A DNA stretch of 64,000 nt, taken from NCBI RefSeq assembly GCF_900103955.1, contig NZ_FNIL01000008.1, positions 62,001 through 126,000 of the forward strand, in the 5' to 3' direction. The notes under the pieces were generated by a model. It was given only the letters and a program-made list of their open reading frames with translations, was not told where the DNA came from and searched no databases. A program made the position numbers and the translations under genes. Below, piece by piece: positions 1-64,000 of the stretch (position 1 is the stretch's first letter; each line of letters opens with the position of its first letter). This stretch comes from Alkalicoccus daliensis. GTDB taxonomy: Bacteria; Bacillota; Bacilli; Bacillales; Salisediminibacteriaceae.

Positions 1-2
1 TG

Positions 3-296
3 CTGCCGGGAGCGGTGGTAGTGATGCTGACGGGAGTGTATATGATCCTGCAGCTCAACCGGGAGACACTGCCGTTCTACATGATCTTTATGGAGCAGGC
101 AGGCTCCATGATTGTGCTGCTGACGGTGGTGATGCTTTCTGTGTACAGCCGCAGATTGAAGAAGAAACTGGAGGGAGAAACGCTGAAAAAAGATAAAACG
201 CTGGAAGCATTAAGTCTGGCGCATACCAATTATATGTTCAGTTCTGCTGCACTCGTTTTGCTTGTTATCATTGTAGTAGGGATGAGAATAAATTAA
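3..296 (+). CDS. C-terminal part of an integral membrane protein (5' end outside window)
   Basis: The reading frame is already open at base 3, so the true start lies upstream of the window; about 97 residues are visible. They hold three hydrophobic stretches: one at the very start, one around GSMIVLLTVVMLSVY, and a last one SAALVLLVIIVVGMRI next to the stop. A basic, charged loop (SRRLKKKLEGETLKKDK) separates the second and third and is probably cytoplasmic. I do not recognise the family. A hairpin follows directly, so this is the last gene of its transcript. Confidence 0.6.
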   Translation: MPGAVVVMLTGVYMILQLNRETLPFYMIFMEQAGSMIVLLTVVMLSVYSRRLKKKLEGETLKKDKTLEALSLAHTNYMFSSAALVLLVIIVVGMRIN

Positions 297-298
297 TG

Positions 299-338
299 AA
301 AGTGCGTGTTCCAGTCAGGGACACGCACTTTGACTTTT
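299..338 (+). terminator. Rho-independent terminator after the first gene
   Basis: An 11-bp perfect stem (AAAGTGCGTGT / ACACGCACTTT) with an 11-nt loop starts two bases after the stop codon. It is followed by a short T-rich stretch (GACTTTT). Confidence 0.65.
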
Positions 339-543
339 AACGGATATTGATCTGTGAAAAGCATAGATAAAAGAGGATTTGTATCCTCCGTAAACTACAT
401 GGTGCGTAAGGAACCGACAAAAAATTTCTGTTTTTCTTAAAAACGAAAACTGTATACTTATGACTCTGCAAAGGAGAAAATTGAAAATCCAAACGGCCCA
501 TGTCCTTCACAAGGTTAATAAAAAGATAGGTGCATCTGCTGTT

Positions 544-1596
544 TTACGCTTTGGAACGATAGTTTAAATTATGCTGTTTTAACGTCTTGTCTTTACCGAA
601 CAGAAAATGTTTTTCCATATCCGGTGAATAGCGGGAGTTGATCGTTTCCAGACCGCAGGCTTCTGCCACTGCACGTATCATGGCAGGGGAGGCACCGCAG
701 CACAATCCGATGTAATTGATCCCGATATCCTTTGCTTCCTTCGCCCATTCTGCCAGCTCGTACCGATTATGGGAAAGCGGCTCGAGCGCCGTCGGGAAAG
801 TGGTTTCTGTCGGCAGGTGACAGCTGCATCCGCCATCGGGCAGATTGAAGAATGTCGGATGTTCTTCCGTCGTCCGGTAAGGAACGGGGAGGCCTCCTGT
901 ATAGCCGGTTACCTGTTTACGTATTTTTTCTAAATACGGCTGCATCGTATCCGGTCCGCGGAAGCAGTTCATCCCTACGACCAGTGCCCCTTTTTCGGAA
1001 AGCACCTGGCAGGAATCTTCTACGGTATACCCGTCCCGCAGGATGTTTTCGCCCATCAGTCCCAGCAGAATCACCGCGGGCAGTCCCTGCTTCTGGATTT
1101 CTTCGAGGGCGATGACTGCTTCCTCGTGGTAGTAAAACGTCTCCGCATGTATATAATCCACACCCTCTTCTTTACACCAGCCGATCATCTCCGCGAACAT
1201 AGCGCGGACTTTTTCTTTCGATTCCGGGTCCTCCGGATCGAAAATATTCGTATTGGAAATATTCCCGGCAACGAGTGCTTCTTCCGTGGGGTGTTCTTTT
1301 GCCACTTCTTTCGCCAGGCGGATGGCACTTCTGTTCAGCGGTTCGAGCAGCTCTTCCTTGCCGATGATGCGCATTTTTTCTCTGTGGGCATTGTAGGTGA
1401 AAGCGAGCACCACATCAGATCCTGCCTTCATAAAATCACGGTAGGTTTCCTTCAGCGCGTCCGGATTCTCCAGTGCCACTTCCGGCACAAACGAGCCCGC
1501 CTGCAAATAGCCTCTGCGTTCCAGTTCAAATAAAAATCCTTCTCCGGCAATGACCGTTCCTTCTTGCAGTCGTTGTTCCAAGCTTCGTTTTGTCAT
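544..1596 (-). CDS. Betaine-homocysteine S-methyltransferase-like protein
   Basis: A 350-residue homocysteine S-methyltransferase (PF02574 family). It moves a methyl group to homocysteine to make methionine, using zinc to activate the thiol. The zinc ligands are visible: Cys211 in GMNCFRG and Cys299-Cys300 in IGLCCGAS, at nearly the positions known for mammalian BHMT (217, 299, 300). The stretch after Cys211, with LEPLSHNRYELAEWAKEA, also resembles BHMT more than the S-methylmethionine enzymes, so betaine is a plausible donor; this is inferred. The ATG start has a good site, AAGGGGAG. A SAM riboswitch with its own terminator sits upstream, so the gene should be off when SAM is plentiful. It is transcribed alone. 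Fits the betaine genes at 15-21 kb. Confidence 0.82.
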   Translation of the reverse strand: MTKRSLEQRLQEGTVIAGEGFLFELERRGYLQAGSFVPEVALENPDALKETYRDFMKAGSDVVLAFTYNAHREKMRIIGKEELLEPLNRSAIRLAKEVAKEHPTEEALVAGNISNTNIFDPEDPESKEKVRAMFAEMIGWCKEEGVDYIHAETFYYHEEAVIALEEIQKQGLPAVILLGLMGENILRDGYTVEDSCQVLSEKGALVVGMNCFRGPDTMQPYLEKIRKQVTGYTGGLPVPYRTTEEHPTFFNLPDGGCSCHLPTETTFPTALEPLSHNRYELAEWAKEAKDIGINYIGLCCGASPAMIRAVAEACGLETINSRYSPDMEKHFLFGKDKTLKQHNLNYRSKA

Positions 1597-1644
1597 GTTA
1601 TTCTCCCCTTTTACCTATTATCTTGCTCCCGCCATTGTCTTATG

Positions 1645-1806
1645 AAAAAACAAACCCTCTTCTTAATCAAAAGAAGAGGGTTTGGCGAATGACGACAAAT
1701 TGCTCTTCTTATCTTCAAGCCTGCTGCTTCTGGAATTAGCACAGTACTATTACTAGTCTGCTGCTGAAGTGTCAAAGGGCCAGTCCCTCCACTTCTCTGG
1801 ATAAGA
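1645..1806 (-). ncRNA. SAM-I (S-box) riboswitch with terminator
   Basis: Read on the minus strand, the region has the S-box core: CTTATC at its 5' end (plus 1800-1805), then GTGGAGGGACTGGCCC, TGCTAATTCC and the closing GATAAG (plus 1709-1714). A perfect 14-bp terminator stem follows (plus 1651-1664 with 1671-1684, 6-nt loop), then six U residues. The AAGAAGAG segment after the aptamer could pair with the 5' arm of the terminator (CTCTTCTT) as an antiterminator. It lies about 50 bases upstream of the homocysteine methyltransferase gene, the expected class of target. Confidence 0.92.
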
Positions 1807-1965
1807 AAAAATGCATATTTAATTGGTGATTATCAGAATACAGCTGCAATTGGGAAAAGTCAACCATCTAAAAACCATTTCAAAATTTCAGGACTTTTTC
1901 ACAAGCAGTTATAGGAAGAAGAGAAGATACTGACAGATCTCAAAGACAGACAGCTTCGACCCGTT

Positions 1966-2020
1966 TTAAAAAGTCCGCAGCAGGCAGCTGTGATATGCTG
2001 CTTTGCTCTGCGGACTTTAA
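1966..2020 (-). terminator. Terminator of the aldo/keto reductase gene
   Basis: An 11-bp stem (AAAGTCCGCAG at 1970-1980 with its complement at 2008-2018) encloses a smaller internal hairpin. On the minus strand it is followed by TTTTT, about 30 bases after the reductase stop codon. Confidence 0.7.
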
Positions 2021-2048
2021 CATGAAGCTTCAAATATTATATTTTTCG

Positions 2049-2894
2049 TTAAAATTCCTCATACTCTGCAGGATCCTGATCATTCAGCCTGCCGTCTGCT
2101 TTTGTCAATTCAGAGATTGCTTTCATATCTGAATCACGGAGGGAAAAATCAAAAATAGAGATATTCTCGAGCTGTCTTTCCGGCGATGCAGACTTTGGAA
2201 TCGAGACAGCACCAAGCTGATAATGCCAGCGAAGTACTACCTGTGAAATGGTTTTGTTATGGTCTTCTGCAATCTGCTGGAGCGTATTGTTTTCCAGAAT
2301 ATCTTTTGCTTTTGCAAGCGGACTCCAGGACTGGGTAACGATCTGGTGCTGTTCGTGCCATTCTCTTTGTTCCTTCTGGTTAAAGAAAGGATGCAGCTCC
2401 ACCTGATTGAGGCTCGGCTTTTCTCCGGTTTCCTTTTCGAGACGTTCAAGATGCTCCGGCAGAAAATTACAGACGCCGATAGAACGGATCATGCCGCGTT
2501 TTTTCGCTTCAATTAATCCCTGCCATGCTTCCACATACTGATCCTGCTTCGGGTTCGGCCAGTGGACGAGATACAGGTCATAGTAATCCAGGCCAGCGCG
2601 GTATAAAGATTCCTCTACTGTTACGAGCGCCTTGTCATATTCCTGGTAGCGGCCGGGCAGCTTAGAAGCAATCCGCAAATCTTTCCTCGGCGTGCTGCAG
2701 CGTCTGACTGCTTCTCCAACAGTACCTTCGTTTTCGTAGTTATAAGCCGAGTCGATAAGACGATATCCTACCTCATCTACTGCGTGCTGTATCGCCTCAG
2801 CACCCTGCTTTCCTTTCAGCTGATATGTACCTAAACCGAGTACAGGCAGGGTCATGCCATCGTGCAGCGTGATTTCTGGAATGGATCTGCTCAT
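2049..2894 (-). CDS. Aldo/keto reductase (glyoxal/diketogluconate reductase type)
   Basis: A 281-residue soluble NADPH-dependent reductase of the AKR superfamily, near the B. subtilis YvgN/YtbE group that reduces glyoxal, methylglyoxal and other small aldehydes. The catalytic tetrad is complete: Asp48 and Tyr53 in LIDSAYNYENE, Lys78 in IASKLPG, His111 in YLVHWPNP. The late motif IPKSASPERQLEN is the usual NADP-phosphate binding segment. The ATG start is preceded by GAAAGGGGA. It is monocistronic, with its own terminator downstream. The real substrate cannot be read from the sequence; a general role in aldehyde detoxification is the safe inference. Confidence 0.9.
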   Translation of the reverse strand: MSRSIPEITLHDGMTLPVLGLGTYQLKGKQGAEAIQHAVDEVGYRLIDSAYNYENEGTVGEAVRRCSTPRKDLRIASKLPGRYQEYDKALVTVEESLYRAGLDYYDLYLVHWPNPKQDQYVEAWQGLIEAKKRGMIRSIGVCNFLPEHLERLEKETGEKPSLNQVELHPFFNQKEQREWHEQHQIVTQSWSPLAKAKDILENNTLQQIAEDHNKTISQVVLRWHYQLGAVSIPKSASPERQLENISIFDFSLRDSDMKAISELTKADGRLNDQDPAEYEEF

Positions 2895-3010
2895 ATTAAA
2901 TTTCCCCTTTCTATTTTTTTGAGATTACCATGAAATTGAAAACTTTTCTAATGATTGTTAGAAGTGGTGCACGCCCAGAAATGTTAAAACGTTAACGATA
3001 AAACAGGAGT

Positions 3011-3775
3011 TCAGCGAAAATCATTTGCTATGGCTTCCTTTTCCAGCCATTCTTCCAGCAACATGTGAAACAGTTCGGGATTTCCTAAAGAAACACCGTG
3101 TCCCATGTTAGGAATAATGAGTCTTGTGCAGGCAGGATTGCTTTCTACAATTTCATCAAAAGAATCCTTCATGATGCGCCGCTCTTTTTCTCCGACGGTT
3201 ACGAATAGACGAGCCTTTGTTTGATGAAAATCAGTGGGGAGGAAAAATGACATATTTTCCTGCATCACTCTTTGAAAAGTCTCTCTGCTTATTTGCCTGC
3301 TTTCTTCAAAATACGTCTTAATCTGATAATCTTTTAAATACATGGATTTAGCTTGAATTTTTGAAAAGGTTCTATTTTTAATCAGTGGGAATGCCAGCAT
3401 CATCGATTGGATTAATGGAGTTGCTAACGGCAGCGGCTTTACTAACGCACTATTAATCATTGCAAAATCAATCAGCTTCGGCTGCTTACTGATCATGGCA
3501 ATTAATATTTGTGCACCTAACGAAAATCCTATCACTATGACCTTTTTTTCTTTACTTTTTTCTTTAATCAGCACATTAATTTCTTCCGCAGAACTGTCGA
3601 TTGTAAACAGTGAGCCCTCTGTATTCTTCCCATGCTCCGGAAGATCCGGAACCAGGCAGTGAAAGGTTGAACGAAAGTGCTCAACCTGTTTTTCCCACAT
3701 CCAGCCACTTACTCCGCCGCCGTGGATAAACACTATCATTACAGCATTCTCTTCTCCATATTCTTTATAAAACAA
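3011..3775 (-). CDS. Alpha/beta hydrolase
   Basis: A 254-residue alpha/beta-hydrolase fold protein. The oxyanion-hole motif is HGGG in IVFIHGGGVSGW, the nucleophile elbow is GFSLGA, and the catalytic His is in NMGHGVSLG near the C terminus. The usual acid position reads VGEKERRI, so Glu may replace Asp. I start at the TTG at 3775 because a perfect AGGAGG lies nine bases before it; the frame extends eight codons further up to a TTG at 3799 that has no ribosome binding site and would bury that AGGAGG inside the gene. Substrate unknown; small carboxylesterase or thioesterase-like roles are typical. Single-gene transcript. Confidence 0.8.
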   Translation of the reverse strand: MFYKEYGEENAVMIVFIHGGGVSGWMWEKQVEHFRSTFHCLVPDLPEHGKNTEGSLFTIDSSAEEINVLIKEKSKEKKVIVIGFSLGAQILIAMISKQPKLIDFAMINSALVKPLPLATPLIQSMMLAFPLIKNRTFSKIQAKSMYLKDYQIKTYFEESRQISRETFQRVMQENMSFFLPTDFHQTKARLFVTVGEKERRIMKDSFDEIVESNPACTRLIIPNMGHGVSLGNPELFHMLLEEWLEKEAIANDFR

Positions 3776-4109
3776 GGCAATATCCCTCCTGTATCTCAAG
3801 AATTTTTATTAAAAGGAATTTCATGCAAAATAGGGAATATATGATATATTCATTGTACACGAGAGGATGCTGATCATCTGAATTTCAGGTGATATTTTTA
3901 AAAATCTTTATTTATATCAGTAAATTAGAGAAATAGGGAAGAGATAAGATTGTTTTTTCAATACTTTCTATCTCTAATACTATTATTTACTGCTCTCTCA
4001 GTGATATTACTTGTACTGTCGTTTCAGTACTGTAGAGGTTTTTAAACATAGAGAGTAGAGGAAGAAGTAATACTTATAAAAAAACGTCACTCAAATGCTG
4101 GATTACGTC
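3776..4109. other. AT-rich intergenic gap, no gene seen
   Basis: About 330 bases between two minus-strand genes. The right part lies downstream of the AEC transporter and the left part should hold the hydrolase promoter. I see no convincing terminator, RNA or coding frame. Confidence 0.4.
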
Positions 4110-5036
4110 TTACCCTCCAAAGAATATTCTCGACAAATAAATCACGACAGAAACGGTGAATGCGCTGAACAGCGTTGAAAACAGCACCACCTGTGAAGCA
4201 TATTCGGGGTGGATTTTATATTCCTGTGCAATGATCGCACTGTTTACCGAGGTTGGCATGGCGGAAGCAATAAACAGTGCCTGGGCCATGACGCCTTCGA
4301 CGGGAAGCAGCCAGATAATAACAAGCGCCACTGCCGGTCCGATAATCAGTCTGGCACCGATGCTCCAGTAAATCGAAGTAAGATGGGTTGTAATTTTAAA
4401 CTGTGCCACCTGTGCGCCAAGCGTAATGAGTGCCATGGCAATCATGGCATCCGCCACGTAATTCGCGGGAGTCCAGATAAACTCAGGAATGCCGATGTTC
4501 CAGTAGTTGAGCGTCACTCCGAGAAGCATCGCATACAGCACCGGCATTTTAAAGTAGCCCGCAGCTGCCCTTAAGCGCCCGATATTGGCTGCCTGGAGGG
4601 AGAAAATACCGTAGGAAAAGAGAAAGATATTCTGGAAGGTAAGGATAATCACCTGAATGGACATCGCAAACGGATCCCCGCGGAAAACAAGGTCGTTTAC
4701 CGGCACGCCGTAGTTGCCCGAGTTGAAAAACATAAGGCTGTTCGTAAAAGTTGTCTTTTTCTCCTTCAGTCCGAGCGCCCGGCCGATTCCTTCTCCGAGA
4801 AAATATAACAGCAGACAGTAGAGAACGAAAAATAACAATACATACCCGAACAGGGAAGCCGCAATTTCGGTTTCGTACAGCTGCACGAAAATAAAGCCGG
4901 GTACGAGAAAGTATATATTTAATTTCGCGAGCGTCTGCAGATTCATCTGGAATTTTATCTGGAGGACATATCCTACAGTCATAATCACAAATATCGGCAG
5001 GATAATACTCTGGAAAATGATCATAAATTCTCCCAA
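4110..5036 (-). CDS. AEC family transporter (auxin efflux carrier type)
   Basis: A 308-residue membrane protein with about ten hydrophobic segments, of the AEC family (PF03547), which exports small organic anions; bacterial members include malate transporters such as MdcF/MleP types. The family pattern of two five-helix halves is visible, with LAKLNIYFLVPGFIF in helix 2, NSGNYGVP in the middle and ASAMPTSVNSAIIAQEY before the last helices. The TTG at 5036 is chosen because AGGAGG sits seven bases upstream; an ATG four codons later is an alternative. The substrate is unknown. It has no close partner gene; the next gene is divergent. Confidence 0.85.
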   Translation of the reverse strand: MGEFMIIFQSIILPIFVIMTVGYVLQIKFQMNLQTLAKLNIYFLVPGFIFVQLYETEIAASLFGYVLLFFVLYCLLLYFLGEGIGRALGLKEKKTTFTNSLMFFNSGNYGVPVNDLVFRGDPFAMSIQVIILTFQNIFLFSYGIFSLQAANIGRLRAAAGYFKMPVLYAMLLGVTLNYWNIGIPEFIWTPANYVADAMIAMALITLGAQVAQFKITTHLTSIYWSIGARLIIGPAVALVIIWLLPVEGVMAQALFIASAMPTSVNSAIIAQEYKIHPEYASQVVLFSTLFSAFTVSVVIYLSRIFFGG

Positions 5037-5287
5037 GAAAGTTCCTCCTTTCCATCTTTATCCATGGTACCGCGCACTTCTCCGTGGCGCAAGAAGGTTC
5101 TCGTACCTTCAGGAGAGAAAAGGAATACTGCCCCTTTGCACAAACGCCTGATTTGTGTAAAATGTATAAGGTTACGTATAATTGAAATAACTTTAAAAAT
5201 ATGACATTTGCCGATAGATAGACAACTAAGAAATGTTAAATGAAGGGCGGACCCTTTATTTTATATACGAAAGGATTGGAATATAAT

Positions 5288-6280
5288 ATGAAAGAAAATT
5301 TTTGGGCAGAACTGCCAAAGCCGTTTTTCGTACTGGCGCCGATGGAAGATGTAACGAATGTAGTTTTTCGTCATGTAGTGGCTGAGGCAGCAAGACCCGA
5401 TGTGTTTTTTACAGAATTTACGAATACCGACAGCTACTGCCATCCGGAAGGAATCTACAGTGTACGCGGGCGCCTCACGTTTACCGAGGATGAACAGCCG
5501 ATGGTTGCACACATCTGGGGAGATAAACCCGAGAACTTCCGGGAAATGAGTATCGGCATGGCGGAGCAGGGATTTAAAGGGGTGGACATTAACATGGGCT
5601 GCCCTGTGCCGAACGTTGCCGCGAAAGGGAAGGGCAGCGGTTTGATCCGGGAGCCGGAAAATGCAGCTGCGATTATCCAGGCAGCAAAAGCCGGTGGACT
5701 GCCGGTCAGTGTGAAAACAAGACTTGGCTATACAGACGTAAGCGAGTGGAGAGGCTGGCTGACCCACGTACTGAAGCAGGATATTGCCAACCTGTCGATT
5801 CATCTGCGCACGAAAAAAGAAATGAGCAACGTCGACGCGCACTGGGAGCTGATCCCCGAGATCAAGGCCCTCCGCGATGAAATTGCACCGAAAACGCTCC
5901 TCACGATTAATGGTGATATTCTTGATTACCAGACCGGTATCGAGCTTGCCAATAAATACGGCATCGACGGCGTCATGATCGGGCGGGGGATTTTCAAAAA
6001 TCCGTTCGCGTTCGAAAAAGAACCGAGAGAGCACAGCACAAAGGAAATGTTTGACCTCCTGCGGCTGCACCTTGATCTTCACGACAAATATTCCACAGAA
6101 ATCGAGCCGATTTTATTCAAGCCGCTCCGCCGTTTCTTTAAAATCTACATCCGCGGTGTCCGCGGCGGGGGAGAATTAAGAAACCAGCTGATGCAGACGG
6201 AGACGACCGATGAAGTGCGGGAACTGCTCGATGCGTTTGAGGAAAAGGTAAGGGAGAAAGAAAAACAACTGCATGTCTAA
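5288..6280 (+). CDS. tRNA-dihydrouridine synthase
   Basis: A 330-residue flavoprotein that reduces uridine to dihydrouridine in the D-loop of tRNA using FMN and NADPH. The TIM-barrel motifs are clear: [14 protein letters not shown] near the N terminus, the catalytic Cys105 in [14 protein letters not shown], and [13 protein letters not shown] at the phosphate-binding end. The C-terminal helical tRNA-binding domain starts around [12 protein letters not shown] start at ATG 5288 (AAAGGA upstream), since the family begins MKENFW; an ATG at 5240 in the same frame adds 16 residues of no family likeness. It probably is one of two or three dus paralogues in the genome. A strong terminator follows. Confidence 0.9.
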
Positions 6281-6310
6281 TGCACGGAATTAACATTAGA
6301 AATAATTTAT

Positions 6311-6356
6311 AAAAAGCCAGCAGACCTTTTTAGAAGGAGGTCTGCTGGCTTTTATT
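6311..6356 (+). terminator. Terminator after the dihydrouridine synthase gene
   Basis: A perfect 15-bp stem (6312-6326 with 6339-6353) with a 12-nt loop, ending in TTTTATT. The A-run before it would also make it work on the minus strand. Confidence 0.85.
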
Positions 6357-6382
6357 GATGCATTTCTTGAAAGATAAAAAAA

Positions 6383-6535
6383 CAAATAACCGGCAGAGCG
6401 AAGGGATGGGACTTCTGGCGGGTCAGCACGAGCCGAAGATCAAATCGATCCGAAAGGAACGATTTAGCTGAGGCCGTGCCCGCAGGAAAGCATCATCCCG
6501 GGAGTGAAGCCGGGCTTATCAAAGTATTCTGCTAA
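6383..6535. repeat. GC-rich foldable intergenic element
   Basis: About 150 bases of higher GC than the flanks, with inverted segments: GGGATG near the left end against CATCCC near the right end, GGGCAC-like arms inside (GCACGAGCC against GGCCGTGCCC), and an inner hairpin AAATCGATCC GAAA GGAACGATTT. No coding frame. It looks like a palindromic intergenic repeat; no second copy is evident in this window. Confidence 0.4.
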
Positions 6536-6638
6536 TCATACTTCACCTACAAAATATCAACTTAATATACATTTTGAGATCGCTTTCTGTTTTGAAATAC
6601 AAGGATAGAGCTTAATCGCAAAAAAGCAGTTGGTGCCG

Positions 6639-7001
6639 TTACTTACTCAGCTTATGAATCAAATACTGATTTAAAGATACGCCTTCCAGCTTCGCAGCTT
6701 GACTTAAATTGCGGTGAAGGCTCTTTGGCATGCGGATTCTCAGGTTCCCGCTGAATTGATCATCACCTATCGGTTCAGGAATCGGATCGCCGTCTTCCAG
6801 CATATCCTCGATAAATCCTTCTAACACTTCCGAGACAGCAGCATATGCTTCTTCTTTTGTCTCTCCAGTTGCGATGCAGCCATCAAACTCCAATACTCTG
6901 GCAGCATAGTATTGGCCAGCTTCATCATGAATTGCTTTTAAAATGATATTATATGGCCGTTCTAAATATTCTTTCAGCTGTTTCTTTTCTAAAGTACTCA
7001 T
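6639..7001 (-). CDS. hicB: HicB-family antitoxin
   Basis: A 120-residue protein with the HicB layout. The N-terminal partial RNase H-like fold has IILKAIHDEAGQYYAARVLE and the signature DGCIATGETKEEA, and a C-terminal ribbon-helix-helix DNA-binding domain has LRIRMPKSLHRNLSQAAKLEGVSLNQYLIHKL. HicB neutralises the HicA mRNA-cleaving toxin and represses the operon. The toxin gene normally sits directly upstream; here that position (from 7042 up to 8919 on this strand) holds two short fragments separated by a TnpB transposon. So the antitoxin seems to be orphaned and may persist as a regulator or as a remnant. Confidence 0.85.
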   Translation of the reverse strand: MSTLEKKQLKEYLERPYNIILKAIHDEAGQYYAARVLEFDGCIATGETKEEAYAAVSEVLEGFIEDMLEDGDPIPEPIGDDQFSGNLRIRMPKSLHRNLSQAAKLEGVSLNQYLIHKLSK

Positions 7002-7041
7002 CTTATGCCATGACTGTAAAGTGGGTTTGGAAACAGGGGAA

Positions 7042-7191
7042 TCACTCTTCCCCTATTCGTTTCAACAGTTCTCTGATTAAGTAAGGTTTCAAAGGTTTTT
7101 GTCTCGGCAAAGGCCAGCGATCTTCAAAAGTATAGTTTATTAAAGATATGATGACTTCCTTTGATCCTTGCCAATTCATAGCCATAAGCTT
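7042..7191 (-). pseudogene. 3' remnant of a hicA-like toxin gene
   Basis: An open frame of about 48 codons ends 40 bases before hicB. Its end, LPRQKPLKPYLIRELLKRIGEE, looks like the C terminus of HicA toxins, whose last strand and helix often read like IP.KKPLK..YV..LL. Toward its 5' side the frame runs straight into the transposon end at about 7192. The catalytic GSH motif of HicA appears as GSK, so the fragment seems degraded as well as cut. The HicA assignment is an inference from position and short similarity. Confidence 0.45.
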
Positions 7192-7328
7192 GTCAACAAC
7201 CCATGACTGAAGTCACGGGCTTGTGAGGTCTTGCGACCTCTGGAATTCACAGCGGACTACAAGGCGAACGCCTTGCCCTTTAAACCACGCAAGAGGTGCT
7301 GTTTGGGCTCCAAGCAACCCGTCCTTGT
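7192..7328 (-). ncRNA. Putative omega/reRNA region of the TnpB element
   Basis: The 137 bases between the tnpB stop and the element's right end contain several strong hairpins on the minus strand: AAGGCG TTCG CGCCTT (7262-7276 area), AGAGGTCGCAAGACCTC, and the terminal GCCCGTGACTTCAGTCATGGG. In known TnpB systems this region is the scaffold, and the first 16-20 bases outside the end are the guide. Here the guide would start AAGCTTATGGCTATG at about 7191, inside the hicA-like remnant. Confidence 0.5.
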
Positions 7329-8603
7329 TTAAGCAGATATGTGTGATTCGTGTAGGTGTCGTTCTCCGTATTGTTTAAGGTTGAATGCCGCATTGATGTC
7401 GCGATCGTGAGCAACTTCGCACGATGGGCATTTCCAGTAGCGAATACCCACGTCCCCTTTTAGCAAGGTGTTTTTACAACCACAGCACGAACATAATTGC
7501 GTAGAAGGAAACTGCTTCGGTGCTTTGACAAAGCGCCTTCCTCTGTCTTCCAGTTTATATTGGAGATACAGGCGAAAGGTTCCGAATCCATTATCCTGCT
7601 GGTTTTTCGCATATCGTTTGTTTTGACTGAGCGACCGAAGGTCGATATCTTCGACTACGACCATGTCATAACGCCGTGCCAGTGCATAAGATTTTTTATG
7701 CAACCAATCTTTCCGCTGATTCGCTACCTTCGTTTGTAAGCGTGCCACTACAAGGCGTTGTTTCTCCCAGCGGTTCGACCCTTTTACTCGTCGTGACAAC
7801 AAGCGTTGTTCGTTCGCCAATCGTTCTTCTGCCTGTCGATAATATTGCGGGTAATTGGCTTTCTTACCCTCGCTGTCGACAAAAAAATGAGATTGGGAAT
7901 AATCGATGCCCAAGATCTGTTTGGGTTGTTTTATGAGCGCTATTTCTTTTGGGAATGCCACACAGAGAGATACGTAGAATTTCCCTTGTGCATTTACAGA
8001 CACCGTGACGTTTTTGATACTACTTCCCTTTGGCAGGGGGCGGTGCATATTTAATGTTAAAGCAACTTCGTTCATCGGAGATTTCTGCGCCGTAGGAAGA
8101 TACAGCACTCCCTCTCTGATAGAGATTGTCCCGTTTTGGTTGAACGTCGTGTAACTCGCTTTGCTTCCTTTTTTGCTATGAAAACGAGGCATCCCTTGGA
8201 GGTCACGGAACGTCAGTTCCGTCCTCAGTGTCTTTTGACGTTGCAACGCAGATTTCTTGAACTGCTTCTTATACGCAATTTTATTAAAGGCGGAAATGGC
8301 TTTCTGAAAGTGTTGTTTTGCCTCGTTCGAGGCGAATGCATCTACGAGATAAAGATACGGAAATCCATGTTCATCCACACACTGTTTTTTGAACGTGGAA
8401 ACAGAAGGCATTTGCATCTTTTTCATGGATGGTAAGCGCTCCCCAGGCTGGTAATCATTCTTTTCCAGATAATCGTATAAGTGCGCTACATGCAGGTTAT
8501 AGAGTTTGCGAGCCGCACCGAAACATTGACGAAGATATGTTTCGACTTCCTTAGATGCAGGCATCGCAGCATACACATATCCACGTTGTACGATTGTTTC
8601 CAT
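7329..8603 (-). CDS. tnpB: RNA-guided endonuclease TnpB (OrfB_IS605)
   Basis: A 424-residue TnpB, the ancestor type of Cas12, which cuts DNA next to a short transposon-associated motif using an RNA made from the right end of the element. The split RuvC site is complete: Asp234 in LGIDYSQS, Glu318 in VVVEDIDL, Asp402 in AHDRDINAAFNL. The zinc finger has CSCCGC and CPSC. I use ATG 8603 because AAGGTGG lies eight bases before it; a GTG four codons earlier lacks a site. Length and motifs suggest an active enzyme. The guide RNA should overlap the 3' end of the gene and extend to about 7192. No TnpA is present, so movement would need help in trans. Confidence 0.92.
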   Translation of the reverse strand: METIVQRGYVYAAMPASKEVETYLRQCFGAARKLYNLHVAHLYDYLEKNDYQPGERLPSMKKMQMPSVSTFKKQCVDEHGFPYLYLVDAFASNEAKQHFQKAISAFNKIAYKKQFKKSALQRQKTLRTELTFRDLQGMPRFHSKKGSKASYTTFNQNGTISIREGVLYLPTAQKSPMNEVALTLNMHRPLPKGSSIKNVTVSVNAQGKFYVSLCVAFPKEIALIKQPKQILGIDYSQSHFFVDSEGKKANYPQYYRQAEERLANEQRLLSRRVKGSNRWEKQRLVVARLQTKVANQRKDWLHKKSYALARRYDMVVVEDIDLRSLSQNKRYAKNQQDNGFGTFRLYLQYKLEDRGRRFVKAPKQFPSTQLCSCCGCKNTLLKGDVGIRYWKCPSCEVAHDRDINAAFNLKQYGERHLHESHISA

Positions 8604-8824
8604 GATCTCCACCACCTTGTTCTTTCTTATCTAGGGTTTGCATCTATGGGAATACTTGTTGTTTGTGTTCTGTAGCAATAAATTAACTAGGGTTTCATTA
8701 AAATTTTTCGGATATCCGCCCTCATGAAAAGTATATCACAAGGAACAGAAAAAAAGTCGGGCGAGGGGTACTTGCGTTCCCCTCGCCCGAAGCCGATTCA
8801 TCTCATGACTGAAGTCACGAGGGT

Positions 8825-8931
8825 TCTCGGCTATTTCCTAAAACCTTTTTCATTTCTGAGAACGTTATGTTATTCGGTTGACGTTTCATTTTATCAACCA
8901 GTTATTCCACTCCAGCAATGATTCACCTCCT
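8825..8931 (-). pseudogene. 5' remnant of the hicA-like gene with its ribosome binding site
   Basis: On the minus strand a perfect AAAAGGAGGTGA (about 8923-8934) precedes a frame that starts with ATT where ATG is expected, meets a TAA after five codons, and then continues as LVDKMKRQPNNITFSEMKKVLG until the transposon. That order of residues matches the N terminus of HicA-type toxins (short helix, then ITFSEMKKVL). The lost start and the in-frame stop show decay in addition to the insertion. Confidence 0.45.
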
Positions 8932-9153
8932 TTTACTCTTGTGATTATGGTACCGTATACGGTGTCGCAAAGAGATTAGGATATATAATTTTCAATTCCA
9001 TATTTCAACTAAAAAGTATCAGTTCCCGTGGTAGAATTAAAAATGAAAAATTTAGAAGTAAGAAAGTTTAGATCCTTAATTATTTCTTTTAAAAGCTCGA
9101 CTTAGGTAGATCACATAAAATTACCCGGAAGAAAACAGAAAGGGGAATCACTG

Positions 9154-9471
9154 ATGGAGTTTGTGATGGAAATGATACCGATTCTGCTGCCAATCATTTT
9201 CGTTGGAGTGATGGCATTATTTGTAGTTATGCGGATGAAGCAGAAATACAAGCAGGGGACGCTTGGGAAGAAAAACTCAACACGGGCGCAGACTCTGCTC
9301 GATAGCCTGATTCCGCTGGGGATGGTGATTGGCTGTTGTTCCGGCATGGTGTTAAGCTTCATTTTTACTTTCTCTATTTCTTATGGATTAAGCTTGGGCG
9401 CCGCTCTCGGGCTCCTTGGCGGGTATATTGGTTACGAAATTTACAGCAGGGAAGAGGAAAGTTATTCCTAA
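9154..9471 (+). CDS. Small membrane protein of unknown function
   Basis: A 105-residue protein with three predicted membrane helices: residues about 6-27 (IPILLPIIFVGVMALFVVM), 50-72 (LIPLGMVIGCCSGMVLSFIF) and 76-95 (YGLSLGAALGLLGGYIGYEI). A basic loop (RMKQKYKQGTLGKKNSTR) between the first two should be cytoplasmic. The ATG is preceded by AAAGGGGAATC. I do not recognise a named family. It stands alone between the transposon remnant and a hairpin-rich gap. Confidence 0.7.
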   Translation: MEFVMEMIPILLPIIFVGVMALFVVMRMKQKYKQGTLGKKNSTRAQTLLDSLIPLGMVIGCCSGMVLSFIFTFSISYGLSLGAALGLLGGYIGYEIYSREEESYS

Positions 9472-9845
9472 AAATCCGTATTGTACATAATAAAAAAAGG
9501 GATTTTAAATGGTGGATATACTTGTCATAAGACAGAAAAATAGACCTCCTTAAGCCTTCGCAAGTTTAAGGGAGATCTATTTTCAACGAAACCTGAGCCA
9601 GCCACTCTTTGAGTGAGCCAGTTGTAAGTGACCGTAGACGTTAGCGCATCTGCGGTTTTTTCTGTTATGTGTAATATAGCGAATTTAGTTTAAACTCTTA
9701 CGTAATCTTAACAACCTGGAATCTGGCCGCAGCCACTTCCCACTACTTGAAACCATCTTTAAAAATCCTTTATTTCGGGTGAAATTCAGCTGCTGTAAGT
9801 ATAAAAAGCTTCTTTGGGATTGTGGTCATTCTCTCGCACAATAAA
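9472..9845. other. Hairpin-rich intergenic gap
   Basis: About 370 bases with two fold-back sequences: an imperfect 16-bp stem around 9537-9584 (AAATAGACCTCCTTAA against TTAAGGGAGATCTATTT) and a shorter stem around 9633-9663 (ACCGTAGA ... TCTGCGGT) followed by TTTTTT, which could terminate the upstream membrane protein gene. No coding frame recognised. Confidence 0.45.
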
Positions 9846-10208
9846 TTATTTTGATTTAGCACCGAACAGCATGGCAATCCCCGTGATAATCACAGGAATA
9901 ATGAAAATCAGTTCCAGCGGGACTACCGGTTTGTACGTTGTTTTTTCATCCGTTATGTCATACACACCAACCGGTTTAATTGAAAACTGGCCGCCGCCTC
10001 CAACCCCGCCGCTGCCTTTTTTATTTTCATCTCCGTCTTCATAGCCACTCCCGGCGCCTACGCTGTACTTCACTTTTGCCACTGGCAGGATCGTCCGGTG
10101 TTCAAGTTTAATCGGATCCCCGTAAACAAGTGTCACGTCTCTTTTTTCGGCAAACTTATCAAAGATGGACTTAAGGGGGAAGCTTTTCGGTAGTTTTTCT
10201 TCGCTCAT
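9846..10208 (-). CDS. GerW/YtfJ-family sporulation protein
   Basis: A 120-residue protein of the GerW (YtfJ) family (PF09579), made in sporulating cells and needed in some Bacillus spores for germination. The family core is seen in PLKSIFDKFAEKRDVTLVYGDPI, then VAKVKYSVGAGSG, a glycine-rich stretch (GSGGVGGGGQFSIKPVG), and a hydrophobic C-terminal helix VPLELIFIIPVIITGIAML. I use the ATG at 10208 because AGAGGAG precedes it; an ATG 12 codons earlier has no site. The C-terminal hydrophobic helix may anchor it to the membrane. Its presence supports a spore-former. Confidence 0.85.
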   Translation of the reverse strand: MSEEKLPKSFPLKSIFDKFAEKRDVTLVYGDPIKLEHRTILPVAKVKYSVGAGSGYEDGDENKKGSGGVGGGGQFSIKPVGVYDITDEKTTYKPVVPLELIFIIPVIITGIAMLFGAKSK

Positions 10209-10488
10209 GTTTATCACTCCTCTTGTATAGTAGTACTTATCCATTCCCCACGTCTCCCTTCTTTCCCTTTTAATATTGGAAATTATTTTCCTGTACAGAG
10301 AACGTTAGTAAGCTTTAAGTGAACAGACGTTAGAAGCACTCTCTTTTTGAGTAACGAGAATCAACGAATCATACAAAAACACCTCCCGATTTGGTATAGT
10401 TATCCTAACAGAACATACATTCTCTGAAATTTCCTAAAGGAACTTTGCAGGGGTTACTTAAATATATCTTGTTAAAGGGGCGTCACTG

Positions 10489-11646
10489 ATGAAATTTTTC
10501 CATACCGCGGACTGGCATTTAGGAAAGCTCGTCCAGGGAGTTTATATGACCGAAGACCAGGAATTCATTCTGGAGCAGTTTATGGAAGCGGTGAAAACGG
10601 AAAAGCCGGATGCGGTAATTGTTGCCGGGGATTTATATGACCGTGCGATTCCTCCGACAGATGCCGTACAGCTGCTGAACCGTACCTTGGAAACGATCGC
10701 AATCGATTTGAAAACACCGCTGCTAGCGATTGCTGGGAACCATGACAGTCCGAGCCGGCTGCATTTCGGTCGGGAAATGATGCGGCAGTCCGGCTTTTAT
10801 ATTACCGGAGAACTGGACATCCCGTGCCAGCCTGTTGTTTTACATGACGATTACGGCGAGGTGCACTTTTATTTAATTCCTTACACCGACCCGAGCCAGG
10901 TACGCATTGCGCTGGAAGATGAAACGATCAAAACCCACGATGATGCGTTAAAGGCGATTGCCGCAAATATCGAAGAAAAGAAAAATCCCGACGTCCGTAA
11001 TGTATTCGTCGGTCACGCATTTCTGACCTCCCACGGAGAAGAAAAGGAAAACACCAGCACCTCCGAACGGCAGCTTTCCATCGGTGGAGCAGATCATGCG
11101 AGCGCAAAGTATTTGGACGGATTTGACTACGTGGCACTCGGCCATCTGCATCAGGCACATCATGTGGGTAATCCTAAAATGCAGTATTCCGGTTCTCCGC
11201 TGAAATACTCTTTATCCGAGCAGCATCATAAAAAAGGATACCTGGTCGTGGAAATAAACGAAAACGGAGCGGTGGCAGTGGAAAAAAAGCTGCTCGAGCC
11301 AAGACGGGATATGTATGCAGTCGAAGGCTGCATCGCAGACATCCTCCAGCACGATATCTGTGAGGACTACGTGTTTGTAAAACTGCTCGACGAAACGGTC
11401 GTGCTTTCTGCGATGGAAAAGATCCGTTCCGTTTATCCGAATGCGATGCATGTAGAAAGAGAGTTTCCTGCACTGTCATTAACAGATGCGTCAGGAACGC
11501 CGAAAGACCGCACGAAAATGGACGACTTCACATTGTTCCAATCGTTTTATCAGGAAGTAAGAGGATCGGAAGCGACAGAAGCAACGGAGCAGTTGTTCCA
11601 GGAAGCACTGCAGTCGCTTGCTGCGAAAGAAGGGGAACGCAAATGA
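10489..11646 (+). CDS. sbcD: Exonuclease SbcCD subunit D
   Basis: A 385-residue Mre11-type phosphoesterase. With SbcC it opens hairpins and trims protein-blocked DNA ends, keeping long palindromes from persisting. The metal-binding motifs are intact: FFHTADWHLGK (residues 3-13), VIVAGDLYDRA, LLAIAGNHDSPSR, NVFVGHAFL and DYVALGHLHQ. The ATG is preceded by AAAGGGG. It overlaps sbcC by four bases (ATGA), so the two are translationally coupled. Length matches the family. Two imperfect LexA-like dyads lie upstream, but too weak to call. Confidence 0.96.
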   Translation: MKFFHTADWHLGKLVQGVYMTEDQEFILEQFMEAVKTEKPDAVIVAGDLYDRAIPPTDAVQLLNRTLETIAIDLKTPLLAIAGNHDSPSRLHFGREMMRQSGFYITGELDIPCQPVVLHDDYGEVHFYLIPYTDPSQVRIALEDETIKTHDDALKAIAANIEEKKNPDVRNVFVGHAFLTSHGEEKENTSTSERQLSIGGADHASAKYLDGFDYVALGHLHQAHHVGNPKMQYSGSPLKYSLSEQHHKKGYLVVEINENGAVAVEKKLLEPRRDMYAVEGCIADILQHDICEDYVFVKLLDETVVLSAMEKIRSVYPNAMHVEREFPALSLTDASGTPKDRTKMDDFTLFQSFYQEVRGSEATEATEQLFQEALQSLAAKEGERK

Positions 11647-14600
11647 AGCCATTAAAAATAAAAATGACCGCCTTCGGTCCTTATAAAAAGCAGGAAGTCA
11701 TCGATTTTAAGGACTTGCAGGAGCACAAACTGTTTGTAATTTCCGGGAAAACCGGGGCAGGGAAAACGTCTATTTTCGACGCGATCTGCTTTGCGCTTTA
11801 CGGGGACGCAAGCGGGGAAGACCGCAGCGACATCCGTTCCATGCGCAGCCACTTTGCAGACGATGATCTCCATACGTCAGTGGAATTTGAATTTGAACTG
11901 AAATCCCGCATTTACCGCGTGTTCCGCCAGCTTCCGCACGTAAAGGAAGGAAACAAAAGCGGCACCGGGGAAAAATATGAATTTTATGAAATCACAGATG
12001 GAAAAGAAGTGCCGCTGACCGACCGCTTTATCGTTTCGCAGGTGAATGAAAAAATTCAGTCGATCATCGGCCTGACGAAGGATCAGTTCAGCCAGATTGT
12101 CATGCTGCCGCAGGGAGAATTCCGGAAGCTCCTGACGTCGGAGACGGAAAACAAGGAAGAAATTCTGCGGAAAATTTTCAAAACGAGCTTTTACAATAAA
12201 GTTGTCGAGCATCTGAATGAGAAACGGAAAGATGTGCAGAAGCAGTTTGAAGGGCAGAAGCAGACGAGAGATATACATATTGAAAATCTCAAAGCTTCCC
12301 TGCCGCAAAGAGAAGAATCTGCATTTTTCCTCGTCCTCGCACAGGAGCACTATAATACCCATCAGATTATCGATGGATTGGAGAAAGAAATTTCTTTCTA
12401 CGAGCAGAGTAAGAAAGAAAAGCTCGAAGTATTTCAGGAGAAGGAAGACAGCGCCAAGAAGTGCGAAGCGCAGATGCTCCGCGCGCAGGAAATGAATAAA
12501 CGGATCGATCTGCTGAATGAAAAAGTCCGCGAAAAACAGCAGCTCGAAGCACAAAAAGAACAGTTCAAAGAAAAAGAGCAGCAGCAGAAGCTTGCCGAAA
12601 AAGCAGCACAGCTCGAGGTTTACGAAAAGCAGGCAGTAGAAATCCAGGAAGAATACCGCAGCAAAAAAAAGCAGCGGGATACGGCCGAGAAGAAGTGCAG
12701 CGACTCACAGAGAAAACAGCAGGAAGCGCAGGCAGTTTTCGAACAGGAAGAAAAAAATGGAGCGCATCGGGAAGCAGCGACAAGGGAACTCGACCGCCTG
12801 GAGACAATACTCCCTGCAGTGGAAGAGCTGGAAGGCAGAAAAAAGAAAATTCGCCAGCTGGAAACAGAAGTAGATACCTTTTCTAAAAAAGCCGCAGCAG
12901 GAGAGCAGGAAGTCCAGCGGGCTAAAGAGGAAAGAACAAAACTTACAGAAAAGCTGAAGCCGTTGGAAGAAAGCATTCGATCTCTGCCGGCATTGACGGA
13001 AAAGCAGGGAGATCTGCGAGCGGACGCACTTATTTTAAGAGATTATTTAAAAAGACAGAAAGCTAAAGAGGAAGCAGAGGCAGAAGCTTCCGGGTTCAAA
13101 GCAGTTCATGATAAAGAAGAAGCGGCATTTACACAGCTGGAGGAACGCTGGCTCAATGGACAGGCAAGCATTCTTGCAGCGGATCATCTGCATGACGGGA
13201 AGCCGTGTCCCGTCTGCGGAAGCGAAGCGCATCCAAACAAAGCGGTTTTAACAGAGGACATTCCAACAAAAGACGAGCTGGACGAAAAACGCCGCCAGAA
13301 AAAGCAAAAAGAAATGGACTATACGCAGGCGCAGGCAAAATTAAATGCAGCAGCGGATCAGCTGAACGAAAAAAAGCAGGAAGTGATTGACGCAGGCTAT
13401 GCCCCGGAGAAGGCAAAAGACGATTTCCAGACAATTGCGCAGCAGGGAAAGAAGCTGGGAGAAGAAATTACCCAGCTGAAAAAAGATCAGGAATCCGTGG
13501 ATCAGCTCAGGGAAACCCTGCAAAATACGGAAAAAGCGCTCGAAGCAAAAACAGAGGAACAAACAAAAACAGTGGAGCGCCTGACCGAACTGCGTTCCGA
13601 TTATAAAACGGAAACGTCTTTATATGAACAAAGCCTGACTGCAATTCCGGAAGAGCTGCGTGCGCTGGAGCAGCTGAAAACAAAAATGCAGGAAACAAAA
13701 GAGAAGAAGCAGCGGCTTGAAACACAGTGGGAAGAAGCACAAAAGGTCCGCCAGCAGGCGCAGGAGCAGCTGCTTACGGCGCAGTCCGACTTAAAGCATG
13801 CAGAGCAACAAGTACAGGATACGGAAGCAAAGAAAGAAAAAGTGCAGCAGGAGTATGAAAATGCACTGGAGAAAGCCGGTTTTGCTTCAGAAGACGCATA
13901 TAAGAAAGCAAAGCTTCCGGCAGATGTCCGCGAGGCGCTGCAGCAGGAAATAGAAAAGTATCATACCGCAGTGCATACCGTTTCGGTGCAGGTAAAAGAC
14001 CTGCAGGAAGAATTAAAAGACAAAGAGCGGGTCGATGTACACAGCCTGCAGGAAACACTACACGCGCTCCAGCAGGAAATGGAAGAAGCACGCACAGCGT
14101 TTCAAAAGGCAGCAGCTTCTCTGGAAACCGCGGAGCAGGGAAAAGAAAAAATCGCCGCTGCGGAAATGGCGCTGGCAGATGTGGAGCAGGAATTTCAGCT
14201 GGTGAAAGATTTGTATGACGTTGTACGCGGGGAAAACACGAAAAAAATCAGTTTCGAACGCTATCTGCAGATTGAATTTCTGGAGCAGATTATCCACGCC
14301 GCAAACGAACGGCTGAAGCGTCTTTCGAACGGACAGTACTACCTGATGCGGAGCGCCCGGCTGGAGAAGCGGGGCAGGCAGAGCGGACTCGGACTTGATG
14401 TGCTCGATAACTACACCGGACAGATGCGCGACGTGAAGACATTATCCGGCGGAGAAAAATTCAATGCCTCCTTGTGTCTCGCGCTCGGCATGGCAGATAT
14501 CATTCAGTCCTACGAGGGAGGAATCTCCATCGAAACGATGTTTATCGATGAAGGTTTCGGCTCTCTCGACGAAGAATCCCTGCAGAAAGCGATTGATACG

Positions 14601-14738
14601 CTCGTCGACCTGCAGCAGTCCGGCAGAATGATCGGCGTCATCTCCCACGTACAGGAAATGAAGCAGGTCATTCCGGCAACGCTCGAAGTAAAAAAATCAA
14701 AAGAAGGACACAGTGAAACGAAGTTTGTACTGAATTAG
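11643..14738 (+). CDS. sbcC: Exonuclease SbcCD subunit C
   Basis: A 1031-residue SMC/Rad50-like ATPase partner of SbcD. Walker A is ISGKTGAGKTSIFDAI near residue 34. A long coiled coil, very rich in Gln, Glu, Lys and Ala, runs from about residue 180 to 870 and is broken by the zinc hook CPVCG at about 521-525, where two molecules join. The ABC signature LSGGEKFNASLCLALG, Walker B MFIDEGFGSLDEE and the His switch VISHVQEM are at the C terminus. ATP binding closes the heads and lets SbcD cut. It forms an operon with sbcD and ends without an obvious terminator. Confidence 0.96.
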   Translation: MKPLKIKMTAFGPYKKQEVIDFKDLQEHKLFVISGKTGAGKTSIFDAICFALYGDASGEDRSDIRSMRSHFADDDLHTSVEFEFELKSRIYRVFRQLPHVKEGNKSGTGEKYEFYEITDGKEVPLTDRFIVSQVNEKIQSIIGLTKDQFSQIVMLPQGEFRKLLTSETENKEEILRKIFKTSFYNKVVEHLNEKRKDVQKQFEGQKQTRDIHIENLKASLPQREESAFFLVLAQEHYNTHQIIDGLEKEISFYEQSKKEKLEVFQEKEDSAKKCEAQMLRAQEMNKRIDLLNEKVREKQQLEAQKEQFKEKEQQQKLAEKAAQLEVYEKQAVEIQEEYRSKKKQRDTAEKKCSDSQRKQQEAQAVFEQEEKNGAHREAATRELDRLETILPAVEELEGRKKKIRQLETEVDTFSKKAAAGEQEVQRAKEERTKLTEKLKPLEESIRSLPALTEKQGDLRADALILRDYLKRQKAKEEAEAEASGFKAVHDKEEAAFTQLEERWLNGQASILAADHLHDGKPCPVCGSEAHPNKAVLTEDIPTKDELDEKRRQKKQKEMDYTQAQAKLNAAADQLNEKKQEVIDAGYAPEKAKDDFQTIAQQGKKLGEEITQLKKDQESVDQLRETLQNTEKALEAKTEEQTKTVERLTELRSDYKTETSLYEQSLTAIPEELRALEQLKTKMQETKEKKQRLETQWEEAQKVRQQAQEQLLTAQSDLKHAEQQVQDTEAKKEKVQQEYENALEKAGFASEDAYKKAKLPADVREALQQEIEKYHTAVHTVSVQVKDLQEELKDKERVDVHSLQETLHALQQEMEEARTAFQKAAASLETAEQGKEKIAAAEMALADVEQEFQLVKDLYDVVRGENTKKISFERYLQIEFLEQIIHAANERLKRLSNGQYYLMRSARLEKRGRQSGLGLDVLDNYTGQMRDVKTLSGGEKFNASLCLALGMADIIQSYEGGISIETMFIDEGFGSLDEESLQKAIDTLVDLQQSGRMIGVISHVQEMKQVIPATLEVKKSKEGHSETKFVLN

Positions 14739-14823
14739 GTGTTAGTATTTAATACGCTTTTAAAAAAGTATTATAACAGCCGAATTTTCTGACACAGGAA
14801 TTAAGGCACCCAGGGGGCAGCAT

Positions 14824-15261
14824 ATGAATGAAATAAATCCTTATCTAAACAGCATAGATGAAAAGTGGAAACCCTCTTTTCAGAAACTTTTACAAGTTAT
14901 TGAACAGAATATTCCCGAAGGATTTGTACTGCAGATGCAGTACAGGATGCCCTCTTTCGTCGTTCCTTTCACTGTGTATCCGTCGGGATATCATGCAGGA
15001 AAAAATACGCCGCTTCCTTTTATCAGTGTTGCGGCGCAGAAAAATCACATCGCTGTCTATCATATGGGAATTTATGCGGATCAGGAATTACTTCAGTGGT
15101 TTCAGGGGGAATACTCAAGGCATATGAGTACAAAATTAAACATGGGTAAAAGCTGCATCCGCTTTACCAATCCAGATAAAATTCCTTATGAACTGCTCGG
15201 CGACCTTGTCTCCAGAGTTACGGTGAAGGAATGGATAAAAATGTATGAACGAATATCTTAA
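14824..15261 (+). CDS. DUF1801 domain protein
   Basis: A 145-residue protein with the DUF1801 fold (YdhG/YdeI-like): an N-terminal helical part LLQVIEQNIPEGFVLQMQYRMPSF, then ISVAAQKNHIAVYHMGIYAD and a C-terminal MGKSCIRFTNPDKIPYELL segment. Members are small cytoplasmic proteins of unknown biochemical role; one B. subtilis member, YdeI-type, has been linked to antimicrobial peptide or iron stress, which should not be carried over here. The ATG is preceded by AGGGGGCAGC. Monocistronic, with a terminator downstream. Confidence 0.8.
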   Translation: MNEINPYLNSIDEKWKPSFQKLLQVIEQNIPEGFVLQMQYRMPSFVVPFTVYPSGYHAGKNTPLPFISVAAQKNHIAVYHMGIYADQELLQWFQGEYSRHMSTKLNMGKSCIRFTNPDKIPYELLGDLVSRVTVKEWIKMYERIS

Positions 15262-15268
15262 AGTTAGA

Positions 15269-15316
15269 AGAGCTGATCTTTTCGTCTGTGAACCGGCGGA
15301 AAGATCAGCTTTATTT
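15269..15316 (+). terminator. Terminator after the DUF1801 gene
   Basis: Stem AGCTGATCTT (15271-15280) with AAGATCAGCT (15301-15310) and a ~20-nt loop, followed by TTATTTTATTT. Confidence 0.75.
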
Positions 15317-15399
15317 TATTTCAACTCCCTTTTTTACATATCATTCACGAAAAAAACCATTAAAACTACCTCCACACAGGTTTACAAAAAAAACGCATT

Positions 15400-15444
15400 G
15401 TGTTAAATTTAAAATATTAAATACGTTAAATAAAAATTTAACAC
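15400..15444 (+). promoter_or_regulatory. GbsR-type operator of the choline dehydrogenase gene
   Basis: The palindrome GTTAAATAAAAATTTAAC occupies 15425-15442, and a second, looser copy (GTGTTAAATTTAAAATATT) starts at 15400. The 18-base core is identical to the one at 19252-19269 upstream of the betaine-binding lipoprotein, and close versions lie upstream of gbsR and the aldehyde dehydrogenase. Confidence 0.75.
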
Positions 15445-15461
15445 TTTTAATAAAGGAGCAC

Positions 15462-15497
15462 ATGAATCAGCAGCAGGCCATAAAATATGTGGAATAA
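15462..15497 (+). CDS. Possible 11-codon upstream ORF
   Basis: A strong ribosome binding site (AAAGGAG, six bases before the ATG) leads into MNQQQAIKYVE and a TAA. Reading past that stop, the same frame stays open for about 31 more codons (YRLSARVLHLLKELSSDR and on). It lies between the operator and the choline dehydrogenase gene. It could be a leader peptide or the decayed start of a lost gene such as a small regulator; no family recognised. Confidence 0.3.
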   Translation: MNQQQAIKYVE

Positions 15498-15624
15498 TAC
15501 AGGCTATCTGCCAGGGTACTTCATTTATTAAAAGAACTATCTTCTGATCGAACAGAACTACAAATAAAGATATTTTTCATTCGATCACAATGATGAATTT
15601 TTAATCTACTAGGAGGATTTTAAT

Positions 15625-17310
15625 ATGACACAAACATATGATTACGTAATTATTGGTGGCGGAAGCGCCGGCTCTGTGCTGGCAAACCGTTTAAGTGCAG
15701 ATAAAGAAAACACAGTACTTGTACTGGAAGCAGGGCGCAGCGACTATGCATGGGATCTGTTAATTCAAATGCCGGCGGCACTTCCGTTCCCGGCAGGAAA
15801 AAGCCTGTATGACTGGAAATACCTATCAGACCCGGAACCGCACATGGGCGGCCGGCGAATCAAGCATGCGCGAGGAAAAGTGCTCGGCGGTTCAAGCTCT
15901 ATCAACGGCATGATTTATCAGCGGGGAAATCCACTGGATTATGAACGATGGGGTGCGGATGAAGGCATGGACGAGTGGAACTACGCGCACTGCCTTCCGT
16001 ATTTCAAGCGCCTGGAAACTGCGCTTGCATCTAAAGACGATCACGAATTCCGCGGCCAGGACGGCCCGCTGAAATTAGAGCGCGGTCCCGCAACTAATCC
16101 TTTATTCCAGGCATTCTTTGAATCTGCCGTGGAAGCCGGATACAACCGTACTCCGGACGTGAATGGTTTCCGTCAGGAAGGATTTGGCCCATTTGACAAG
16201 CACGTATATAAAGGAAGACGTCTGTCTGCATCACGTGCATTTTTACACCCGGTCATGAAGCGGAGAAACCTTACTGTCCAGACGCGTGCATTTGTATCAA
16301 GCATTGACTTCGACGGAACGCGTGCAAGCGGCGTAACTTATAAGCATAACGGAAAAGTCCATAAAGTAATTGCGGGGGAAGTAGTGCTTTCCGGCGGTGC
16401 GATCAATTCACCGCAGCTGCTTCAGCTGTCAGGCGTAGGAGATGCAAAACATTTGCGCTCTCTTGGAATAGAGCCGGTCGTAGATCTACCGGGCGTAGGG
16501 GAAAATCTGCAGGACCATCTGGAAGCTTATATTCAGTATTCCTGCCCGCAGCCGGTGTCTATGCAGCCGAACCTGAACAAATTAAAAATGCCTTGGATCG
16601 GGCTGCAGTGGCTGCTCGGACGTAAAGGCCCGGCCGCAACAAACCACTTTGAAGGCGGCGGTTTCGTGCGCTCTAATGAAACAGTGGATTACCCGAACCT
16701 GATGTTCCACTTTCTCCCTCTGGCAGTGCGTTATGACGGACAGAAAGCAGAAGAAAAGCACGGTTTCCAGGTACACGTTGGACCAATGTATTCTGATGCA
16801 CGGGGCTCTCTGAAGATCCGCTCTAAGAATCCAAAGGAGCATCCAAGCATGGTTTACAACTATCTTTCCACAGAGCAGGACCGTCGCGAGTGGATCGAAG
16901 CAGTAAGAATTTCACGGGAGATTATGTCCCAGCCGGCGATGGCTCCTTATAACTCAGGAGAAATATCTCCAGGACCGTCTGTGCAGACAGATGAAGAAAT
17001 TCTTGACTGGGTAGCAAAAGATGCAGAAACTGCACTGCACCCAAGCTGTACAGCGAAAATGGGACCAGCATCTGACCCGATGGCAGTGGTAGATCCGAAG
17101 ACGATGAAAGTACACGGATTGGAAAACGTCCGCGTTGTCGACGCTTCTGTGATGCCTTATGTAACAAACGGAAACATCCACGCACCGGTACTGATGCTTG
17201 CTGAGAAGGCAGCGGACCTTATTCTGGGACGCAAGCCGCTTGACCCAATCAACGCAGACTTCTACCGTCACGGCGTGCATCCTGCAGATGCAGGGACTGT
17301 AACTTCTTAA
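15625..17310 (+). CDS. betA: Choline dehydrogenase (GMC oxidoreductase)
   Basis: A 561-residue FAD enzyme of the GMC family that oxidises choline to betaine aldehyde, and in some members on to betaine. The FAD-binding motif is [16 protein letters not shown] at residues 8-23, followed by [15 protein letters not shown]; the second GMC signature [16 protein letters not shown] is mid-protein. The active-site His472 is in [11 protein letters not shown] and the Asn/His pair in TNGNIHAP (515-519). The start ATG has AGGAGG nine bases upstream. In B. subtilis choline oxidation uses an iron alcohol dehydrogenase (GbsB); here a BetA-type enzyme replaces it, while the regulator is the Bacillus-type GbsR. 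The upstream operator predicts release by choline. Confidence 0.88.
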
Positions 17311-17321
17311 TATAACTAAAA

Positions 17322-17366
17322 CAAAGAAGTCCTCTTTCAAAGCATTTTGAAAGAGGACTTCTTTGG
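17322..17366 (+). terminator. Strong terminator after betA
   Basis: A perfect 19-bp stem (17322-17340 with 17347-17365) around a six-base loop. The A-rich left side and T-rich right side let it act in both directions. Confidence 0.88.
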
Positions 17367-17462
17367 CATTGATAAAGTTAATAAAACACGCAAGCATTTA
17401 CTTTCCATTGATAAAGCTGTTCCCTTATCCAATTACAGGCCTCGATTGATGATGAGCAGATT

Positions 17463-17642
17463 TCAAGATGATTCAGTGCTATCTGGTTTCCTTTTCCAAG
17501 TATGATCAAATATCCATCTGAAAATAGTTGCAAAAAAAGCGGTGCCTATTATCTGCATCATTGAAAGGTTAGAAGGGGAGAACACCTTCCATAATAAAAG
17601 TCCAGCTGCCATAAATAAGAAGAACTTAACATGACTTAACAA
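17463..17642 (-). CDS. Small membrane protein, 59 residues
   Basis: A short protein with two hydrophobic segments (VKFFLFMAAGLLLW and MQIIGTAFFATIFRWIF) and a charged C terminus DHTWKRKPDSTESS. I start at the TTG 17642, six bases after GAGGTG; a GTG three codons earlier overlaps that site. It belongs to the many small Bacillus membrane proteins of unknown role. Confidence rests on the ribosome binding site and the clear amphipathic layout. Confidence 0.55.
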   Translation of the reverse strand: MLSHVKFFLFMAAGLLLWKVFSPSNLSMMQIIGTAFFATIFRWIFDHTWKRKPDSTESS

Positions 17643-17736
17643 CTTAATCACCTCGATTTAAAACTATACTCTGCCCATTGCAGGACATACCCAAATACAT
17701 ATTGAAAACACTTCAGTAATGGGAGTACCGTGCTTA

Positions 17737-18054
17737 TTAGCTTCTGATGGGGAGCCGGGGATCCTTGGATTTCAATTTGTAAATAAAAGGACTAGCTGAC
17801 AAGAAAATTGTCAACAACCCTAAGGACATAGAAAGAAAAGCAAAGATTGTTAAATCAATGAAAAGATTCAATGTCAGGGGCAATACAGAAATGATGGGTA
17901 TGAGGAACATTACTATTTTATCTGTTGCGATGAACTGTTTTTCCTTACAGTATGGGCAGTAAGTATATTCATACAAAAATCGCTGAGCTTTTAATGCCTC
18001 TTTCCAATTCAATTTTACACCGCAGGCTTCACACACTGGTAATGCAGGTTTCAT
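17737..18054 (-). CDS. CXXC-20-CXXC family membrane protein
   Basis: A 105-residue protein with two CXXC pairs about 20 residues apart, CEACG near the N terminus and CPYCKEK after FLYEYTY, then two membrane helices (KIVMFLIPIISVLPLTLNLFI and LTIFAFLSMSLGLLTIFL). This is the layout of the Bacillus family TIGR04104, function unknown; the cysteines probably hold zinc as a small ribbon. AGAGGTG lies six bases before the ATG at 18054, so I prefer it over the GTG three codons earlier. Confidence 0.75.
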   Translation of the reverse strand: MKPALPVCEACGVKLNWKEALKAQRFLYEYTYCPYCKEKQFIATDKIVMFLIPIISVLPLTLNLFIDLTIFAFLSMSLGLLTIFLSASPFIYKLKSKDPRLPIRS

Positions 18055-18163
18055 TACTGTCACCTCTTAAGATACAAATGTTTGTTTGTCTTATTGTATC
18101 ATAAATTTCTTTTATTGGGATTAAATCCCTTTTTATCATTCGGCCATTAAAAATCCTGCTCTT

Positions 18164-18208
18164 CACAAAAAAAGCTGGTCCCCCGAAGGGAAACCAGCTT
18201 TTTTTATT
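18164..18208 (-). terminator. Terminator of the betaine-binding lipoprotein gene
   Basis: Stem AAAAAAAGCTGGT with ACCAGCTTTTTTT around an inner loop (18167-18205). It sits just after the stop of the lipoprotein gene and has T-runs on both strands. Confidence 0.8.
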
Positions 18209-18212
18209 TTTA

Positions 18213-19196
18213 CTATCTATTCATCCACTCATCCACGAGATCCTGGTTCTCATCGATCCATTCTCTTGCGCCTTCAATATGCTCATCCGCGCTCTCAACA
18301 TAGTCGATCAGTTCTCCAATTTCCTCATCTTCCATCTTCCAGTTCTTTAACCATTCACTTACTTCCGGGAAGTCTTCCTCAAACCCGTGACGGGTTGCAT
18401 GGTGAATCTTTTCCACGCCGCCATACACATTTTCCGGATCCTCCAGGAACTTCAGGTCATAGTTTGAGAAAACCGAATGTGGGCTCCAAAGAGGTGCCAC
18501 AATAGCTTCTTCATTACGAATCGCATTGCCGATTTCATCGATCATTGCAGGTTCAGAACTTGGCTGGAGTACGAAATCAAGCTCGTATTCCTCAATTAAA
18601 TCTTCTGTCACTTCCATCGTTCCTGCACCTGGATCAAAACCGACGATTTCACCGTCAAACATATCTCTATGTTCATTAAGATCCTCTACACTGTTTACTT
18701 CTTCTACATATTCAGGAACAACGAGTCCTACTTTTGCGTTATCAAACCATGTTTCTTCTGAAAAGTTCACAGAATCCTGATACTGCTCCAGATAGTTGGC
18801 ATCCTGTACCGGCAGCCAGATTTCCAGATTGGCATCCAGTTCACCGTTTGCCAGAGCTTCCATAGTAAAGCCCATTTCCAGTAGGTTCAGGTTCACGTCA
18901 TAGCCTTCATCTTCCAGAATCACTTTCCACATGTTTGTCACGGCGATATTTTCCGCCCAGTTAATTTGAGAAAACGTTAATTCTTCTCCATTTCCCGCTG
19001 CTTCTTCATTATTGTTATTTTCATCTTCTGCTGCGTTTTCGTTCTCTTCGCTCTCATTCACTTCTGCTTCATTCTGGCTGTTGTTTGATTCTGCATCAGC
19101 CTGTTCTTCATTTGCATTCTCATTCGAATTTCCGCATGCAGCCAGTGTGCCCGCTGCAATTAGTGAAACGATTACACTTAGTCCTTTTTTCTTCAT
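18213..19196 (-). CDS. Glycine betaine-type ABC substrate-binding lipoprotein
   Basis: A 327-residue secreted lipoprotein of the OpuAC/ProX family (PF04069). The signal peptide MKKKGLSVIVSLIAAGTLAAC ends in a lipobox, followed by an extremely acidic, Asn/Glu-rich linker to about residue 75. The binding domain runs in the common order: INWAENIAVTNMWKVIL first, then KVGLVVPEYVEEV, GEIVGFDPGAGTMEV and APLWSPHSVFSNYDLKFLEDP. The Trp residues suit an aromatic cage for a quaternary ammonium. The start is ATG 19196; the operator at 19252 lies upstream. No ATPase or permease gene is adjacent, so it must work with a transporter encoded elsewhere. Being under GbsR, it probably captures choline or betaine. 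Confidence 0.88.
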   Translation of the reverse strand: MKKKGLSVIVSLIAAGTLAACGNSNENANEEQADAESNNSQNEAEVNESEENENAAEDENNNNEEAAGNGEELTFSQINWAENIAVTNMWKVILEDEGYDVNLNLLEMGFTMEALANGELDANLEIWLPVQDANYLEQYQDSVNFSEETWFDNAKVGLVVPEYVEEVNSVEDLNEHRDMFDGEIVGFDPGAGTMEVTEDLIEEYELDFVLQPSSEPAMIDEIGNAIRNEEAIVAPLWSPHSVFSNYDLKFLEDPENVYGGVEKIHHATRHGFEEDFPEVSEWLKNWKMEDEEIGELIDYVESADEHIEGAREWIDENQDLVDEWMNR

Positions 19197-19230
19197 CAAG
19201 TTAACCACTCTCCCCAGAATTTTTGGATGG

Positions 19231-19271
19231 AACATTAACAATATTAAATATGTTAAATAAAAATTTAACAA
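19231..19271 (-). promoter_or_regulatory. GbsR-type operator of the betaine-binding lipoprotein gene
   Basis: GTTAAATAAAAATTTAAC at 19252-19269, identical to the site before betA, with identity extending left through ATATTAAATA. It is about 55 bases upstream of the ATG. Confidence 0.75.
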
Positions 19272-19347
19272 AAAATCTATAGTTAACCTATCTCTTCGCA
19301 AGGAAGAGATAGAGGAAACATTCTTTCATTACACTGTCCGTAAATTA

Positions 19348-19896
19348 TTACTTCGCATCTTTCGGTAAAAACTCAAAAATTTCACCGCTGCGAATACTTC
19401 CAACTAAGCTGTCGAGCCAGCGGTAATACGTCTTGGAATCTTCCAGCTGGTCATAATACTTTTTTGCTTCGGCAACAATCTCCGGTGTGCTGGCAGAATC
19501 TTTAATCGCATCGATTAAATCCGTCTGCGCTTCTTCAATTGCTTCCATGTTCATTTTCACTTCCCGTTCCCACATGTGGCAGTAGAATGCCATGAAGGAG
19601 CGGAAGAAGTTCTTCTCCGCTGCATAAGTATGCTTCCGGGAGCCGCGGGTAAATGTTTTTTTGACCATTTCATTTTCCTGCAGCTTACGGACACTGGTAC
19701 TCATACTTGGTTTGCTCATTTCAAGCTCCGTGCGCATCTCATCAAGTGTCATCTGATCTTTAAAGTACATGGTGGCATATAAATTTGCAGCAGCCGGTGT
19801 GACACCGTAAATATCCATCGTCTCTGCAATTGCTCCAATTACTTTATCTTTGGCATCCTCGATTTTCGCTCTGGAAGCTTCGGTAGATTCATTCAT
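19348..19896 (-). CDS. gbsR: GbsR-type choline-responsive repressor
   Basis: A 182-residue MarR/GbsR-family regulator. The winged helix is at about residues 30-95, with the recognition part DEMRTELEMSKPSMSTSVRKLQENEMVKK, followed by GSRKHTYAAEKNFFRSFMAF and a helical C-terminal half that in B. subtilis GbsR holds the choline-binding aromatic site (here EDSKTYYRWLDSLV). GbsR represses choline-to-betaine genes until choline binds. It stands between the betaine-binding lipoprotein and the aldehyde dehydrogenase genes, and a dyad of the same type sits before its own start, so autoregulation is likely. Confidence 0.9.
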   Translation of the reverse strand: MNESTEASRAKIEDAKDKVIGAIAETMDIYGVTPAAANLYATMYFKDQMTLDEMRTELEMSKPSMSTSVRKLQENEMVKKTFTRGSRKHTYAAEKNFFRSFMAFYCHMWEREVKMNMEAIEEAQTDLIDAIKDSASTPEIVAEAKKYYDQLEDSKTYYRWLDSLVGSIRSGEIFEFLPKDAK

Positions 19897-19925
19897 ATAG
19901 TCGCTCCTTTGACCTAAAGTAAAGC

Positions 19926-19947
19926 GTGTTAAAATATTATTTAATTT
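19926..19947 (-). promoter_or_regulatory. GbsR-type operator before gbsR
   Basis: GTTAAAATATTATTTAAT at 19928-19945 is a looser copy of the dyad found before the other three betaine genes, about 30 bases upstream of the gbsR start. Confidence 0.6.
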
Positions 19948-20111
19948 TCTTTACAAACTTTATGTTACCGAATTCAAAACAAATGTCAATGGCAAAAGCA
20001 CAATTCAGGCAGATGAATTAAACAAATTATTCAGTAATAGTAAGGCTTAATCCTGTTTTAAATTCTTTCTGATTTTTTTTGTGGATGAGACTTTGACAGC
20101 AGGAAAAAGAC

Positions 20112-20150
20112 GTGTTAAGCTATTTTAAACGTTAAATATATTTTTAACAA
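20112..20150 (+). promoter_or_regulatory. GbsR-type operators before the aldehyde dehydrogenase gene
   Basis: GTTAAATATATTTTTAAC at 20131-20148, with a second half-copy GTGTTAAGCTATTTTAAAC directly to its left. Together with the betA promoter, this promoter has two adjacent dyads. Confidence 0.7.
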
Positions 20151-20183
20151 ACTTAATTTATCTTATTACTGGAGTTGACAAAT

Positions 20184-21656
20184 TTGAATTTAAAACCACA
20201 GCAGTATATTAATGGAGAATGGGTAGACGCTATATCAGGAAATACACGAGATATTATTAATCCATATAATCAGGAAGTAATTGCTAAGGCTCCTGAAGGG
20301 GACGAAGCAGATACGAAAGCAGCAATCGCTGCGGCAAGAGAAGCATTTGACCAGGGAGACTGGGCGGACACACCGGCAACGGAGCGGGGAGCAATCGTAA
20401 GAAAGATTGCGGAATTAATAGAAAGAGACAGGGAAGAACTTGCGGAACTGGAATCACTCGATACAGGAAAGACTGTTGAAGAAAGCCGCGGCGACATGGA
20501 CGACATTGCTGGAGTATTCCGCTATTATGCAGAAATCGCAGATAAAAACGGGGGAGAAATCATTGATGCTCCCGTACCGAATGCAATCAGCAAAGTCGTT
20601 CACGAACCAGTCGGTGTCTGTGCGCAGATCACACCTTGGAATTATCCGCTGCTACAGGCTTCCTGGAAGCTTGCGCCGGCACTTGCAACAGGCAATACAT
20701 TAGTTATGAAGCCAAGTGAAATTACGCCGCTTACGACGGTAAAAGTATTTCAGCTGATGGAAGAAGCGGGCGTCCCTGCAGGGGTTGCCAACCTTGTACT
20801 CGGCGCAGGGCACACAGTTGGTGCAGAATTATCAAGCAGCCTGGACGTGGATCTTATTTCTTTCACCGGCGGGATTGTGACCGGAAAGAAAATCATGCAG
20901 GCAGCAAGCGTAAATGTAAAGAAGCTGGCATTGGAGCTCGGCGGGAAAAACCCGAACATCATCTTTGCGGATGCCGATTTCGATATCGCTGTAGACCAGG
21001 CATTAAACGGAGTGTTCTTCCACGCAGGGCAGATCTGCTCCGCCGGCACAAGACTGATTGTAGAAGAAAGCATTCATGATAAATTTGTAGACGCGCTGGT
21101 GGCACGCGTGAAAAAATTCAAGCTCGGCAGCGGGTTTGAAGAAGATACGCAGATGGGGCCGCTGATTTCCGCAGAACACCTTGCGAAAGTGGAAGCGTAT
21201 GTAGAAGCTGGAATCAAAGAAGGTGCCACACTTGCTGTCGGCGGCAGCCGTCCGGAAGATCCGGAACTCCAAAAAGGCTTTTTCTATCTGCCGACGATTT
21301 TTACAGATTGCACTACAGACATGAACGTCGTGCAGGATGAAGCATTCGGTCCTGTGATTACCGTGGAGAAATTCCAGACAGAAGAGGAAGCTGTGAAACT
21401 TTCCAACGACTCGATCTACGGCCTCGCCGGCGGCGTCTGGACGAACGACATTGCCAAAGCAGAGCGCTGCGTAAAGAAAATGCGCATGGGTACGGTATGG
21501 ATCAATGAATTCAATCTGTACTTCCCGCACGCACCGTGGGGCGGCTACAAGCAGTCGGGTATCGGCCGTGAGCTTGGAAAGCTCGGGATTGAAGAATATA
21601 CAGAAACAAAGCATATTTTTCACAACCTGAAGCCAGCACCGCTGAACTGGTTTTAA
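20184..21656 (+). CDS. gbsA: Betaine aldehyde dehydrogenase
   Basis: A 490-residue NAD-dependent aldehyde dehydrogenase that makes the final oxidation of betaine aldehyde to glycine betaine in the cytoplasm. Catalytic residues are Glu251 in LELGGKNPN and Cys285 in FHAGQICSAGTR; the cofactor motif [13 protein letters not shown] and C-terminal [15 protein letters not shown] are typical of BADH. I use the TTG at 20184, nine bases after GGAG; the TTG at 20175 abuts that site and cannot use it. The gene is monocistronic, divergent from gbsR, with a GbsR operator pair upstream and a terminator behind. A close paralogue lies at 60508. Confidence 0.93.
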   Translation: MNLKPQQYINGEWVDAISGNTRDIINPYNQEVIAKAPEGDEADTKAAIAAAREAFDQGDWADTPATERGAIVRKIAELIERDREELAELESLDTGKTVEESRGDMDDIAGVFRYYAEIADKNGGEIIDAPVPNAISKVVHEPVGVCAQITPWNYPLLQASWKLAPALATGNTLVMKPSEITPLTTVKVFQLMEEAGVPAGVANLVLGAGHTVGAELSSSLDVDLISFTGGIVTGKKIMQAASVNVKKLALELGGKNPNIIFADADFDIAVDQALNGVFFHAGQICSAGTRLIVEESIHDKFVDALVARVKKFKLGSGFEEDTQMGPLISAEHLAKVEAYVEAGIKEGATLAVGGSRPEDPELQKGFFYLPTIFTDCTTDMNVVQDEAFGPVITVEKFQTEEEAVKLSNDSIYGLAGGVWTNDIAKAERCVKKMRMGTVWINEFNLYFPHAPWGGYKQSGIGRELGKLGIEEYTETKHIFHNLKPAPLNWF

Positions 21657-21684
21657 TCTCTTTCAAAAAATAAATTATTAGAAA

Positions 21685-21736
21685 ACTGCCGGTAAGTCTT
21701 TGCGAAAAAGACCTGCCGGCAGTTTTTTTATTTAAA
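21685..21736 (+). terminator. Terminator after gbsA
   Basis: Stem AACTGCCGG with CCGGCAGTT around an inner AGTCTTTGCGAAAAAGAC hairpin, followed by seven T residues. Confidence 0.85.
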
Positions 21737-21776
21737 TTAGGCTACCTTGAAAATAAAAGTTCCGCTAAAAAGAAGT

Positions 21777-21909
21777 AATACTGCTGCTTCACTTTCGGAG
21801 AGGCTTACCCAAGGGCTTGTTCTCGACTAATTTTGACGGAAAGAACGTCCGCCAACATGGATTCTCCAACTGCGCTCGTGCGTCCTCTCCTTCGTTACAC
21901 AGCAGTATT
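21777..21909. repeat. MITE-like intergenic element bounded by inverted repeats
   Basis: A 133-bp segment bounded by a perfect 10-bp inverted repeat (AATACTGCTG / CAGCAGTATT). Its inside carries CTTACCCAAGGGCTTGTTCT, which recurs in altered form at 39190-39210, and ACTGCGCT, which recurs at 35069, 37898 and 39238. No coding frame. It appears to be one copy of a dispersed, degenerate intergenic repeat family. Confidence 0.55.
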
Positions 21910-22205
21910 AACTTTCATACTTCATGGTGCAAAAATTTTGCATGAGTGTCTCTGTTAAAGGATAGTGTTGATATAAGAAAGGTACGCCTAAGGCTCTTTT
22001 TTCTTTGCTTGCCGCGGAGAAAACCTTCAGCTATCCCTTCCTTTCGTCCGGGATGATCTTCACGCTTTCTTTTTCCGCAGGCGTCTAAACCACCTTAGCT
22101 GCAATATATATTTTCGCAAAGCAGCCGAAGTTCAAAGTGAAATTCTACCTACATATCCAATTGAATTTTGCTATAATCCTTCTAGAGAGAACGGGGGGGA
22201 TAATC
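21910..22205. other. Intergenic gap before the malate two-component genes
   Basis: About 300 bases without a gene. The part at 21985-22110 is GC-richer and pyrimidine-rich on this strand (TTTGCTTGCCGCGGAGAAAA, then CTTTCTTTTTCCGCAGGCGT) and may be another degenerate intergenic repeat. The promoter of the kinase gene should lie at about 22130-22180. Confidence 0.35.
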
Positions 22206-23813
22206 TTGAAGCGGAAATTCGGATTGAGTACTATTATCACACTGTTCGTCTGCATAGTTGTATTGGTGTCTTTACTGGTGACAGATATTTTGATATCCAC
22301 CTCTACAAGTGAACGGATCCAGGAGAGTGAGGAAGAAAAGGCACTGCTTGTTTCCCGGACAGTAGCGGAATCATCCATCGTGGCAGAAAGTCTGGCCGCA
22401 GGGGAACCTACAGAAGAAATCCAGGCCTATACCAATGAAGTGCAGTCAATTACGGAACTGCTGTTTGTCGTGGTCATGGATATGGAAGCGATCCGCTATA
22501 CGCATCCCACCCCGGAAAGAATCGGTCTACCTTTTGCGGGAGGAGATGAAGAAGAAGTGCTGGAAGGGGAAGAGTATGTATCGATCTCTGAAGGGACGCT
22601 TGGAGAATCTTTAAGGGCTTTTACACCGATTTATGATGACTTTGGCAACCAGCTTGGAGCTGTTGTTGTGGGGATTTCTCTGGAAAATGTTGATCTCGCC
22701 CTCCAGGAAAATCACTGGAACATCGTTAACGGGAGTCTGGTAGGAATTATTGTAGGTATTCTGGGAGCACTTTTACTCGCAGGATATATTAAGAGAATTT
22801 TATTCGGCCTGGAGCCTTATGAAATTTCCAAGCTGCTGGAGGAACGGAGTGCGATGCTGCAGTCAGTGCATGAGGGAATTGTGGCGGTCGATGAGCAGCA
22901 AAAAATTACGTTAGTCAATCAATCGGCGCTTCAATTATTTCGGCAGGCTGGACTTCCTGAGCAGCCAATCGGCATGAAGATTACAGATTTTATGCCGAAT
23001 ACAAAGCTGGACCGGGTCATGGAAACAGAGGATGCTGAACGGGATGAAGAACAGACGTTAAATGGAATAGCGATCTTAACGAATCGTGAGCCGATTATTG
23101 TGAACGGGGAAGTAGTTGGTGCCATTGCCACTTTCCGCGACAAAACGGAAGTAAACCAGCTGGCCCAGCAGTTAACAGGGGTGAAAACCTATATTGAGGC
23201 GCTCCGTGCACAAACCCATGAATTTATGAACAGGCTGCATGTTATTCTTGGTATGGTACAGATGGAAGCATATGACGAGCTGATAGAATTCATCCGGAAA
23301 ATAATTGATTTGAAAAAGCAGGATGCTGACATAGTTACCAAAAGAGTAAAAGATCCAGTTCTGGCAGGTTTTTTCATGGGAAAGATGAGTTACGCCAGAG
23401 AAAGAAATGTCACATTTATCATATCCCCTGAAACGAAAATCAGCCGGGAGCTGGACGTAGGCATTAGTAAAGAACTGATTACGATCATTGGAAATCTCGT
23501 AGATAATGCGATTGAATCACTTGCCAATACGCTGGAAAAAGAAATTTCGCTGGAGATTATAGAAAAAGAAGATAAACTGCAGATTACAGTTGCGGATAAC
23601 GGTCCCGGAATCAGCCGGGAAAATGTGAAGCAGATTTTTGAGAAAGGCTTCTCTACGAAAGGGACCAACAGAGGATTCGGCCTTTATTTAATGAAGCAAA
23701 GTATGGAAAAACTAAATGGAACCTTTGAGGTTGATTCAAATGAAGAAGGTACCATATTTAAGGTGGAAGTGGAGCATATCACAAAGGGGAAGGAGGAGGA
23801 AGATGACGATTAA
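22206..23813 (+). CDS. CitA/DcuS/MalK-family sensor histidine kinase
   Basis: A 535-residue membrane kinase that senses C4-dicarboxylates or citrate outside the cell. Order: first membrane helix (about 9-30), an extracellular sensor domain of about 140 residues, second membrane helix IVNGSLVGIIVGILGALLLAGYI (about 175-198), a cytoplasmic PAS domain (about 215-315), the phospho-acceptor His338 in AQTHEFMNRLHVILGM, and a C-terminal ATPase (NLVDNAIESL, DNGPGIS, GFGLYLM). I start at TTG 22206 after GGGGGGA; the frame extends 23 codons upstream to an ATG without a site. The stop overlaps the response regulator. Downstream malate genes suggest malate as signal, as for B. subtilis MalK. Confidence 0.88.
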   Translation: MKRKFGLSTIITLFVCIVVLVSLLVTDILISTSTSERIQESEEEKALLVSRTVAESSIVAESLAAGEPTEEIQAYTNEVQSITELLFVVVMDMEAIRYTHPTPERIGLPFAGGDEEEVLEGEEYVSISEGTLGESLRAFTPIYDDFGNQLGAVVVGISLENVDLALQENHWNIVNGSLVGIIVGILGALLLAGYIKRILFGLEPYEISKLLEERSAMLQSVHEGIVAVDEQQKITLVNQSALQLFRQAGLPEQPIGMKITDFMPNTKLDRVMETEDAERDEEQTLNGIAILTNREPIIVNGEVVGAIATFRDKTEVNQLAQQLTGVKTYIEALRAQTHEFMNRLHVILGMVQMEAYDELIEFIRKIIDLKKQDADIVTKRVKDPVLAGFFMGKMSYARERNVTFIISPETKISRELDVGISKELITIIGNLVDNAIESLANTLEKEISLEIIEKEDKLQITVADNGPGISRENVKQIFEKGFSTKGTNRGFGLYLMKQSMEKLNGTFEVDSNEEGTIFKVEVEHITKGKEEEDDD

Positions 23814-24516
23814 AGTGCTGATTGTAGAAGATGACCCCATGGTGGCGGAATTTAATAAACGATACCTCCATATGATTGAAGGTTATGAACTGCTCGGTAT
23901 CGCCGGATCTGCGGAAGAAGCTACACAGTGGCTGAAAGAAAAGGGAAATGAGATTCACCTGATGCTGCTGGACGTATATATGCCGGGGCAGACCGGACTG
24001 GAAATGCTCTCCGCGATCCGGGAAAAAGCACTGCCGATTGACGTGATTTTGATTACCGCCGCAGATGATACGGAAAATATACAGACGGCTCTCCATTACG
24101 GGGCGATCGATTATTTAATTAAGCCTTTTGAATTTGACCGGTTCAAGCAGGCACTCCTGCTTTATAAAGAAAAATTTGAACTGATGCACGGACGTGAGAG
24201 CCTGAATCAAAAAGAGCTGGATCAAAAATTATTAAGGGCAAAGCAGGAGAAATTGCTGGAGCAGAAGGTGCTAGCAAAAGGATTAACAAAAAGCACCCTG
24301 GCTGCGATTATGGAAAAGCTCCCGAAAGAAAAATCGTTTACTACGGACGAAATTGCCAGGTCCACAGGCATTTCCAGAGTGTCAGTAAGGAAGTACCTTT
24401 TCTTCCTCGAGGAAATCGAAGTGCTGGAAGAAACATTAACCTACGGGATCGGCAGGCCAGTCTCTCATTACAAATACAAAGGAAACAGCAAAAATGTAGA
24501 TGCCTATCTGAAATGA
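23803..24516 (+). CDS. CitB/DcuR/MalR-family response regulator
   Basis: A 237-residue response regulator. The receiver domain has the acidic pair VEDDP, the phosphorylated Asp57 in LMLLDVYMPG and the Lys in YLIKPFEF. A linker with a coiled-coil look (LDQKLLRAKQEKLLEQ) joins it to a C-terminal helix-turn-helix, FTTDEIARSTGISRVSVRKYLFFLE. The ATG follows AAGGAGGAGG and overlaps the kinase stop by 11 bases, so translation is coupled. It should activate the malic enzyme-transporter operon that starts about 500 bases downstream, by analogy with B. subtilis MalR. Confidence 0.9.
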   Translation: MTIKVLIVEDDPMVAEFNKRYLHMIEGYELLGIAGSAEEATQWLKEKGNEIHLMLLDVYMPGQTGLEMLSAIREKALPIDVILITAADDTENIQTALHYGAIDYLIKPFEFDRFKQALLLYKEKFELMHGRESLNQKELDQKLLRAKQEKLLEQKVLAKGLTKSTLAAIMEKLPKEKSFTTDEIARSTGISRVSVRKYLFFLEEIEVLEETLTYGIGRPVSHYKYKGNSKNVDAYLK

Positions 24517-24548
24517 CTCAACACTTTGTGTTGGGTTATTTTTTATTG
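24513..24548 (+). terminator. Terminator after the response regulator
   Basis: Stem ACTCAACAC TTT GTGTTGGGT overlapping the stop codon and followed by TATTTTTTATT. Confidence 0.6.
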
Positions 24549-24644
24549 CCTGGGAAATAATCATCTGCTTTTTTGTGGACGAACGCCGAGGTATCTGTGG
24601 AGGCAGGAGGAATGAAGAGGAGAGGGCGGGGTGAGGTACTTATT

Positions 24645-24820
24645 TGCTAATAACAGATTCACATCTACTAATGACAGATAAACGGGGAAATAGCGTACTT
24701 AAAATCAGATTCCTTCTTTTTAGTAACAGATACACACATTAATAACAGAATATCCCCTGCTAAAAGCAGATAATACGTCATCGTGTATAGATAACGGCTG
24801 CTAATGACAGAATACGAGGA
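24645..24820. repeat. Cluster of degenerate AACAGAT-type repeats
   Basis: Seven or eight irregular units of 17-27 bases, each built on TAATAACAGAT or a variant: CTAATAACAGATT, CTAATGACAGATA, TTAAAATCAGATT, TAGTAACAGATA, TTAATAACAGAAT, CTAAAAGCAGATA, CTAATGACAGAAT. No gene is evident on either strand. The layout is like the larger array at 55.2 kb but with a different unit. Confidence 0.65.
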
Positions 24821-25000
24821 CCTTATCCATGCCCAAAAGCCATATTGAATTTTCATGCCCGGTCTATTGAATGAAAATGCAAATAAAGAACTTTTGTTCC
24901 TGCCCGGGAAATGCTCCTGTGCTTTTTTTAATTACAAAAAGAATTCATTAATTTTATAACCTTTCTCCAGTGGAAAAGATGCACTAAGCTGAATCTTATA

Positions 25001-25015
25001 TTGGAAACGGTTACA
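25001..25015 (+). promoter_or_regulatory. Candidate cre (CcpA) site before the malic enzyme gene
   Basis: TTGGAAACGGTTACA fits the B. subtilis cre consensus WTGNAANCGNWNNCA at every fixed position. It lies about 18 bases before the start codon, between the promoter and the ribosome binding site, a position that suits roadblock repression by CcpA when glucose is present. Confidence 0.6.
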
Positions 25016-25032
25016 AATAGAGGAGGCAGATC

Positions 25033-26223
25033 ATGAGTAGACAAAATTTGCGGGAAGAAGCTGTAGAGCTTCACCGATATCACGCAGGAAAAATTGAAAT
25101 CACGAGCAAAATCAAGATCGACGACGCAAAAGGGCTGAGTCTCGCGTACACGCCGGGCGTAGGAGATGTCTGCCGGGAAATCGTGGAGCAGCCGGAGAAA
25201 GCGGATACGCTGACTGCCAGAGGAAATATGGTGGCCGTGGTGACAGACGGCACAGCAGTGCTTGGCCTGGGAGATATCGGTCCGAAAGCAGCGATACCGG
25301 TGATGGAAGGGAAAAGCCTTCTCTTTAAAAAGTTCGCAGATATTGATGCAGTGCCGCTCAGCCTCGACACAAAAAACACGGATGAAATTGTAAGCATTAT
25401 CAAAGCACTGCAGCCAAGCTTCAGCGGAATTAATTTAGAAGACATTTCTGCACCACGCTGCTTTGAAATAGAAGAGCGGTTGATTAAAGAGCTCGACATT
25501 CCAGTTTTTCACGATGATCAGCACGGAACAGCTATTGTTGTTCTCGCAGGATTATATAACGCGCTGAAAGTAGTCGGCAAAACGCATAAAAATATAAAAA
25601 TAGTCATTAACGGCGCCGGAGCAGCCGGCATTTCCATTGCGAAGCTTCTGCTGCATGCAGGTTTTAAAGATATTACTCTCGTCAGTCTGGAAGGCGTGGT
25701 CAGCCAAGGAGAGAAGTGGCTGAACACAGCGCAGGTGAAAATCGCAGAAGAAACAAATAAAAAACGAATTACAGGCACCCTCCATGATGCCATTCAGGAG
25801 GCAGATGTTTTTGTAGGAGTATCAGCCCCGGGAGTAATGAAACAGGAGCACATTAAAGCGATGAAAAAAGATCCCATCGTATTTGCGATGGCAAACCCGA
25901 TCCCGGAAATTTATCCGGAGGAAGCACTGGAAGCAGGAGCGGCAGTAGTCGGAACAGGAAGGTCGGATTATCCGAATCAAGTAAATAATCTGCTTGCGTT
26001 TCCAGGCATATTCCGCGGCGCACTTGATGCAAAGGCAAAAAATATAACAGTGAATATGAAGGTGGCAGCAGCGATGGCGATAGCCAATACAATTCCCGCA
26101 ACGGACCTCCGCCCTGCCTACATTATTCCAGATGCACTCGATGAAAGAGTCGCAATGCTCGTGGCAAAAGCGGTAAGAAATGCAGCGAATCAAGAGAAAA
26201 AAGGAATCATTTCAGTGTCATAA
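25033..26223 (+). CDS. NAD(P)-dependent malic enzyme
   Basis: A 396-residue short-type malic enzyme that decarboxylates malate to pyruvate with reduction of NAD(P). Visible parts are the N-terminal SLAYTPGVGDVCREI with its catalytic Tyr, GLGDIGPKAAIPVMEGKSLLFKKF with the catalytic Lys, the metal site NLEDISAPRC and DDQHGTA, and the nucleotide-binding INGAGAAGISIAKLL. Length is that of B. subtilis YtsJ/MaeA-class short forms. The ATG follows AGAGGAGG. First gene of a probable three-gene operon with the transporter and PEP carboxykinase, preceded by a candidate cre site and downstream of a MalKR-like pair. Confidence 0.93.
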   Translation: MSRQNLREEAVELHRYHAGKIEITSKIKIDDAKGLSLAYTPGVGDVCREIVEQPEKADTLTARGNMVAVVTDGTAVLGLGDIGPKAAIPVMEGKSLLFKKFADIDAVPLSLDTKNTDEIVSIIKALQPSFSGINLEDISAPRCFEIEERLIKELDIPVFHDDQHGTAIVVLAGLYNALKVVGKTHKNIKIVINGAGAAGISIAKLLLHAGFKDITLVSLEGVVSQGEKWLNTAQVKIAEETNKKRITGTLHDAIQEADVFVGVSAPGVMKQEHIKAMKKDPIVFAMANPIPEIYPEEALEAGAAVVGTGRSDYPNQVNNLLAFPGIFRGALDAKAKNITVNMKVAAAMAIANTIPATDLRPAYIIPDALDERVAMLVAKAVRNAANQEKKGIISVS

Positions 26224-26251
26224 ATATAACAGATAACGAGGAGGAACCAGC

Positions 26252-27583
26252 ATGTCAGAATTAGCGAAAAAGAAGGTAGACAGTGAACCGCAAGAACAGC
26301 TGCATAAGGTGGAACCTCTTCACGAGAAAGAGCCAATGAAGATTTTTAATATGCCGGTCCTCTGGTTCGGAATATTCACCGCAGTAACATTGATTAGCAT
26401 GTACACAGGAAACCTGCCTGGAGGAATGATAGGAAGCCTGCTCGTCATGATTATTCTCGGAGAGCTGTTCGGATGGATTGGGGACAGACTGCCTATTATT
26501 AAAACCTACCTCGGCGGGGGCGCTATTTTGGCAATATTTGGAGCCGCTTACATGGTATATGGGGGCTTTCTTCCGGAATCTGTTATCGTCGGGGTAGAAG
26601 ACTTTATGACGACAGGCGGATTTCTGAACTTTTATATTGCAGCGTTAATCACGGGCAGTATTCTAGGCATGAATTCTAAAATTTTAAAGAAAGTGGGCCT
26701 TCGCTACTTTCTTCCGATCGGCGGGGCTATTCTTGGAGCGGTTGTACTGACTGCTATCATTGGCTCTCTCGTTGGTTTCACGCTTCAGGAAGCCGTACTG
26801 GTTATTGCGATGCCGATTCTCGGCGGTGGCATGGGAGCGGGAGCAGTGCCGATGAGCCAGGTTTACTCAGAACTGCTAGGAAATGATCCAAGCTATTATA
26901 TTTCTATCCTTGTGCCAGCGCTTGCACTTGGGAACGTATTCGCGATTGTGATTGCGAGCATGCTGAATAAAGTCGGCAAAGCGTATCCTTCACTTACAGG
27001 AAACGGCCAGTTAATCAAAGGATATAACTATGAAAAGCCGGAATTTAAATATGATATTGAAAAAATGGGCGTGGGACTGCTCGCAGCCGTTGCATTCTTT
27101 ACAATCGGAACACTCTTGAGCGGGATTATTCCAATTCATGCATATGCAATCATGATTATTCTGGTGGCTCTTTCAAAGATTGCAAATATTATTCCATCCC
27201 CTGTGGTGGATGGAGCAAGCCAGTGGTATCAGTTTGTAGCGAAAAACTGGACATTTGCTTTACTGTTCGGAATTGGTATTGCTTATACCGATTTGGAAGC
27301 TGTACTTGCAGCGCTGACGTTCCAATATGTACTTACAGTCCTGGGTGTTGTATTAGGGGCGGTACTTGGAGCTGCACTGTTAGGAAGGCTGGTCGGTTTT
27401 TACCCAATTGAAACAGGAATTACTGCCGGACTCTGTATGGCAAACATGGGCGGTACAGGAGATGTGGCTGTGCTTTCTGCAGCGAAACGAATGGAACTGA
27501 TGCCTTTTGCACAGATTTCTTCACGATTAGGCGGTGCCTTAATCCTGTTAATAGCCGGGTTGCTCATCCCTTTGTTTATTTAA
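26252..27583 (+). CDS. 2-hydroxycarboxylate transporter (CCS family, malate/citrate)
   Basis: A 443-residue sodium- or proton-coupled symporter of the 2-hydroxycarboxylate family (PF03390), which includes MaeN, CimH and CitS. It has a hydrophilic N-terminal tail of about 35 residues, then 11 or more membrane helices. The two re-entrant loops are recognisable: MPILGGGMGAGAVPMSQ in the first half and MANMGGTGDVAVLSAAKRM with the substrate-binding Arg in the second half. The GGxG pairs fit the family. AGGAGG precedes the ATG, 28 bases after the malic enzyme stop. The neighbours make malate uptake the most likely role. Confidence 0.92.
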   Translation: MSELAKKKVDSEPQEQLHKVEPLHEKEPMKIFNMPVLWFGIFTAVTLISMYTGNLPGGMIGSLLVMIILGELFGWIGDRLPIIKTYLGGGAILAIFGAAYMVYGGFLPESVIVGVEDFMTTGGFLNFYIAALITGSILGMNSKILKKVGLRYFLPIGGAILGAVVLTAIIGSLVGFTLQEAVLVIAMPILGGGMGAGAVPMSQVYSELLGNDPSYYISILVPALALGNVFAIVIASMLNKVGKAYPSLTGNGQLIKGYNYEKPEFKYDIEKMGVGLLAAVAFFTIGTLLSGIIPIHAYAIMIILVALSKIANIIPSPVVDGASQWYQFVAKNWTFALLFGIGIAYTDLEAVLAALTFQYVLTVLGVVLGAVLGAALLGRLVGFYPIETGITAGLCMANMGGTGDVAVLSAAKRMELMPFAQISSRLGGALILLIAGLLIPLFI

Positions 27584-27634
27584 GATAACTTGCAGCTGCA
27601 GAAAAACTTGGTGACGAGGAAAGGAATGAGAGAA

Positions 27635-29197
27635 ATGACTGTAATGAATAAGGAAAAAACATTTACTGCAAAAAAGATGCATAAAAATTTATCCGTGCCT
27701 GAACTAATGGAACAGGCGATTACCCGTAAAGAAGCTGTGCTCACCGAATCAGGTGCACTGGATGCTTTTACCGGGGAGTTTACGGGCAGATCCCCGCAGG
27801 ATAAATATATCGTAGCGGATTCTTTCACAAAGGAGAAAGTGAAGTGGGGGAAGGTGAACCAGCAGATGCGGCCTGAAACGTTTGCATCTTTGTATCAGAA
27901 AGCACTTGATTATATGGCAGAACGAGAATTATTTATGTTTGAAGGAGCAGCAGGTGCAGATCCAGCGCACCAGCTCTCCATCCGGGTGGTCAACGAACTG
28001 GCATGGCACAATCTTTTTGTAAAACAACTGTTTATCGATGGAGAAGCAGACCGTCAGGAGCCTGGCTTTACCGTTATCTGTCTGCCGGGACTGAAAGCCG
28101 ATCCTGAAGAAGACCAGCTGCACTCAGAAACGTTCATTGCTATTTCTTTCGAGAAAAAAACAGTGCTGATTGGCGGCACAGCGTACGCAGGAGAAATGAA
28201 AAAATCCGTGTTCAGTGTGCTTAACTTTTTACTGCCGCCTGAAAATGTCCTGCCGATGCACTGTTCAGCAAACAGTGGAAAGAGTGCGGAAGATACAGCG
28301 CTGTTTTTCGGACTGTCAGGTACGGGAAAAACAACACTCTCTGCAGATCCGGAAAGAAATCTCATTGGAGATGATGAGCACGGATGGTCCGACAATGGCG
28401 TTTTTAACTTTGAAGGCGGCTGCTATGCAAAATGTATCGGGCTTTCCCCGGAAAAAGAACCGCAGATATGGAAAGCAATTCAATATGGCTCTGTCTTGGA
28501 AAATGTAGCAATGGAAAAAGAGACCCGCACGCTGGATTTCAATGACAATAAACATACTGAAAACACACGGGCGGCGTATTCTATAGAAAAAATTACAGGA
28601 GCAGTGACCCCAAGCATGGGCGGGCATCCGAACGTAATTATTTTTCTCACTGCAGATGCATTTGGGGTGCTGCCGCCGATTTCAAAGCTGACGAAAGAAC
28701 AGGCGATGTATCATTTTCTTTCCGGCTATACTTCCAAGCTTGCCGGCACCGAACGCGGAGTCTCAAGTCCGGAAGCGACCTTTTCTGCCTGCTTCGGAGA
28801 ACCGTTTCTGCCGCTCAAACCAAGCGTATATGCAGAGATGCTTGGGAAGAAAATTGATCAGCATGAGGTGCGTGTATATCTGGTGAATACAGGCTGGTCC
28901 GGGGGCCCATACGGGGTGGGCGAACGAATTAAGCTGGCCTATACGAGAACAATGGTCAAAGCCGCTGTAAAGGGAGAACTTGAAAACACTTCTTACAAGC
29001 AGGAGCCGGTGTTTGGTCTTTATGTACCGGATGAAATAGCGGAGGTCCCGACGGAAATATTGCATCCGCGTGATGCCTGGGAAGACGGGGCTGCCTATGA
29101 CAAAAAAGCGAAGGAATTAGCGCAAAGATTCACTGCAAATTTCGACCGCTTCACGCATCAGCTGCCGGAAATAAAAGAAGCAGGACCGAAGTTGTAG
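27635..29197 (+). CDS. pckA: Phosphoenolpyruvate carboxykinase (ATP)
   Basis: A 520-residue gluconeogenic enzyme converting oxaloacetate and ATP to phosphoenolpyruvate, CO2 and ADP. Motifs: [10 protein letters not shown] near the N terminus, the P-loop [13 protein letters not shown] at about residues 227-239, the metal-binding GDDEHGW, and SEYT-type region [24 protein letters not shown] choose the ATG at 27635, nine bases after AAAGGA; upstream in-frame starts lack spacing. It lies 51 bases after the transporter stop with no terminator between, so it is likely the third gene of the malate operon, which makes sense for growth on malate. Confidence 0.93.
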
Positions 29198-29235
29198 CAA
29201 GCCGAGAATGTCATTTTTCATTGAAAAAGATCATA

Positions 29236-29276
29236 CGAAAAGAGGAGATATGATTTTTATATCTCCTCTTTCTCAT
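29236..29276 (+). terminator. Terminator after pckA
   Basis: Perfect 13-bp stem AAAGAGGAGATAT / ATATCTCCTCTTT (29238-29250, 29259-29271) with a loop of eight bases. It may also serve the converging gamma-glutamyltransferase gene. Confidence 0.82.
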
Positions 29277-29310
29277 GAGCACGGCGCCATTGTAAAACTA
29301 TAACTGGTAT

Positions 29311-31056
29311 TTACTCTCTTTCTTCTACGCGCCAGGCACCTTCCCGGCGAGGGTCGGCTGTGCCAATGATCTCCCCGGATTCCCGGTCAAATTCCAATAC
29401 CTGCATGGAACCAAAATACAGCGGTGTCGGCGGATCCAGAATTTCGCTGTAGCCAATGGATAATAATTCATCCGCCTGTTCAGGCCCGGGAGGCTCCTCC
29501 ATTATGAGCGTATCGTCTTCCAGCTGAAAGCGAAGTTCCTGCACTGCTGTTTCCAGGTCTGTTCCGCTGCCTGCCCAGTCTGCAATTACCTGGGTAAGCA
29601 TAATCGGAATTCTTTCTCCCCCTGGACTGCCGATGCCCAGCACAGGTCCTTCATCATCCGCTACGATCATCGGCGAGGACCAGGTCACAGAGCGTCTTCC
29701 GGGTTCCGGTTCGTTATTTCCTCCGTTGCCGATGCTGAATCTGGCCATTTGGTTATTAAGAAAGAAACCGTCTGTATATTCTCCCGAGCCCCAGAAGTTA
29801 GTCAGGGTATTCGTCATAGAGACCACCGTCCCTTCGTCATCCACCACAGTGATGTGTGTAGTGTTCGGGTCAAAGCCGCCGTAAGGGGTTCCCTCTTCTG
29901 CCTGCAGCAGCGAATCAGTCGAGATTTGCTCTCCAATCGCTGCGTTTCGTTCCGGATCTGTTAATTCCGCAACGGGCACCTCTGTAAAAGCGGGGTCTCC
30001 CAGATCAGTTTCAATAAATTCGCGTGCAATTCTCCAAGACATTGCTGTATTGTGTATGAACTCTGTACTGTTTCGTTCCATATCCATTATTTCTCTGTCT
30101 TCAAGCATCTGGAGCATCTGTATGACGCTGATTCCAGGAAGCGGCGGAGGTGCTGCAATGATCTCATAATCTAAAAACGATCCGGCAGCAGGGTCATGCC
30201 GTCCCACCTCAAAACTTTCTAACGAGGCTGTATCGATTCCTTCAACTGCTGCAGCGAGTGTTTCTGCCGCCTCTCCTTCATAAAAAGATGCTCCATTTGT
30301 GTCCCGGATTTCTGTCAGTACTTCCGCCAGCGCTTGCTGTTCCAAAGCTGCACCTGCCTCTAAAGGTGTTCTTTCCGGATAAAAATGGTCCAGCTGTTCA
30401 ACAGGAAGCCTGGTTTGCCCGGATTGCAGCTGCTGCGCGAGCAGAGAAGAAACTTCAGCGCTTTCTGCAAGCGTAATGGCAGGATCAAGTAACGTCTCCC
30501 ATGCAGCAGTACCATAATCCTCGTGCAGCTCCATCGTACCGGCAACAAACCCCGGTACGCCGATGTTGGAGGCAGGGATTCCTTCCTGCGGGACGACTTC
30601 CCGGTAATCATAAGCCTCGGGTGCTTCTCCCTGTTCATGTACAAGCGTCACACCACCGCCGCCGATCCCGGAAGCGAACGGTTCTACCACGGATACGGCA
30701 TAAGCAGCTGCAATTGCTGCGTCTACAGCGCTGCCTCCTGCTTCCAGCACTTCCATTCCGGCGTCCACGGCATCAGGGTGTCCTGCGCTGACGCCGTAAG
30801 AAGCAGTTTGCTCTTCTTCCTCTTCGGTGCTGTTCATCTTATTATTTTCTTCTTCATTTTGAGAAATATTATTATTTACTTCCTCTTGTTGATTTTCTGT
30901 ATTTTCCTCTGGGTTATTTTGATTTTCAGCAGGAGAATTTTCCGCATTATCCTCCGGGGCACAACCGATCAACATTATAAAAAGAATAGGAATGGAGACA
31001 ATAAATTTCTTAGGGGGAAGTGCATAATTTCCATGGTTTATATACATGCTGCACAT
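29311..31056 (-). CDS. Gamma-glutamyltransferase-family lipoprotein
   Basis: A 581-residue secreted Ntn-hydrolase of the gamma-glutamyltranspeptidase family. A hydrophobic segment ends in LIGCAPED, a lipobox, followed by a very acidic Asn/Gln/Glu linker to about residue 80. The large-subunit part starts ASYGVSAGHPDAVDAGMEVLEAGG; the autocleavage and nucleophile Thr is in NTTHITVVDDEGTVVSMT; GIGSPGGERIPIMLTQ is in the small subunit. Total length fits GGT (about 560-590). AAAGGAG lies eight bases before the ATG. It probably breaks gamma-glutamyl bonds of glutathione-like or poly-glutamate substrates outside the membrane. Confidence 0.9.
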   Translation of the reverse strand: MCSMYINHGNYALPPKKFIVSIPILFIMLIGCAPEDNAENSPAENQNNPEENTENQQEEVNNNISQNEEENNKMNSTEEEEEQTASYGVSAGHPDAVDAGMEVLEAGGSAVDAAIAAAYAVSVVEPFASGIGGGGVTLVHEQGEAPEAYDYREVVPQEGIPASNIGVPGFVAGTMELHEDYGTAAWETLLDPAITLAESAEVSSLLAQQLQSGQTRLPVEQLDHFYPERTPLEAGAALEQQALAEVLTEIRDTNGASFYEGEAAETLAAAVEGIDTASLESFEVGRHDPAAGSFLDYEIIAAPPPLPGISVIQMLQMLEDREIMDMERNSTEFIHNTAMSWRIAREFIETDLGDPAFTEVPVAELTDPERNAAIGEQISTDSLLQAEEGTPYGGFDPNTTHITVVDDEGTVVSMTNTLTNFWGSGEYTDGFFLNNQMARFSIGNGGNNEPEPGRRSVTWSSPMIVADDEGPVLGIGSPGGERIPIMLTQVIADWAGSGTDLETAVQELRFQLEDDTLIMEEPPGPEQADELLSIGYSEILDPPTPLYFGSMQVLEFDRESGEIIGTADPRREGAWRVEERE

Positions 31057-31504
31057 ATTTTATGCTCCTTTCGTGGAGATTGTATCGAAAGCAAAATACA
31101 TTTGCTGAACTCTTATAGATAGAAATACGTATGTGATTCAGTTTTCCCTGATTAATTAAATAACAAACTGCAGCACTTAAGAGGAAAGTACTTTTTACTT
31201 ATTAAGTATTACTTATCGAAAGAAGCAATTTTATCCGTAACATATTATTATCAATAAGTGCGGGTGTATTGCATAAGAGAAGCGGGAATAGAAGGGAAAA
31301 TCACTCATTTCCTGATACTGCTTCGTTTTTATGGAGTATCCTAAAGAATATTTTGAAGACCGCCGGCACGGAAGAATTAGTCAATTATGCGTGTTTTGCT
31401 GTCTTGATTGGGATGATGAAAATCGATACATAGACCAAGAAATAATCTGCTTCATGAAAAAAACTCATCTGCAGATTGTATTCATCATGAAAGAAGGTTC
31501 TTCG
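31057..31504. other. Divergent intergenic region, no gene called
   Basis: About 450 bases holding the promoters of the two divergent genes. A frame open from 31331 into the DUF418 gene adds 58 residues (rich in Cys, His, Phe) with no ribosome binding site or family likeness, so I leave it out. Confidence 0.35.
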
Positions 31505-32626
31505 ATGTCCTCAGTAGATAACTCTGTAAAAGGAGAACGAATAATTATATTGGACCGGCTCAGAGGCTTTGCTTTATTAGGAATATTTCTTATGAACATC
31601 CCCGGTCTTGCCGGAGTTTCCCCGGATGCGCAGCCTGTGCTGAGAAGTTTTCTGGAAATCTTAATGCAGGATAGTGCCAGGCCTTTGTTTGCAATAATGT
31701 TCGGTTTAAGTATTGCTCTGTTATACGATAAAACAAAAATAAAAGATAAGAACCCTTATCCAATGTTAGTAAGAAGACTCGTGATTTTAGGAATTGCGGG
31801 AACAATACATGCGTATGCTGTCTGGGCGGGGGACATCCTTCTGATGTTTGCTATGGGAGGATTTATCATGCTGGCTTTATTAAAGCTGTCCGGGAAATGG
31901 CTGTTTGTACTTGGAATGTCTTTATGGATATTTTATACGGTCGGCCAGGATTTCTATAGTAATTACCTGGGAATATCCGTCACACCTGCAGCCGTGTTTG
32001 GAGCGCAGTGGGAAAGCTGGAAAGCAATAGCAGGAATGACCCTTTTCTTGAATGAATTTTCTTCCATGCTGAATCACCTCGGATTTTTTCTGCTTGGTAT
32101 TTTCATTTACCGGAAAGAAGGAATTTATTTTATTGTGGAGCACCGCCTGAAAATGTGGCTCTTCTCTCTGCTCTTTTTTATAGTTGGATTTCTCGGGAAA
32201 ACTGCATTGCTGTTAATACCGGATAATCTTTTTATCCAGAGTCTGCAAAATTTTTTCCCTTTTGTTTTAACGCTTGGAGTGGCGATAGGAGTGGTGCTGA
32301 CAGGCACCAGCAGAACAGTTGCCTCAAAGCTGCTTCCTCCTTTTACTGCTGTCGGAAGAATGACTTTTACAAATTACCTGCTCCAGTCACTAGTGTTTAC
32401 CACAGTATTTACAGGAAGAGGACAGACAATTTTTCAGGAAGGCGGTATTTGGACAAATCCAGGCTATCATTTTGCTCTCAGCCTGGGGCTTCTGTTCTTT
32501 GTCTTCCAAATGATCTTCAGCCAATTATGGATGAAAAAATTCTATTACGGTCCTTTTGAATGGATCTGGAGGGTCGGCACCTATGGAAAGCTCGTTCCGA
32601 TGATAAGAGAAAATGCTAATAAATAA
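31505..32626 (+). CDS. DUF418 (YeiB-like) membrane protein
   Basis: A 373-residue membrane protein of the YeiB/DUF418 family. The conserved N-terminal motif RIIILDRLRGFALLGIFLMN is followed by about eight helices; the C-terminal DUF418 block has FTAVGRMTFTNYLLQSLVFT and YGPFEWIWR. Members are thought to be acyltransferase-like membrane proteins, but no substrate is proven. I start at ATG 31505 (AAGAAGG seven bases before); the family usually begins close to the RxxxLDxLRG motif. Monocistronic with a terminator. Confidence 0.88.
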   Translation: MSSVDNSVKGERIIILDRLRGFALLGIFLMNIPGLAGVSPDAQPVLRSFLEILMQDSARPLFAIMFGLSIALLYDKTKIKDKNPYPMLVRRLVILGIAGTIHAYAVWAGDILLMFAMGGFIMLALLKLSGKWLFVLGMSLWIFYTVGQDFYSNYLGISVTPAAVFGAQWESWKAIAGMTLFLNEFSSMLNHLGFFLLGIFIYRKEGIYFIVEHRLKMWLFSLLFFIVGFLGKTALLLIPDNLFIQSLQNFFPFVLTLGVAIGVVLTGTSRTVASKLLPPFTAVGRMTFTNYLLQSLVFTTVFTGRGQTIFQEGGIWTNPGYHFALSLGLLFFVFQMIFSQLWMKKFYYGPFEWIWRVGTYGKLVPMIRENANK

Positions 32627-32674
32627 TGTATTTTTCAAGCTTCAGCTAAAAGACTTTGTTATTCATATTGAAAG

Positions 32675-32724
32675 CGAAAAAGCAGAATGAATCGGAGCAG
32701 CTTCCATAATTCTGCTTTTTTCAG
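32675..32724 (+). terminator. Terminator after the DUF418 gene
   Basis: Stem AAAAAGCAGAAT with ATTCTGCTTTTTT around a 20-nt loop. Confidence 0.75.
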
Positions 32725-32816
32725 TGTTAAAACATAAAATCGAAAGACCCTTTCCTTGCAGGGATGCTGGTCCAAACTTAAGATGAAAGAAAAAGCAATC
32801 GGAAAGGATTACTCTT

Positions 32817-33896
32817 ATGCTGAAAACAATATTTAAATTATCCGCAGTCGCAGCTGCCGCAGCTGCATTGTTTGTAAATGTCCATCCCGGCTTTGGAAAA
32901 GGTCCTGATAAGAAGGAAAGAAATACTTTCCGAAGCCTGCCGAATATTCAAAAAGGCAGATTTGTTAATGAAAAGACGTCAAACATGGAAATGAATGCAG
33001 CTGATTTGTATTCTTTTTTAAAAGACTCTCTTCAAAAAAGAGAAGAGCGAAGTCCTGCAGGGGATCTTCTTCTCGCATATACAGACTGGAAAAGAGAAAA
33101 CAGTATCACCTGGTTCGGACATTCCACCTTTTATATAACTATCGGTGATTTTAAAATACTCGTGGATCCAATGCTTGGTCCCGCCGCTTCGCCAGTGTCA
33201 TTTTTAGGCAGCAGGCGCTATACAGGGAGTCTGCTTCATTTAATTGAAGAAATGCCGGAAATTGATGTGGTTCTGCTGACGCATGATCATTACGACCATC
33301 TTGATTATCCTTCTATACAAAAGCTGCACAGTAAAGTTCGCCGCTTTCTTGTTCCGCTTGGTGTAGGAGCGCATTTAAAAAGATGGGGAGTGGAAGCGGA
33401 AAAAATTACAGAGCTTAACTGGTGGGAGGAAACTAAAGAAGAGGGTATTCTCTTTGCGCTGACGCCGTCACGCCATTTTTCCGGACGGGGGATGCTGAAC
33501 AGGGATCATACACTATGGGGAGGCTGGGCAGTTCTGGCCGAAAATACCAGGCTGTACATAAGTGGGGACGGAGGGTATGGACCTCATTTTAAAAAAATTG
33601 GTGCAGCATATGGACCTTTTGATCTGACAATGATGGAAGGCGGACAGTACGACGATAGATGGAACTGGGTGCATATGCGGCCGGAAGAAGCAGTGCAGGG
33701 ACATAAAGATGTGCACGGCAGGAAGATGATGCTCGCACACTGGGGCGGCTTCACGCTCGCTTACCACAGCCGGAAAGAGCCGGTGGAAAGAGCGCTGAAA
33801 GCAGCGGAGGCGCAGGAAGTGGAACTCCTGACGCCGGCAGTCGGCAGTACAGTTTCCATTCATGAACCGGCCCCGCAGCCGAAGTGGTGGAGGTAA
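32817..33896 (+). CDS. Secreted or membrane-anchored MBL-fold hydrolase (NAPE-PLD/UlaG-like)
   Basis: A 359-residue metallo-beta-lactamase-fold protein. It begins with a signal-like segment LFKLS..AAAAAALFVNVHPGFG, so it is probably exported or anchored. The fold starts at ITWFGHSTFYITIGDFKILVDP, the metal-binding HxHxDH motif is THDHYDHLDY at about 155-163, then TPSRHFSGRGMLNRDHTLWGGW, ISGDGGYGPHF and a final MLAHWGGF. This order resembles NAPE-phospholipase D and UlaG-like members (PF12706). A lipid phosphodiester substrate is possible, unproven. Ribosome binding site GGAAAGGA. Its divergence in codon use from neighbours is not evident. Confidence 0.85.
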   Translation: MLKTIFKLSAVAAAAAALFVNVHPGFGKGPDKKERNTFRSLPNIQKGRFVNEKTSNMEMNAADLYSFLKDSLQKREERSPAGDLLLAYTDWKRENSITWFGHSTFYITIGDFKILVDPMLGPAASPVSFLGSRRYTGSLLHLIEEMPEIDVVLLTHDHYDHLDYPSIQKLHSKVRRFLVPLGVGAHLKRWGVEAEKITELNWWEETKEEGILFALTPSRHFSGRGMLNRDHTLWGGWAVLAENTRLYISGDGGYGPHFKKIGAAYGPFDLTMMEGGQYDDRWNWVHMRPEEAVQGHKDVHGRKMMLAHWGGFTLAYHSRKEPVERALKAAEAQEVELLTPAVGSTVSIHEPAPQPKWWR

Positions 33897-33992
33897 ACAA
33901 GCAACATTTCAGCTGTTGCTTTATCAACAAATGAAGTATTTGAGACATTTACTGAAGCAGCATATTAACTATTCACAAATGAGGGAATGCAT

Positions 33993-34946
33993 GTGACTTA
34001 TTTATTTCTCGTGATAGGATTCCTTTTATTAATTAAAGGAGCGGATCTGTTTGTAAAAGGAGCTTCTCATATAGCCACTGCCCTGCGGGTATCTCCGCTG
34101 TTGATTGGTTTGACAATTGTTGCTTTTGGAACAAGTTCTCCGGAGGCAACAGTAAGTATTGTCGCAGCACTCGAAGGTACCGCCGGCGTAGCAGTCGGCA
34201 ATGTTGTTGGCAGCAACATATTTAATATTACCTTCGTTATCGGACTGACTGCACTGATTGCTCCCCTGCGGGTGGAAAGTGAAACGATCCGCAAGGAAAT
34301 TCCTTTTACACTGCTTGCAGGGATTGCCCTGCTGATTGTGATCAGTGACCAGGCATTATACGCCCTTAACGAAAGTGTTATTTCCCGCAGTGACGGCTTG
34401 ATTCTTCTTCTCTTTTTCGCAGTGTTTCTATATTACATTTTTGAAGTTGCCAGAAAAAACCGTACAACTGCTGCAGCGGAAACACAGGAAAGCTCCAGTT
34501 CCTGGACGAAAAATATACTGCTCACGCTGGGGGGATTAGCTGCTATTATTTTTGGCGGAGATCTGGTAGTGAACAGTGCCACGGACATCGCTGTTACTTT
34601 TGGCATGAGTGAGACACTTGTAGGCTTAACGATTGTAGCAGTGGGAACATCGCTTCCAGAACTGATCACCTCGATTACTGCTGCAATAAAAAAAGAAAGT
34701 GAAATTGCTGTCGGAAATATTGTAGGAAGCAATATATTCAATATTTTCTTTGTGCTCGGTACTGCATCGGTGGTGGCACCTTTAGCAGTAGATGCCAGCA
34801 TGTTTATTGATGTAATTATTATGCTCACCCTTACAATAGTTCTGCTTATCTTTTCAAGGACGAAATTCCAGGTAGGGAGAACAGAAGGTTTGATTTTAGC
34901 GGGCGCTTATATTGTTTATATGGTTTATATTATTCTGAGAAACTAA
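33993..34946 (+). CDS. Calcium/sodium antiporter (CaCA family)
   Basis: A 317-residue cation antiporter related to YrbG and the Methanocaldococcus NCX. It has ten membrane helices in two inverted repeats. The ion-binding alpha repeats are clear: VAFGTSSPEATVS with VGNVVGSNIFNITFV in the first half, and VAVGTSLPELITS with VGNIVGSNIFNIFFVLG in the second. I start at GTG 33993, seven bases after TGAGGG; the ATG six bases earlier is too close to that site. It would exchange calcium for sodium, a sensible gene in a salty habitat. Confidence 0.92.
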   Translation: MTYLFLVIGFLLLIKGADLFVKGASHIATALRVSPLLIGLTIVAFGTSSPEATVSIVAALEGTAGVAVGNVVGSNIFNITFVIGLTALIAPLRVESETIRKEIPFTLLAGIALLIVISDQALYALNESVISRSDGLILLLFFAVFLYYIFEVARKNRTTAAAETQESSSSWTKNILLTLGGLAAIIFGGDLVVNSATDIAVTFGMSETLVGLTIVAVGTSLPELITSITAAIKKESEIAVGNIVGSNIFNIFFVLGTASVVAPLAVDASMFIDVIIMLTLTIVLLIFSRTKFQVGRTEGLILAGAYIVYMVYIILRN

Positions 34947-34974
34947 AAAACTATCATCAAAACAGAACTTAACT

Positions 34975-35066
34975 TCGCTAAAATTAGTCGAAAGCAACCC
35001 ATTGGATAAGCTTGCCTGCTCTTCTTCAACTCTTTCTCCTGCCCTTGGGCAGAAAAAAGGATCACA
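34975..35066. repeat. Degenerate intergenic repeat (partial)
   Basis: Contains AATTAGTCGAAAGCAACCC, which reads in reverse like the CTTGTTCTCGACTAATTTT of the element at 21777-21909, and a GCCCTTGGGC palindrome. It seems to be a decayed copy that abuts the next repeat. Confidence 0.4.
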
Positions 35067-35340
35067 GGCTGCGCTTGTACTGGAGACGCTGTATAAAATA
35101 TAATCCTGTTTTTTCAGCTGCAGCCGCAGAAGAGTTGACTCCGGGAGGATGAAGAACGATTCTTATATCTTCCCAAGTGTGTTGCCGGAAAGATAAAGTA
35201 AGCATGCGCAAAACCAGCCAGTGTTTTGGCTGCGTGAAGCCATGCTCCTCTTTTAAGAAAGTCAGGTTCGCTGAGAGAGTTCCCGCCGAAACGCATACCT
35301 ATACAGAAATAATATTTTTCAACAGCCTGGCTTTTCGTAA
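35067..35340. repeat. Intergenic repeat element, copy 1
   Basis: Shares ordered blocks with 37896-38158: ACTGCGCTTGTA (with G/A change at its start), TGCAGCCGCAGAAG, GCTGAGAGAGTT, and CATACCTATACAGAAAT...ATTTTTCAACAGCCTG. The two copies lie in the same orientation on either side of the GGDEF-EAL gene. A GCCAGTGTTTTGGCTGCG hairpin lies in the middle of this copy. Confidence 0.6.
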
Positions 35341-35510
35341 GTATAGAATATTTATGAAAAGCCTTTTTGTAATTCTTTTGTCATGATATAAATGGTGCTT
35401 TTTTCTTGCAGATTAGGTAAAATAAAACTAATCACAGCAATTAACATGAAAAAAGACTTACAAATTCGCAGTTTAAGTTGTAAAAATTAAACAAGGACAG
35501 GAGCGAATAC

Positions 35511-37577
35511 ATGATAAAGAATTTTGAAGCCTCACAGGATGATCAATTTTATAAAGAAATGTTTGATGTAATGGTACAGGAGTCTTCTGCAAGTATGTAT
35601 CTGATTGAAGATGGCAGGTTTTCTTATGTGAATAACTATTTCTGTATACTGAGCGGATATACTGCAGAAGAGCTGATTTCAGGAAAAGTCACTTTACAGG
35701 ATCTTGTGCATCCGGAAGATTTACCGTTCGTCATAAAAAAACTTGGTCGGGATCCAGCAGATGCAGAAGTCCGTTATCAGATTCGGTTTTTTAAAAGAAG
35801 CGGGGAAATCTGCCACATTGAAATTCATTCGATGAAAATAAAGCGGCACGGGAAAGAACTGGTGATGGGCACTGTCTATGATGTAACCACGAAAGTAGAG
35901 GCCGATCTGCTGCTGAAGGAAAGTGAAGAACGATTCAAATCACTGTTCGATAACAATCCGGATTCCATCTTTGTATTTGATCTGGAAGGAAATTTCACTG
36001 GAGCGAACGACAGCTGTGAAACCCTTACCGGATATTCAAGAGAAGAGCTGATGCAGATGTCGTTTCTACCGATTGTAGCAGAAGAAGATCTTTCCATTTC
36101 GATTGAATATTTTCAGCAGGCAGCACAGGGCATCACCAACTTTCATGAAATCTCTATCATCCAAAAGAACGGAGCGCGAAAGCAGATTGAAATCACCAAA
36201 GTTCCAATGCACCAGAATGGAGAAATCATTGGAATTTACGGCATCGCAAAAGACATTACAGAAAAGATAGAGCATAGAAAAATGATGGAAGAGCTTATTT
36301 ATTACGATGCATTAACAAAACTGCCAAACAGAAAATTATTTGAAGAAACACTCCATGAGGCGCTTGCTGCATCCAAAACTGCAAATCAGCAGCTTGCAGT
36401 ATTATTCCTTGATCTGGACCGATTCAAGTTTATAAACGATTCTTTAGGTCATCATATGGGAGACGAGTTTTTAAAGCTTGTAGCACAAAGGCTGGCAGAG
36501 AATGTGCAGCCGGATGGAATTATCGGCCGCTTTGCGGGAGATGAATTTGCAGTATTACTGCCGGGCACTGAGGAACAAGAAGCACTTGCACTTGCTAAAA
36601 ATTTGAATCACGTAATGGCAGCGCCCTTCCAGGTGCTGGGACACTCGATCAGCGTCACCGTGAGTATTGGAGTCTCGGTTTACTGCGGGAAACAGGCCTG
36701 CAGTGATGAGCTGATTAAGCAGGCAGATATGGCTATGTATTACGCAAAAAAATTAGGGAAAAATAATTACAAACTGTATTCAGACGAACTGGATAATAAA
36801 ACGGTTTATAAACTGACACTGGAAAATGATTTAAAAACTGCTGTTGCAAACGGTGAGTTTGTGCTTCATTATCAGCCTGTTAAAAACCTGAATACGGGAA
36901 AATTAGAAGCAATAGAAGCGTTGATCCGATGGCAGCATCCGCATCTGGGAATGGTGCCTCCGGATACATTCATACCTATTTCAGAAGAAAGCGGGCAAAT
37001 CGTTTCTATAGGAAATTGGGTGCTCCAAACGGCATGTTCGCAGATTAAATCCTGGCAGAAAGAAGGTTACGAACCCTTTAAAGTATGTGTAAATATTTCC
37101 ACTATTCAGCTGCAGCATCCGGACTTTATAGATATGGTAAAAGAAACATTAGAGAAAACAGACCTGGCTCCTGAGTGGCTGGAACTGGAGATAACAGAAA
37201 GTATTCTTTTGGAAGACACAGCCAATATCCAGGAAAGTTTAAGAAAATTAAAGGCAATGGGAATTTCTTTATCTATTGATGATTTTGGTACAGGGTATAC
37301 ATCATTAAGCTATTTACGGCAATTTTCTTTTGACCGAGTGAAAATAGACCGAAGTTTTATTAATGATATTGCAGAGGGAGGCAGCGGAAGGGCGATTACT
37401 TCTACTATTATTTCTTTAGCAAAAAAGTTAAATATGGGGGTGATAGCCGAGGGGATTGAAGAAAAAAGTCAGCTTAAGTATTTAAAAGAGGAATTATGTG
37501 AGAACGGGCAGGGCTATTACTTCAGTAAGCCGCTTCCTCCGGAAAAATTAATACCTGGATTAAAGATGAATAATTAA
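35511..37577 (+). CDS. PAS-PAS-GGDEF-EAL cyclic di-GMP enzyme
   Basis: A 688-residue cytoplasmic protein (no membrane helices). PAS 1 at about 15-125, PAS 2 at about 140-255, GGDEF at about 262-425, EAL at about 435-682. The cyclase motif reads RFAGDEF (A for the first G), a change tolerated in some active enzymes, and no RxxD inhibitory site precedes it. The EAL domain keeps EALIRW, the Asn of NISTIQL, ELEITES, DDFGTGYTSLSYL, KIDRSFI, AEGIE and QGYYFSKP, so c-di-GMP hydrolysis is likely its activity. GACAGGAG lies before the ATG. It stands alone between two related intergenic repeats. Confidence 0.93.
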   Translation: MIKNFEASQDDQFYKEMFDVMVQESSASMYLIEDGRFSYVNNYFCILSGYTAEELISGKVTLQDLVHPEDLPFVIKKLGRDPADAEVRYQIRFFKRSGEICHIEIHSMKIKRHGKELVMGTVYDVTTKVEADLLLKESEERFKSLFDNNPDSIFVFDLEGNFTGANDSCETLTGYSREELMQMSFLPIVAEEDLSISIEYFQQAAQGITNFHEISIIQKNGARKQIEITKVPMHQNGEIIGIYGIAKDITEKIEHRKMMEELIYYDALTKLPNRKLFEETLHEALAASKTANQQLAVLFLDLDRFKFINDSLGHHMGDEFLKLVAQRLAENVQPDGIIGRFAGDEFAVLLPGTEEQEALALAKNLNHVMAAPFQVLGHSISVTVSIGVSVYCGKQACSDELIKQADMAMYYAKKLGKNNYKLYSDELDNKTVYKLTLENDLKTAVANGEFVLHYQPVKNLNTGKLEAIEALIRWQHPHLGMVPPDTFIPISEESGQIVSIGNWVLQTACSQIKSWQKEGYEPFKVCVNISTIQLQHPDFIDMVKETLEKTDLAPEWLELEITESILLEDTANIQESLRKLKAMGISLSIDDFGTGYTSLSYLRQFSFDRVKIDRSFINDIAEGGSGRAITSTIISLAKKLNMGVIAEGIEEKSQLKYLKEELCENGQGYYFSKPLPPEKLIPGLKMNN

Positions 37578-37587
37578 GTATGGAAAT

Positions 37588-37630
37588 AGCAAAAAAGGAA
37601 GGTTTCTGGTCCCAGGAATCTTCCTTTTAT
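37588..37630 (+). terminator. Terminator after the GGDEF-EAL gene
   Basis: Imperfect stem AAAAAGGAAGGTTTCTGG with CCAGGAATCTTCCTTTT, ending in TTTTAT. Confidence 0.65.
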
Positions 37631-37648
37631 CATTAAACCGAGTAACAG

Positions 37649-37828
37649 CTATGACTGATTCGAGGTTTTCAATAACAGCAGGCCTAAGGCACTTACTGCT
37701 GCAAACAAACCTGCCAGAACGAGAAAATCATCTCTGTAATTAAATGTATTAAAAGTAAAAGCATAAACGAGCAGCGCTCCGAGACTTCCGAGCAGATTAA
37801 TCCATAACAGCGGCTTTACAAAGTTCAT
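37649..37828 (-). CDS. Small membrane protein, 59 residues
   Basis: A short gene with a strong site GGAAGGAG seven bases before its ATG. The product MNFVKPLLWINLLGSLGALL continues to two hydrophobic helices, VKPLLWINLLGSLGALLVYAF and DDFLVLAGLFAAVSALGLLLL, separated by a short polar loop TFNTFNYR, then a KTSNQS tail. Such two-helix proteins are common in Bacilli; I do not recognise a family. It converges on the GGDEF-EAL gene and may share its terminator. Confidence 0.6.
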   Translation of the reverse strand: MNFVKPLLWINLLGSLGALLVYAFTFNTFNYRDDFLVLAGLFAAVSALGLLLLKTSNQS

Positions 37829-37895
37829 TTTTTCACTCCTTCCGCTCCTAAGTGTAGCATAAAGTACCTTTTCAATTTAATCAGAAAAAAGTATA

Positions 37896-38158
37896 GGACT
37901 GCGCTTGTATCCCGCTGTGGCTGCCGGACGCTAAGGAGAAAAGGTGTTTTATTGAAAAAGCTGCGCTAATAGTGGAGTTCCTGTTTAAGATCCAATCGTT
38001 TTTTTCTGCACTGCAGCCACAGAAGGCCGACACCTTTGGGAAGGAGGAAGATCCTTTTAAGGAGGCAGGTTAGCTGCGAGAGTTACCTCTATACCTTCGA
38101 AAGAAAAGGTTAGAATCGTATACTCATACAGAAAAAACACATTTTTCAGCAGCCTGTA
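37896..38158. repeat. Intergenic repeat element, copy 2
   Basis: Same ordered blocks as the copy at 35067-35340: GACTGCGCTTGTA, CTGCAGCCACAGAAGG, AGCTGCGAGAGTTACC, and ACTCATACAGAAAAAAC...CATTTTTCAGCAGCCTG. The middle parts have drifted. No coding frame. Confidence 0.6.
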
Positions 38159-38186
38159 AAAAAAGTCCTGGAAGGACTTCTTTTAT
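38157..38186. terminator. Short hairpin with T-run
   Basis: AAAAAGTCCT GGA AGGACTTCTTTT, a 6-8 bp stem next to the repeat. It could end transcription coming from either side. Confidence 0.45.
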
Positions 38187-38242
38187 CAGCTTAGTTAATT
38201 ATTTCTCTGATCTTCAGGCTGCCGCTGTTATAAAAAATTCAA

Positions 38243-38986
38243 TTAAAATTCAATTTCAATATCAACTTCTTCTCCGAGATCTTCCCAATCCTCATCATGC
38301 GGAGCGCTCCAAACAGCACGAAGACTTTCTACTTCTTCCGCCTGAGAATTTTCAAGAACAAAGAAAAAGCTGCCGCTGTGAGAAGTTCCGGCCATCAATT
38401 CACCATCGATATGATCAGACAGCCATAAATCCTGTTCCAGCTGCTCACCGGTAGAGGTGGAAATAGTAGCCTGGCTTGCATAAAAAGTAATATCCTCATC
38501 TGCAGTATTTTCTACTTCCACATCCATTTGTATGTAATCCAATTCTTCAGTTTCCATCATTTCTGCTAAGTCAGGAGCTAATTCTCCGGAAGCTGCATTC
38601 ACCTGTGTAATCTCCATTACTACAGGACCTGTTTCTACTGTATCGATTTCGTCCTGCCTTGCATGTAAAGTGAAGGTACCGCCTTCGTTTTCGATCGTCT
38701 CTCCTACTTCCGTTTCCCATCCATCCTCTGCTATTTCCTCAGCAGCTTCTTCTTCATTTCCTTCTGCTTCGCTGTTATTTTCTGTTTCTTCTGTTTCCAT
38801 GTTAGTCTCTTCCGTATTTTCCGCTGCCGGTTCATCGGCTTCGTTTTCTGCATCAGGAGTATTTTCCCCTGATTCTTCCGCTGCGTTATCAGCTTCTGCA
38901 GTATTTTCATTATTAACAGATTCGTTTCCGCATGCTGCAAGCACCGCTAAAGTACTAAGTGATAGTATAATCGTTGTTTTCTTCAC
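38243..38986 (-). CDS. Highly acidic lipoprotein (DUF4352/DUF5067-like)
   Basis: A 247-residue lipoprotein. The signal peptide MKKTTIILSLSTLAVLAAC ends in a lipobox. Residues about 22-100 are a low-complexity Glu/Asn/Ala/Thr linker, typical of salt-adapted Bacilli. The C-terminal half forms a beta-sandwich-like domain with GGTFTLHARQDEIDTV, DYIQMDVEVENTADEDITFY and GSFFFVLE, which resembles the immunoglobulin-like DUF4352/DUF5067 domains often found on Gram-positive cell surfaces. Start is GTG after AGGAGG. Function unknown; single-gene unit. Confidence 0.75.
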   Translation of the reverse strand: MKKTTIILSLSTLAVLAACGNESVNNENTAEADNAAEESGENTPDAENEADEPAAENTEETNMETEETENNSEAEGNEEEAAEEIAEDGWETEVGETIENEGGTFTLHARQDEIDTVETGPVVMEITQVNAASGELAPDLAEMMETEELDYIQMDVEVENTADEDITFYASQATISTSTGEQLEQDLWLSDHIDGELMAGTSHSGSFFFVLENSQAEEVESLRAVWSAPHDEDWEDLGEEVDIEIEF

Positions 38987-39722
38987 CTTAATTCCTCCTA
39001 AAAATGTAATAAGTTACTACTGTAACATAAAAATAGCAGTAGTTGTAAATACGGTAGTTAATAAATAAAAGAAAGTAATGCAAATAAAATTCAATTAATC
39101 GAGCCCATTTCACAATACAAAATCAGTTAATTTAAAACGAATAATAGAAGGTTGCTTCGTTATAGACGGATGCTTTCCCGAGGGCTTGTCTTCAACTGAA
39201 TAGGACGATAAAAAACTTTCGTCCTATTGGATCTTCAGACTGCGCTGATCCTCCGGGAGTCACCGTCTGTCACTTCGGAGCACTAATTAAAAAAGAACAT
39301 TAAATGTTTAATGTCAATGAAAGTTCGTCAATTTTTTTGAAAATGTATTTATGAAATTGGCTCCATCATTAAAGTTTACAGGATTATAATGACCTAAGAC
39401 TTTTCTTTAAAACAGTTTCCCATTAAAAATAAAATTATCAATTCTCAAATTTAATCAGGACTTTTTTCTTGTGAACTCCTCTGAAATTTAAAGCGATATT
39501 CAAAATTAACCCGGAGATGTCAGGAAGAGAAGGCAATATTTATTATATTTTGAATATTTAAACCTAATGGGCTATTGAATCAAAATATCGATATGGTAAG
39601 TTTATATATGAAATAATATTTTAGTAATTAATTTTATTGCTGAAATATAATGACGGAATAAAAAGAAAGGAGGACGGAGCTGCCGGGGTAAGAGATAAAA
39701 TTCCAGGGAGGTTTCATCAGAT
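38987..39722. other. Long AT-rich intergenic region with one repeat copy
   Basis: About 735 bases without a gene. The stretch 39165-39290 is a repeat element (listed separately); the rest is AT-rich. A GGAGG-type site at about 39669 (AAAGGAGGACGG) has no start codon in range; the namZ site is GGGAGG at about 39706. Confidence 0.5.
39165..39290. repeat. Degenerate intergenic palindromic repeat
   Basis: Outer arms AGACGG ... CCGTCT enclose CTTTCCCGAGGGCTTGTCTT, the counterpart of CTTACCCAAGGGCTTGTTCT at 21804, an inner GGACGATAAAAAACTTTCGTCC hairpin, and ACTGCGCTGATCCTCCGGGA. Confidence 0.5.
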
Positions 39723-41036
39723 ATGAAAAAAACATTATTACTTTGCTTAGCACTCCTGTTACTTATGTCGTTTGTGACAACAGCATTCGCAGGACAGTCA
39801 GGAAACGGTAAAAAGGACCAGGCTTTTTCACTCGGAATTGATAATTTACTTGAAGAAGAAATTGATTTAATCAGAGGAAAACAAGTAGGTCTTGTTACTA
39901 ATCCTACGGGCGTTGATCAGGAGTTAACGAGTATTGTGGATATATTATTTGAGCATCCCGAAGTCGATTTAACTGCATTGTACGGGCCGGAACATGGGGT
40001 GCGGGGCGATGCACAGGCAGGAGATTATGTTGAATTTTATATTGATGAACGCACAGAACTGCCGGTTTACAGTTTATACGGTGCTACAAGGAAACCAACT
40101 GCAGAAATGCTGGAAGACATAGAAGTGCTGTTATTTGATATTCAGGATGTAGGCACACGTTTTTACACATACATTTATACAATGGCTTATGTAATGGAAG
40201 CAGCAGAAGAAAATGATATCCCGGTAGTTGTGCTCGACCGTCCAAATCCTATTGGTGGAGATAAGGTGGAGGGGCCGGTATTGGAGCCGGAGTTTGAATC
40301 TTTTGTAGGAATGTATCCAATTCCCCTTCGCCACGGGATGACAGTTGGAGAACTGGCACTGCTTTTTAATGAAGAATTTGATATTCAGGCGGATTTATCT
40401 GTAGTAGAAATGGACGGATGGGAGCGCTGGATGAACTATGACGATACGCCGCTGCACTGGGTACTCCAGTCTCCTAATATGCCAACTCTTGATACAGCCT
40501 ACGTGTATCCAGGTGCTGCGTTAATTGAAGGTACCAATCTTTCTGAAGGAAGAGGGACCACAAAGCCGTTTGAACTTGTTGGTGCCCCTTTCATTGATTC
40601 CACAGAATTAGCAGCGGCCATGAATGCGCTGAATCTGCAAGGTGTTACTTTCCGTGCTGCTTCTTTTACTCCTGCGTTTTCTAAACATGCAGGTCAGCTG
40701 AGCAACGGGGTGCAGATACACATTGACGACTACGAAGCATTCCAGCCGATAGAAACCGGAATTCATTTATTAGTCACCTTACAGGAGTTATACCCGGAGG
40801 ACTTTGAATTTCTAAGCAACAATTTCTTCGATAATCTGATCGGCAACGGTGATACGCGTCAGCAGATTCTAAGCGGCATGTCAGCAGAAGAAATTACCGA
40901 CTCCTGGCAGGATGGACTGGAAGATTTCCATGAAGTAAGAGAGGAATATCTACTTTATGAGGAGCATACAAAAGGCCGATCCCCCGGAAGTAAGGATCAT
41001 CCAGGAAGAGGAAATAACCCTCCTGGTAAAAATTAA
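39723..41036 (+). CDS. namZ: Exo-beta-N-acetylmuramidase NamZ (DUF1343)
   Basis: A 437-residue secreted protein of the DUF1343 family, shown in B. subtilis (NamZ, formerly YbbC) to release N-acetylmuramic acid from the non-reducing end of glycan chains. A signal peptide (about 23 residues, ending TTAFA) is followed by the catalytic fold: GKQVGLVTNPTGV, LTALYGPEHGVRG, LFDIQDVGTRFYTYIYTM, VLDRPNPIGG and SEGRGTTKPFE. The C terminus is a basic tail rich in Gly, Pro and Lys. It is followed by a NagZ-type glucosaminidase, the same pairing as in the B. subtilis peptidoglycan recycling operon. Start after GGGAGG. Confidence 0.9.
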   Translation: MKKTLLLCLALLLLMSFVTTAFAGQSGNGKKDQAFSLGIDNLLEEEIDLIRGKQVGLVTNPTGVDQELTSIVDILFEHPEVDLTALYGPEHGVRGDAQAGDYVEFYIDERTELPVYSLYGATRKPTAEMLEDIEVLLFDIQDVGTRFYTYIYTMAYVMEAAEENDIPVVVLDRPNPIGGDKVEGPVLEPEFESFVGMYPIPLRHGMTVGELALLFNEEFDIQADLSVVEMDGWERWMNYDDTPLHWVLQSPNMPTLDTAYVYPGAALIEGTNLSEGRGTTKPFELVGAPFIDSTELAAAMNALNLQGVTFRAASFTPAFSKHAGQLSNGVQIHIDDYEAFQPIETGIHLLVTLQELYPEDFEFLSNNFFDNLIGNGDTRQQILSGMSAEEITDSWQDGLEDFHEVREEYLLYEEHTKGRSPGSKDHPGRGNNPPGKN

Positions 41037-41094
41037 GCTGAATAATCTCTTCGGTTCTGCGTACACGAAAGATTTCTGCTCCATAGTTGCTGAA

Positions 41095-41215
41095 ATTTAA
41101 ACTGCTGTAAAGCGAAAGGCAGGGCGCTCAGAAATCACAGCAGTTTGAGAATGCATATGGACGAAGCTCTGCTTCGTCCATATTAGTCGAGAACTGGCCT
41201 TCACCGAGAGTGGAC
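41095..41215. repeat. Hairpin pair between namZ and nagZ
   Basis: AAACTGCTGT with ACAGCAGTTT (41099-41146 area), then a perfect 13-bp hairpin with three-base loop at 41155-41183 (ATATGGACGAAGC). After it comes ATTAGTCGAGAAC, the reverse of the GTTCTCGACTAAT in the element at 21777-21909. Looks like a rearranged copy of the same repeat family; it may weaken read-through into nagZ. Confidence 0.45.
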
Positions 41216-41292
41216 GGCAATAAGAATGATCTTCATTGAAAACAGCTTTATTTTCCCAGCGGTTTTTACTTACTCAGGAGAGGAGAAAATAT

Positions 41293-43395
41293 ATGAAATT
41301 CAAAAAAAGTCTGCTTGCTTCCGTACTGTTTCTGTCCCCCGTATTCGCTGCTGCACAGCCTGCTTTTGCAGAAGGCACGCAGGGTTCAGAGGATTTAGTA
41401 CTTTATCAGAACATACCGGAAGTGGAAGCGGAATTGACAGAAGAAGGCATTGATCTTCGGACACTGCAGATTCATGAAGAGGGACACTATACAGAAGCAA
41501 CAGAGGAACTGGAATGGAAATCTTCCAATCAAAATGTGGCAGCTGTGAATGAAAACGGGGAAGTGACATTTTCAGGGCAGCGGGGTAAAACTTTTATTAC
41601 CGTAACAAATGGAGAACATACAGATCGTATTGGCCTGCAGATGAAAGCAGATGCCTCTAAGAAAACAGGGAAGGGTAAGCCGCCTAATAGTATCGAAGTG
41701 AAAAAAGAAAGTGGAGAAAGATATCAAGTTGTTGATCGGGCACTTGCCTCTTTATCCGAAGATGAAAAGATCGGGCAGATGATGATGCCTGATTTCCGTC
41801 ACTTTGAGGGTGAGGAAGTAACCGAGATGCTTCCGGAGATAGAAGATCTCGTAGAGGAATATCATCTGGGAGGAGTTATATTATTTGCAGAAAATGTAGT
41901 AGAGACAGAGCAGACGAGCAGATTGGTGGACGATTATCAGGAAGCGGCGGAAAAGTTCGGCCTGCTGGTTACGATTGACCAGGAGGGTGGAATCGTGACA
42001 AGACTGCAGACAGGCACCCATCTGCCGGGAAATATGGCGCTTGGTGCCACCCGCTCTCCGGCGCTTGCTGAAATGGCGGGAGATGTCATAGGTGCGGAGT
42101 TGTCAGCGCTTGGTATAAATACGAATCTGGCTCCCGTAGTCGATGTAAACAATAATCCTGACAACCCGGTAATTGGAGTCCGCTCCTTTGGAGAAGATCC
42201 GGATCTTGTTGCTGAAATGGGGATGAATTACATTGCCGGCCTCCAGCAGAATGGTGTGGCAGCTACAGCAAAACACTTTCCGGGACATGGAGATACAGCA
42301 GTGGATTCCCACCTGGGACTGCCGGAAGTTCCTCATGATATGGAAAGATTGAAAGAAGTGGAGCTCTATCCCTTCCAGCAGGCAATGGATCATGGAATTG
42401 ATGCAATTATGACGGCACATGTAACCTTCCCGCAGATTGATGGAAGTAAAGCAATTTCCCAAAAAGACGGCACCGAAATTTCTATTCCAGCCACACTTTC
42501 CCGGACTGTGTTAACGGATTTAATGCGGGACGAAATGGGATATGAGGGAGTAGTAATGACAGACGCGATGAATATGAATGCGATCACAGATCATTTTGGG
42601 CCAGTTGATGCTTCGATCCGTGCTATTAATGCAGGCGCAGATATTATCTTAATGCCGGTAGGGTTAGAAGAAGTCTTCTCCGGCGTCCGTGAAGCTCTTT
42701 CCAGCGGAGAAATACAGCAGGAAGAAATTGATCAATCTGTAAAACGCATCCTCACCTTAAAAATGGAGCGGGGTATTTTTAAAACAGAGGAGACTTTAAA
42801 TCAGGAGGAGAAAGCCGAAAATGCTCTGCAGGTGATAGGTGCAGAAGCGCATAAAGCAGTAGAACAGGAGATAGCAGACAGATCAATTACAATGGTTAAA
42901 AATGAAGATGTACTGCCAATAAGCATGGAAAGCGACGAGGAAATTGTAGTGGTCGGCACTTCATTTATCGGCAGCTTAGCAGGAGCTCTTCAAAATTATC
43001 ATGAAAACGTGACGACTATCACACTTTCCAGCGGCCAAACTGCACTTACTTCTTCCCAGCAGGAATTAATTGAGGAGGCCGGCCAGGTCATTATTGGTTC
43101 CTACACCTTTAATGTGGCAGGAAGATCTCCGGAAAATGCAGCCATGCAGGTATTTCATCAGATTCTGGACCTGAAAGAAGATGTAATTGGTGTAGGGATA
43201 CGCAATCCCTATGACATTATGGGCTACCAGGATGTGGATGGCTATCTTACTCAATACGGATTCCGGGATGCAAGCTTTGCAGCAACGGCCTCTGTAATTT
43301 TTGGAGAAAATAATCCTACAGGTGCACTGCCGGTAACCATCCCGGATCATGAAAATGGTGTGCTTTATCCATTTGGTACAGGCTTAAGCTATTAA
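41293..43395 (+). CDS. nagZ: Secreted beta-N-acetylglucosaminidase NagZ (GH3) with an N-terminal Ig-like domain
   Basis: A 700-residue exported family-3 glycosidase that removes N-acetylglucosamine from muropeptide or glycan ends. After a signal peptide (ending QPAFA), residues about 25-115 look like a bacterial Ig-like (BIG2) domain (WKSSNQNVAAVNENGEVTFSG), an addition to the usual architecture. The GH3 barrel holds VTIDQEGGIVTRL, KHFPGHGDTAVDSHLGLP with the NagZ Asp-His dyad (His332, Asp334) and the nucleophile Asp424 in VVMTDAMNMN. A C-terminal GH3-C domain ends GTGLSY. I use ATG 41293 after AGGAGAGGAG. Works with NamZ in wall sugar recycling. Confidence 0.9.
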   Translation: MKFKKSLLASVLFLSPVFAAAQPAFAEGTQGSEDLVLYQNIPEVEAELTEEGIDLRTLQIHEEGHYTEATEELEWKSSNQNVAAVNENGEVTFSGQRGKTFITVTNGEHTDRIGLQMKADASKKTGKGKPPNSIEVKKESGERYQVVDRALASLSEDEKIGQMMMPDFRHFEGEEVTEMLPEIEDLVEEYHLGGVILFAENVVETEQTSRLVDDYQEAAEKFGLLVTIDQEGGIVTRLQTGTHLPGNMALGATRSPALAEMAGDVIGAELSALGINTNLAPVVDVNNNPDNPVIGVRSFGEDPDLVAEMGMNYIAGLQQNGVAATAKHFPGHGDTAVDSHLGLPEVPHDMERLKEVELYPFQQAMDHGIDAIMTAHVTFPQIDGSKAISQKDGTEISIPATLSRTVLTDLMRDEMGYEGVVMTDAMNMNAITDHFGPVDASIRAINAGADIILMPVGLEEVFSGVREALSSGEIQQEEIDQSVKRILTLKMERGIFKTEETLNQEEKAENALQVIGAEAHKAVEQEIADRSITMVKNEDVLPISMESDEEIVVVGTSFIGSLAGALQNYHENVTTITLSSGQTALTSSQQELIEEAGQVIIGSYTFNVAGRSPENAAMQVFHQILDLKEDVIGVGIRNPYDIMGYQDVDGYLTQYGFRDASFAATASVIFGENNPTGALPVTIPDHENGVLYPFGTGLSY

Positions 43396-43404
43396 TCTTT
43401 CCTA

Positions 43405-43456
43405 TTTAATATCCCTTCTTTTCTTTAATCAGGAAAAGGAGGGATATTATTTTTGG
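43405..43456 (+). terminator. Terminator after nagZ
   Basis: Stem AATATCCCTTCTTTTC with GAAAAGGAGGGATATT (one bulge), followed by ATTTTTGG. Confidence 0.75.
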
Positions 43457-43683
43457 GAGAATTCCATACTAATACTCCAGAGGTTATTCATAAAACTTTT
43501 TTCATAACAGCTATGCTGATAATTAATTTTTTTCAGGGCAGGCCTGGAAAAAACTCAAACAAATAATTGAGTTCACCAGTGAAAACAGATAAAGTTTACT
43601 ATGGAGCAGTTTTAACACATGAAAGCAGCAGCTATTGTACATAACGCTGATACAAAATATTTTCTCAAGAAAGGTGATCATAT

Positions 43684-44241
43684 ATGAAAAAAATCTTTAT
43701 CCTGAGTGGGTTCGCAGGCGCAGGAAAAAACGCAATAATCAACAACCTGCTTGAAATAGAATCGTCGCTTACGTATATTCCTTCCTATACGACCAGAAAT
43801 AAGCGGGAGGGAGAAGCCCAGGGAAATCCTTATCAATTTGTATCGATGGAACAGTTTCAGCATATGGTAGCGAAAAACGACTTTATTGAATATGAAGAAG
43901 TCCACGGCAATTTGTACGGCACTCCCTTATCTTCCTATGAACTCGCATTTAAAGAAGGAAAAACAATCGTGAAAGATATTGATGTGAATGGAGCGGTAAA
44001 ATTTAAGGAGCGTTTTCCGCAGGCAGCATTAATATTCATTCAGCCTACCAATCCTGAAGATGTACTGGAAAGAATGCGGAACAGAGGAGATAAAGAAGCC
44101 GACATTATGAAACGAATGCAGCGGATTGAATATGAACTGCAGCTCAAAGATAAATTTGATTATACCGTGTATAACGATGATTTAGCCCAGGCGACAAAAG
44201 AATGCCTGGAGATTATTAAAAACGAAGCAGAGCTTTCATAA
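43684..44241 (+). CDS. Guanylate kinase-like protein
   Basis: A 185-residue P-loop kinase of the guanylate kinase family. The N terminus reads FILSGFAGAGKNAIINNLL, where the P-loop residue after GK is Asn rather than the usual Ser, Thr or Gly. The GMP-site motif SYTTRNKREGEAQGNPYQFVS (TTR, then Y and F) and EYEEVHGNLYGTP are recognisable, followed by KDIDVNGAVKFKERFP. This is not the housekeeping Gmk, which normally sits next to rpoZ; it is likely a paralogue with an altered substrate or a nucleotide sensor. Site AAGAAAGGTG before the ATG. Lies alone. Confidence 0.8.
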   Translation: MKKIFILSGFAGAGKNAIINNLLEIESSLTYIPSYTTRNKREGEAQGNPYQFVSMEQFQHMVAKNDFIEYEEVHGNLYGTPLSSYELAFKEGKTIVKDIDVNGAVKFKERFPQAALIFIQPTNPEDVLERMRNRGDKEADIMKRMQRIEYELQLKDKFDYTVYNDDLAQATKECLEIIKNEAELS

Positions 44242-44354
44242 TAGAATCAATTTCATCATTCTATTATTCTAATTTCAATATCATCTGATTTGTATCATAA
44301 ATTGATTCAATAAAGAAGCCGTTTTTATTATCCAGGGCAGAAAGGAAGGGAACA

Positions 44355-45083
44355 ATGTTTCTTAAGAAAATTACACTGTTAAAAGAACAGGTGCCTTCTT
44401 ATCATCAGTATCCTTTTTCAATTCCTTCTATAAAGAGTCTGGACGAACTGGAGATAAATGTTCCGATCACATTTTTAGTCGGGGAAAATGGTTCCGGAAA
44501 ATCTACCCTGCTGGAAGCTGTCGCTGATAAATGTGAATTTAATACTGCAGGCGGCGGCCGTAATAATTACTATGACACAGATGCTTCGGATGCTGCGCTG
44601 GGAGATTTCATCAGGCTCTCCTGGATGCCGAAAGTGACAAATGGCTTTTTTTTGCGGGCGGAGTCTTTTCATCAGTTTGCTTCGCATGTAGATGAAGTGG
44701 GAGCGAGAGCTGCTTACGGCGGACAGTCTTTACACGCGCAGTCGCACGGAGAATCTTTTTTATCGCTTTTTGTAAATCGTTTCAAAGGCAATGCAATTTA
44801 TCTGCTGGACGAACCGGAAGCAGCATTATCCCCCCAGCGGCAGCTTTCCTTTTTAAAAATCATGTATGAGCTGGCCGCAGAAAAAAACAGCCAGTTTATC
44901 ATTGCGTCCCATTCTCCCATTCTTCTCGGATGCCCCGGCGCAGAGATTTTCAGTTTCGACCATGGAAAAATTCAAAAAACTGCTTATGAGGACACAGATC
45001 ATTATCAAATCACAAAATATTTTCTGCAGCACCGGGAAAAATTTCTGCATGATATCTTATCCAGTGAAGAAGAGAATACGTAA
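44355..45083 (+). CDS. AAA/ABC-type ATPase (COG3910-like)
   Basis: A 242-residue soluble ATPase. Walker A is FLVGENGSGKSTLLEAV at about residues 37-53; the signature-like part is AQSHGESFLSLF; Walker B is AIYLLDEPEAALSP; the switch His is in FIIASHSPILLG. There is no membrane partner and the family (predicted ATPases, COG3910) is related to SMC/RecF-like heads rather than transporters. The role is unknown; some relatives accompany toxin or DNA repair genes, but neighbours here give no hint. GAAAGGAAGGG precedes the ATG. Confidence 0.85.
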   Translation: MFLKKITLLKEQVPSYHQYPFSIPSIKSLDELEINVPITFLVGENGSGKSTLLEAVADKCEFNTAGGGRNNYYDTDASDAALGDFIRLSWMPKVTNGFFLRAESFHQFASHVDEVGARAAYGGQSLHAQSHGESFLSLFVNRFKGNAIYLLDEPEAALSPQRQLSFLKIMYELAAEKNSQFIIASHSPILLGCPGAEIFSFDHGKIQKTAYEDTDHYQITKYFLQHREKFLHDILSSEEENT

Positions 45084-45124
45084 AAAATCGCCTGCCTCCA
45101 TAAAGGAGCAGACGATTTTTTTAT
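45081..45124. terminator. Bidirectional terminator between the ATPase and sortase genes
   Basis: AAAAAATCGCCTGC ... GCAGACGATTTTTTT, a stem with one G-T pair, A-run on the left and T-run on the right; both converging genes end next to it. Confidence 0.82.
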
Positions 45125-45140
45125 GAAAAGAAGAGTTCCT

Positions 45141-45824
45141 TTAAAAAAGTTTTTGACTTTTTAGTTCCGCCACGAGTACATATCTGTCCGGTGCATTGCC
45201 AACATAGGAGAAAGGATAGCAGGTGGAGACAGTAAGCGTTGCTTTTGGTTTGGGCACAATTACTGTCCGATCCTCCTTATCCACAATCCGCACCCGCTTT
45301 ACCTTATATTCAAATTCTCCGGCAGCGGTAGTAACAATCAGCAGATCATTTTCCCCTACCTCTCCCAGTTCCCGGAAGACAGTATCACGGTGTCCGGAAA
45401 GCACACTGTTATCCGGCAGGCCGGGCAGGACGCTTCCTGCGTAGTGGCCTACGCCAAGCTCCAGCTCTTCTTCCTCTGTGCCATGATATATAGGAAGCAC
45501 TGCATCCAGTTTCGGAATAGATAATTCGCCGATGAGATCGCCTTTTTCAGGCTGTGCACTGTAAAGTGGAGCATCCGGTCCTTCTGTCGTTTCCAGAGCA
45601 GAAGCAGCTGCAGTTTCTTCGATTGCAGGGAGCTGTCCCAGCATTCTTCCCGATGCAGTTTTCTCCGGTGCTGCCAAAAATGAAATTGTTTCTGCGCTGC
45701 CTGTTTTATACAGCATATAACCTTTTGCAAATGTGTAAGCGTTGGTAGTGGAAAACCAGAGCCCGCCGCTGAGAAGCAGGATAGCAGCGACGAGCAGAAA
45801 TTTTCGTGATTTAACGAGTTTCAT
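45141..45824 (-). CDS. Class D sortase
   Basis: A 227-residue membrane-anchored transpeptidase. A single N-terminal helix FLLVAAILLLSGGLWFS anchors it, followed by the sortase barrel: LIGELSIPKLDAVLPIYHG, the catalytic His in VLSGHRDTVF, the Cys in LTVSTCYPF and the Arg in APDRYVLVAEL. Its ATG (45824) lies inside the last codons of the upstream gene, which ends at 45811, so translation is coupled. That neighbour carries an LPDTA sorting signal. The pair is the known Bacillus arrangement of an LPXTA acidic surface protein with its own class D sortase. Confidence 0.9.
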   Translation of the reverse strand: MKLVKSRKFLLVAAILLLSGGLWFSTTNAYTFAKGYMLYKTGSAETISFLAAPEKTASGRMLGQLPAIEETAAASALETTEGPDAPLYSAQPEKGDLIGELSIPKLDAVLPIYHGTEEEELELGVGHYAGSVLPGLPDNSVLSGHRDTVFRELGEVGENDLLIVTTAAGEFEYKVKRVRIVDKEDRTVIVPKPKATLTVSTCYPFSYVGNAPDRYVLVAELKSQKLF

Positions 45825-47037
45825 TGGCACTGACTCGGGCTCTGCGGTACAACACAGCTCCAAGCATCATGACGAACAGCCCCGCGAGCAGGCCATTCAC
45901 ACTGTTTGTCGCTGTATCAGGCAGTCTGCCTCCGCGTTCAGTAGTAGTAACTACTGCTTCTTTTGATACAGCAGCAGGAGCAGCAGGTGCAGCTTTAACA
46001 GTAGTTACTTCTTTCACTGCTGTCTCCACAACTTCTTCCATTTCCTTAAGATCTTTTCCTGTATCCTGAATCAGTTCAGAGCCGAACATATCCCCAGTAA
46101 GCAGGATATCAGCAAGGAAATCTCCCTCTTTATTATAAAGTTCAATTAATAGATCATATCCATCAGTAGTAGTCATTGACACGAGTGCAGCAAGATTGAT
46201 TTCTTTCTTTTCCTCTCCTTTAATTAAATAGAAGGAAGCATCCATTTGGAAAAGGTCTAGAAGCTCTGTGAAAATATCAAGCAGCTCGGCAATCATTTCC
46301 GGTGTAACTTCAGAAGCATAATCAAACTCTTCAAATGCCATCATGCGGTAGGAAAGCTCCTCAAGTTTTTCCCAGAAAGCATCGTTTTCAATATCCAGCT
46401 CCATAAAGTGCTCAATCAGACGGTCAAGTTCCTCTTCTGTTAAGCCGATAGCAGCAAATAATTCATCAATATCCATGAAATCCTCATACATTTCATAGTC
46501 TCCGCTTAAATAAAGTTCCGTCATCCAATACAAATCTTCCATATGTTCATAGTAAGACAAGTCATCATCATACTCTGCAAAAAGCGCTTCTAATTCTTTG
46601 TAGGTTAAGTTGAATTCTTTCAGCAGCTCTTCCATTGCTTCATCAGTTACTGGAGTAAGTGAATAAAAGTAAAGGTCATAATCAAGATCGTCAGCGAATT
46701 TATATGCGTCGAATACTGACTGTCCTTCTTCCAGTTCTCCATTATCGCGAAGGAGCTGCAGTGCTTCTTCTTCTGTAAGTTCATAGTCTTCCAGAATCAC
46801 CGCAAATCTATTTGGGGAAAGTACCGGGCCCAGGAAAGAACGAAGATCCTCCACATCCTCGAAATCCTTCAGCTTCAAATCATAAAAATCAAGGTGCTCT
46901 TCCAGCTCCGGCTGTATCCAGGATATTTTCTCCAAATACGCAGTTAAATCTTTTCCTGCAGGGGCTGCAGATGCAGAAAGGGGAATTCCTGCAAATAAAA
47001 TTGCTGATACTAATAACAAGATGATAAATTTTTTCAA
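45811..47037 (-). CDS. Processed acidic surface protein with LPXTA sorting signal
   Basis: A 408-residue exported protein of the TIGR04383 type. A signal peptide ends around SASA; the mature part to about residue 330 is extremely acidic (repeated EEL, ELYLSGDYEMYEDFMDIDEL), largely helical, with recurring LTEEELDRLIEHF-like units. The C terminus has LPDTATNSVNG, a hydrophobic helix LLAGLFVMMLGAVLY and a positive tail RRARVSANETR, a cell-wall sorting signal. The Thr/Val/Ala-rich part before it is a wall-spanning linker. The start is TTG with AGGAGG seven bases before. The sortase gene overlaps its end. Function unknown. Confidence 0.9.
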   Translation of the reverse strand: MKKFIILLLVSAILFAGIPLSASAAPAGKDLTAYLEKISWIQPELEEHLDFYDLKLKDFEDVEDLRSFLGPVLSPNRFAVILEDYELTEEEALQLLRDNGELEEGQSVFDAYKFADDLDYDLYFYSLTPVTDEAMEELLKEFNLTYKELEALFAEYDDDLSYYEHMEDLYWMTELYLSGDYEMYEDFMDIDELFAAIGLTEEELDRLIEHFMELDIENDAFWEKLEELSYRMMAFEEFDYASEVTPEMIAELLDIFTELLDLFQMDASFYLIKGEEKKEINLAALVSMTTTDGYDLLIELYNKEGDFLADILLTGDMFGSELIQDTGKDLKEMEEVVETAVKEVTTVKAAPAAPAAVSKEAVVTTTERGGRLPDTATNSVNGLLAGLFVMMLGAVLYRRARVSANETR

Positions 47038-47559
47038 AGTCGCTCCTCCTAGAATATGTAATTGTTAATTTCTAGTATATTATATGCTTTAATTTTTAAA
47101 AAAGGTAGCTTTATTTTTCTAAATTAAAGGAAATTTACATAAATAACACAATGAGAGGTAAACAAGTCGTTCTAAGTAACTATAAATAGATTTTACTGAC
47201 ATATAATAAGTATTTCGAAACCATAAATAAAATGTTTTCCAAATTATGCATAAAGCCAATGAGCGATGGCGCTGGCACGCAGAAGCTCCCGTATCTTCAT
47301 AAAATTAAACAGGAATAAGAGAAACTCTATAAAAATTATGCTGGAAAAAACTTATGGATAAGAATGGAAGGATAATTCTCTGAAAGCGAGAACTATATAA
47401 TATATACATGTGAAACGATATTCTCAGTGTATTTTATTAAAATATTGCAGGTTCTTTCATTAACCGTACTTTTCAGCCTGAATTTCTATAGGAAATTGCC
47501 GAGCGAAGGGAAATGATACGAAAGCGCATTTTCATATATTTTTAAAGGAGCGGTGCAGA
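47038..47559. other. Divergent intergenic region, AT-rich
   Basis: About 520 bases containing the promoters for the acidic surface protein and the GH127 gene. Just before the GH127 start, ACGAAAGCGCATTTTC (about 47519) faintly resembles a cre site. No other structure seen. Confidence 0.35.
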
Positions 47560-49524
47560 ATGAAGCATGACCGTGAAATGGTAAAAACGATTCCGTTGAA
47601 AAATGTATATATTAATGGCAGCTTTTGGGCAGACTATATTGAACTTGTGAGAAAGGAAGTTGTTCCTTATCAGTGGGATGCGTTAAATGACAATATACCT
47701 GATATTGAGCCAAGTCACGCCATTAGAAATTTTAAGATTGCTGCAGGGATGGAAAAGGGTGAATTTCACGGGATGGTGTTTCAGGACAGTGATGTGGCTA
47801 AATGGCTGGAGGCCGTGGGTTACCTGCTGGCAAGAGAGGAAGACGCAGAACTTGAACAGCGTGCAGATGAGGTCATTGAAATTATATCCAACGCCCAGCG
47901 TGAAGATGGATATTTAAATACTTATTTTATTTTGAAAGAGCCGGGCAGGGAGTGGACGAATTTATGTGAGTGTCATGAATTGTACTGTGCAGGTCATATG
48001 ATAGAGGCTGGAGCTGCTTATTATCAGGCCACTGGAAAAACAAAGCTGCTTCAGGTGGCTGTAAAGTTTGCAGATCACATTTATGAAGTGTTCGGGCCGG
48101 AGGAAGGACAGACACAAGGATATGACGGGCATCAGGAGATTGAACTGGCACTCGTAAAATTATATGAAGTGACGTTGGATGAAAAGTATTTGCAGCTGAG
48201 CCGGTTTTTCCTGTTGGAACGCGGGAAGCAGCCGCATTTTTATGATATAGAGGCAGAAAAAAGAAATGGAAGCCATCACTTCCCCGGAAAAATGATGATT
48301 GAAGACAAGTCCTACAGCCAGGCGCATGCACTGGTGACAGAGCAGAAAGAAGCGGCCGGACATGCTGTACGGTTTGCTTATATGTGCACCGGCATGGCCC
48401 ACGTTGCTGATAAATACAAGGACGAAAAATTGCTTGCAGCGTGCAGAAGACTGTGGAGGAATGTTGTAGACAGACAGATGTATATTACAGGTGCTGTCGG
48501 ATCTCAAAGTTACGGAGAATCTTTTACGATTGATTATGATCTTCCGAACGATACTGCCTATGCAGAAACATGCGCCTCGATCGGCTTAATCTTTTTTGCA
48601 AACAGAATGCTTCAGATAGAGCCTGACAGAGAATATGCAGATGTGCTGGAGCGGGCCCTCTATAATACGGTGCTTGCGGGTATGTCGATGGACGGGAAAG
48701 AATTTTTCTATGTAAACCCTTTGGAGGTAGAGCCGCAGGCCGCAGAAGAAAGCCGCAGATACGATCATGTTGCTCCTGTGAGGCAGGGATGGCTTACCTG
48801 TGCCTGCTGTCCGCCGAACGTGGCTAGGCTGATTGCTTCCTTAGGGCAGTATATTTATACTGTAATGGAAGAAACGATTTACACCCACCTGTATATCAGC
48901 AGTGATGCAAAAATAACCCTGAATAATAAAGAAGTTTTGCTCTCGCAGCAAACAAACTATCCGTGGGATGGCAATGTAGAGATTACGGTAACGCCGGAAG
49001 CAGAGGCTGTATTTGCGCTTGCGCTCCGCGTTCCTGCCTGGAGTGAAGAAGTGGAATTGTTTATTAATGATCAGGCACAAGCACTGCCGATGCCGGAAGA
49101 AAGTGGATATATCCTGCTGAGTAGAAAATGGAAGCCGGGGGACAAAATAAGGCTTCAGCTGTCGCTTCCAATTATGCTGATGCAGGCGCATCCCCGGGTC
49201 CGGCATGCTGCGGGAAAAACTGCAGTACAGCGGGGACCTGTAGTGTATTGTCTGGAAGAAGCCGACAATGGAGCCAATCTGCATAATATTTTTCTCCAGT
49301 CCAGTCAAAGTTTTAATATTAAAGAAGGCAGTGAACATTTCCGGGGACTAAAGATAATTACTGGAGAAGGAAATAAAAAACCGGCGGATCATTGGGGAGA
49401 GAAGCTGTATAAAGCTCAGGAAACAATTCCGCCGCAAACAATGCCTTTAACGTTTATTCCCTATTTTTCATGGGCAAACAGGGGAAGAGGCGAAATGAAA
49501 GTCTGGATTCAAACAAACATATGA
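47560..49524 (+). CDS. GH127-family glycosidase (beta-L-arabinofuranosidase type)
   Basis: A 654-residue cytoplasmic enzyme without a signal peptide. The (alpha/alpha)6 barrel contains FHGMVFQDSDVAKWLEAVG, NAQREDGYLNTYF and CHELYCAGHMIEAGAAYY. The zinc-cysteine catalytic site known from Bifidobacterium HypBA1 is present: Glu336 and Cys338 in YAETCAS, Cys416-Cys417 in TCACCPPNVARL. A C-terminal beta-sandwich follows. It should release terminal beta-L-arabinofuranose from plant or hydroxyproline-linked arabinan oligosaccharides taken up by the cell. No sugar transporter or regulator is adjacent, which is unusual for this family. AAAGGAG precedes the ATG. Confidence 0.9.
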   Translation: MKHDREMVKTIPLKNVYINGSFWADYIELVRKEVVPYQWDALNDNIPDIEPSHAIRNFKIAAGMEKGEFHGMVFQDSDVAKWLEAVGYLLAREEDAELEQRADEVIEIISNAQREDGYLNTYFILKEPGREWTNLCECHELYCAGHMIEAGAAYYQATGKTKLLQVAVKFADHIYEVFGPEEGQTQGYDGHQEIELALVKLYEVTLDEKYLQLSRFFLLERGKQPHFYDIEAEKRNGSHHFPGKMMIEDKSYSQAHALVTEQKEAAGHAVRFAYMCTGMAHVADKYKDEKLLAACRRLWRNVVDRQMYITGAVGSQSYGESFTIDYDLPNDTAYAETCASIGLIFFANRMLQIEPDREYADVLERALYNTVLAGMSMDGKEFFYVNPLEVEPQAAEESRRYDHVAPVRQGWLTCACCPPNVARLIASLGQYIYTVMEETIYTHLYISSDAKITLNNKEVLLSQQTNYPWDGNVEITVTPEAEAVFALALRVPAWSEEVELFINDQAQALPMPEESGYILLSRKWKPGDKIRLQLSLPIMLMQAHPRVRHAAGKTAVQRGPVVYCLEEADNGANLHNIFLQSSQSFNIKEGSEHFRGLKIITGEGNKKPADHWGEKLYKAQETIPPQTMPLTFIPYFSWANRGRGEMKVWIQTNI

Positions 49525-49659
49525 AATTAGAAAAGGCTGGAATGTCAGGTTTTCCTATGTAAGAGAAGCTGAGGGAATAAAAAATAAGCTTCTGTACAAA
49601 CAGTTCGGCACCTTTCAATGCCTTTTAATACGTATATTTTGAATATGAGGTGAGGAAAG

Positions 49660-50616
49660 GTGAAAGAAATAGGTATTGGAATTGCAGCTTCCATGTTTTT
49701 TGCAGTGACATTTATTTTAAACAGAGCCATGGAGCTCGATGGGGGAAGCTGGATGTGGAGTTCTTCCCTGCGGTTTTATTTTATGATTCCTTTTTTACTG
49801 CTTATTCTATTGTTCAGTAAAAATCTAAAACAAGTGTTTGTGGAAATAGCGAAGCGCCCCTATACGTGGATGCTCTGGAGTACGGTAGGATTCGGTCTTT
49901 TCTATGCACCGCTGACATACGCGGCGGCATACGGGCCGGGGTGGCTGATTGCCGGAACCTGGCAGCTGACGATCGTAGCTGGTGTGCTGCTGAGTCCATT
50001 CTTTTTTCATATAGCTGACACTCCAGAGGGGCAAATGAAGATACGGCATAAAATTCCCGGAAAGGCCTTGTTTATTTCTTTAATGATTTTCAGCGGGGTT
50101 CTGCTTATTCAATTTCAGCAGGCGGAAGGAATATCATTACATATGCTCAGTGCAGGAGTGCTCCCGGTTGTGATTGCAGCTTTCGCTTATCCGTTGGGAA
50201 ATCGTAAAATGATGGAGGTATGCGGGGAAAGATTAAATACTTTTCAGCGCATACTTGGCATGATCATCTGCAGCCTGCCTTTGTGGCTGATCATCAGTAC
50301 GGCAGGATTTATTCAGGCAGGTCCGCCTTCAGGAAGCCAGCTCCTGCAGACGCTTATCGTGGGCATTTGTTCAGGGGTCATCGCCACTTCTCTTTTTTTT
50401 ATTGCTACCAACAGCGTCCGGGGAGATATCGGCAGACTTGCAGCAGTAGAGGCTACGCAGTCCATGACGGTAATATTCGTGCTTCTCGGAGAAATAGTGC
50501 TGCTGGCAACTCCCTTGCCAAGCGGTTCAGCGATAGGAGGGCTGATGCTTATTATTGCCGGCATGATCATCCACAGCCTTCCCTCACACAACAAAATTGT
50601 CCGAAAGGCAGCTTGA
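49660..50616 (+). CDS. DMT-superfamily transporter (multidrug efflux type)
   Basis: A 318-residue membrane protein with ten helices, in two EamA-like halves. It matches the Bacillus 'multidrug resistance efflux transporter' family (PF13536): FFAVTFILNRAMELDGGSWMW at the start, YGPGWLIAGTWQLTIVAGVLLSPFFF mid, and GDIGRLAAVEATQSMTVIFVLLGE in the second half. The GTG start follows GAGGTG by seven bases. The substrate is not known. It follows the GH127 gene on the same strand after 135 bases but no operon signal is seen. Confidence 0.85.
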   Translation: MKEIGIGIAASMFFAVTFILNRAMELDGGSWMWSSSLRFYFMIPFLLLILLFSKNLKQVFVEIAKRPYTWMLWSTVGFGLFYAPLTYAAAYGPGWLIAGTWQLTIVAGVLLSPFFFHIADTPEGQMKIRHKIPGKALFISLMIFSGVLLIQFQQAEGISLHMLSAGVLPVVIAAFAYPLGNRKMMEVCGERLNTFQRILGMIICSLPLWLIISTAGFIQAGPPSGSQLLQTLIVGICSGVIATSLFFIATNSVRGDIGRLAAVEATQSMTVIFVLLGEIVLLATPLPSGSAIGGLMLIIAGMIIHSLPSHNKIVRKAA

Positions 50617-50719
50617 CACAGCTTTCTATCATTAAAATAATTTTTTTGAATAAGATAAAGGAGATACCATAGTGTTACACAGGAAAGCTTCAAAATAGTT
50701 TCTTGCGTTGTAAACATTT

Positions 50720-50762
50720 TATAAAGCGCCTCTTCCCAGTCGGGGGAGGCGTTTTTTAATCT
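50720..50762. terminator. Bidirectional terminator
   Basis: GCGCCTC TTCCCAGTCGGG GGAGGCG followed by TTTTTT; it serves both the DMT transporter and the converging TPR-like gene. Confidence 0.75.
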
Positions 50763-50768
50763 TGAAGG

Positions 50769-51296
50769 TTAATTGGACATTCTCTTTTCCTCGAGCTTCT
50801 GCTTTCTTGCTTCAAAACCTCCGGGGGTCCCATCTCTTAACCCAAGAGCTATTGCTTCTTCACAGACTTCAATCGCATCACTGTAATTCCCTTCCTCTTC
50901 GTAAATGACTGCAAGACGCTTGAACGCGGGAACATTCGGGGGAATAAAGTCTAAAAGAGACTCTCCATGATATTCCTCTTTAAAAGCGTCCAGTGCTTCC
51001 GGTGTAAACTCAATACTTTCCTTACAAAGCTCTTTACATTTTTCCAAGGCTTTATATCCTTCAGTTCTGCTTAAATTATAATAGTAGTCAATAGCGGCAT
51101 TATACCAGTAATGACGGTCTAATGGGTGTCCATTCGATGCCTCATAAGCAATTTGAAGATAATCTTTTGCTTTTTCATCGTCACTGTATTTATTACTCTC
51201 AAATTCTTTCATTGCCAGATTGTATTTATCATTACGTTTCGGTGCATTTGATTTTTCAGAGTTAGAAAACTTCTTGGAAAAATTAAAAATGCTCAT
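50769..51296 (-). CDS. TPR-like helical protein
   Basis: A 175-residue soluble protein made of helix pairs. The N terminus (MSIFNFSKKFSNSEKSNAPKR) is polar; the rest looks like degenerate tetratricopeptide repeats: AKDYLQIAYEASNGHPLDRHYWYNAAIDYYYNL, then PAFKRLAVIYEEEGNYSDAIEVCEEAIALGL, the latter a clear TPR. The end GTPGGFEARKQKLEEK is a motif I have seen in hypothetical Bacillus and phage proteins, probably a protein-binding surface. I start at ATG 51296 with AAAGGAG eight bases before; an upstream start six codons earlier lacks a site. Function unknown. Confidence 0.75.
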   Translation of the reverse strand: MSIFNFSKKFSNSEKSNAPKRNDKYNLAMKEFESNKYSDDEKAKDYLQIAYEASNGHPLDRHYWYNAAIDYYYNLSRTEGYKALEKCKELCKESIEFTPEALDAFKEEYHGESLLDFIPPNVPAFKRLAVIYEEEGNYSDAIEVCEEAIALGLRDGTPGGFEARKQKLEEKRMSN

Positions 51297-51674
51297 TTGA
51301 ATAACTCCTTTCATATTCTGTTTTACTCAGGTGAAATAAATATATAGAAACATTGAAAATACTTATATTGTAAATACCTTCCTTCATTAAAAAGCCTTCC
51401 CTTTTTTTGAAGAAATCAATCAAGTATTACACATGTATCTTTATTTCAGGAAATATTTACTAGGCAGCCCAGTGAAATATGATCTGGATCTCCTGAAGGG
51501 AAAAATTACTGAAAAATGAGAAAAGGAATCAGCCTGGAAGCACTAGCTTTTATCGAAAATGGGTATAGAAATGAACAAGAGAGAAACTTACGTTTGGAGG
51601 GAACTGTATTAGTTTTGTTTCGATCAGATCTGTTTTCACAGGAAGTCCGGGTTTTAAAGGAGGTCTCTGGAAGA

Positions 51675-52748
51675 ATGAATGAGGAACAGAAACAGTTAGG
51701 GCAGCGATTAAAAGAAAAAGTTACCTTATCCAATAAAGGAAGACTGGAAATAATCAGTAAGGAAATACCTTTTTTCGAAGGCAAAGGGGGGTTAGATCCG
51801 AGAGTAAAAGAATTTCTTATAAATGAGGAAAATCCTAACTTTCGCCGGCCGCTTGAAATTGATGGTTTGGAAGAAATAAGAAGCCGAACAGAAGAACATA
51901 CCAAGGACTTAAGTAAAGGTATCCGAATGGAAACGGAAAAAGTGTATTTAACTGATCATACGATGAAGGTAAGAATATATAACCGCACAAAAGAAAAGAA
52001 GCCTGTAATTATTTTTTTTCATGGCGGAGGGTTCTTTGAGTTAGATTTAAAAGTAATGAGTAATATCTGTAAACTTCTTGCGCAGGAAGCGGAAGCAGTA
52101 GTCATCGCACCTGAATACCGTCTTGCACCTGAGCACCCTTATCAGGACGGGATTGATGATTGTCTGGAAAGTCTGCGCTACGTATATGAAAACGCAGAGG
52201 AACTGTCGGTGGATGCAAAACAGATCAGTTTAGTCGGAGACAGTGTGGGCGGAAACCTGGCTCTCGGAGTGCACCATTTAAGTAAAGAAGAAGCCTGGGA
52301 TATTCAATATATAGGGTTATTATGTCCTCTCGTTGATTTTTCTGAGGTTTCCAAGAGCTCCTGGAATATTGAACATTACAACTTAGCGAAAGATCAGGAA
52401 TTGATCCGGCAGGAATTAATTACTACGAGAGAATCTCTATCGTTTATTCAATCGATATATCTGACAAACCTGGAAGACGTGATGCTGCCTTTAGTTTCAC
52501 CTCTGCTGCGTCAGGAAAAACGGTCACTGCCGCCACTGACAATGATAACAGCGGAGTTTGATTTTCTCCGGCTTCAGGGGGAGGAATTTTCTGCACAGCT
52601 AATGGAAGCGGAAGTTCCAGTTCGTCATATTGAATACAAAGGGATGGCCCACGCCTTTATAAGAAAGCTGGGATATTACCCTCAGGCAGCAGATGCTGTC
52701 TATGAAATATCGAAGCATTACCATCAGACGATGCGCAAAACAAGATAA
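51675..52748 (+). CDS. Alpha/beta hydrolase, hormone-sensitive lipase-type esterase
   Basis: A 357-residue esterase. The HSL-family oxyanion motif HGGGFF is in VIIFFHGGGFFELD, the nucleophile in LVGDSVGGNLALG, the acid Asp in TAEFDFLRLQGEEF and the His in GMAHAFIRKLG. An N-terminal cap of about 110 residues precedes the fold. I prefer ATG 51675, which follows AAAGGAGG (11-base spacing); the frame is open upstream to an ATG at 51516 that would give 410 residues, and its extra 53 residues look unlike the family but cannot be excluded. It likely hydrolyses short acyl esters. Confidence 0.82.
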   Translation: MNEEQKQLGQRLKEKVTLSNKGRLEIISKEIPFFEGKGGLDPRVKEFLINEENPNFRRPLEIDGLEEIRSRTEEHTKDLSKGIRMETEKVYLTDHTMKVRIYNRTKEKKPVIIFFHGGGFFELDLKVMSNICKLLAQEAEAVVIAPEYRLAPEHPYQDGIDDCLESLRYVYENAEELSVDAKQISLVGDSVGGNLALGVHHLSKEEAWDIQYIGLLCPLVDFSEVSKSSWNIEHYNLAKDQELIRQELITTRESLSFIQSIYLTNLEDVMLPLVSPLLRQEKRSLPPLTMITAEFDFLRLQGEEFSAQLMEAEVPVRHIEYKGMAHAFIRKLGYYPQAADAVYEISKHYHQTMRKTR

Positions 52749-52750
52749 AC

Positions 52751-52788
52751 TAAAAAAACTGGCCTTATCAGCGGCCAGTTTTTTTATG
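52751..52788 (+). terminator. Terminator after the esterase gene
   Basis: Perfect 13-bp stem AAAAAAACTGGCC / GGCCAGTTTTTTT with an eight-base loop. Confidence 0.88.
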
Positions 52789-53224
52789 TTTAATATACTG
52801 CTGCATGCGCAGCTTTCTTAAAACAACACGCGGCTGTTTACACCATGAAAGATGAAATAAACATTGCGCTGTAACGTAAGAGAGAGCAGACAAAGAACCA
52901 GCAGCGTGCAAGAATTTATACTGGAGTCTTCATTGTTAGTGGAAACAATATCTTAAGTGAAGGACGGTACCGCTTCTTAATTAATGAAGTTTATATGTTC
53001 CAGATAGATTTTTAAATAATACGGACGTTGTATATCTCTGAAAATCCAATTGTACATAAAATATAAGAAAAAGATTTTTGGTAAAATTCAAAGCTGCTGC
53101 CCTGAAAAAAATAGTTATTAATCTTCTATATTCACCTTGTAAATTTCACTATAAAGTCTGATATGGCAGTATCTGAAAAGGATCATTTAGAGAAAAAGAG
53201 TAAATATTTATTCGAAAATAATAT
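52789..53224. other. AT-rich intergenic gap before the NlpC/P60 pair
   Basis: About 430 bases without a coding frame I can support. A small hairpin, CTGCTGCATGCGCAGC, lies at about 52800. The right part leads into the conserved upstream region of the NlpC/P60 gene. Confidence 0.35.
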
Positions 53225-53330
53225 ATTACAAGAATATTACAAGTGATTAGAGTTCTATTACATTCCAAAAAAGGGGTTTATTTTTATACCCGGTTTAGAC
53301 TAGTATTAAACCTGTTGAAAAAAACAAACA
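53225..53330 (+). promoter_or_regulatory. Conserved upstream region of NlpC/P60 gene 1 with WalR-like half-sites
   Basis: ATTACA occurs at 53225, 53236 and 53257; the first two, 11 bases apart, read on the minus strand as TGTAAT-N5-TGTAAT, the WalR consensus. The region then has GGGGTTTATTTTTATACCC and TAGTATTAAAC. The same order of elements occurs before the second NlpC/P60 gene (54271-54356). Confidence 0.5.
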
Positions 53331-53406
53331 AAAAAATTCACTTATTGATTATATAGAAATTATATTTTTAACAAACAAAAACAAAAATGATGGGGAGAGA
53401 ATATAC

Positions 53407-54105
53407 ATGAAAAAATTTATGATGAGTATCGCACTTGCAGGGGCATTATTAGTCGCACCAACAGTTTCGGAAGCAACAGTAAAAATGGGAGACCGCGGAA
53501 GCGACGTAACAGAACTTCAGCAGACATTAGCTTCAAAAGGACATAACAGTTCTTCCAATGTAGACGGCGTATTCGGTCCAATGACTTTAAACGCAGTACA
53601 GTCTTACCAGCGCTCTACTGGTATTTCCAGCCCGGCTGGTAACTTCTTCGGAGTTGCAGGACCGGCAACATTAGGTTCTCTTGGACTGTCTTCTTCTGGT
53701 TCAACAAGCAGCACAAGTACTTCTACTGCAGTAGCAGGAACAAGCACAACAAGCAGCAACAGTGGTGTTATTTCTACAGCAAAAAGCCTGACAGGCAGCC
53801 CATATGTATGGGGAGGAACTTCTCCACGCGGATTTGACTGCAGCGGCTTCATTCAGTATGCATTTGCACAAAACGGCAAGAGTATCCCACGTACAGTTTC
53901 TCAAATGTGGAGTGCAGGATCCAGCGTATCCAGCCCGTCTACAGGCGACCTGGTGTTCTTTGAAACTCGTTCCGGCCCATCCCACGCGGGAATCTACATC
54001 GGCGGCAACCAGTTCATTCACTCCGGTTCTTCTACAGGGGTAACAATCTCCAGCCTGAGCAACCCTTACTGGAGCAAAACTTACATGGGTGCAAAGCGTC
54101 TGTAA
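53407..54105 (+). CDS. NlpC/P60 endopeptidase with peptidoglycan-binding domain, copy 1
   Basis: A 232-residue secreted wall hydrolase. A signal peptide (to about residue 23, TVSEA) is followed by a PG_binding_1 domain (MGDRGSDVTELQQTLASKG ... GVFGPMTLNAVQSYQR, about 26-95), a Ser/Thr linker and an NlpC/P60 domain. Its catalytic triad is Cys145 in RGFDCSGFIQ, His193 in PSHAGIYIG and His205 in FIHSGSS. Such D,L-endopeptidases cut the stem peptide (gamma-D-Glu to diamino acid). The next gene is a tandem copy; the last ~310 bases of the two are almost identical. Candidate WalR boxes upstream suit a growth-linked autolysin. Confidence 0.93.
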   Translation: MKKFMMSIALAGALLVAPTVSEATVKMGDRGSDVTELQQTLASKGHNSSSNVDGVFGPMTLNAVQSYQRSTGISSPAGNFFGVAGPATLGSLGLSSSGSTSSTSTSTAVAGTSTTSSNSGVISTAKSLTGSPYVWGGTSPRGFDCSGFIQYAFAQNGKSIPRTVSQMWSAGSSVSSPSTGDLVFFETRSGPSHAGIYIGGNQFIHSGSSTGVTISSLSNPYWSKTYMGAKRL

Positions 54106-54117
54106 TATTTCAGTAAT

Positions 54118-54164
54118 ATAAACAGGCACTTCGAGCGAATTGAAGTGCCTGTTTTTTATTTGGA
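54118..54164 (+). terminator. Terminator after NlpC/P60 gene 1
   Basis: Perfect 12-bp stem AACAGGCACTTC / GAAGTGCCTGTT with a nine-base loop and a T-run. Confidence 0.88.
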
Positions 54165-54270
54165 CAAAAAAGAGATGCAGGTAGAAAGACTAAAGGTTTT
54201 TAAGGGTTTTTGAGACTATCGATAGAGTAGTTTTTGTCGTTTTTTGGCACATTACCTTAATTGTCTGTAT

Positions 54271-54356
54271 ATTACGGGAGTTTTACAGTGCGTTAGAGTT
54301 ATATTACAGTTTCGAAAAAGGGTATCTTTTTATACCCGCTCTCCATTAGTATTAAA
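54271..54356 (+). promoter_or_regulatory. Conserved upstream region of NlpC/P60 gene 2
   Basis: Half-sites ATTACG (54271), TTTACA (54282) and ATTACA (54303) match the spacing of those before copy 1. They are followed by a perfect hairpin GGGTAT CTTTTT ATACCC (54320-54337) and TTAGTATTAAAC. Confidence 0.5.
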
Positions 54357-54431
54357 CATGCAAGCAAGAGAAAAAACAAAAAATATAAAACTTTAAATAA
54401 AAACATACAAAGAAAAGGGAGAGATTACATA

Positions 54432-55154
54432 ATGAAAAAGCTAGTCATGAGTATCGCACTTGCAGGGGCATTATTAGTCGCACCAACAGTTTCGGAAGCA
54501 ACAGTAAAAATGGGAGACCGCGGCGCAAGCGTAACAGAGCTGCAGCAGACATTAGCTTCTAAAGGACACAACAGCGCTTCCAACGTCGACGGCGTATTCG
54601 GACCAATGACACTTCGTTCGGTTCAGTCGTACCAGCGTTCCACTGGTATTTCCAGCCCGGCTGGTAACTTCTTCGGTGTCGCAGGACCGGCAACATTAAG
54701 CTCTCTGGGACTATCTTCTTCTGGTTCTACAAGCACGGCTTCTTCCAGCACAAGCACGAGCAGCTCGAACTCAACTGCAGTAGCAGGGACAAGCACAACA
54801 AGCAGCAACAGCGGTGTTATTTCCACTGCAAGAAGCCTTGTTGGCAGCCCATATGTATGGGGAGGAACTTCTCCACGCGGATTTGACTGCAGCGGCTTCA
54901 TTCAGTATGCATTTGCACAAAACGGCAAGAGTATCCCACGTACAGTTTCTCAAATGTGGAGTGCAGGATCCAGCGTATCCAGCCCGTCTACAGGCGACCT
55001 GGTGTTCTTTGAAACTCGTTCCGGCCCATCCCACGCGGGAATCTACATCGGCGGCAACCAGTTCATTCACTCCGGTTCTTCTACAGGCGTAACAATCTCC
55101 AGCCTGAGCAACCCTTACTGGAGCAAAACTTACATGGGTGCAAAGCGTCTGTAA
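54432..55154 (+). CDS. NlpC/P60 endopeptidase with peptidoglycan-binding domain, copy 2
   Basis: A 240-residue tandem paralogue of the gene at 53407, with the same signal peptide, PG_binding_1 domain and NlpC/P60 domain (Cys153, His201, His213). It differs mainly in a Ser/Thr linker that is eight residues longer (STASSSTSTSSSNSTAVAG) and in silent or mild changes in the binding domain. From about 54843 to the stop the DNA is the same as copy 1 except for one base seen by eye, so the catalytic half has been homogenised recently. It has its own promoter region and terminator, so the pair need not be co-transcribed. Confidence 0.93.
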   Translation: MKKLVMSIALAGALLVAPTVSEATVKMGDRGASVTELQQTLASKGHNSASNVDGVFGPMTLRSVQSYQRSTGISSPAGNFFGVAGPATLSSLGLSSSGSTSTASSSTSTSSSNSTAVAGTSTTSSNSGVISTARSLVGSPYVWGGTSPRGFDCSGFIQYAFAQNGKSIPRTVSQMWSAGSSVSSPSTGDLVFFETRSGPSHAGIYIGGNQFIHSGSSTGVTISSLSNPYWSKTYMGAKRL

Positions 55155-55169
55155 GTTCATATACGAAAT

Positions 55170-55208
55170 AGAAAGACATTCCGGAACCGCCGGAATGTCT
55201 TTTTTTGT
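55170..55208 (+). terminator. Terminator after NlpC/P60 gene 2
   Basis: Perfect stem AAGACATTCCGG / CCGGAATGTCTT with a five-base loop, then TTTTTT. Confidence 0.88.
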
Positions 55209-55235
55209 GCGGAATAAGTGGAGTGGGGGAGGGCG

Positions 55236-55910
55236 CGCTATTTTACTGTCGCGCCCGCTATTTTACTCCGAATCGCTTATATTAACATCCAAACCCGCTA
55301 TACTGACATAAAAACTCGCTATACTTTAATGAAACCCGCCTATATTTAACTCCGAACCGGCTATGTTGAAATGAAATTCTCCGCTGCTGAACTCTCCTCT
55401 CGGATGTACTGCAACACCAACCCGAAAAGCATGTTACCTGCTTCATTTAAAACCGCTCCCTATAGAAAATGCAAAGTAGAACAGGTAACTAAGGTTCGTG
55501 CCTGCTTATTTTACTGTCACGAGGCCTATTTTACTCCAAAACGCTTATACTGACATCCGAACCCGCTATACTTTAATGAAACCCGCCCATATTTTACTCC
55601 GAACCGGCTATGCTGAAATGAAAGGTCCCGCTGTTGAACTTTCCCCCGGATGTACTGCAACACCAACCCGAAGAGCATATTACCTGCTTCAACTAAACCC
55701 ATTCCCATAGGAAGTGCAAAATAGAGCAGGTAACTAAGGTTCGTGCCCGCTTATTTTACTGTCGCGCCGGCTATTTTACTCCGAATCGCTTATACTGACA
55801 TCCGAACCGGCTATACTAACATAAAAACCCGCTATACTTTAATGAAACCCGGCTATATTTTACTCCGAACCGGCTATACTATCATGAAAACCTTTTATAT
55901 TAACGCACTA
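55236..55910. repeat. Composite array: three blocks of degenerate ~20-bp repeats with two long spacers
   Basis: Units of 17-22 bases begin CGCTAT, GGCTAT or CGCTTAT and continue with one of a few endings: TTTACTCCGAA, TGACATCCGAA, CTTTAATGAAA, TAACATAAAA. Block 1 (55236-55380) has seven, block 2 (55503-55626) six, block 3 (55748-55910) eight. The two spacers (55381-55502, 55627-55747) are ~121-bp near-copies of each other, so the whole is a duplicated ~250-bp module. Each spacer contains an inverted pair (TTACCTGCT with AGCAGGTAA). There is no coding frame and no cas gene. Confidence 0.8.
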
Positions 55911-55956
55911 ACCGTCTAGGCTGGACTTTATATTAACTTTTTGCTGATTTCACAAA

Positions 55957-55993
55957 CAAAAAAGAAGCCTGCAATTTTTGAGGCTTCTTTTAC
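55957..55993 (-). terminator. Terminator of the TetR regulator gene
   Basis: Stem AAAGAAGCCT / AGGCTTCTTT (55961-55970, 55981-55990) with a ten-base loop; on the minus strand it follows the regulator stop and ends in a T-run. Confidence 0.75.
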
Positions 55994-56005
55994 AGTATCT
56001 TTATA

Positions 56006-56593
56006 TCAGGACTCTTCCAGCCTGACTTTGGAACTGCCGGGATGAAAATTTAAAATTTTAATCAATTGCTCATTCATATATTCAGGGGTAAACTTAAAGC
56101 CTTCGGAAACCCAGGAAACAATCAGTCCCGTAATCGCATGAGCATGGTAGCTTGCGTAGAGCTCTGCATTAATATCTTGTGGAGAATCTTCCATAAGTTC
56201 ATGAAGCGTCAGCTGCTTGATCAGCGAACAGATCCTCTCCTGAAAGCCTGTAAAAATAGCAGTATCGAGGATCACTGAATAAAAATCTGCATAGGAGTAA
56301 ATATGTTCAAATATTTTAATGGAAGTGGCACTCAGTTCACTAAAAATAATTCGGTCCGACCCAATGTAAGGCTCTCTGTAAGCACGGATCAAATCTTCCA
56401 TTACGTCTTCCGTCAGCTTCTGGAATAAATCGTCAATGGAAGAATAATGCTGATAAAAAGTACTGCGGTTCACGTCTGCATGAGCTGCAAGAGAGGTGAT
56501 GGTGATTTGTTTTATCGATCGCTGCTTCATCAGTGCAATTAAGCTTTCTTTTAAAGCTTTTTTTGATTTGAGTATACGTCGGTCTTCACTCAT
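56006..56593 (-). CDS. TetR-family transcriptional regulator
   Basis: A 195-residue repressor. The N-terminal helix-turn-helix is IKQITITSLAAHADVNRSTFYQHYSSIDDLF; the C-terminal half (helices with YADFYSVILDTAIFTGFQERI) matches the TetR_C_8 ligand domain type often found with dihydroxyacetone kinase-like activators and in many Bacilli. I use the ATG at 56593, seven bases after GGGAGGCG; a TTG seven codons earlier has no site. Its target is unknown. It may govern the oxidoreductase cluster 1.5-8 kb away, but the DUF2294 gene and a long gap lie between. Confidence 0.85.
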   Translation of the reverse strand: MSEDRRILKSKKALKESLIALMKQRSIKQITITSLAAHADVNRSTFYQHYSSIDDLFQKLTEDVMEDLIRAYREPYIGSDRIIFSELSATSIKIFEHIYSYADFYSVILDTAIFTGFQERICSLIKQLTLHELMEDSPQDINAELYASYHAHAITGLIVSWVSEGFKFTPEYMNEQLIKILNFHPGSSKVRLEES

Positions 56594-56823
56594 AATAACT
56601 CGCCTCCCATACAATCCCCACTGTTCTCTCTTTAATAAAGTACAATTCTATATTAATTATAAGCGAAAGGCAGCAGAAAAATACAATTAGATACACTTTT
56701 ACGGCTAACTGCTGGGAAATATTCTGAGATGTGGGAAACATGAAGGCAGTTTTTTAATGAACGTTGGATAAAAATGCAATCTCTCCTATATGAAGCTGTT
56801 TCTGAGTAAACAATCCCATTTGA

Positions 56824-57555
56824 TTATTTCAGCGGTTCAGCAGGGTCGCTGACAATCACAATCGTACTTTTGTCATCTCTGAAATTCCAGTCAACGAAAA
56901 TCTCCTGGATGTTCACTTTTAAAATATTCCTTATTAAATCTTTCTTATTAAATAATTTCTTTTCTACATCCCGCTTCGCTACTTTCAGTGAGCGGCCTTC
57001 TCCCATTTCAATCAGCTTTTTCTCAATATCGACAAGAATTCCTTCCCGGACCATCAGAATCGTTCTTCTGTCAACTTTTATAGAAGTGATGCGGTCCGGG
57101 GTTCGTTCTGCAATCGCACTCAACTGTGAAAATTTTTCTTCCAGCTCTTTTTTATAAGGGAAATCGTGTTCCATATCTTCTTCTTCTTTTTTTGCATTTT
57201 TGTATGCCTGGGGTTTTAAGCCGACCAGCACACCGGAACGATTATTGATGTTCCAGTCAAAAAAGAATTCATTAAATGTATTGCCAGTAATTTTTTCTGC
57301 TTCGAACTGAATTTTTTGGGTGATCTGTGACATCATACTTTCCCGGAGAGCGTGGAGGGCATCGGGACCTTGCTCTTCGAGAATAATTTTCTCCATAGGG
57401 GATAAAAATCCTTTTAATAAGATGATGACGTAGCTGTCCCCAAGCTTCGTAAATGCAGATTCCGGCCCTTTACCAAAAGAATCCCTCAGCATGCGCCCGA
57501 CACAGTTTGCCATTGTTTTCTGCTGTGCTTTGTGTTCTTCCTCCGTAAGTGCCAT
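56824..57555 (-). CDS. DUF2294 protein with two tandem domains
   Basis: A 243-residue cytoplasmic protein with a duplicated DUF2294 unit. The first repeat has LRDSFGKGPESAFTKLGDSYVIILLKGFLSPMEKIIL and ends FDWNINNRSGVLVGL; the second has ERTPDRITSIKVDRRTILMVREGILVDIEKKLIE and ends VDWNFRDDKSTIVIVS. The matching DWN..... ends show the duplication. The family occurs in Bacilli and cyanobacteria and has no proven function; a link to stress or ion homeostasis has been proposed only from context. GGAAAGGAG precedes the ATG. Monocistronic. Confidence 0.82.
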   Translation of the reverse strand: MALTEEEHKAQQKTMANCVGRMLRDSFGKGPESAFTKLGDSYVIILLKGFLSPMEKIILEEQGPDALHALRESMMSQITQKIQFEAEKITGNTFNEFFFDWNINNRSGVLVGLKPQAYKNAKKEEEDMEHDFPYKKELEEKFSQLSAIAERTPDRITSIKVDRRTILMVREGILVDIEKKLIEMGEGRSLKVAKRDVEKKLFNKKDLIRNILKVNIQEIFVDWNFRDDKSTIVIVSDPAEPLK

Positions 57556-58014
57556 AAACTTTACTCCTTTCCGATCTGTAAGAGACGTTATAAGTTATTT
57601 TCCACTGATTAAGATTAATAAAACAAATCTTTTCATTGCAATAAAAATATTTCCCGCAGAGTGCCTCATGTGAATCCGAGGCGAGAAGGATAAAGGAAGC
57701 TGCGAACTGTATTTATCAGTGGAAAGCAAGCCTCCAAAAAAGCATTTGCAGGAAGTATAACAGCAAACAGGACTTCTATGGGAAAACTTACGAAATTGAT
57801 TTGATAAAGTACTTTCCTGTAAATAATAAATGGATTAAAAAAGGAAATCTCCTCCGCAGAGGGGTTACAATCTTTTGAACTAAACAACAATTGTACATCA
57901 GAGTGTGGATTTTCCAACATGAAGGAGATTATTGGTGATTGATACTTATATAAGGGTGAAATAAACTTAAGTTATGTAAGCGATTTCAAATAATGGACCA
58001 GGGGAGTGGATGTC
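57556..58014. other. Divergent intergenic region, no structure recognised
   Basis: About 460 bases holding the promoters of the DUF2294 gene (left) and the SDR gene (right). A minus-strand frame of 84 codons (57666-57920) has no ribosome binding site and is not called. Confidence 0.35.
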
Positions 58015-58776
58015 ATGAAATTAGCAGGAAAAACAGCAGTGGTGACAGGGGCAGCGTCAGGAATGGGAAAGGCTATTGCCGAAATGTTTGCAGCAGAAGG
58101 AGCAAATGTAATAGTAGCAGATCTTAATGAGGAAGGTGCAAAAGAAACTGCAGAAATTATTTCTTCCAATGGAGGGAAAGCAGTTGGCTGCAAAACGAAT
58201 GTCGCGGATGTTTCCGAAGTAGAAGCGATGATTGATTTAGCGGTAAGTCAATACGGCACACTTGATATCCTGGTAAACAATGCTGGCATCATGGATGGCT
58301 TTGAAGCGGCAGGGGATATAACTGATGAAAAGTGGGATATGGTATTTGACGTGAATACGAAAAGTGTAATGATGTCGACTAGAAAAGCATTGAAAGTATT
58401 TCTGGAAAAAGAAAAAGGTGTCATTATCAATATTGCTTCCACCGGCGGAATGAATGGGGCACATGCGGGAGCTGCCTACGTAGCTTCGAAGCATGCAGTT
58501 GTCGGCTTTACTAAGAACACTGGATTTATGTACGCTGAAAAAGGCATCCGCTGTAACGCGATTGCACCAGGTGCTGTGAATACCAACATCAGTGCATCAA
58601 TGAAAGATATCAGTGAATTCGGCATGGGGCGTGCTGGAAAAACTCACGGGCTTGTGCCGAGAGCTGGAGAAGCAGAAGAGGTGGCAAAAGTAGCACTCTT
58701 TCTTGCTTCCGATGATGCCAGCTTTGTAAATGGTACAGTTGTAACTGCTGATGCCGGATGGACTGCAGGATTTTAA
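58015..58776 (+). CDS. Short-chain dehydrogenase/reductase
   Basis: A 253-residue classical SDR. The cofactor motif TGAASGMGKAIAEMF (about 11-25), Asp after VIVADL suggesting NAD preference, NNAGIM, the catalytic Ser in NIASTGG and the Tyr-Lys pair in YVASKHAVVGFT are all present. The C terminus ends NGTVVTADAGWTAGF, as in 3-oxoacyl reductase-like and many catabolic SDRs. I use ATG 58015, eight bases after GGGGAG. A terminator separates it from the amidohydrolase cluster, so it is its own unit, but its position suggests a related oxidative role. Confidence 0.9.
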   Translation: MKLAGKTAVVTGAASGMGKAIAEMFAAEGANVIVADLNEEGAKETAEIISSNGGKAVGCKTNVADVSEVEAMIDLAVSQYGTLDILVNNAGIMDGFEAAGDITDEKWDMVFDVNTKSVMMSTRKALKVFLEKEKGVIINIASTGGMNGAHAGAAYVASKHAVVGFTKNTGFMYAEKGIRCNAIAPGAVNTNISASMKDISEFGMGRAGKTHGLVPRAGEAEEVAKVALFLASDDASFVNGTVVTADAGWTAGF

Positions 58777-58786
58777 TGTTTCATAT

Positions 58787-58821
58787 ACAAAAGCTTCCCT
58801 CCCGGGGGAAGCTTTTTACTA
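58787..58821 (+). terminator. Terminator after the SDR gene
   Basis: AAAAGCTTCCCTC CC GGGGGAAGCTTTTT, a 10-11 bp stem with a very short loop and T-run. Confidence 0.8.
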
Positions 58822-58869
58822 TGGATTCTTTATTAAATACTGAAAAACCACAAAAATGTGAAAAAAGCT

Positions 58870-58909
58870 CACTGACATGCACTGACTTTCACTGACCTTC
58901 ACTGAGCGA
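58870..58909. repeat. Four 10-bp direct repeats (CACTGACnTn)
   Basis: CACTGACATG, CACTGACTTT, CACTGACCTT and CACTGAGCGA follow one another without gaps. The exact 10-base period places each on the same face of the helix. It lies about 100 bases before the amidohydrolase start codon, in or near the promoter of the cluster. Confidence 0.75.
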
Positions 58910-59013
58910 GGTAGTCGCTTCTGACCGGGAGTGAGGCGGTTTGGAGGGGGATTTTTCCTGTGCTATGCTTCTTGGCAGACGAACAGCTTATACAACCAAG
59001 GAGGAACAAGCAC

Positions 59014-60090
59014 ATGACAAATCCCAAATTACATCTTATCGACACAGATATTCATGAAAGAGTGCAGTACAGCCAATTGCTTCCTTATCTGCCTCAGCCA
59101 TATAGAAGATACATTGAAGACTGCAGCTGGATACAGGAAAAACATATGCCGTTTACACAGCCGGCGGTAGCCGGGGTGGACCGTGCCGATGCAGTCGTTC
59201 CCGATGGACGTCCGGCAGGATCTGATCTTCCCTTTATGCAGTCACAGCTGCTGGATGAAATCGGCCATGAGTTTGGCATTTTAACCGGAGCACTTGATCC
59301 GTCCCCATCATCGATGCACGGCTGGTATGAAATGGCGACCGCTTTAGCGAGTGCCTACAATGACTGGCAGATTGAACACTGGCTGGAAAAAGACGAGCGG
59401 CTGTATGGCTCTGTGCATATTGCAGCGCAGGATCCACAGGGCGCTGTGAAGGAAATCGAGCGCGTAGGAAGCCATAAAAAGATGGTGCAGATACTGCTTC
59501 CGATTGACGATAAGCTTTGGGGCGATCCATATTACCATCCGATTTTTGAAGCGGCGGAAAAGCATGACCTAATGATCGGCATGCATCACAATGAGCCGCC
59601 GGTCCACTATGGAAAGTGGCCGCGCTATTTTATCGAATGGCATACGCTCATTCCTGTGGCCCATATGACTATGGTGACAAATATGGTCTTTAATGGCGTA
59701 TTTGAGAAGTTTCCCAAATTAAAAATGATGATGATTGAAGGAGGGTTCACCTATGTTCCTTTCCTGATGAGAAAGATGGATCAGCAGTACCGCGATCTCC
59801 GTCATGAGGTACCCTGGATCAAGCGAATGCCGAGTGATATTATCCGTAAACACATCTGCTTTACTACGCAGCCGCTGGAAGAAATGACGAAAAAAGAATT
59901 CCTGCAGACATTTGAACATATGGGGACAGATGAAATAGTGTCTTTCTCCACAGATTATCCGCATTGGGATTATGACTCTCCCTATGAAGCACTGCCGAAA
60001 GGACTGGATGAAGGCCTGCAGAGAAAACTGTTTTCAGAAAACGCCAGGAATTTTTATCCGAAACTGCCGCAGCTGAAGGAGGAAGAATAA
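59014..60090 (+). CDS. Amidohydrolase family 2 (ACMSD-like) protein
   Basis: A 358-residue TIM-barrel metal hydrolase or decarboxylase (PF04909, the family of ACMSD and gamma-resorcylate decarboxylase). The N terminus LHLIDTDIHERV has Asp-x-His instead of the usual HxH, as in many family-2 members. Other metal or catalytic positions are IGMHHNEPPVHYG, HMTMVTNMVFNGVFEKFPKLKMMMIEGGF and the final FSTDYPHWDYDSP with the active-site Asp. I use ATG 59014, after AAGGAGGAAC; the frame continues 18 codons upstream without a site. First gene of a tight cluster with a Rieske protein; the TAA is directly followed by the next ATG. Confidence 0.87.
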   Translation: MTNPKLHLIDTDIHERVQYSQLLPYLPQPYRRYIEDCSWIQEKHMPFTQPAVAGVDRADAVVPDGRPAGSDLPFMQSQLLDEIGHEFGILTGALDPSPSSMHGWYEMATALASAYNDWQIEHWLEKDERLYGSVHIAAQDPQGAVKEIERVGSHKKMVQILLPIDDKLWGDPYYHPIFEAAEKHDLMIGMHHNEPPVHYGKWPRYFIEWHTLIPVAHMTMVTNMVFNGVFEKFPKLKMMMIEGGFTYVPFLMRKMDQQYRDLRHEVPWIKRMPSDIIRKHICFTTQPLEEMTKKEFLQTFEHMGTDEIVSFSTDYPHWDYDSPYEALPKGLDEGLQRKLFSENARNFYPKLPQLKEEE

Positions 60091-60447
60091 ATGGAAGAAG
60101 TAGTATGCCGCACCGAAGACCTGCAGCCGGGAGAAATGATGGAAAGCAGATTTGGAAAACATGAAATCGTCGTATGCCGTGCTTCTGACGGACATTACTA
60201 TGCATTTTTAAACCGCTGTATTCATCAGGGAGCTCCATTATCCAAAGGGAAACTCTGTGGAGCGCCGGAGCCCACAGACAATCTGGGAGAATATAAATTT
60301 GAAAGAGATGGCGACATTCTCCGCTGTCCATGGCACGGCAGAGAATTTGATATCAGAAATAAAGGCTGTATGCTGGCGAATGAAAAATTCAAAATAAAGA
60401 ACTTTAAAGTGATGGAGAAAAATGACGAGGTGATTGTTTACAAATAA
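60091..60447 (+). CDS. Rieske [2Fe-2S] protein
   Basis: A 118-residue soluble Rieske ferredoxin-like protein. The cluster ligands are the pairs Cys-x-His in NRCIHQGAPLSKG and Cys-x-x-His in LRCPWHGREFDIRN. The distance between the pairs (about 40 residues) is longer than usual (15-25) because of an insert GKLCGAPEPTDNLGEYKFERDGD. It begins immediately after the amidohydrolase stop, so both are made from one message. It could be an electron carrier for an oxygenase or a small subunit-like partner; no oxygenase alpha subunit is in the window. Confidence 0.88.
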   Translation: MEEVVCRTEDLQPGEMMESRFGKHEIVVCRASDGHYYAFLNRCIHQGAPLSKGKLCGAPEPTDNLGEYKFERDGDILRCPWHGREFDIRNKGCMLANEKFKIKNFKVMEKNDEVIVYK

Positions 60448-60507
60448 AGCAGCGCTGATGGCTGAGCCAGAAACTGGCCGAAGCAGTTGTGAACGGGAGG
60501 CAGACAG

Positions 60508-61974
60508 ATGAAAAAAATGTTTATCAACGGTGAGTGGACCGAAGGACAGGCTGGAGCCGCGCGGGAAATTATCAATCCGTTTAATCAGGAAATCATAGAC
60601 ACTGTAACAGAAGGCGATGAGCAGGATGTAAAGCAGGCAGTGGCTGCTGCGAGACATGCATTCGACAAGGGAGAATGGACCGCTGTCACTGCTGCAAAGA
60701 GAGGGGAACTTCTGTACAGAACAGCCGGACTTATTGAGAGAGATATACAGGAACTGATGAAACTGGAAACTCTCGATACAGGTAAAACGCTGACAGAAAG
60801 TGAAGCAGATATGCAGGATATTGCAGGAGTCTTCCGCTATTATGCTGGACTTGCAGATAAACATGGCGGAAAGATAATCGATTCTCCGATACCAAATTCC
60901 ACTAGCAAAGTAGTCAGAGAGCCAGTAGGTGTATGTGGACAGATCACTCCCTGGAACTATCCGCTGCTGCAGGCGGCCTGGAAGCTCGCACCGGCACTTG
61001 CTGCAGGGAATACGTTAGTTATGAAGCCAAGTGAAATTACTCCCCTGACTACTATTAAAGTATTTGAGCTGATGGAAGAAGCAGGCTTCCCAAAAGGTGT
61101 CATAAATCTTGTACTGGGCCCAGGTCATACTGTGGGAAACGAGCTTGCAGAAAATCACTTGATAGACATGGTTTCCTTTACCGGAGGCATAGAAACAGGA
61201 AAGAAAATTATGCAGGCAGCGAGTACGAATGTTAAAAAACTTGCACTTGAGCTTGGCGGGAAAAATCCGAATATTGTATTTGCAGACTGTGACTTTGAAA
61301 CAGCAGTCGATCAGGCGCTGAATGCAGTATTTTTTCATGCAGGCCAGGTGTGTTCAGCCGGGACAAGGCTTATCATTGAAGATTCTCTTCACGATCAGTT
61401 TACAGCTGCCCTTGTAAAGCGGGTGAAAAATATTAAACTCGGAGATGGAATGAAGAAAGATACAGCGTCCGGTCCGATGATTTCGGCGGAGCATAGAGAA
61501 AAAGTCAGAAGTTTTGTTGAAGTTGGAAAAGCGGAAGGGGCAGCATTGATTGCAGGAGGTAAATATCCGGAAGACCCCGAGCTGCAGCATGGCTTTTTCT
61601 TTTTGCCGACCATTTTCACCGACTGCTCTTCAGAAATGAGAATCGTCCAGGAAGAAGTCTTCGGTCCGGTGTTAACCGTAGAGCGGTTCCATACGGAAGA
61701 AGAAGCGCTGCGTCTGGCAAACGACTCCATATACGGCCTGGCAGGAGCAGTCTGGACGACAGATATAGTGAAAGCGGAAAGGGCAGCCGCAAAACTCCGT
61801 ATGGGTACAGTATGGATCAATGATTTTCATCCGTATATTCCGCACGCTCCCTGGGGCGGTTACAAGCAGTCCGGAATCGGAAGAGAATTAGGAGAAACAG
61901 GGCTGGAAGAATACACGGAACAAAAACATATTTTTCAAAATATAAAACCGGCGGCACTCCACTGGTTTAAATAA
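60508..61974 (+). CDS. Aldehyde dehydrogenase, betaine aldehyde dehydrogenase-like (second copy)
   Basis: A 488-residue NAD-dependent aldehyde dehydrogenase, clearly the paralogue of the gene at 20184: the two share long stretches such as [16 protein letters not shown](A/S)[25 protein letters not shown] and the C-terminal [17 protein letters not shown]. Catalytic Glu248 and Cys282 are intact. GGGAGGC precedes the ATG. It lacks a GbsR-type operator, and sits 60 bases after the Rieske gene, so it belongs to the amidohydrolase cluster. Its substrate may be betaine aldehyde or another omega-trimethylamino or amino aldehyde. Confidence 0.9.
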
Positions 61975-61994
61975 TCAAAGAGCAGGTGAAAAAA

Positions 61995-62978
61995 ATGAAA
62001 GATGAAGAAGTGTATGACCTTACGATTGTCGGCGGTGGGCCTGCAGGATTGTTCGCTGCTTTTTACGGTGGAATGAGGCAGATGAAAGTGAAAATCATTG
62101 ACAGTCTTCCTGAAATCGGCGGACAGCTTGCCACGCTTTATCCAGAAAAATATATTTATGATATCGCAGGTTATCCGAAAGTAATGGCGAAAGATCTGGT
62201 AGACAATCTTGCAGCCCAGGTAGCCCAGTTTGATACTCATATTGTTCTGGAAGAGGTTGTCGAGAATATCAGTAAAGGTGAAAAAGGGATTTTTTCGCTT
62301 ACTACTAATAAAGCAGATCATTATTCAAAAGCGGTTATTATTACTGCGGGAGCTGGTGCTTTTGAGCCGAGAAGACTGGCGTTATCGGATGCTTCGAAGT
62401 ATGAAGGGAAAAATCTGCACTATTTTGTTAATGATTTACAGTCTTTTGCAGGAAAGAAAGTGCTTATTTCAGGCGGTGGAGATTCGGCGGTCGACTGGGC
62501 ACTGATGCTGGAACCAGTTGCAGCAGAAGTAACGCTTGTGCACCGCAGAGAAAAATTCCGCTGTCATGAACACAGTGCAGAACTGCTGCGAAGCTCACGA
62601 GTAAAAATCAAAACTCCATGCACTATGGAGCGGCTGGTGGGAAATGATACGATAGAGCAAGTTGTACTAAAAGAAAAAGAAGGTATGGAAGAAGCTTTGG
62701 AGGTCGATGCTGTAATTGTTAATCACGGATTTGTATCATCTCTTGGCCCGATCAAAGACTGGGGCCTGCATATAGAAAAAAATACAATTCCGGTGAATTC
62801 CAAAATGGAAACAAACATAAAAGGGATTTACGCTTCCGGTGATATTGCCTCCTACGAAGGAAAAGTGAAGTTAATTGCAATCGGGTTCGGGGAAGCACCA
62901 ATTGCAGTTAATCATGCCAAATCGTACATAGATCCTGCTGCAAAACTCCAGCCAAAGCACAGTACAGCTATGTTTTAA
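61995..62978 (+). CDS. Ferredoxin-NADP+ reductase (YumC type)
   Basis: A 327-residue thioredoxin-reductase-like flavoprotein without the redox CxxC, as in the B. subtilis ferredoxin/flodoxin-NADP reductase YumC. FAD motif [18 protein letters not shown] at about 10-27, the [22 protein letters not shown] block, NADP motif [15 protein letters not shown], and the C-terminal [26 protein letters not shown] use ATG 61995, six bases after AGGTG. It follows the aldehyde dehydrogenase by 20 bases. It would pass electrons between NADPH and an iron-sulphur protein, possibly the Rieske protein two genes upstream. Confidence 0.92.
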
Positions 62979-63083
62979 TCCAGGTGGAAATTTTTTTTAT
63001 CTTATAGTAAGGTTAAATAATGTGTGTCATCAGCTTCCGGAAGTGGAAGGCAGTGAAATTAAACTAATCTGAAGGAGAGATCT

Positions 63084-64000
63084 ATGATTTTAAAAAGAAA
63101 GTATCTTACAGGAACAATTGGCATGACGAGTGTTCTGCTGCTGGCAGCATGCGGAAATGAAAATAACAATGCTGCAGAAGACAATACAGGAAATAATGAG
63201 ACAGAAGAATCGTCAGGGGAATCTATCGGCGAACAGGTGAATTATGAAATCGTGGGAATTGATCCAGGAACAGGAATTATGGATAATGCCGAGATTGCGA
63301 TTGAAGAATACGGCCTTGATGAAAACTGGTCCGTGCTCAGCAGCTCAGGTCCTGTGATGACTTCGGAATTAGGAAATGCGATCGAAGACGAAGAGCCGAT
63401 TATTGTTACTGGCTGGCAGCCACACTGGAAGTTCATGGAATATGACCTGAAATTTCTGGAAGATCCGGAGCTGGTCTTCGGGGAAGGAAATGATATTCAT
63501 ACTTTAGTACGCAACGGACTGCAGGAAGATCTGCCGGGAGCATATCAGGTAATTGACCAGTTTCACTGGGACATGAGTGATATGGAAGAAGTAATGGTAA
63601 TGGCAGAGGAAGAAGATACAGAAGTGGAAGAAGCTGCAAGACAGTGGATTGAAGAAAATGAAGAGCTTGTAGCGGAATGGACAGAAGGTGCAGAAGAAGG
63701 GGATGGCCAGGAAGTTGAATTTACGCTGGTAAACTGGGCGGACGCTGTTGCTGCAACCAATGTAGTAAGTGAAGTGCTGAAGGATCTGGGCTATGAAACC
63801 AATTTGGTAGAAGTAATGATCGACGCAATGTACGCCGGTCTTGCAACAGACGGAGCGGATGCAATGTTTGCTTCCTGGATGCCTGCGCAGCAGCAGTATT
63901 ATGATGACTATGAAGAAGACTTTGAAGACCTGGGTCCAAACACGGAAGGTACCAGAATTGGCCTGGTGGTCCCTGCCTATATGGATATTGATTCCATTGA
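63084..64000 (+). CDS. Glycine betaine-binding lipoprotein, B. subtilis OpuAC type (3' end outside window)
   Basis: At least 305 residues; the frame is still open at base 64000. The lipobox is LLLAAC in a signal peptide of about 23 residues, followed by an acidic linker. The order of the binding domain is permuted relative to the protein at 18213: YEIVGIDPGTGIMDNAEIAI and VTGWQPHWKFMEYDLKFLEDP come first, then VNWADAVAATNVVSEVLKDLGY and RIGLVVPAYMDI. This is the order of B. subtilis OpuAC. The Trp residues fit a betaine cage. AAGGAGAG precedes the ATG. It lies 105 bases after the ferredoxin reductase; ATPase and permease genes are not in view. Confidence 0.9.
   Translation, partial: MILKRKYLTGTIGMTSVLLLAACGNENNNAAEDNTGNNETEESSGESIGEQVNYEIVGIDPGTGIMDNAEIAIEEYGLDENWSVLSSSGPVMTSELGNAIEDEEPIIVTGWQPHWKFMEYDLKFLEDPELVFGEGNDIHTLVRNGLQEDLPGAYQVIDQFHWDMSDMEEVMVMAEEEDTEVEEAARQWIEENEELVAEWTEGAEEGDGQEVEFTLVNWADAVAATNVVSEVLKDLGYETNLVEVMIDAMYAGLATDGADAMFASWMPAQQQYYDDYEEDFEDLGPNTEGTRIGLVVPAYMDIDSI

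What the first reader, a model, noticed from the sequence alone, without database searches (positions are those of the whole stretch)
55236..55910. Composite repeat array: ~20-bp units in three blocks separated by duplicated 121-bp spacers
Each block is a string of units sharing the head CGCTAT/GGCTAT but with a small vocabulary of tails that recur in nearly the same order in each block. Two near-identical spacers with an inverted pair sit between blocks, so a ~250-bp module has been copied. It is not CRISPR: the constant part is only about six bases, the variable parts repeat, and no cas genes are near. The word-like order, kept across blocks, hints at selection or recent copying. I know no described element with this layout.
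Basis: seen in the sequence. Interest (0 to 1): 0.72.

Follow-up and report, generated by a model that had tools for sequence, protein, structure and literature searches.

The report
Dispersed 21-base intergenic repeat arrays
The array is one of about twenty copies of a non-coding repeat family scattered between genes of this bacterium; it behaves like the little-understood STAR repeats of staphylococci, and distant relatives carry arrays of the same build with different words, which suggests an undescribed wider class.

Summary
In detail: three blocks of ~21-bp units joined by two ~124-bp spacers (245-bp module, 87% matches). It is not unique: related arrays lie at about 20 intergenic places on 12 contigs of this genome. 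Modules are 93% identical within and 71% between loci. Nearly all block starts carry the same opening units, U1-U2. A paralogous copy shows a whole-unit 21-bp indel and a recombination junction inside block 3. No coding frame; no conserved RNA structure. Best reading: a STAR-like interspersed repeat family growing by local duplication and recombination between loci. BLAST and sequence models found this family in no other genome tested. Yet other genomes of the order carry dispersed 20-21-bp TATA-headed arrays with other unit bodies; in two genera these open with a constant TTGTCGAA leader, containing the published Spo0A-box core. Own U1 has TGTCG at nearly the same offset, but own arrays fail the leader pattern. 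New variant of a known kind; function unproven.

The parts
54432..55154 (+). NlpC/P60 + PG_binding_1 gene directly upstream; a paralog with its own array lies on contig C7
   Evidence: Pfam PF00877 E 3.9e-35, PF01471; paralog 97.0% identical
55172..55202 (+). terminator-like hairpin behind the NlpC/P60 gene, 35 bp before the array
   Evidence: 13-nt perfect inverted repeat followed by a T-run
55237..55379 (+). block 1: U1 (55237-55256), U2 (55257-55274), then ~21-bp units
   Evidence: R1 match 55233-55269
55380..55503 (+). spacer 1 (~124 bp), inverted arms 55433-55440 / 55482-55489
   Evidence: R1 match 55426-55537, 89.8 bits
55504..55624 (+). block 2; lacks one 21-bp unit that its paralog at C7 has
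55625..55748 (+). spacer 2 (~124 bp), arms 55679-55686 / 55727-55734
   Evidence: R1 match 55672-55782, 94.6 bits
55749..55905 (+). block 3: U1 (from 55749), U2 (55770-55787), then units; identity to the C7 paralog collapses after U2
55960..55991 (-). terminator-like hairpin beside the convergent TetR-type gene (56006-56614, -)
   Evidence: 11-nt perfect inverted repeat; Pfam TetR_N and TetR_C_8

Best explanation
A DNA-level, non-coding, interspersed intergenic direct-repeat family that works like STAR elements. SHOWN: about 20 arrays in one genome; a nearly fixed grammar (spacer - U1 - U2 - variable ~21-bp units); modules alike within loci and different between loci; one whole-unit indel between paralogs; one junction inside an array beyond which two paralogous loci differ. 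INFERRED: arrays grow and shrink by replication slippage and unequal recombination. Arrays at different loci exchange material by homologous recombination through shared units. The unit skeleton and the U1-U2 start are kept either by this homogenisation or by weak selection. No host function is needed to explain what is seen; the arrays also act as landing and rearrangement sites.
For: 38 BLAST matches and 54 model matches at E<=1, 29 below 1e-12, in the own genome. Within-locus 0.93 vs between-locus 0.71 identity over 10 and 290 pairs of the 25 cores. C5 vs C7 paralogs: CDS 97.0%, 3' UTR 98.8%, block 1 95.5%, spacer 1 95.6%, block 2 90.1% plus one 21-bp gap, spacer 2 97.8%, U1-U2 of block 3 95.1%, then 77.6% and dissimilar flanks. 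Three changes within one unit turn one vocabulary word into another. Stops in all six frames, 6 to 18 each. Eight of 56 contig ends lie in or next to arrays, and two kinds of IS-like end interrupt arrays. Orthologous arrays of G009 and G019 in another genus also differ by whole units.
Against: The unit skeleton is far better conserved (six columns of 1.5-2 bits) than the spacer between loci (65%). U1-U2 recurs at nearly all block starts. Arrays of the same phase recur in other genera. The downstream ORF opposes the array in 12 of 16 cases, a tendency without explanation. All hint at function. The array is not much freer to change than its neighbour: divergence 2-10% per segment up to U2 of block 3, against 3% in the CDS.
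Confidence: 0.55

Rival explanations
1. Phased protein-binding platform: units spaced two helical turns apart (20-21 bp) present the TAT-containing head on one face of the DNA to a dedicated factor, opened by a leader or U1 box (TGTCG, like a Spo0A box); a nucleoid-organising or regulatory satellite whose word co-evolves with its binder.
For: Two-turn phase and TATA head in several genera. Constant TTGTCGAA leader before the units in 9 of 397 genomes with 3-14 matches each and no reversed-control match in those 9, and in 4 of 35 genomes of the own family. The Spo0A box is TGTCGAA (PMC5295017, passages). In 11 pairs of orthologous loci the leader is 96% identical, near flank 73%, array 76% (about 11 of the 21 leader positions were fixed by the search pattern).
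Against: Own arrays do not match the leader pattern (0 hits); only TGTCG at 6 bases before the head is shared (6 in g53, 7 in g3). Arrays printed of G117/G147 and G234 have no such leader. Own arrays are curved against dinucleotide shuffles but in 4 of 5 tests not against permuted units. Loci are gained or lost: none in G023 at one place where G009 has an array. No binder known.
Confidence: 0.2
2. Non-autonomous mobile element (MITE/REP-like) moved by a transposase, with a fixed 5' end (U1) and a variable 3' end.
For: Dispersed about 20 times; 5' ends mostly at U1-U2 or the spacer, 3' ends variable; inverted arms in the spacer.
Against: Arms not kept as a pair (70.0% of cells paired, 70.4% after shuffling); no shared terminal inverted repeats or target duplications seen (not searched systematically); no match in phages or plasmids.
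Confidence: 0.13
3. RNA-level element: 3' UTR, rut-like or antisense region acting after transcription.
For: Window array lies between terminator-like hairpins of two convergent genes; C exceeds G on the + strand (187 vs 103). One of ten spacers folded alone, spacer 2 of the window, is more stable than 195 of 200 shuffles (z -2.2).
Against: The whole array folds less stably than shuffles (z +1.9 and +1.1, 20 shuffles each); the other nine spacers have z -1.7 to +0.8; no consensus structure; no Rfam match at E<=1 in 53000-58000; array orientation relative to genes is mixed, two arrays lying between divergent ORFs.
Confidence: 0.06
4. CRISPR array, plasmid iterons, coding repeat, or assembly artefact.
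For: Tandem ~20-bp units with short constant parts.
Against: Both heads and tails vary and recur; stops in all frames; no plasmid match; about 20 places on 12 contigs.
Confidence: 0.03

Closest known systems
STAR elements (Staphylococcus aureus repeat; PMC3532100, abstract and passages seen)
   Same: Interspersed intergenic direct repeats; short constant motif with recurring spacers; spacers alike within a locus and distinct between loci; locations differ between species; function and spread unknown.
   Different: STAR is a 14-bp GC-rich motif with spacers of at least 40 bp; here the unit is ~21 bp, TAT-headed, phased near two helical turns, with a U1-U2 start and a longer spacer. The STAR authors saw no frequent exchange between loci; here one junction between loci is visible. 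No STAR motif in the array.
BOX elements of Streptococcus pneumoniae (PMC3049150, abstract seen; boxA/B/C modules recalled)
   Same: Small interspersed repeats that proliferated mainly in one species and are nearly absent from most relatives; thought parasitic by those authors.
   Different: BOX elements are described with extensive secondary structure; no conserved structure here.
TTGTCGAA-led 20-21-bp TATA arrays of genera g3 and g53
   Same: Dispersed arrays, same phase, TATA heads, constant opening, bodies that differ between species.
   Different: Different unit body; full leader absent in own arrays; no 124-bp spacer seen in the loci printed.
MIRU/VNTR minisatellites (recalled)
   Same: Tandem units at scattered intergenic loci with locus-specific copy number.
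   Different: Unit length and composite spacer; recalled, not compared here.

Membership tests
STAR element | 14-bp motif T(G/A/T)TGTTG(G/T)GGCCC(C/A) | tested here: not met
   Only match with up to 2 mismatches in the window is at 40575-40588, outside the array; 3 expected by chance
STAR element | interspersed, intergenic, several copies per genome | tested here: met
   about 20 places; flanking ORFs are mechanical calls
STAR element | recurring spacers, homogeneous within and distinct between loci | tested here: met
   spacer identity 0.93 within (10 pairs), 0.65 between loci (290 pairs)
STAR element | copy-number variation between strains | not testable with these tools
   one genome per species; only a paralog comparison (one 21-bp indel)
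CRISPR | near-identical repeats separated by unique spacers of constant length | tested here: not met
   heads and tails both vary and recur
CRISPR | cas genes nearby | not tested
   only 4 flanking proteins scanned: NlpC/P60 twice, TetR, MpsC
BOX / structured RNA repeat | conserved stem-loop | tested here: not met
   0 consensus pairs; arm pairing equals shuffled; single spacer 2 of the window folds well
MITE/REP | terminal inverted repeats and target-site duplication | tested here: inconclusive
   internal inverted arms only, 4-8 of 8 pairs kept in 25 copies; duplications not searched
TTGTCGAA-led array class | leader TTGTCGA + 4-6 nt + YTATA + phased YTATA | tested here: not met
   0 matches in G000; weaker TGTCG N6 YTAT: 23 TGTCG N5-7 YTAT sites in 146,502 bp of own sequence, 20 of them U1 of arrays
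TTGTCGAA-led array class | dispersed 21-bp YTATA-phased arrays | tested here: met
   50 matches in own genome, 3 for the reversed control
plasmid iterons | beside a replication gene on a plasmid or phage | tested here: not met
   no distant BLAST match in 72,556 plasmids and 50,697 phages; many loci on large contigs

The most novel reading that the evidence does not exclude
The window array belongs to an undescribed class of bacterial 'satellites': dispersed intergenic arrays of 20-21-bp (two-turn) TATA-headed units behind a constant opening box (TTGTCGAA, Spo0A-box-like), in which the unit body is replaced genome-wide from species to species. That is concerted evolution in trans, best explained by a dedicated, co-evolving array-binding factor, possibly tied to sporulation or nucleoid layout.
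Probability: 0.13. Interest if true: 0.85.

Novelty: new variant of a known kind. Interest (0 to 1): 0.55.

Why it matters
STAR-like repeats have no known function or spreading mechanism. This genome shows several steps in one place: a whole-unit indel, module doubling, and a junction between loci. The comparison adds something that the paper searches did not turn up (open-licence library only): arrays in different genera share the helical phase, the TATA head and, in two genera, the same opening box, while the unit body differs between species of one genus. That makes it testable whether such repeats are passive or bound by a factor.

Tried and rejected
CRISPR, coding repeat, iterons, RNA element and assembly error: see rivals. 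DNA curvature: own arrays curve more than dinucleotide shuffles in 7 of 7 tests (z 2.8-8.0; two of the seven overlap), but more than arrays with permuted unit columns in only 1 of 5 at the 5% level; 6 leader-class arrays have z -1.3 to 1.9, 3 arrays of G117/G147 0.2 to 3.0, and one unrelated flank 1.8. So curvature is mostly a by-product of the period; the wedge values were recalled. Hairpin in the spacer: not supported as a family trait, though window spacer 2 alone folds well. Genome-wide exact pattern in genome contigs: 5 hits, none with an array in the context printed; the own genome may be left out there. The first pattern list was mis-phased and gave zeros; corrected. Of 22 genomes with a leader match, 13 have a single one; those printed (L191, L192, L202, L204) show no long array. 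The single R1 match in G019 shows no array. Arrays of G077, G115, G246 and G309 overlap long ORFs and were set aside; G131 overlaps ORFs and Ns; G009 (L133/L110), G234 (L134) and G155 overlap short mechanical ORFs. My first thought that congeners have no arrays was wrong: searches show short 21-bp arrays with other bodies in G001, G005 and G007. In one search four of the 19 stretches (L145, L147, L148, L156) gave no row. The tblastx line printed nothing and was not used. The organism could not be named; 'Spo0A box' rests on sequence alone.

Full report
OBSERVATION. The window holds three blocks of ~21-bp units at 55237-55379, 55504-55624 and 55749-~55905, separated by two spacers of about 124 bp. 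TRF: period 245, 2.1 copies, 87% matches. Heads phased at 20/21 bp: 13 in the array, at most 1 in 500 shuffles, none elsewhere in the window. The array sits between a terminator-like hairpin behind an NlpC/P60 gene and one beside a convergent TetR-type gene.

A FAMILY, NOT A SINGLETON. BLAST of the 675 bp finds 38 matches in the own genome. A sequence-only model (R1) of 25 spacer-U1-U2 cores (A1) finds 54 matches at E<=1, 29 of them below 1e-12. With they mark 20-24 places on 12 contigs (C4, C5, C6, C7, C12, C14, C16, C17, C19, C23, C24, C27); some, at contig ends beside IS-like ends, may be parts of one interrupted array. The grammar is nearly constant: [spacer AAAGCATATTACCTTCTTCATTT...AAAATAGAGCAGCTAATTTACGTTCGTGCCC][U1 GCTTATTTTACTGTCGCGCCC][U2 GCTATTTTACTCCGAATC][variable units]. 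Of the 45 R1 matches with E<=0.0072, 41 run from the U1 into the U2 part of the model, with or without a spacer before them. The four left out are two cut by contig ends, one half spacer and one on the opposite strand of a spacer. Two of the 41 (contig C6, L011) have a U2-like unit in place of U1; not every one of the 41 was read by eye.

UNIT. Among 79 middle units chosen by the heads 21 bp to either side, T2 A3 T4, T7, T12 and A16 are nearly fixed, while columns 8-11, 13-15 and 17-19 mix a few letters. Tails recur, which I take to mean that a small set of words was amplified.

HOW IT CHANGES. Modules of one locus are 93% identical (10 pairs), of different loci 71% (290 pairs); for the spacer alone 93% and 65%. 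The NlpC/P60 gene and its array exist twice. From gene to U2 of block 3 the two copies are 90-99% identical segment by segment, with one gap of exactly 21 bp. After U2 of block 3 identity falls to 78% and the flank is dissimilar. So the junction between the two loci lies inside the repeat; that recombination made it is my inference. In block 1 three changes within one unit convert a TATTAACAT unit into a TACTGACAT unit, both recurring words. Contigs C4, C6, C7, C17, C19 and C23 end in or next to arrays (8 of 56 ends), and two kinds of IS-like end lie inside arrays.

WHAT IT IS NOT. No open frame over the array (6-18 stops in each of six frames). No conserved RNA structure: whole array z +1.9 and +1.1, no consensus pairs, no Rfam match at E<=1. 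Against this, one of ten spacers folded alone, window spacer 2, has z -2.2. The inverted arms pair 8 and 7 of 8 in the two window copies and 4-7 of 8 in the other 23, no better than shuffled. Orientation to neighbours is mixed: upstream ORF on the same strand in 9 of 17, downstream ORF opposed in 12 of 16 (mechanical ORFs, 19 rows, one locus split in two). No match in plasmids or phages. STAR motif absent from the array.

RELATIVES. BLAST in 60 genomes including the own: only the own matches (at most 9 candidates scored per genome). R1 in 35 genomes of the family including the own: the own plus one weak match in G019 without an array. R2 (three units) in 348 genomes of the order including the own: the own plus one weak match in G234 (15 candidates per genome, strict filters), which proved to be a different 21-bp array, CCTATAAACCGCTCCGAACCT. 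This led to a search for phase alone: CTATA three times at 21 bp is found in 25 of 397 genomes (the reversed control is more abundant than the pattern in several genomes, e.g. G104). Of the loci printed, several are arrays with other bodies and no ORF of 90 aa over them, and four genomes have it in long ORFs. G117 and G147 carry many 20-bp arrays CGCTATAAAAA+variable tail; the 12 printed stand behind an inverted repeat, imperfect in some, and mostly behind a terminator-like stretch, judged by eye. At one array place of the own genome the neighbouring gene was found in G003, G001 and G007 without an array beside it.

A SHARED OPENING. Several arrays begin with TTTGTCGAA. The pattern TTGTCGA-N4-6-YTATA-N15/16-YTATA is found in 22 of 397 genomes of the order. 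Nine have 3-14 matches each and no control match: seven of 11 g53 genomes and two of three g3 genomes in that sample. The other 13 have one match each, and reversed-control matches (at most two a genome) occur in many other genomes, one in the own. In the own family it is found in 4 of 35 genomes, all g3 (4 of 8), with no control match in those four; one of the four matches of G028 is not an array (L215). Within g3 three bodies follow the same opening: TATACGGTAGAGT (G009, G019), TATAATGCACTT (G028) and TATACGANNNAA (G023). TGTCGAA is the published Spo0A-box consensus (PMC5295017, passages). The own genome does NOT match this pattern. Its U1 has TGTCG six bases before the next head (six in g53, seven in g3): 20 of 23 TGTCG-N5-7-YTAT sites in 146,502 bp of own sequence are U1 copies. 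I take this as suggestive only. Relaxed phase search in the family: 50 matches in the own genome (control 3), 45-90 in G009, G019, G023 and G028 (control 0-9; the G028 unit reads on both strands), 0-3 elsewhere (control up to 33, in G025). Congeners G001, G005 and G007 have one or two matches; those printed are short 21-bp arrays with yet other bodies. So the phase, not the family, is present in the genus.

ORTHOLOGY. Across 11 pairs of orthologous-looking loci of g53 the leader is 96% identical, the near flank 73% and the array 76%; about 11 of 21 leader positions were fixed by the search pattern. G009 and G019 (91% identical over 5.4 kb) share both arrays of a region, with different unit numbers; in one, G019 has a changed leader. 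G023 has no array at one of these places.

VERDICT. Best supported: a STAR-like interspersed direct-repeat family, passively growing and exchanging. STAR features and the lack of an assigned function are from PMC3532100 (abstract and passages); BOX from the abstract of PMC3049150. Rival with the highest stake: phased binding arrays. Paper searches for the sequences gave no paper describing them (one unrelated hit); topic searches showed no family of this build in their listings. The library holds open-licence papers only.

Noticed in passing
window 53407-54105 and 54432-55154: Tandem NlpC/P60 paralogs; the array follows only the second. A further NlpC-like pair with an array lies on contig C7.
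   Followed up: partly
L141 (C4), L143 (C6 end), L152 (C17): Two kinds of IS-like end (GAGTTAGTCTTAAAAGTGGACAG and GGACTTTAGTCAAGAAAGTGGACAC) interrupt arrays; contigs break there.
   Followed up: partly
L123, L130 (G117, G147): Behind the CGCTATAAAAA arrays lies another short tandem repeat, TTTATTGGCGATTTTCA-like.
   Followed up: no
G104, G167, G379, G108 (control columns): The reversed control pattern (ATATC at 21-bp phase) is very frequent in some genomes (up to 90 matches a strand): other 21-bp arrays or coding repeats.
   Followed up: no
L139 (G399 C3:3620-3752): Near-perfect 21-bp array ACTATAACATTTTCGGTCCCA close to what looks like a gene start.
   Followed up: no
L223 (G009 C10): Two TTGTCGAA-led arrays 1.8 kb apart keep the same order of unit types and similar tails, the same 'word order' sign as in the window.
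   Followed up: no
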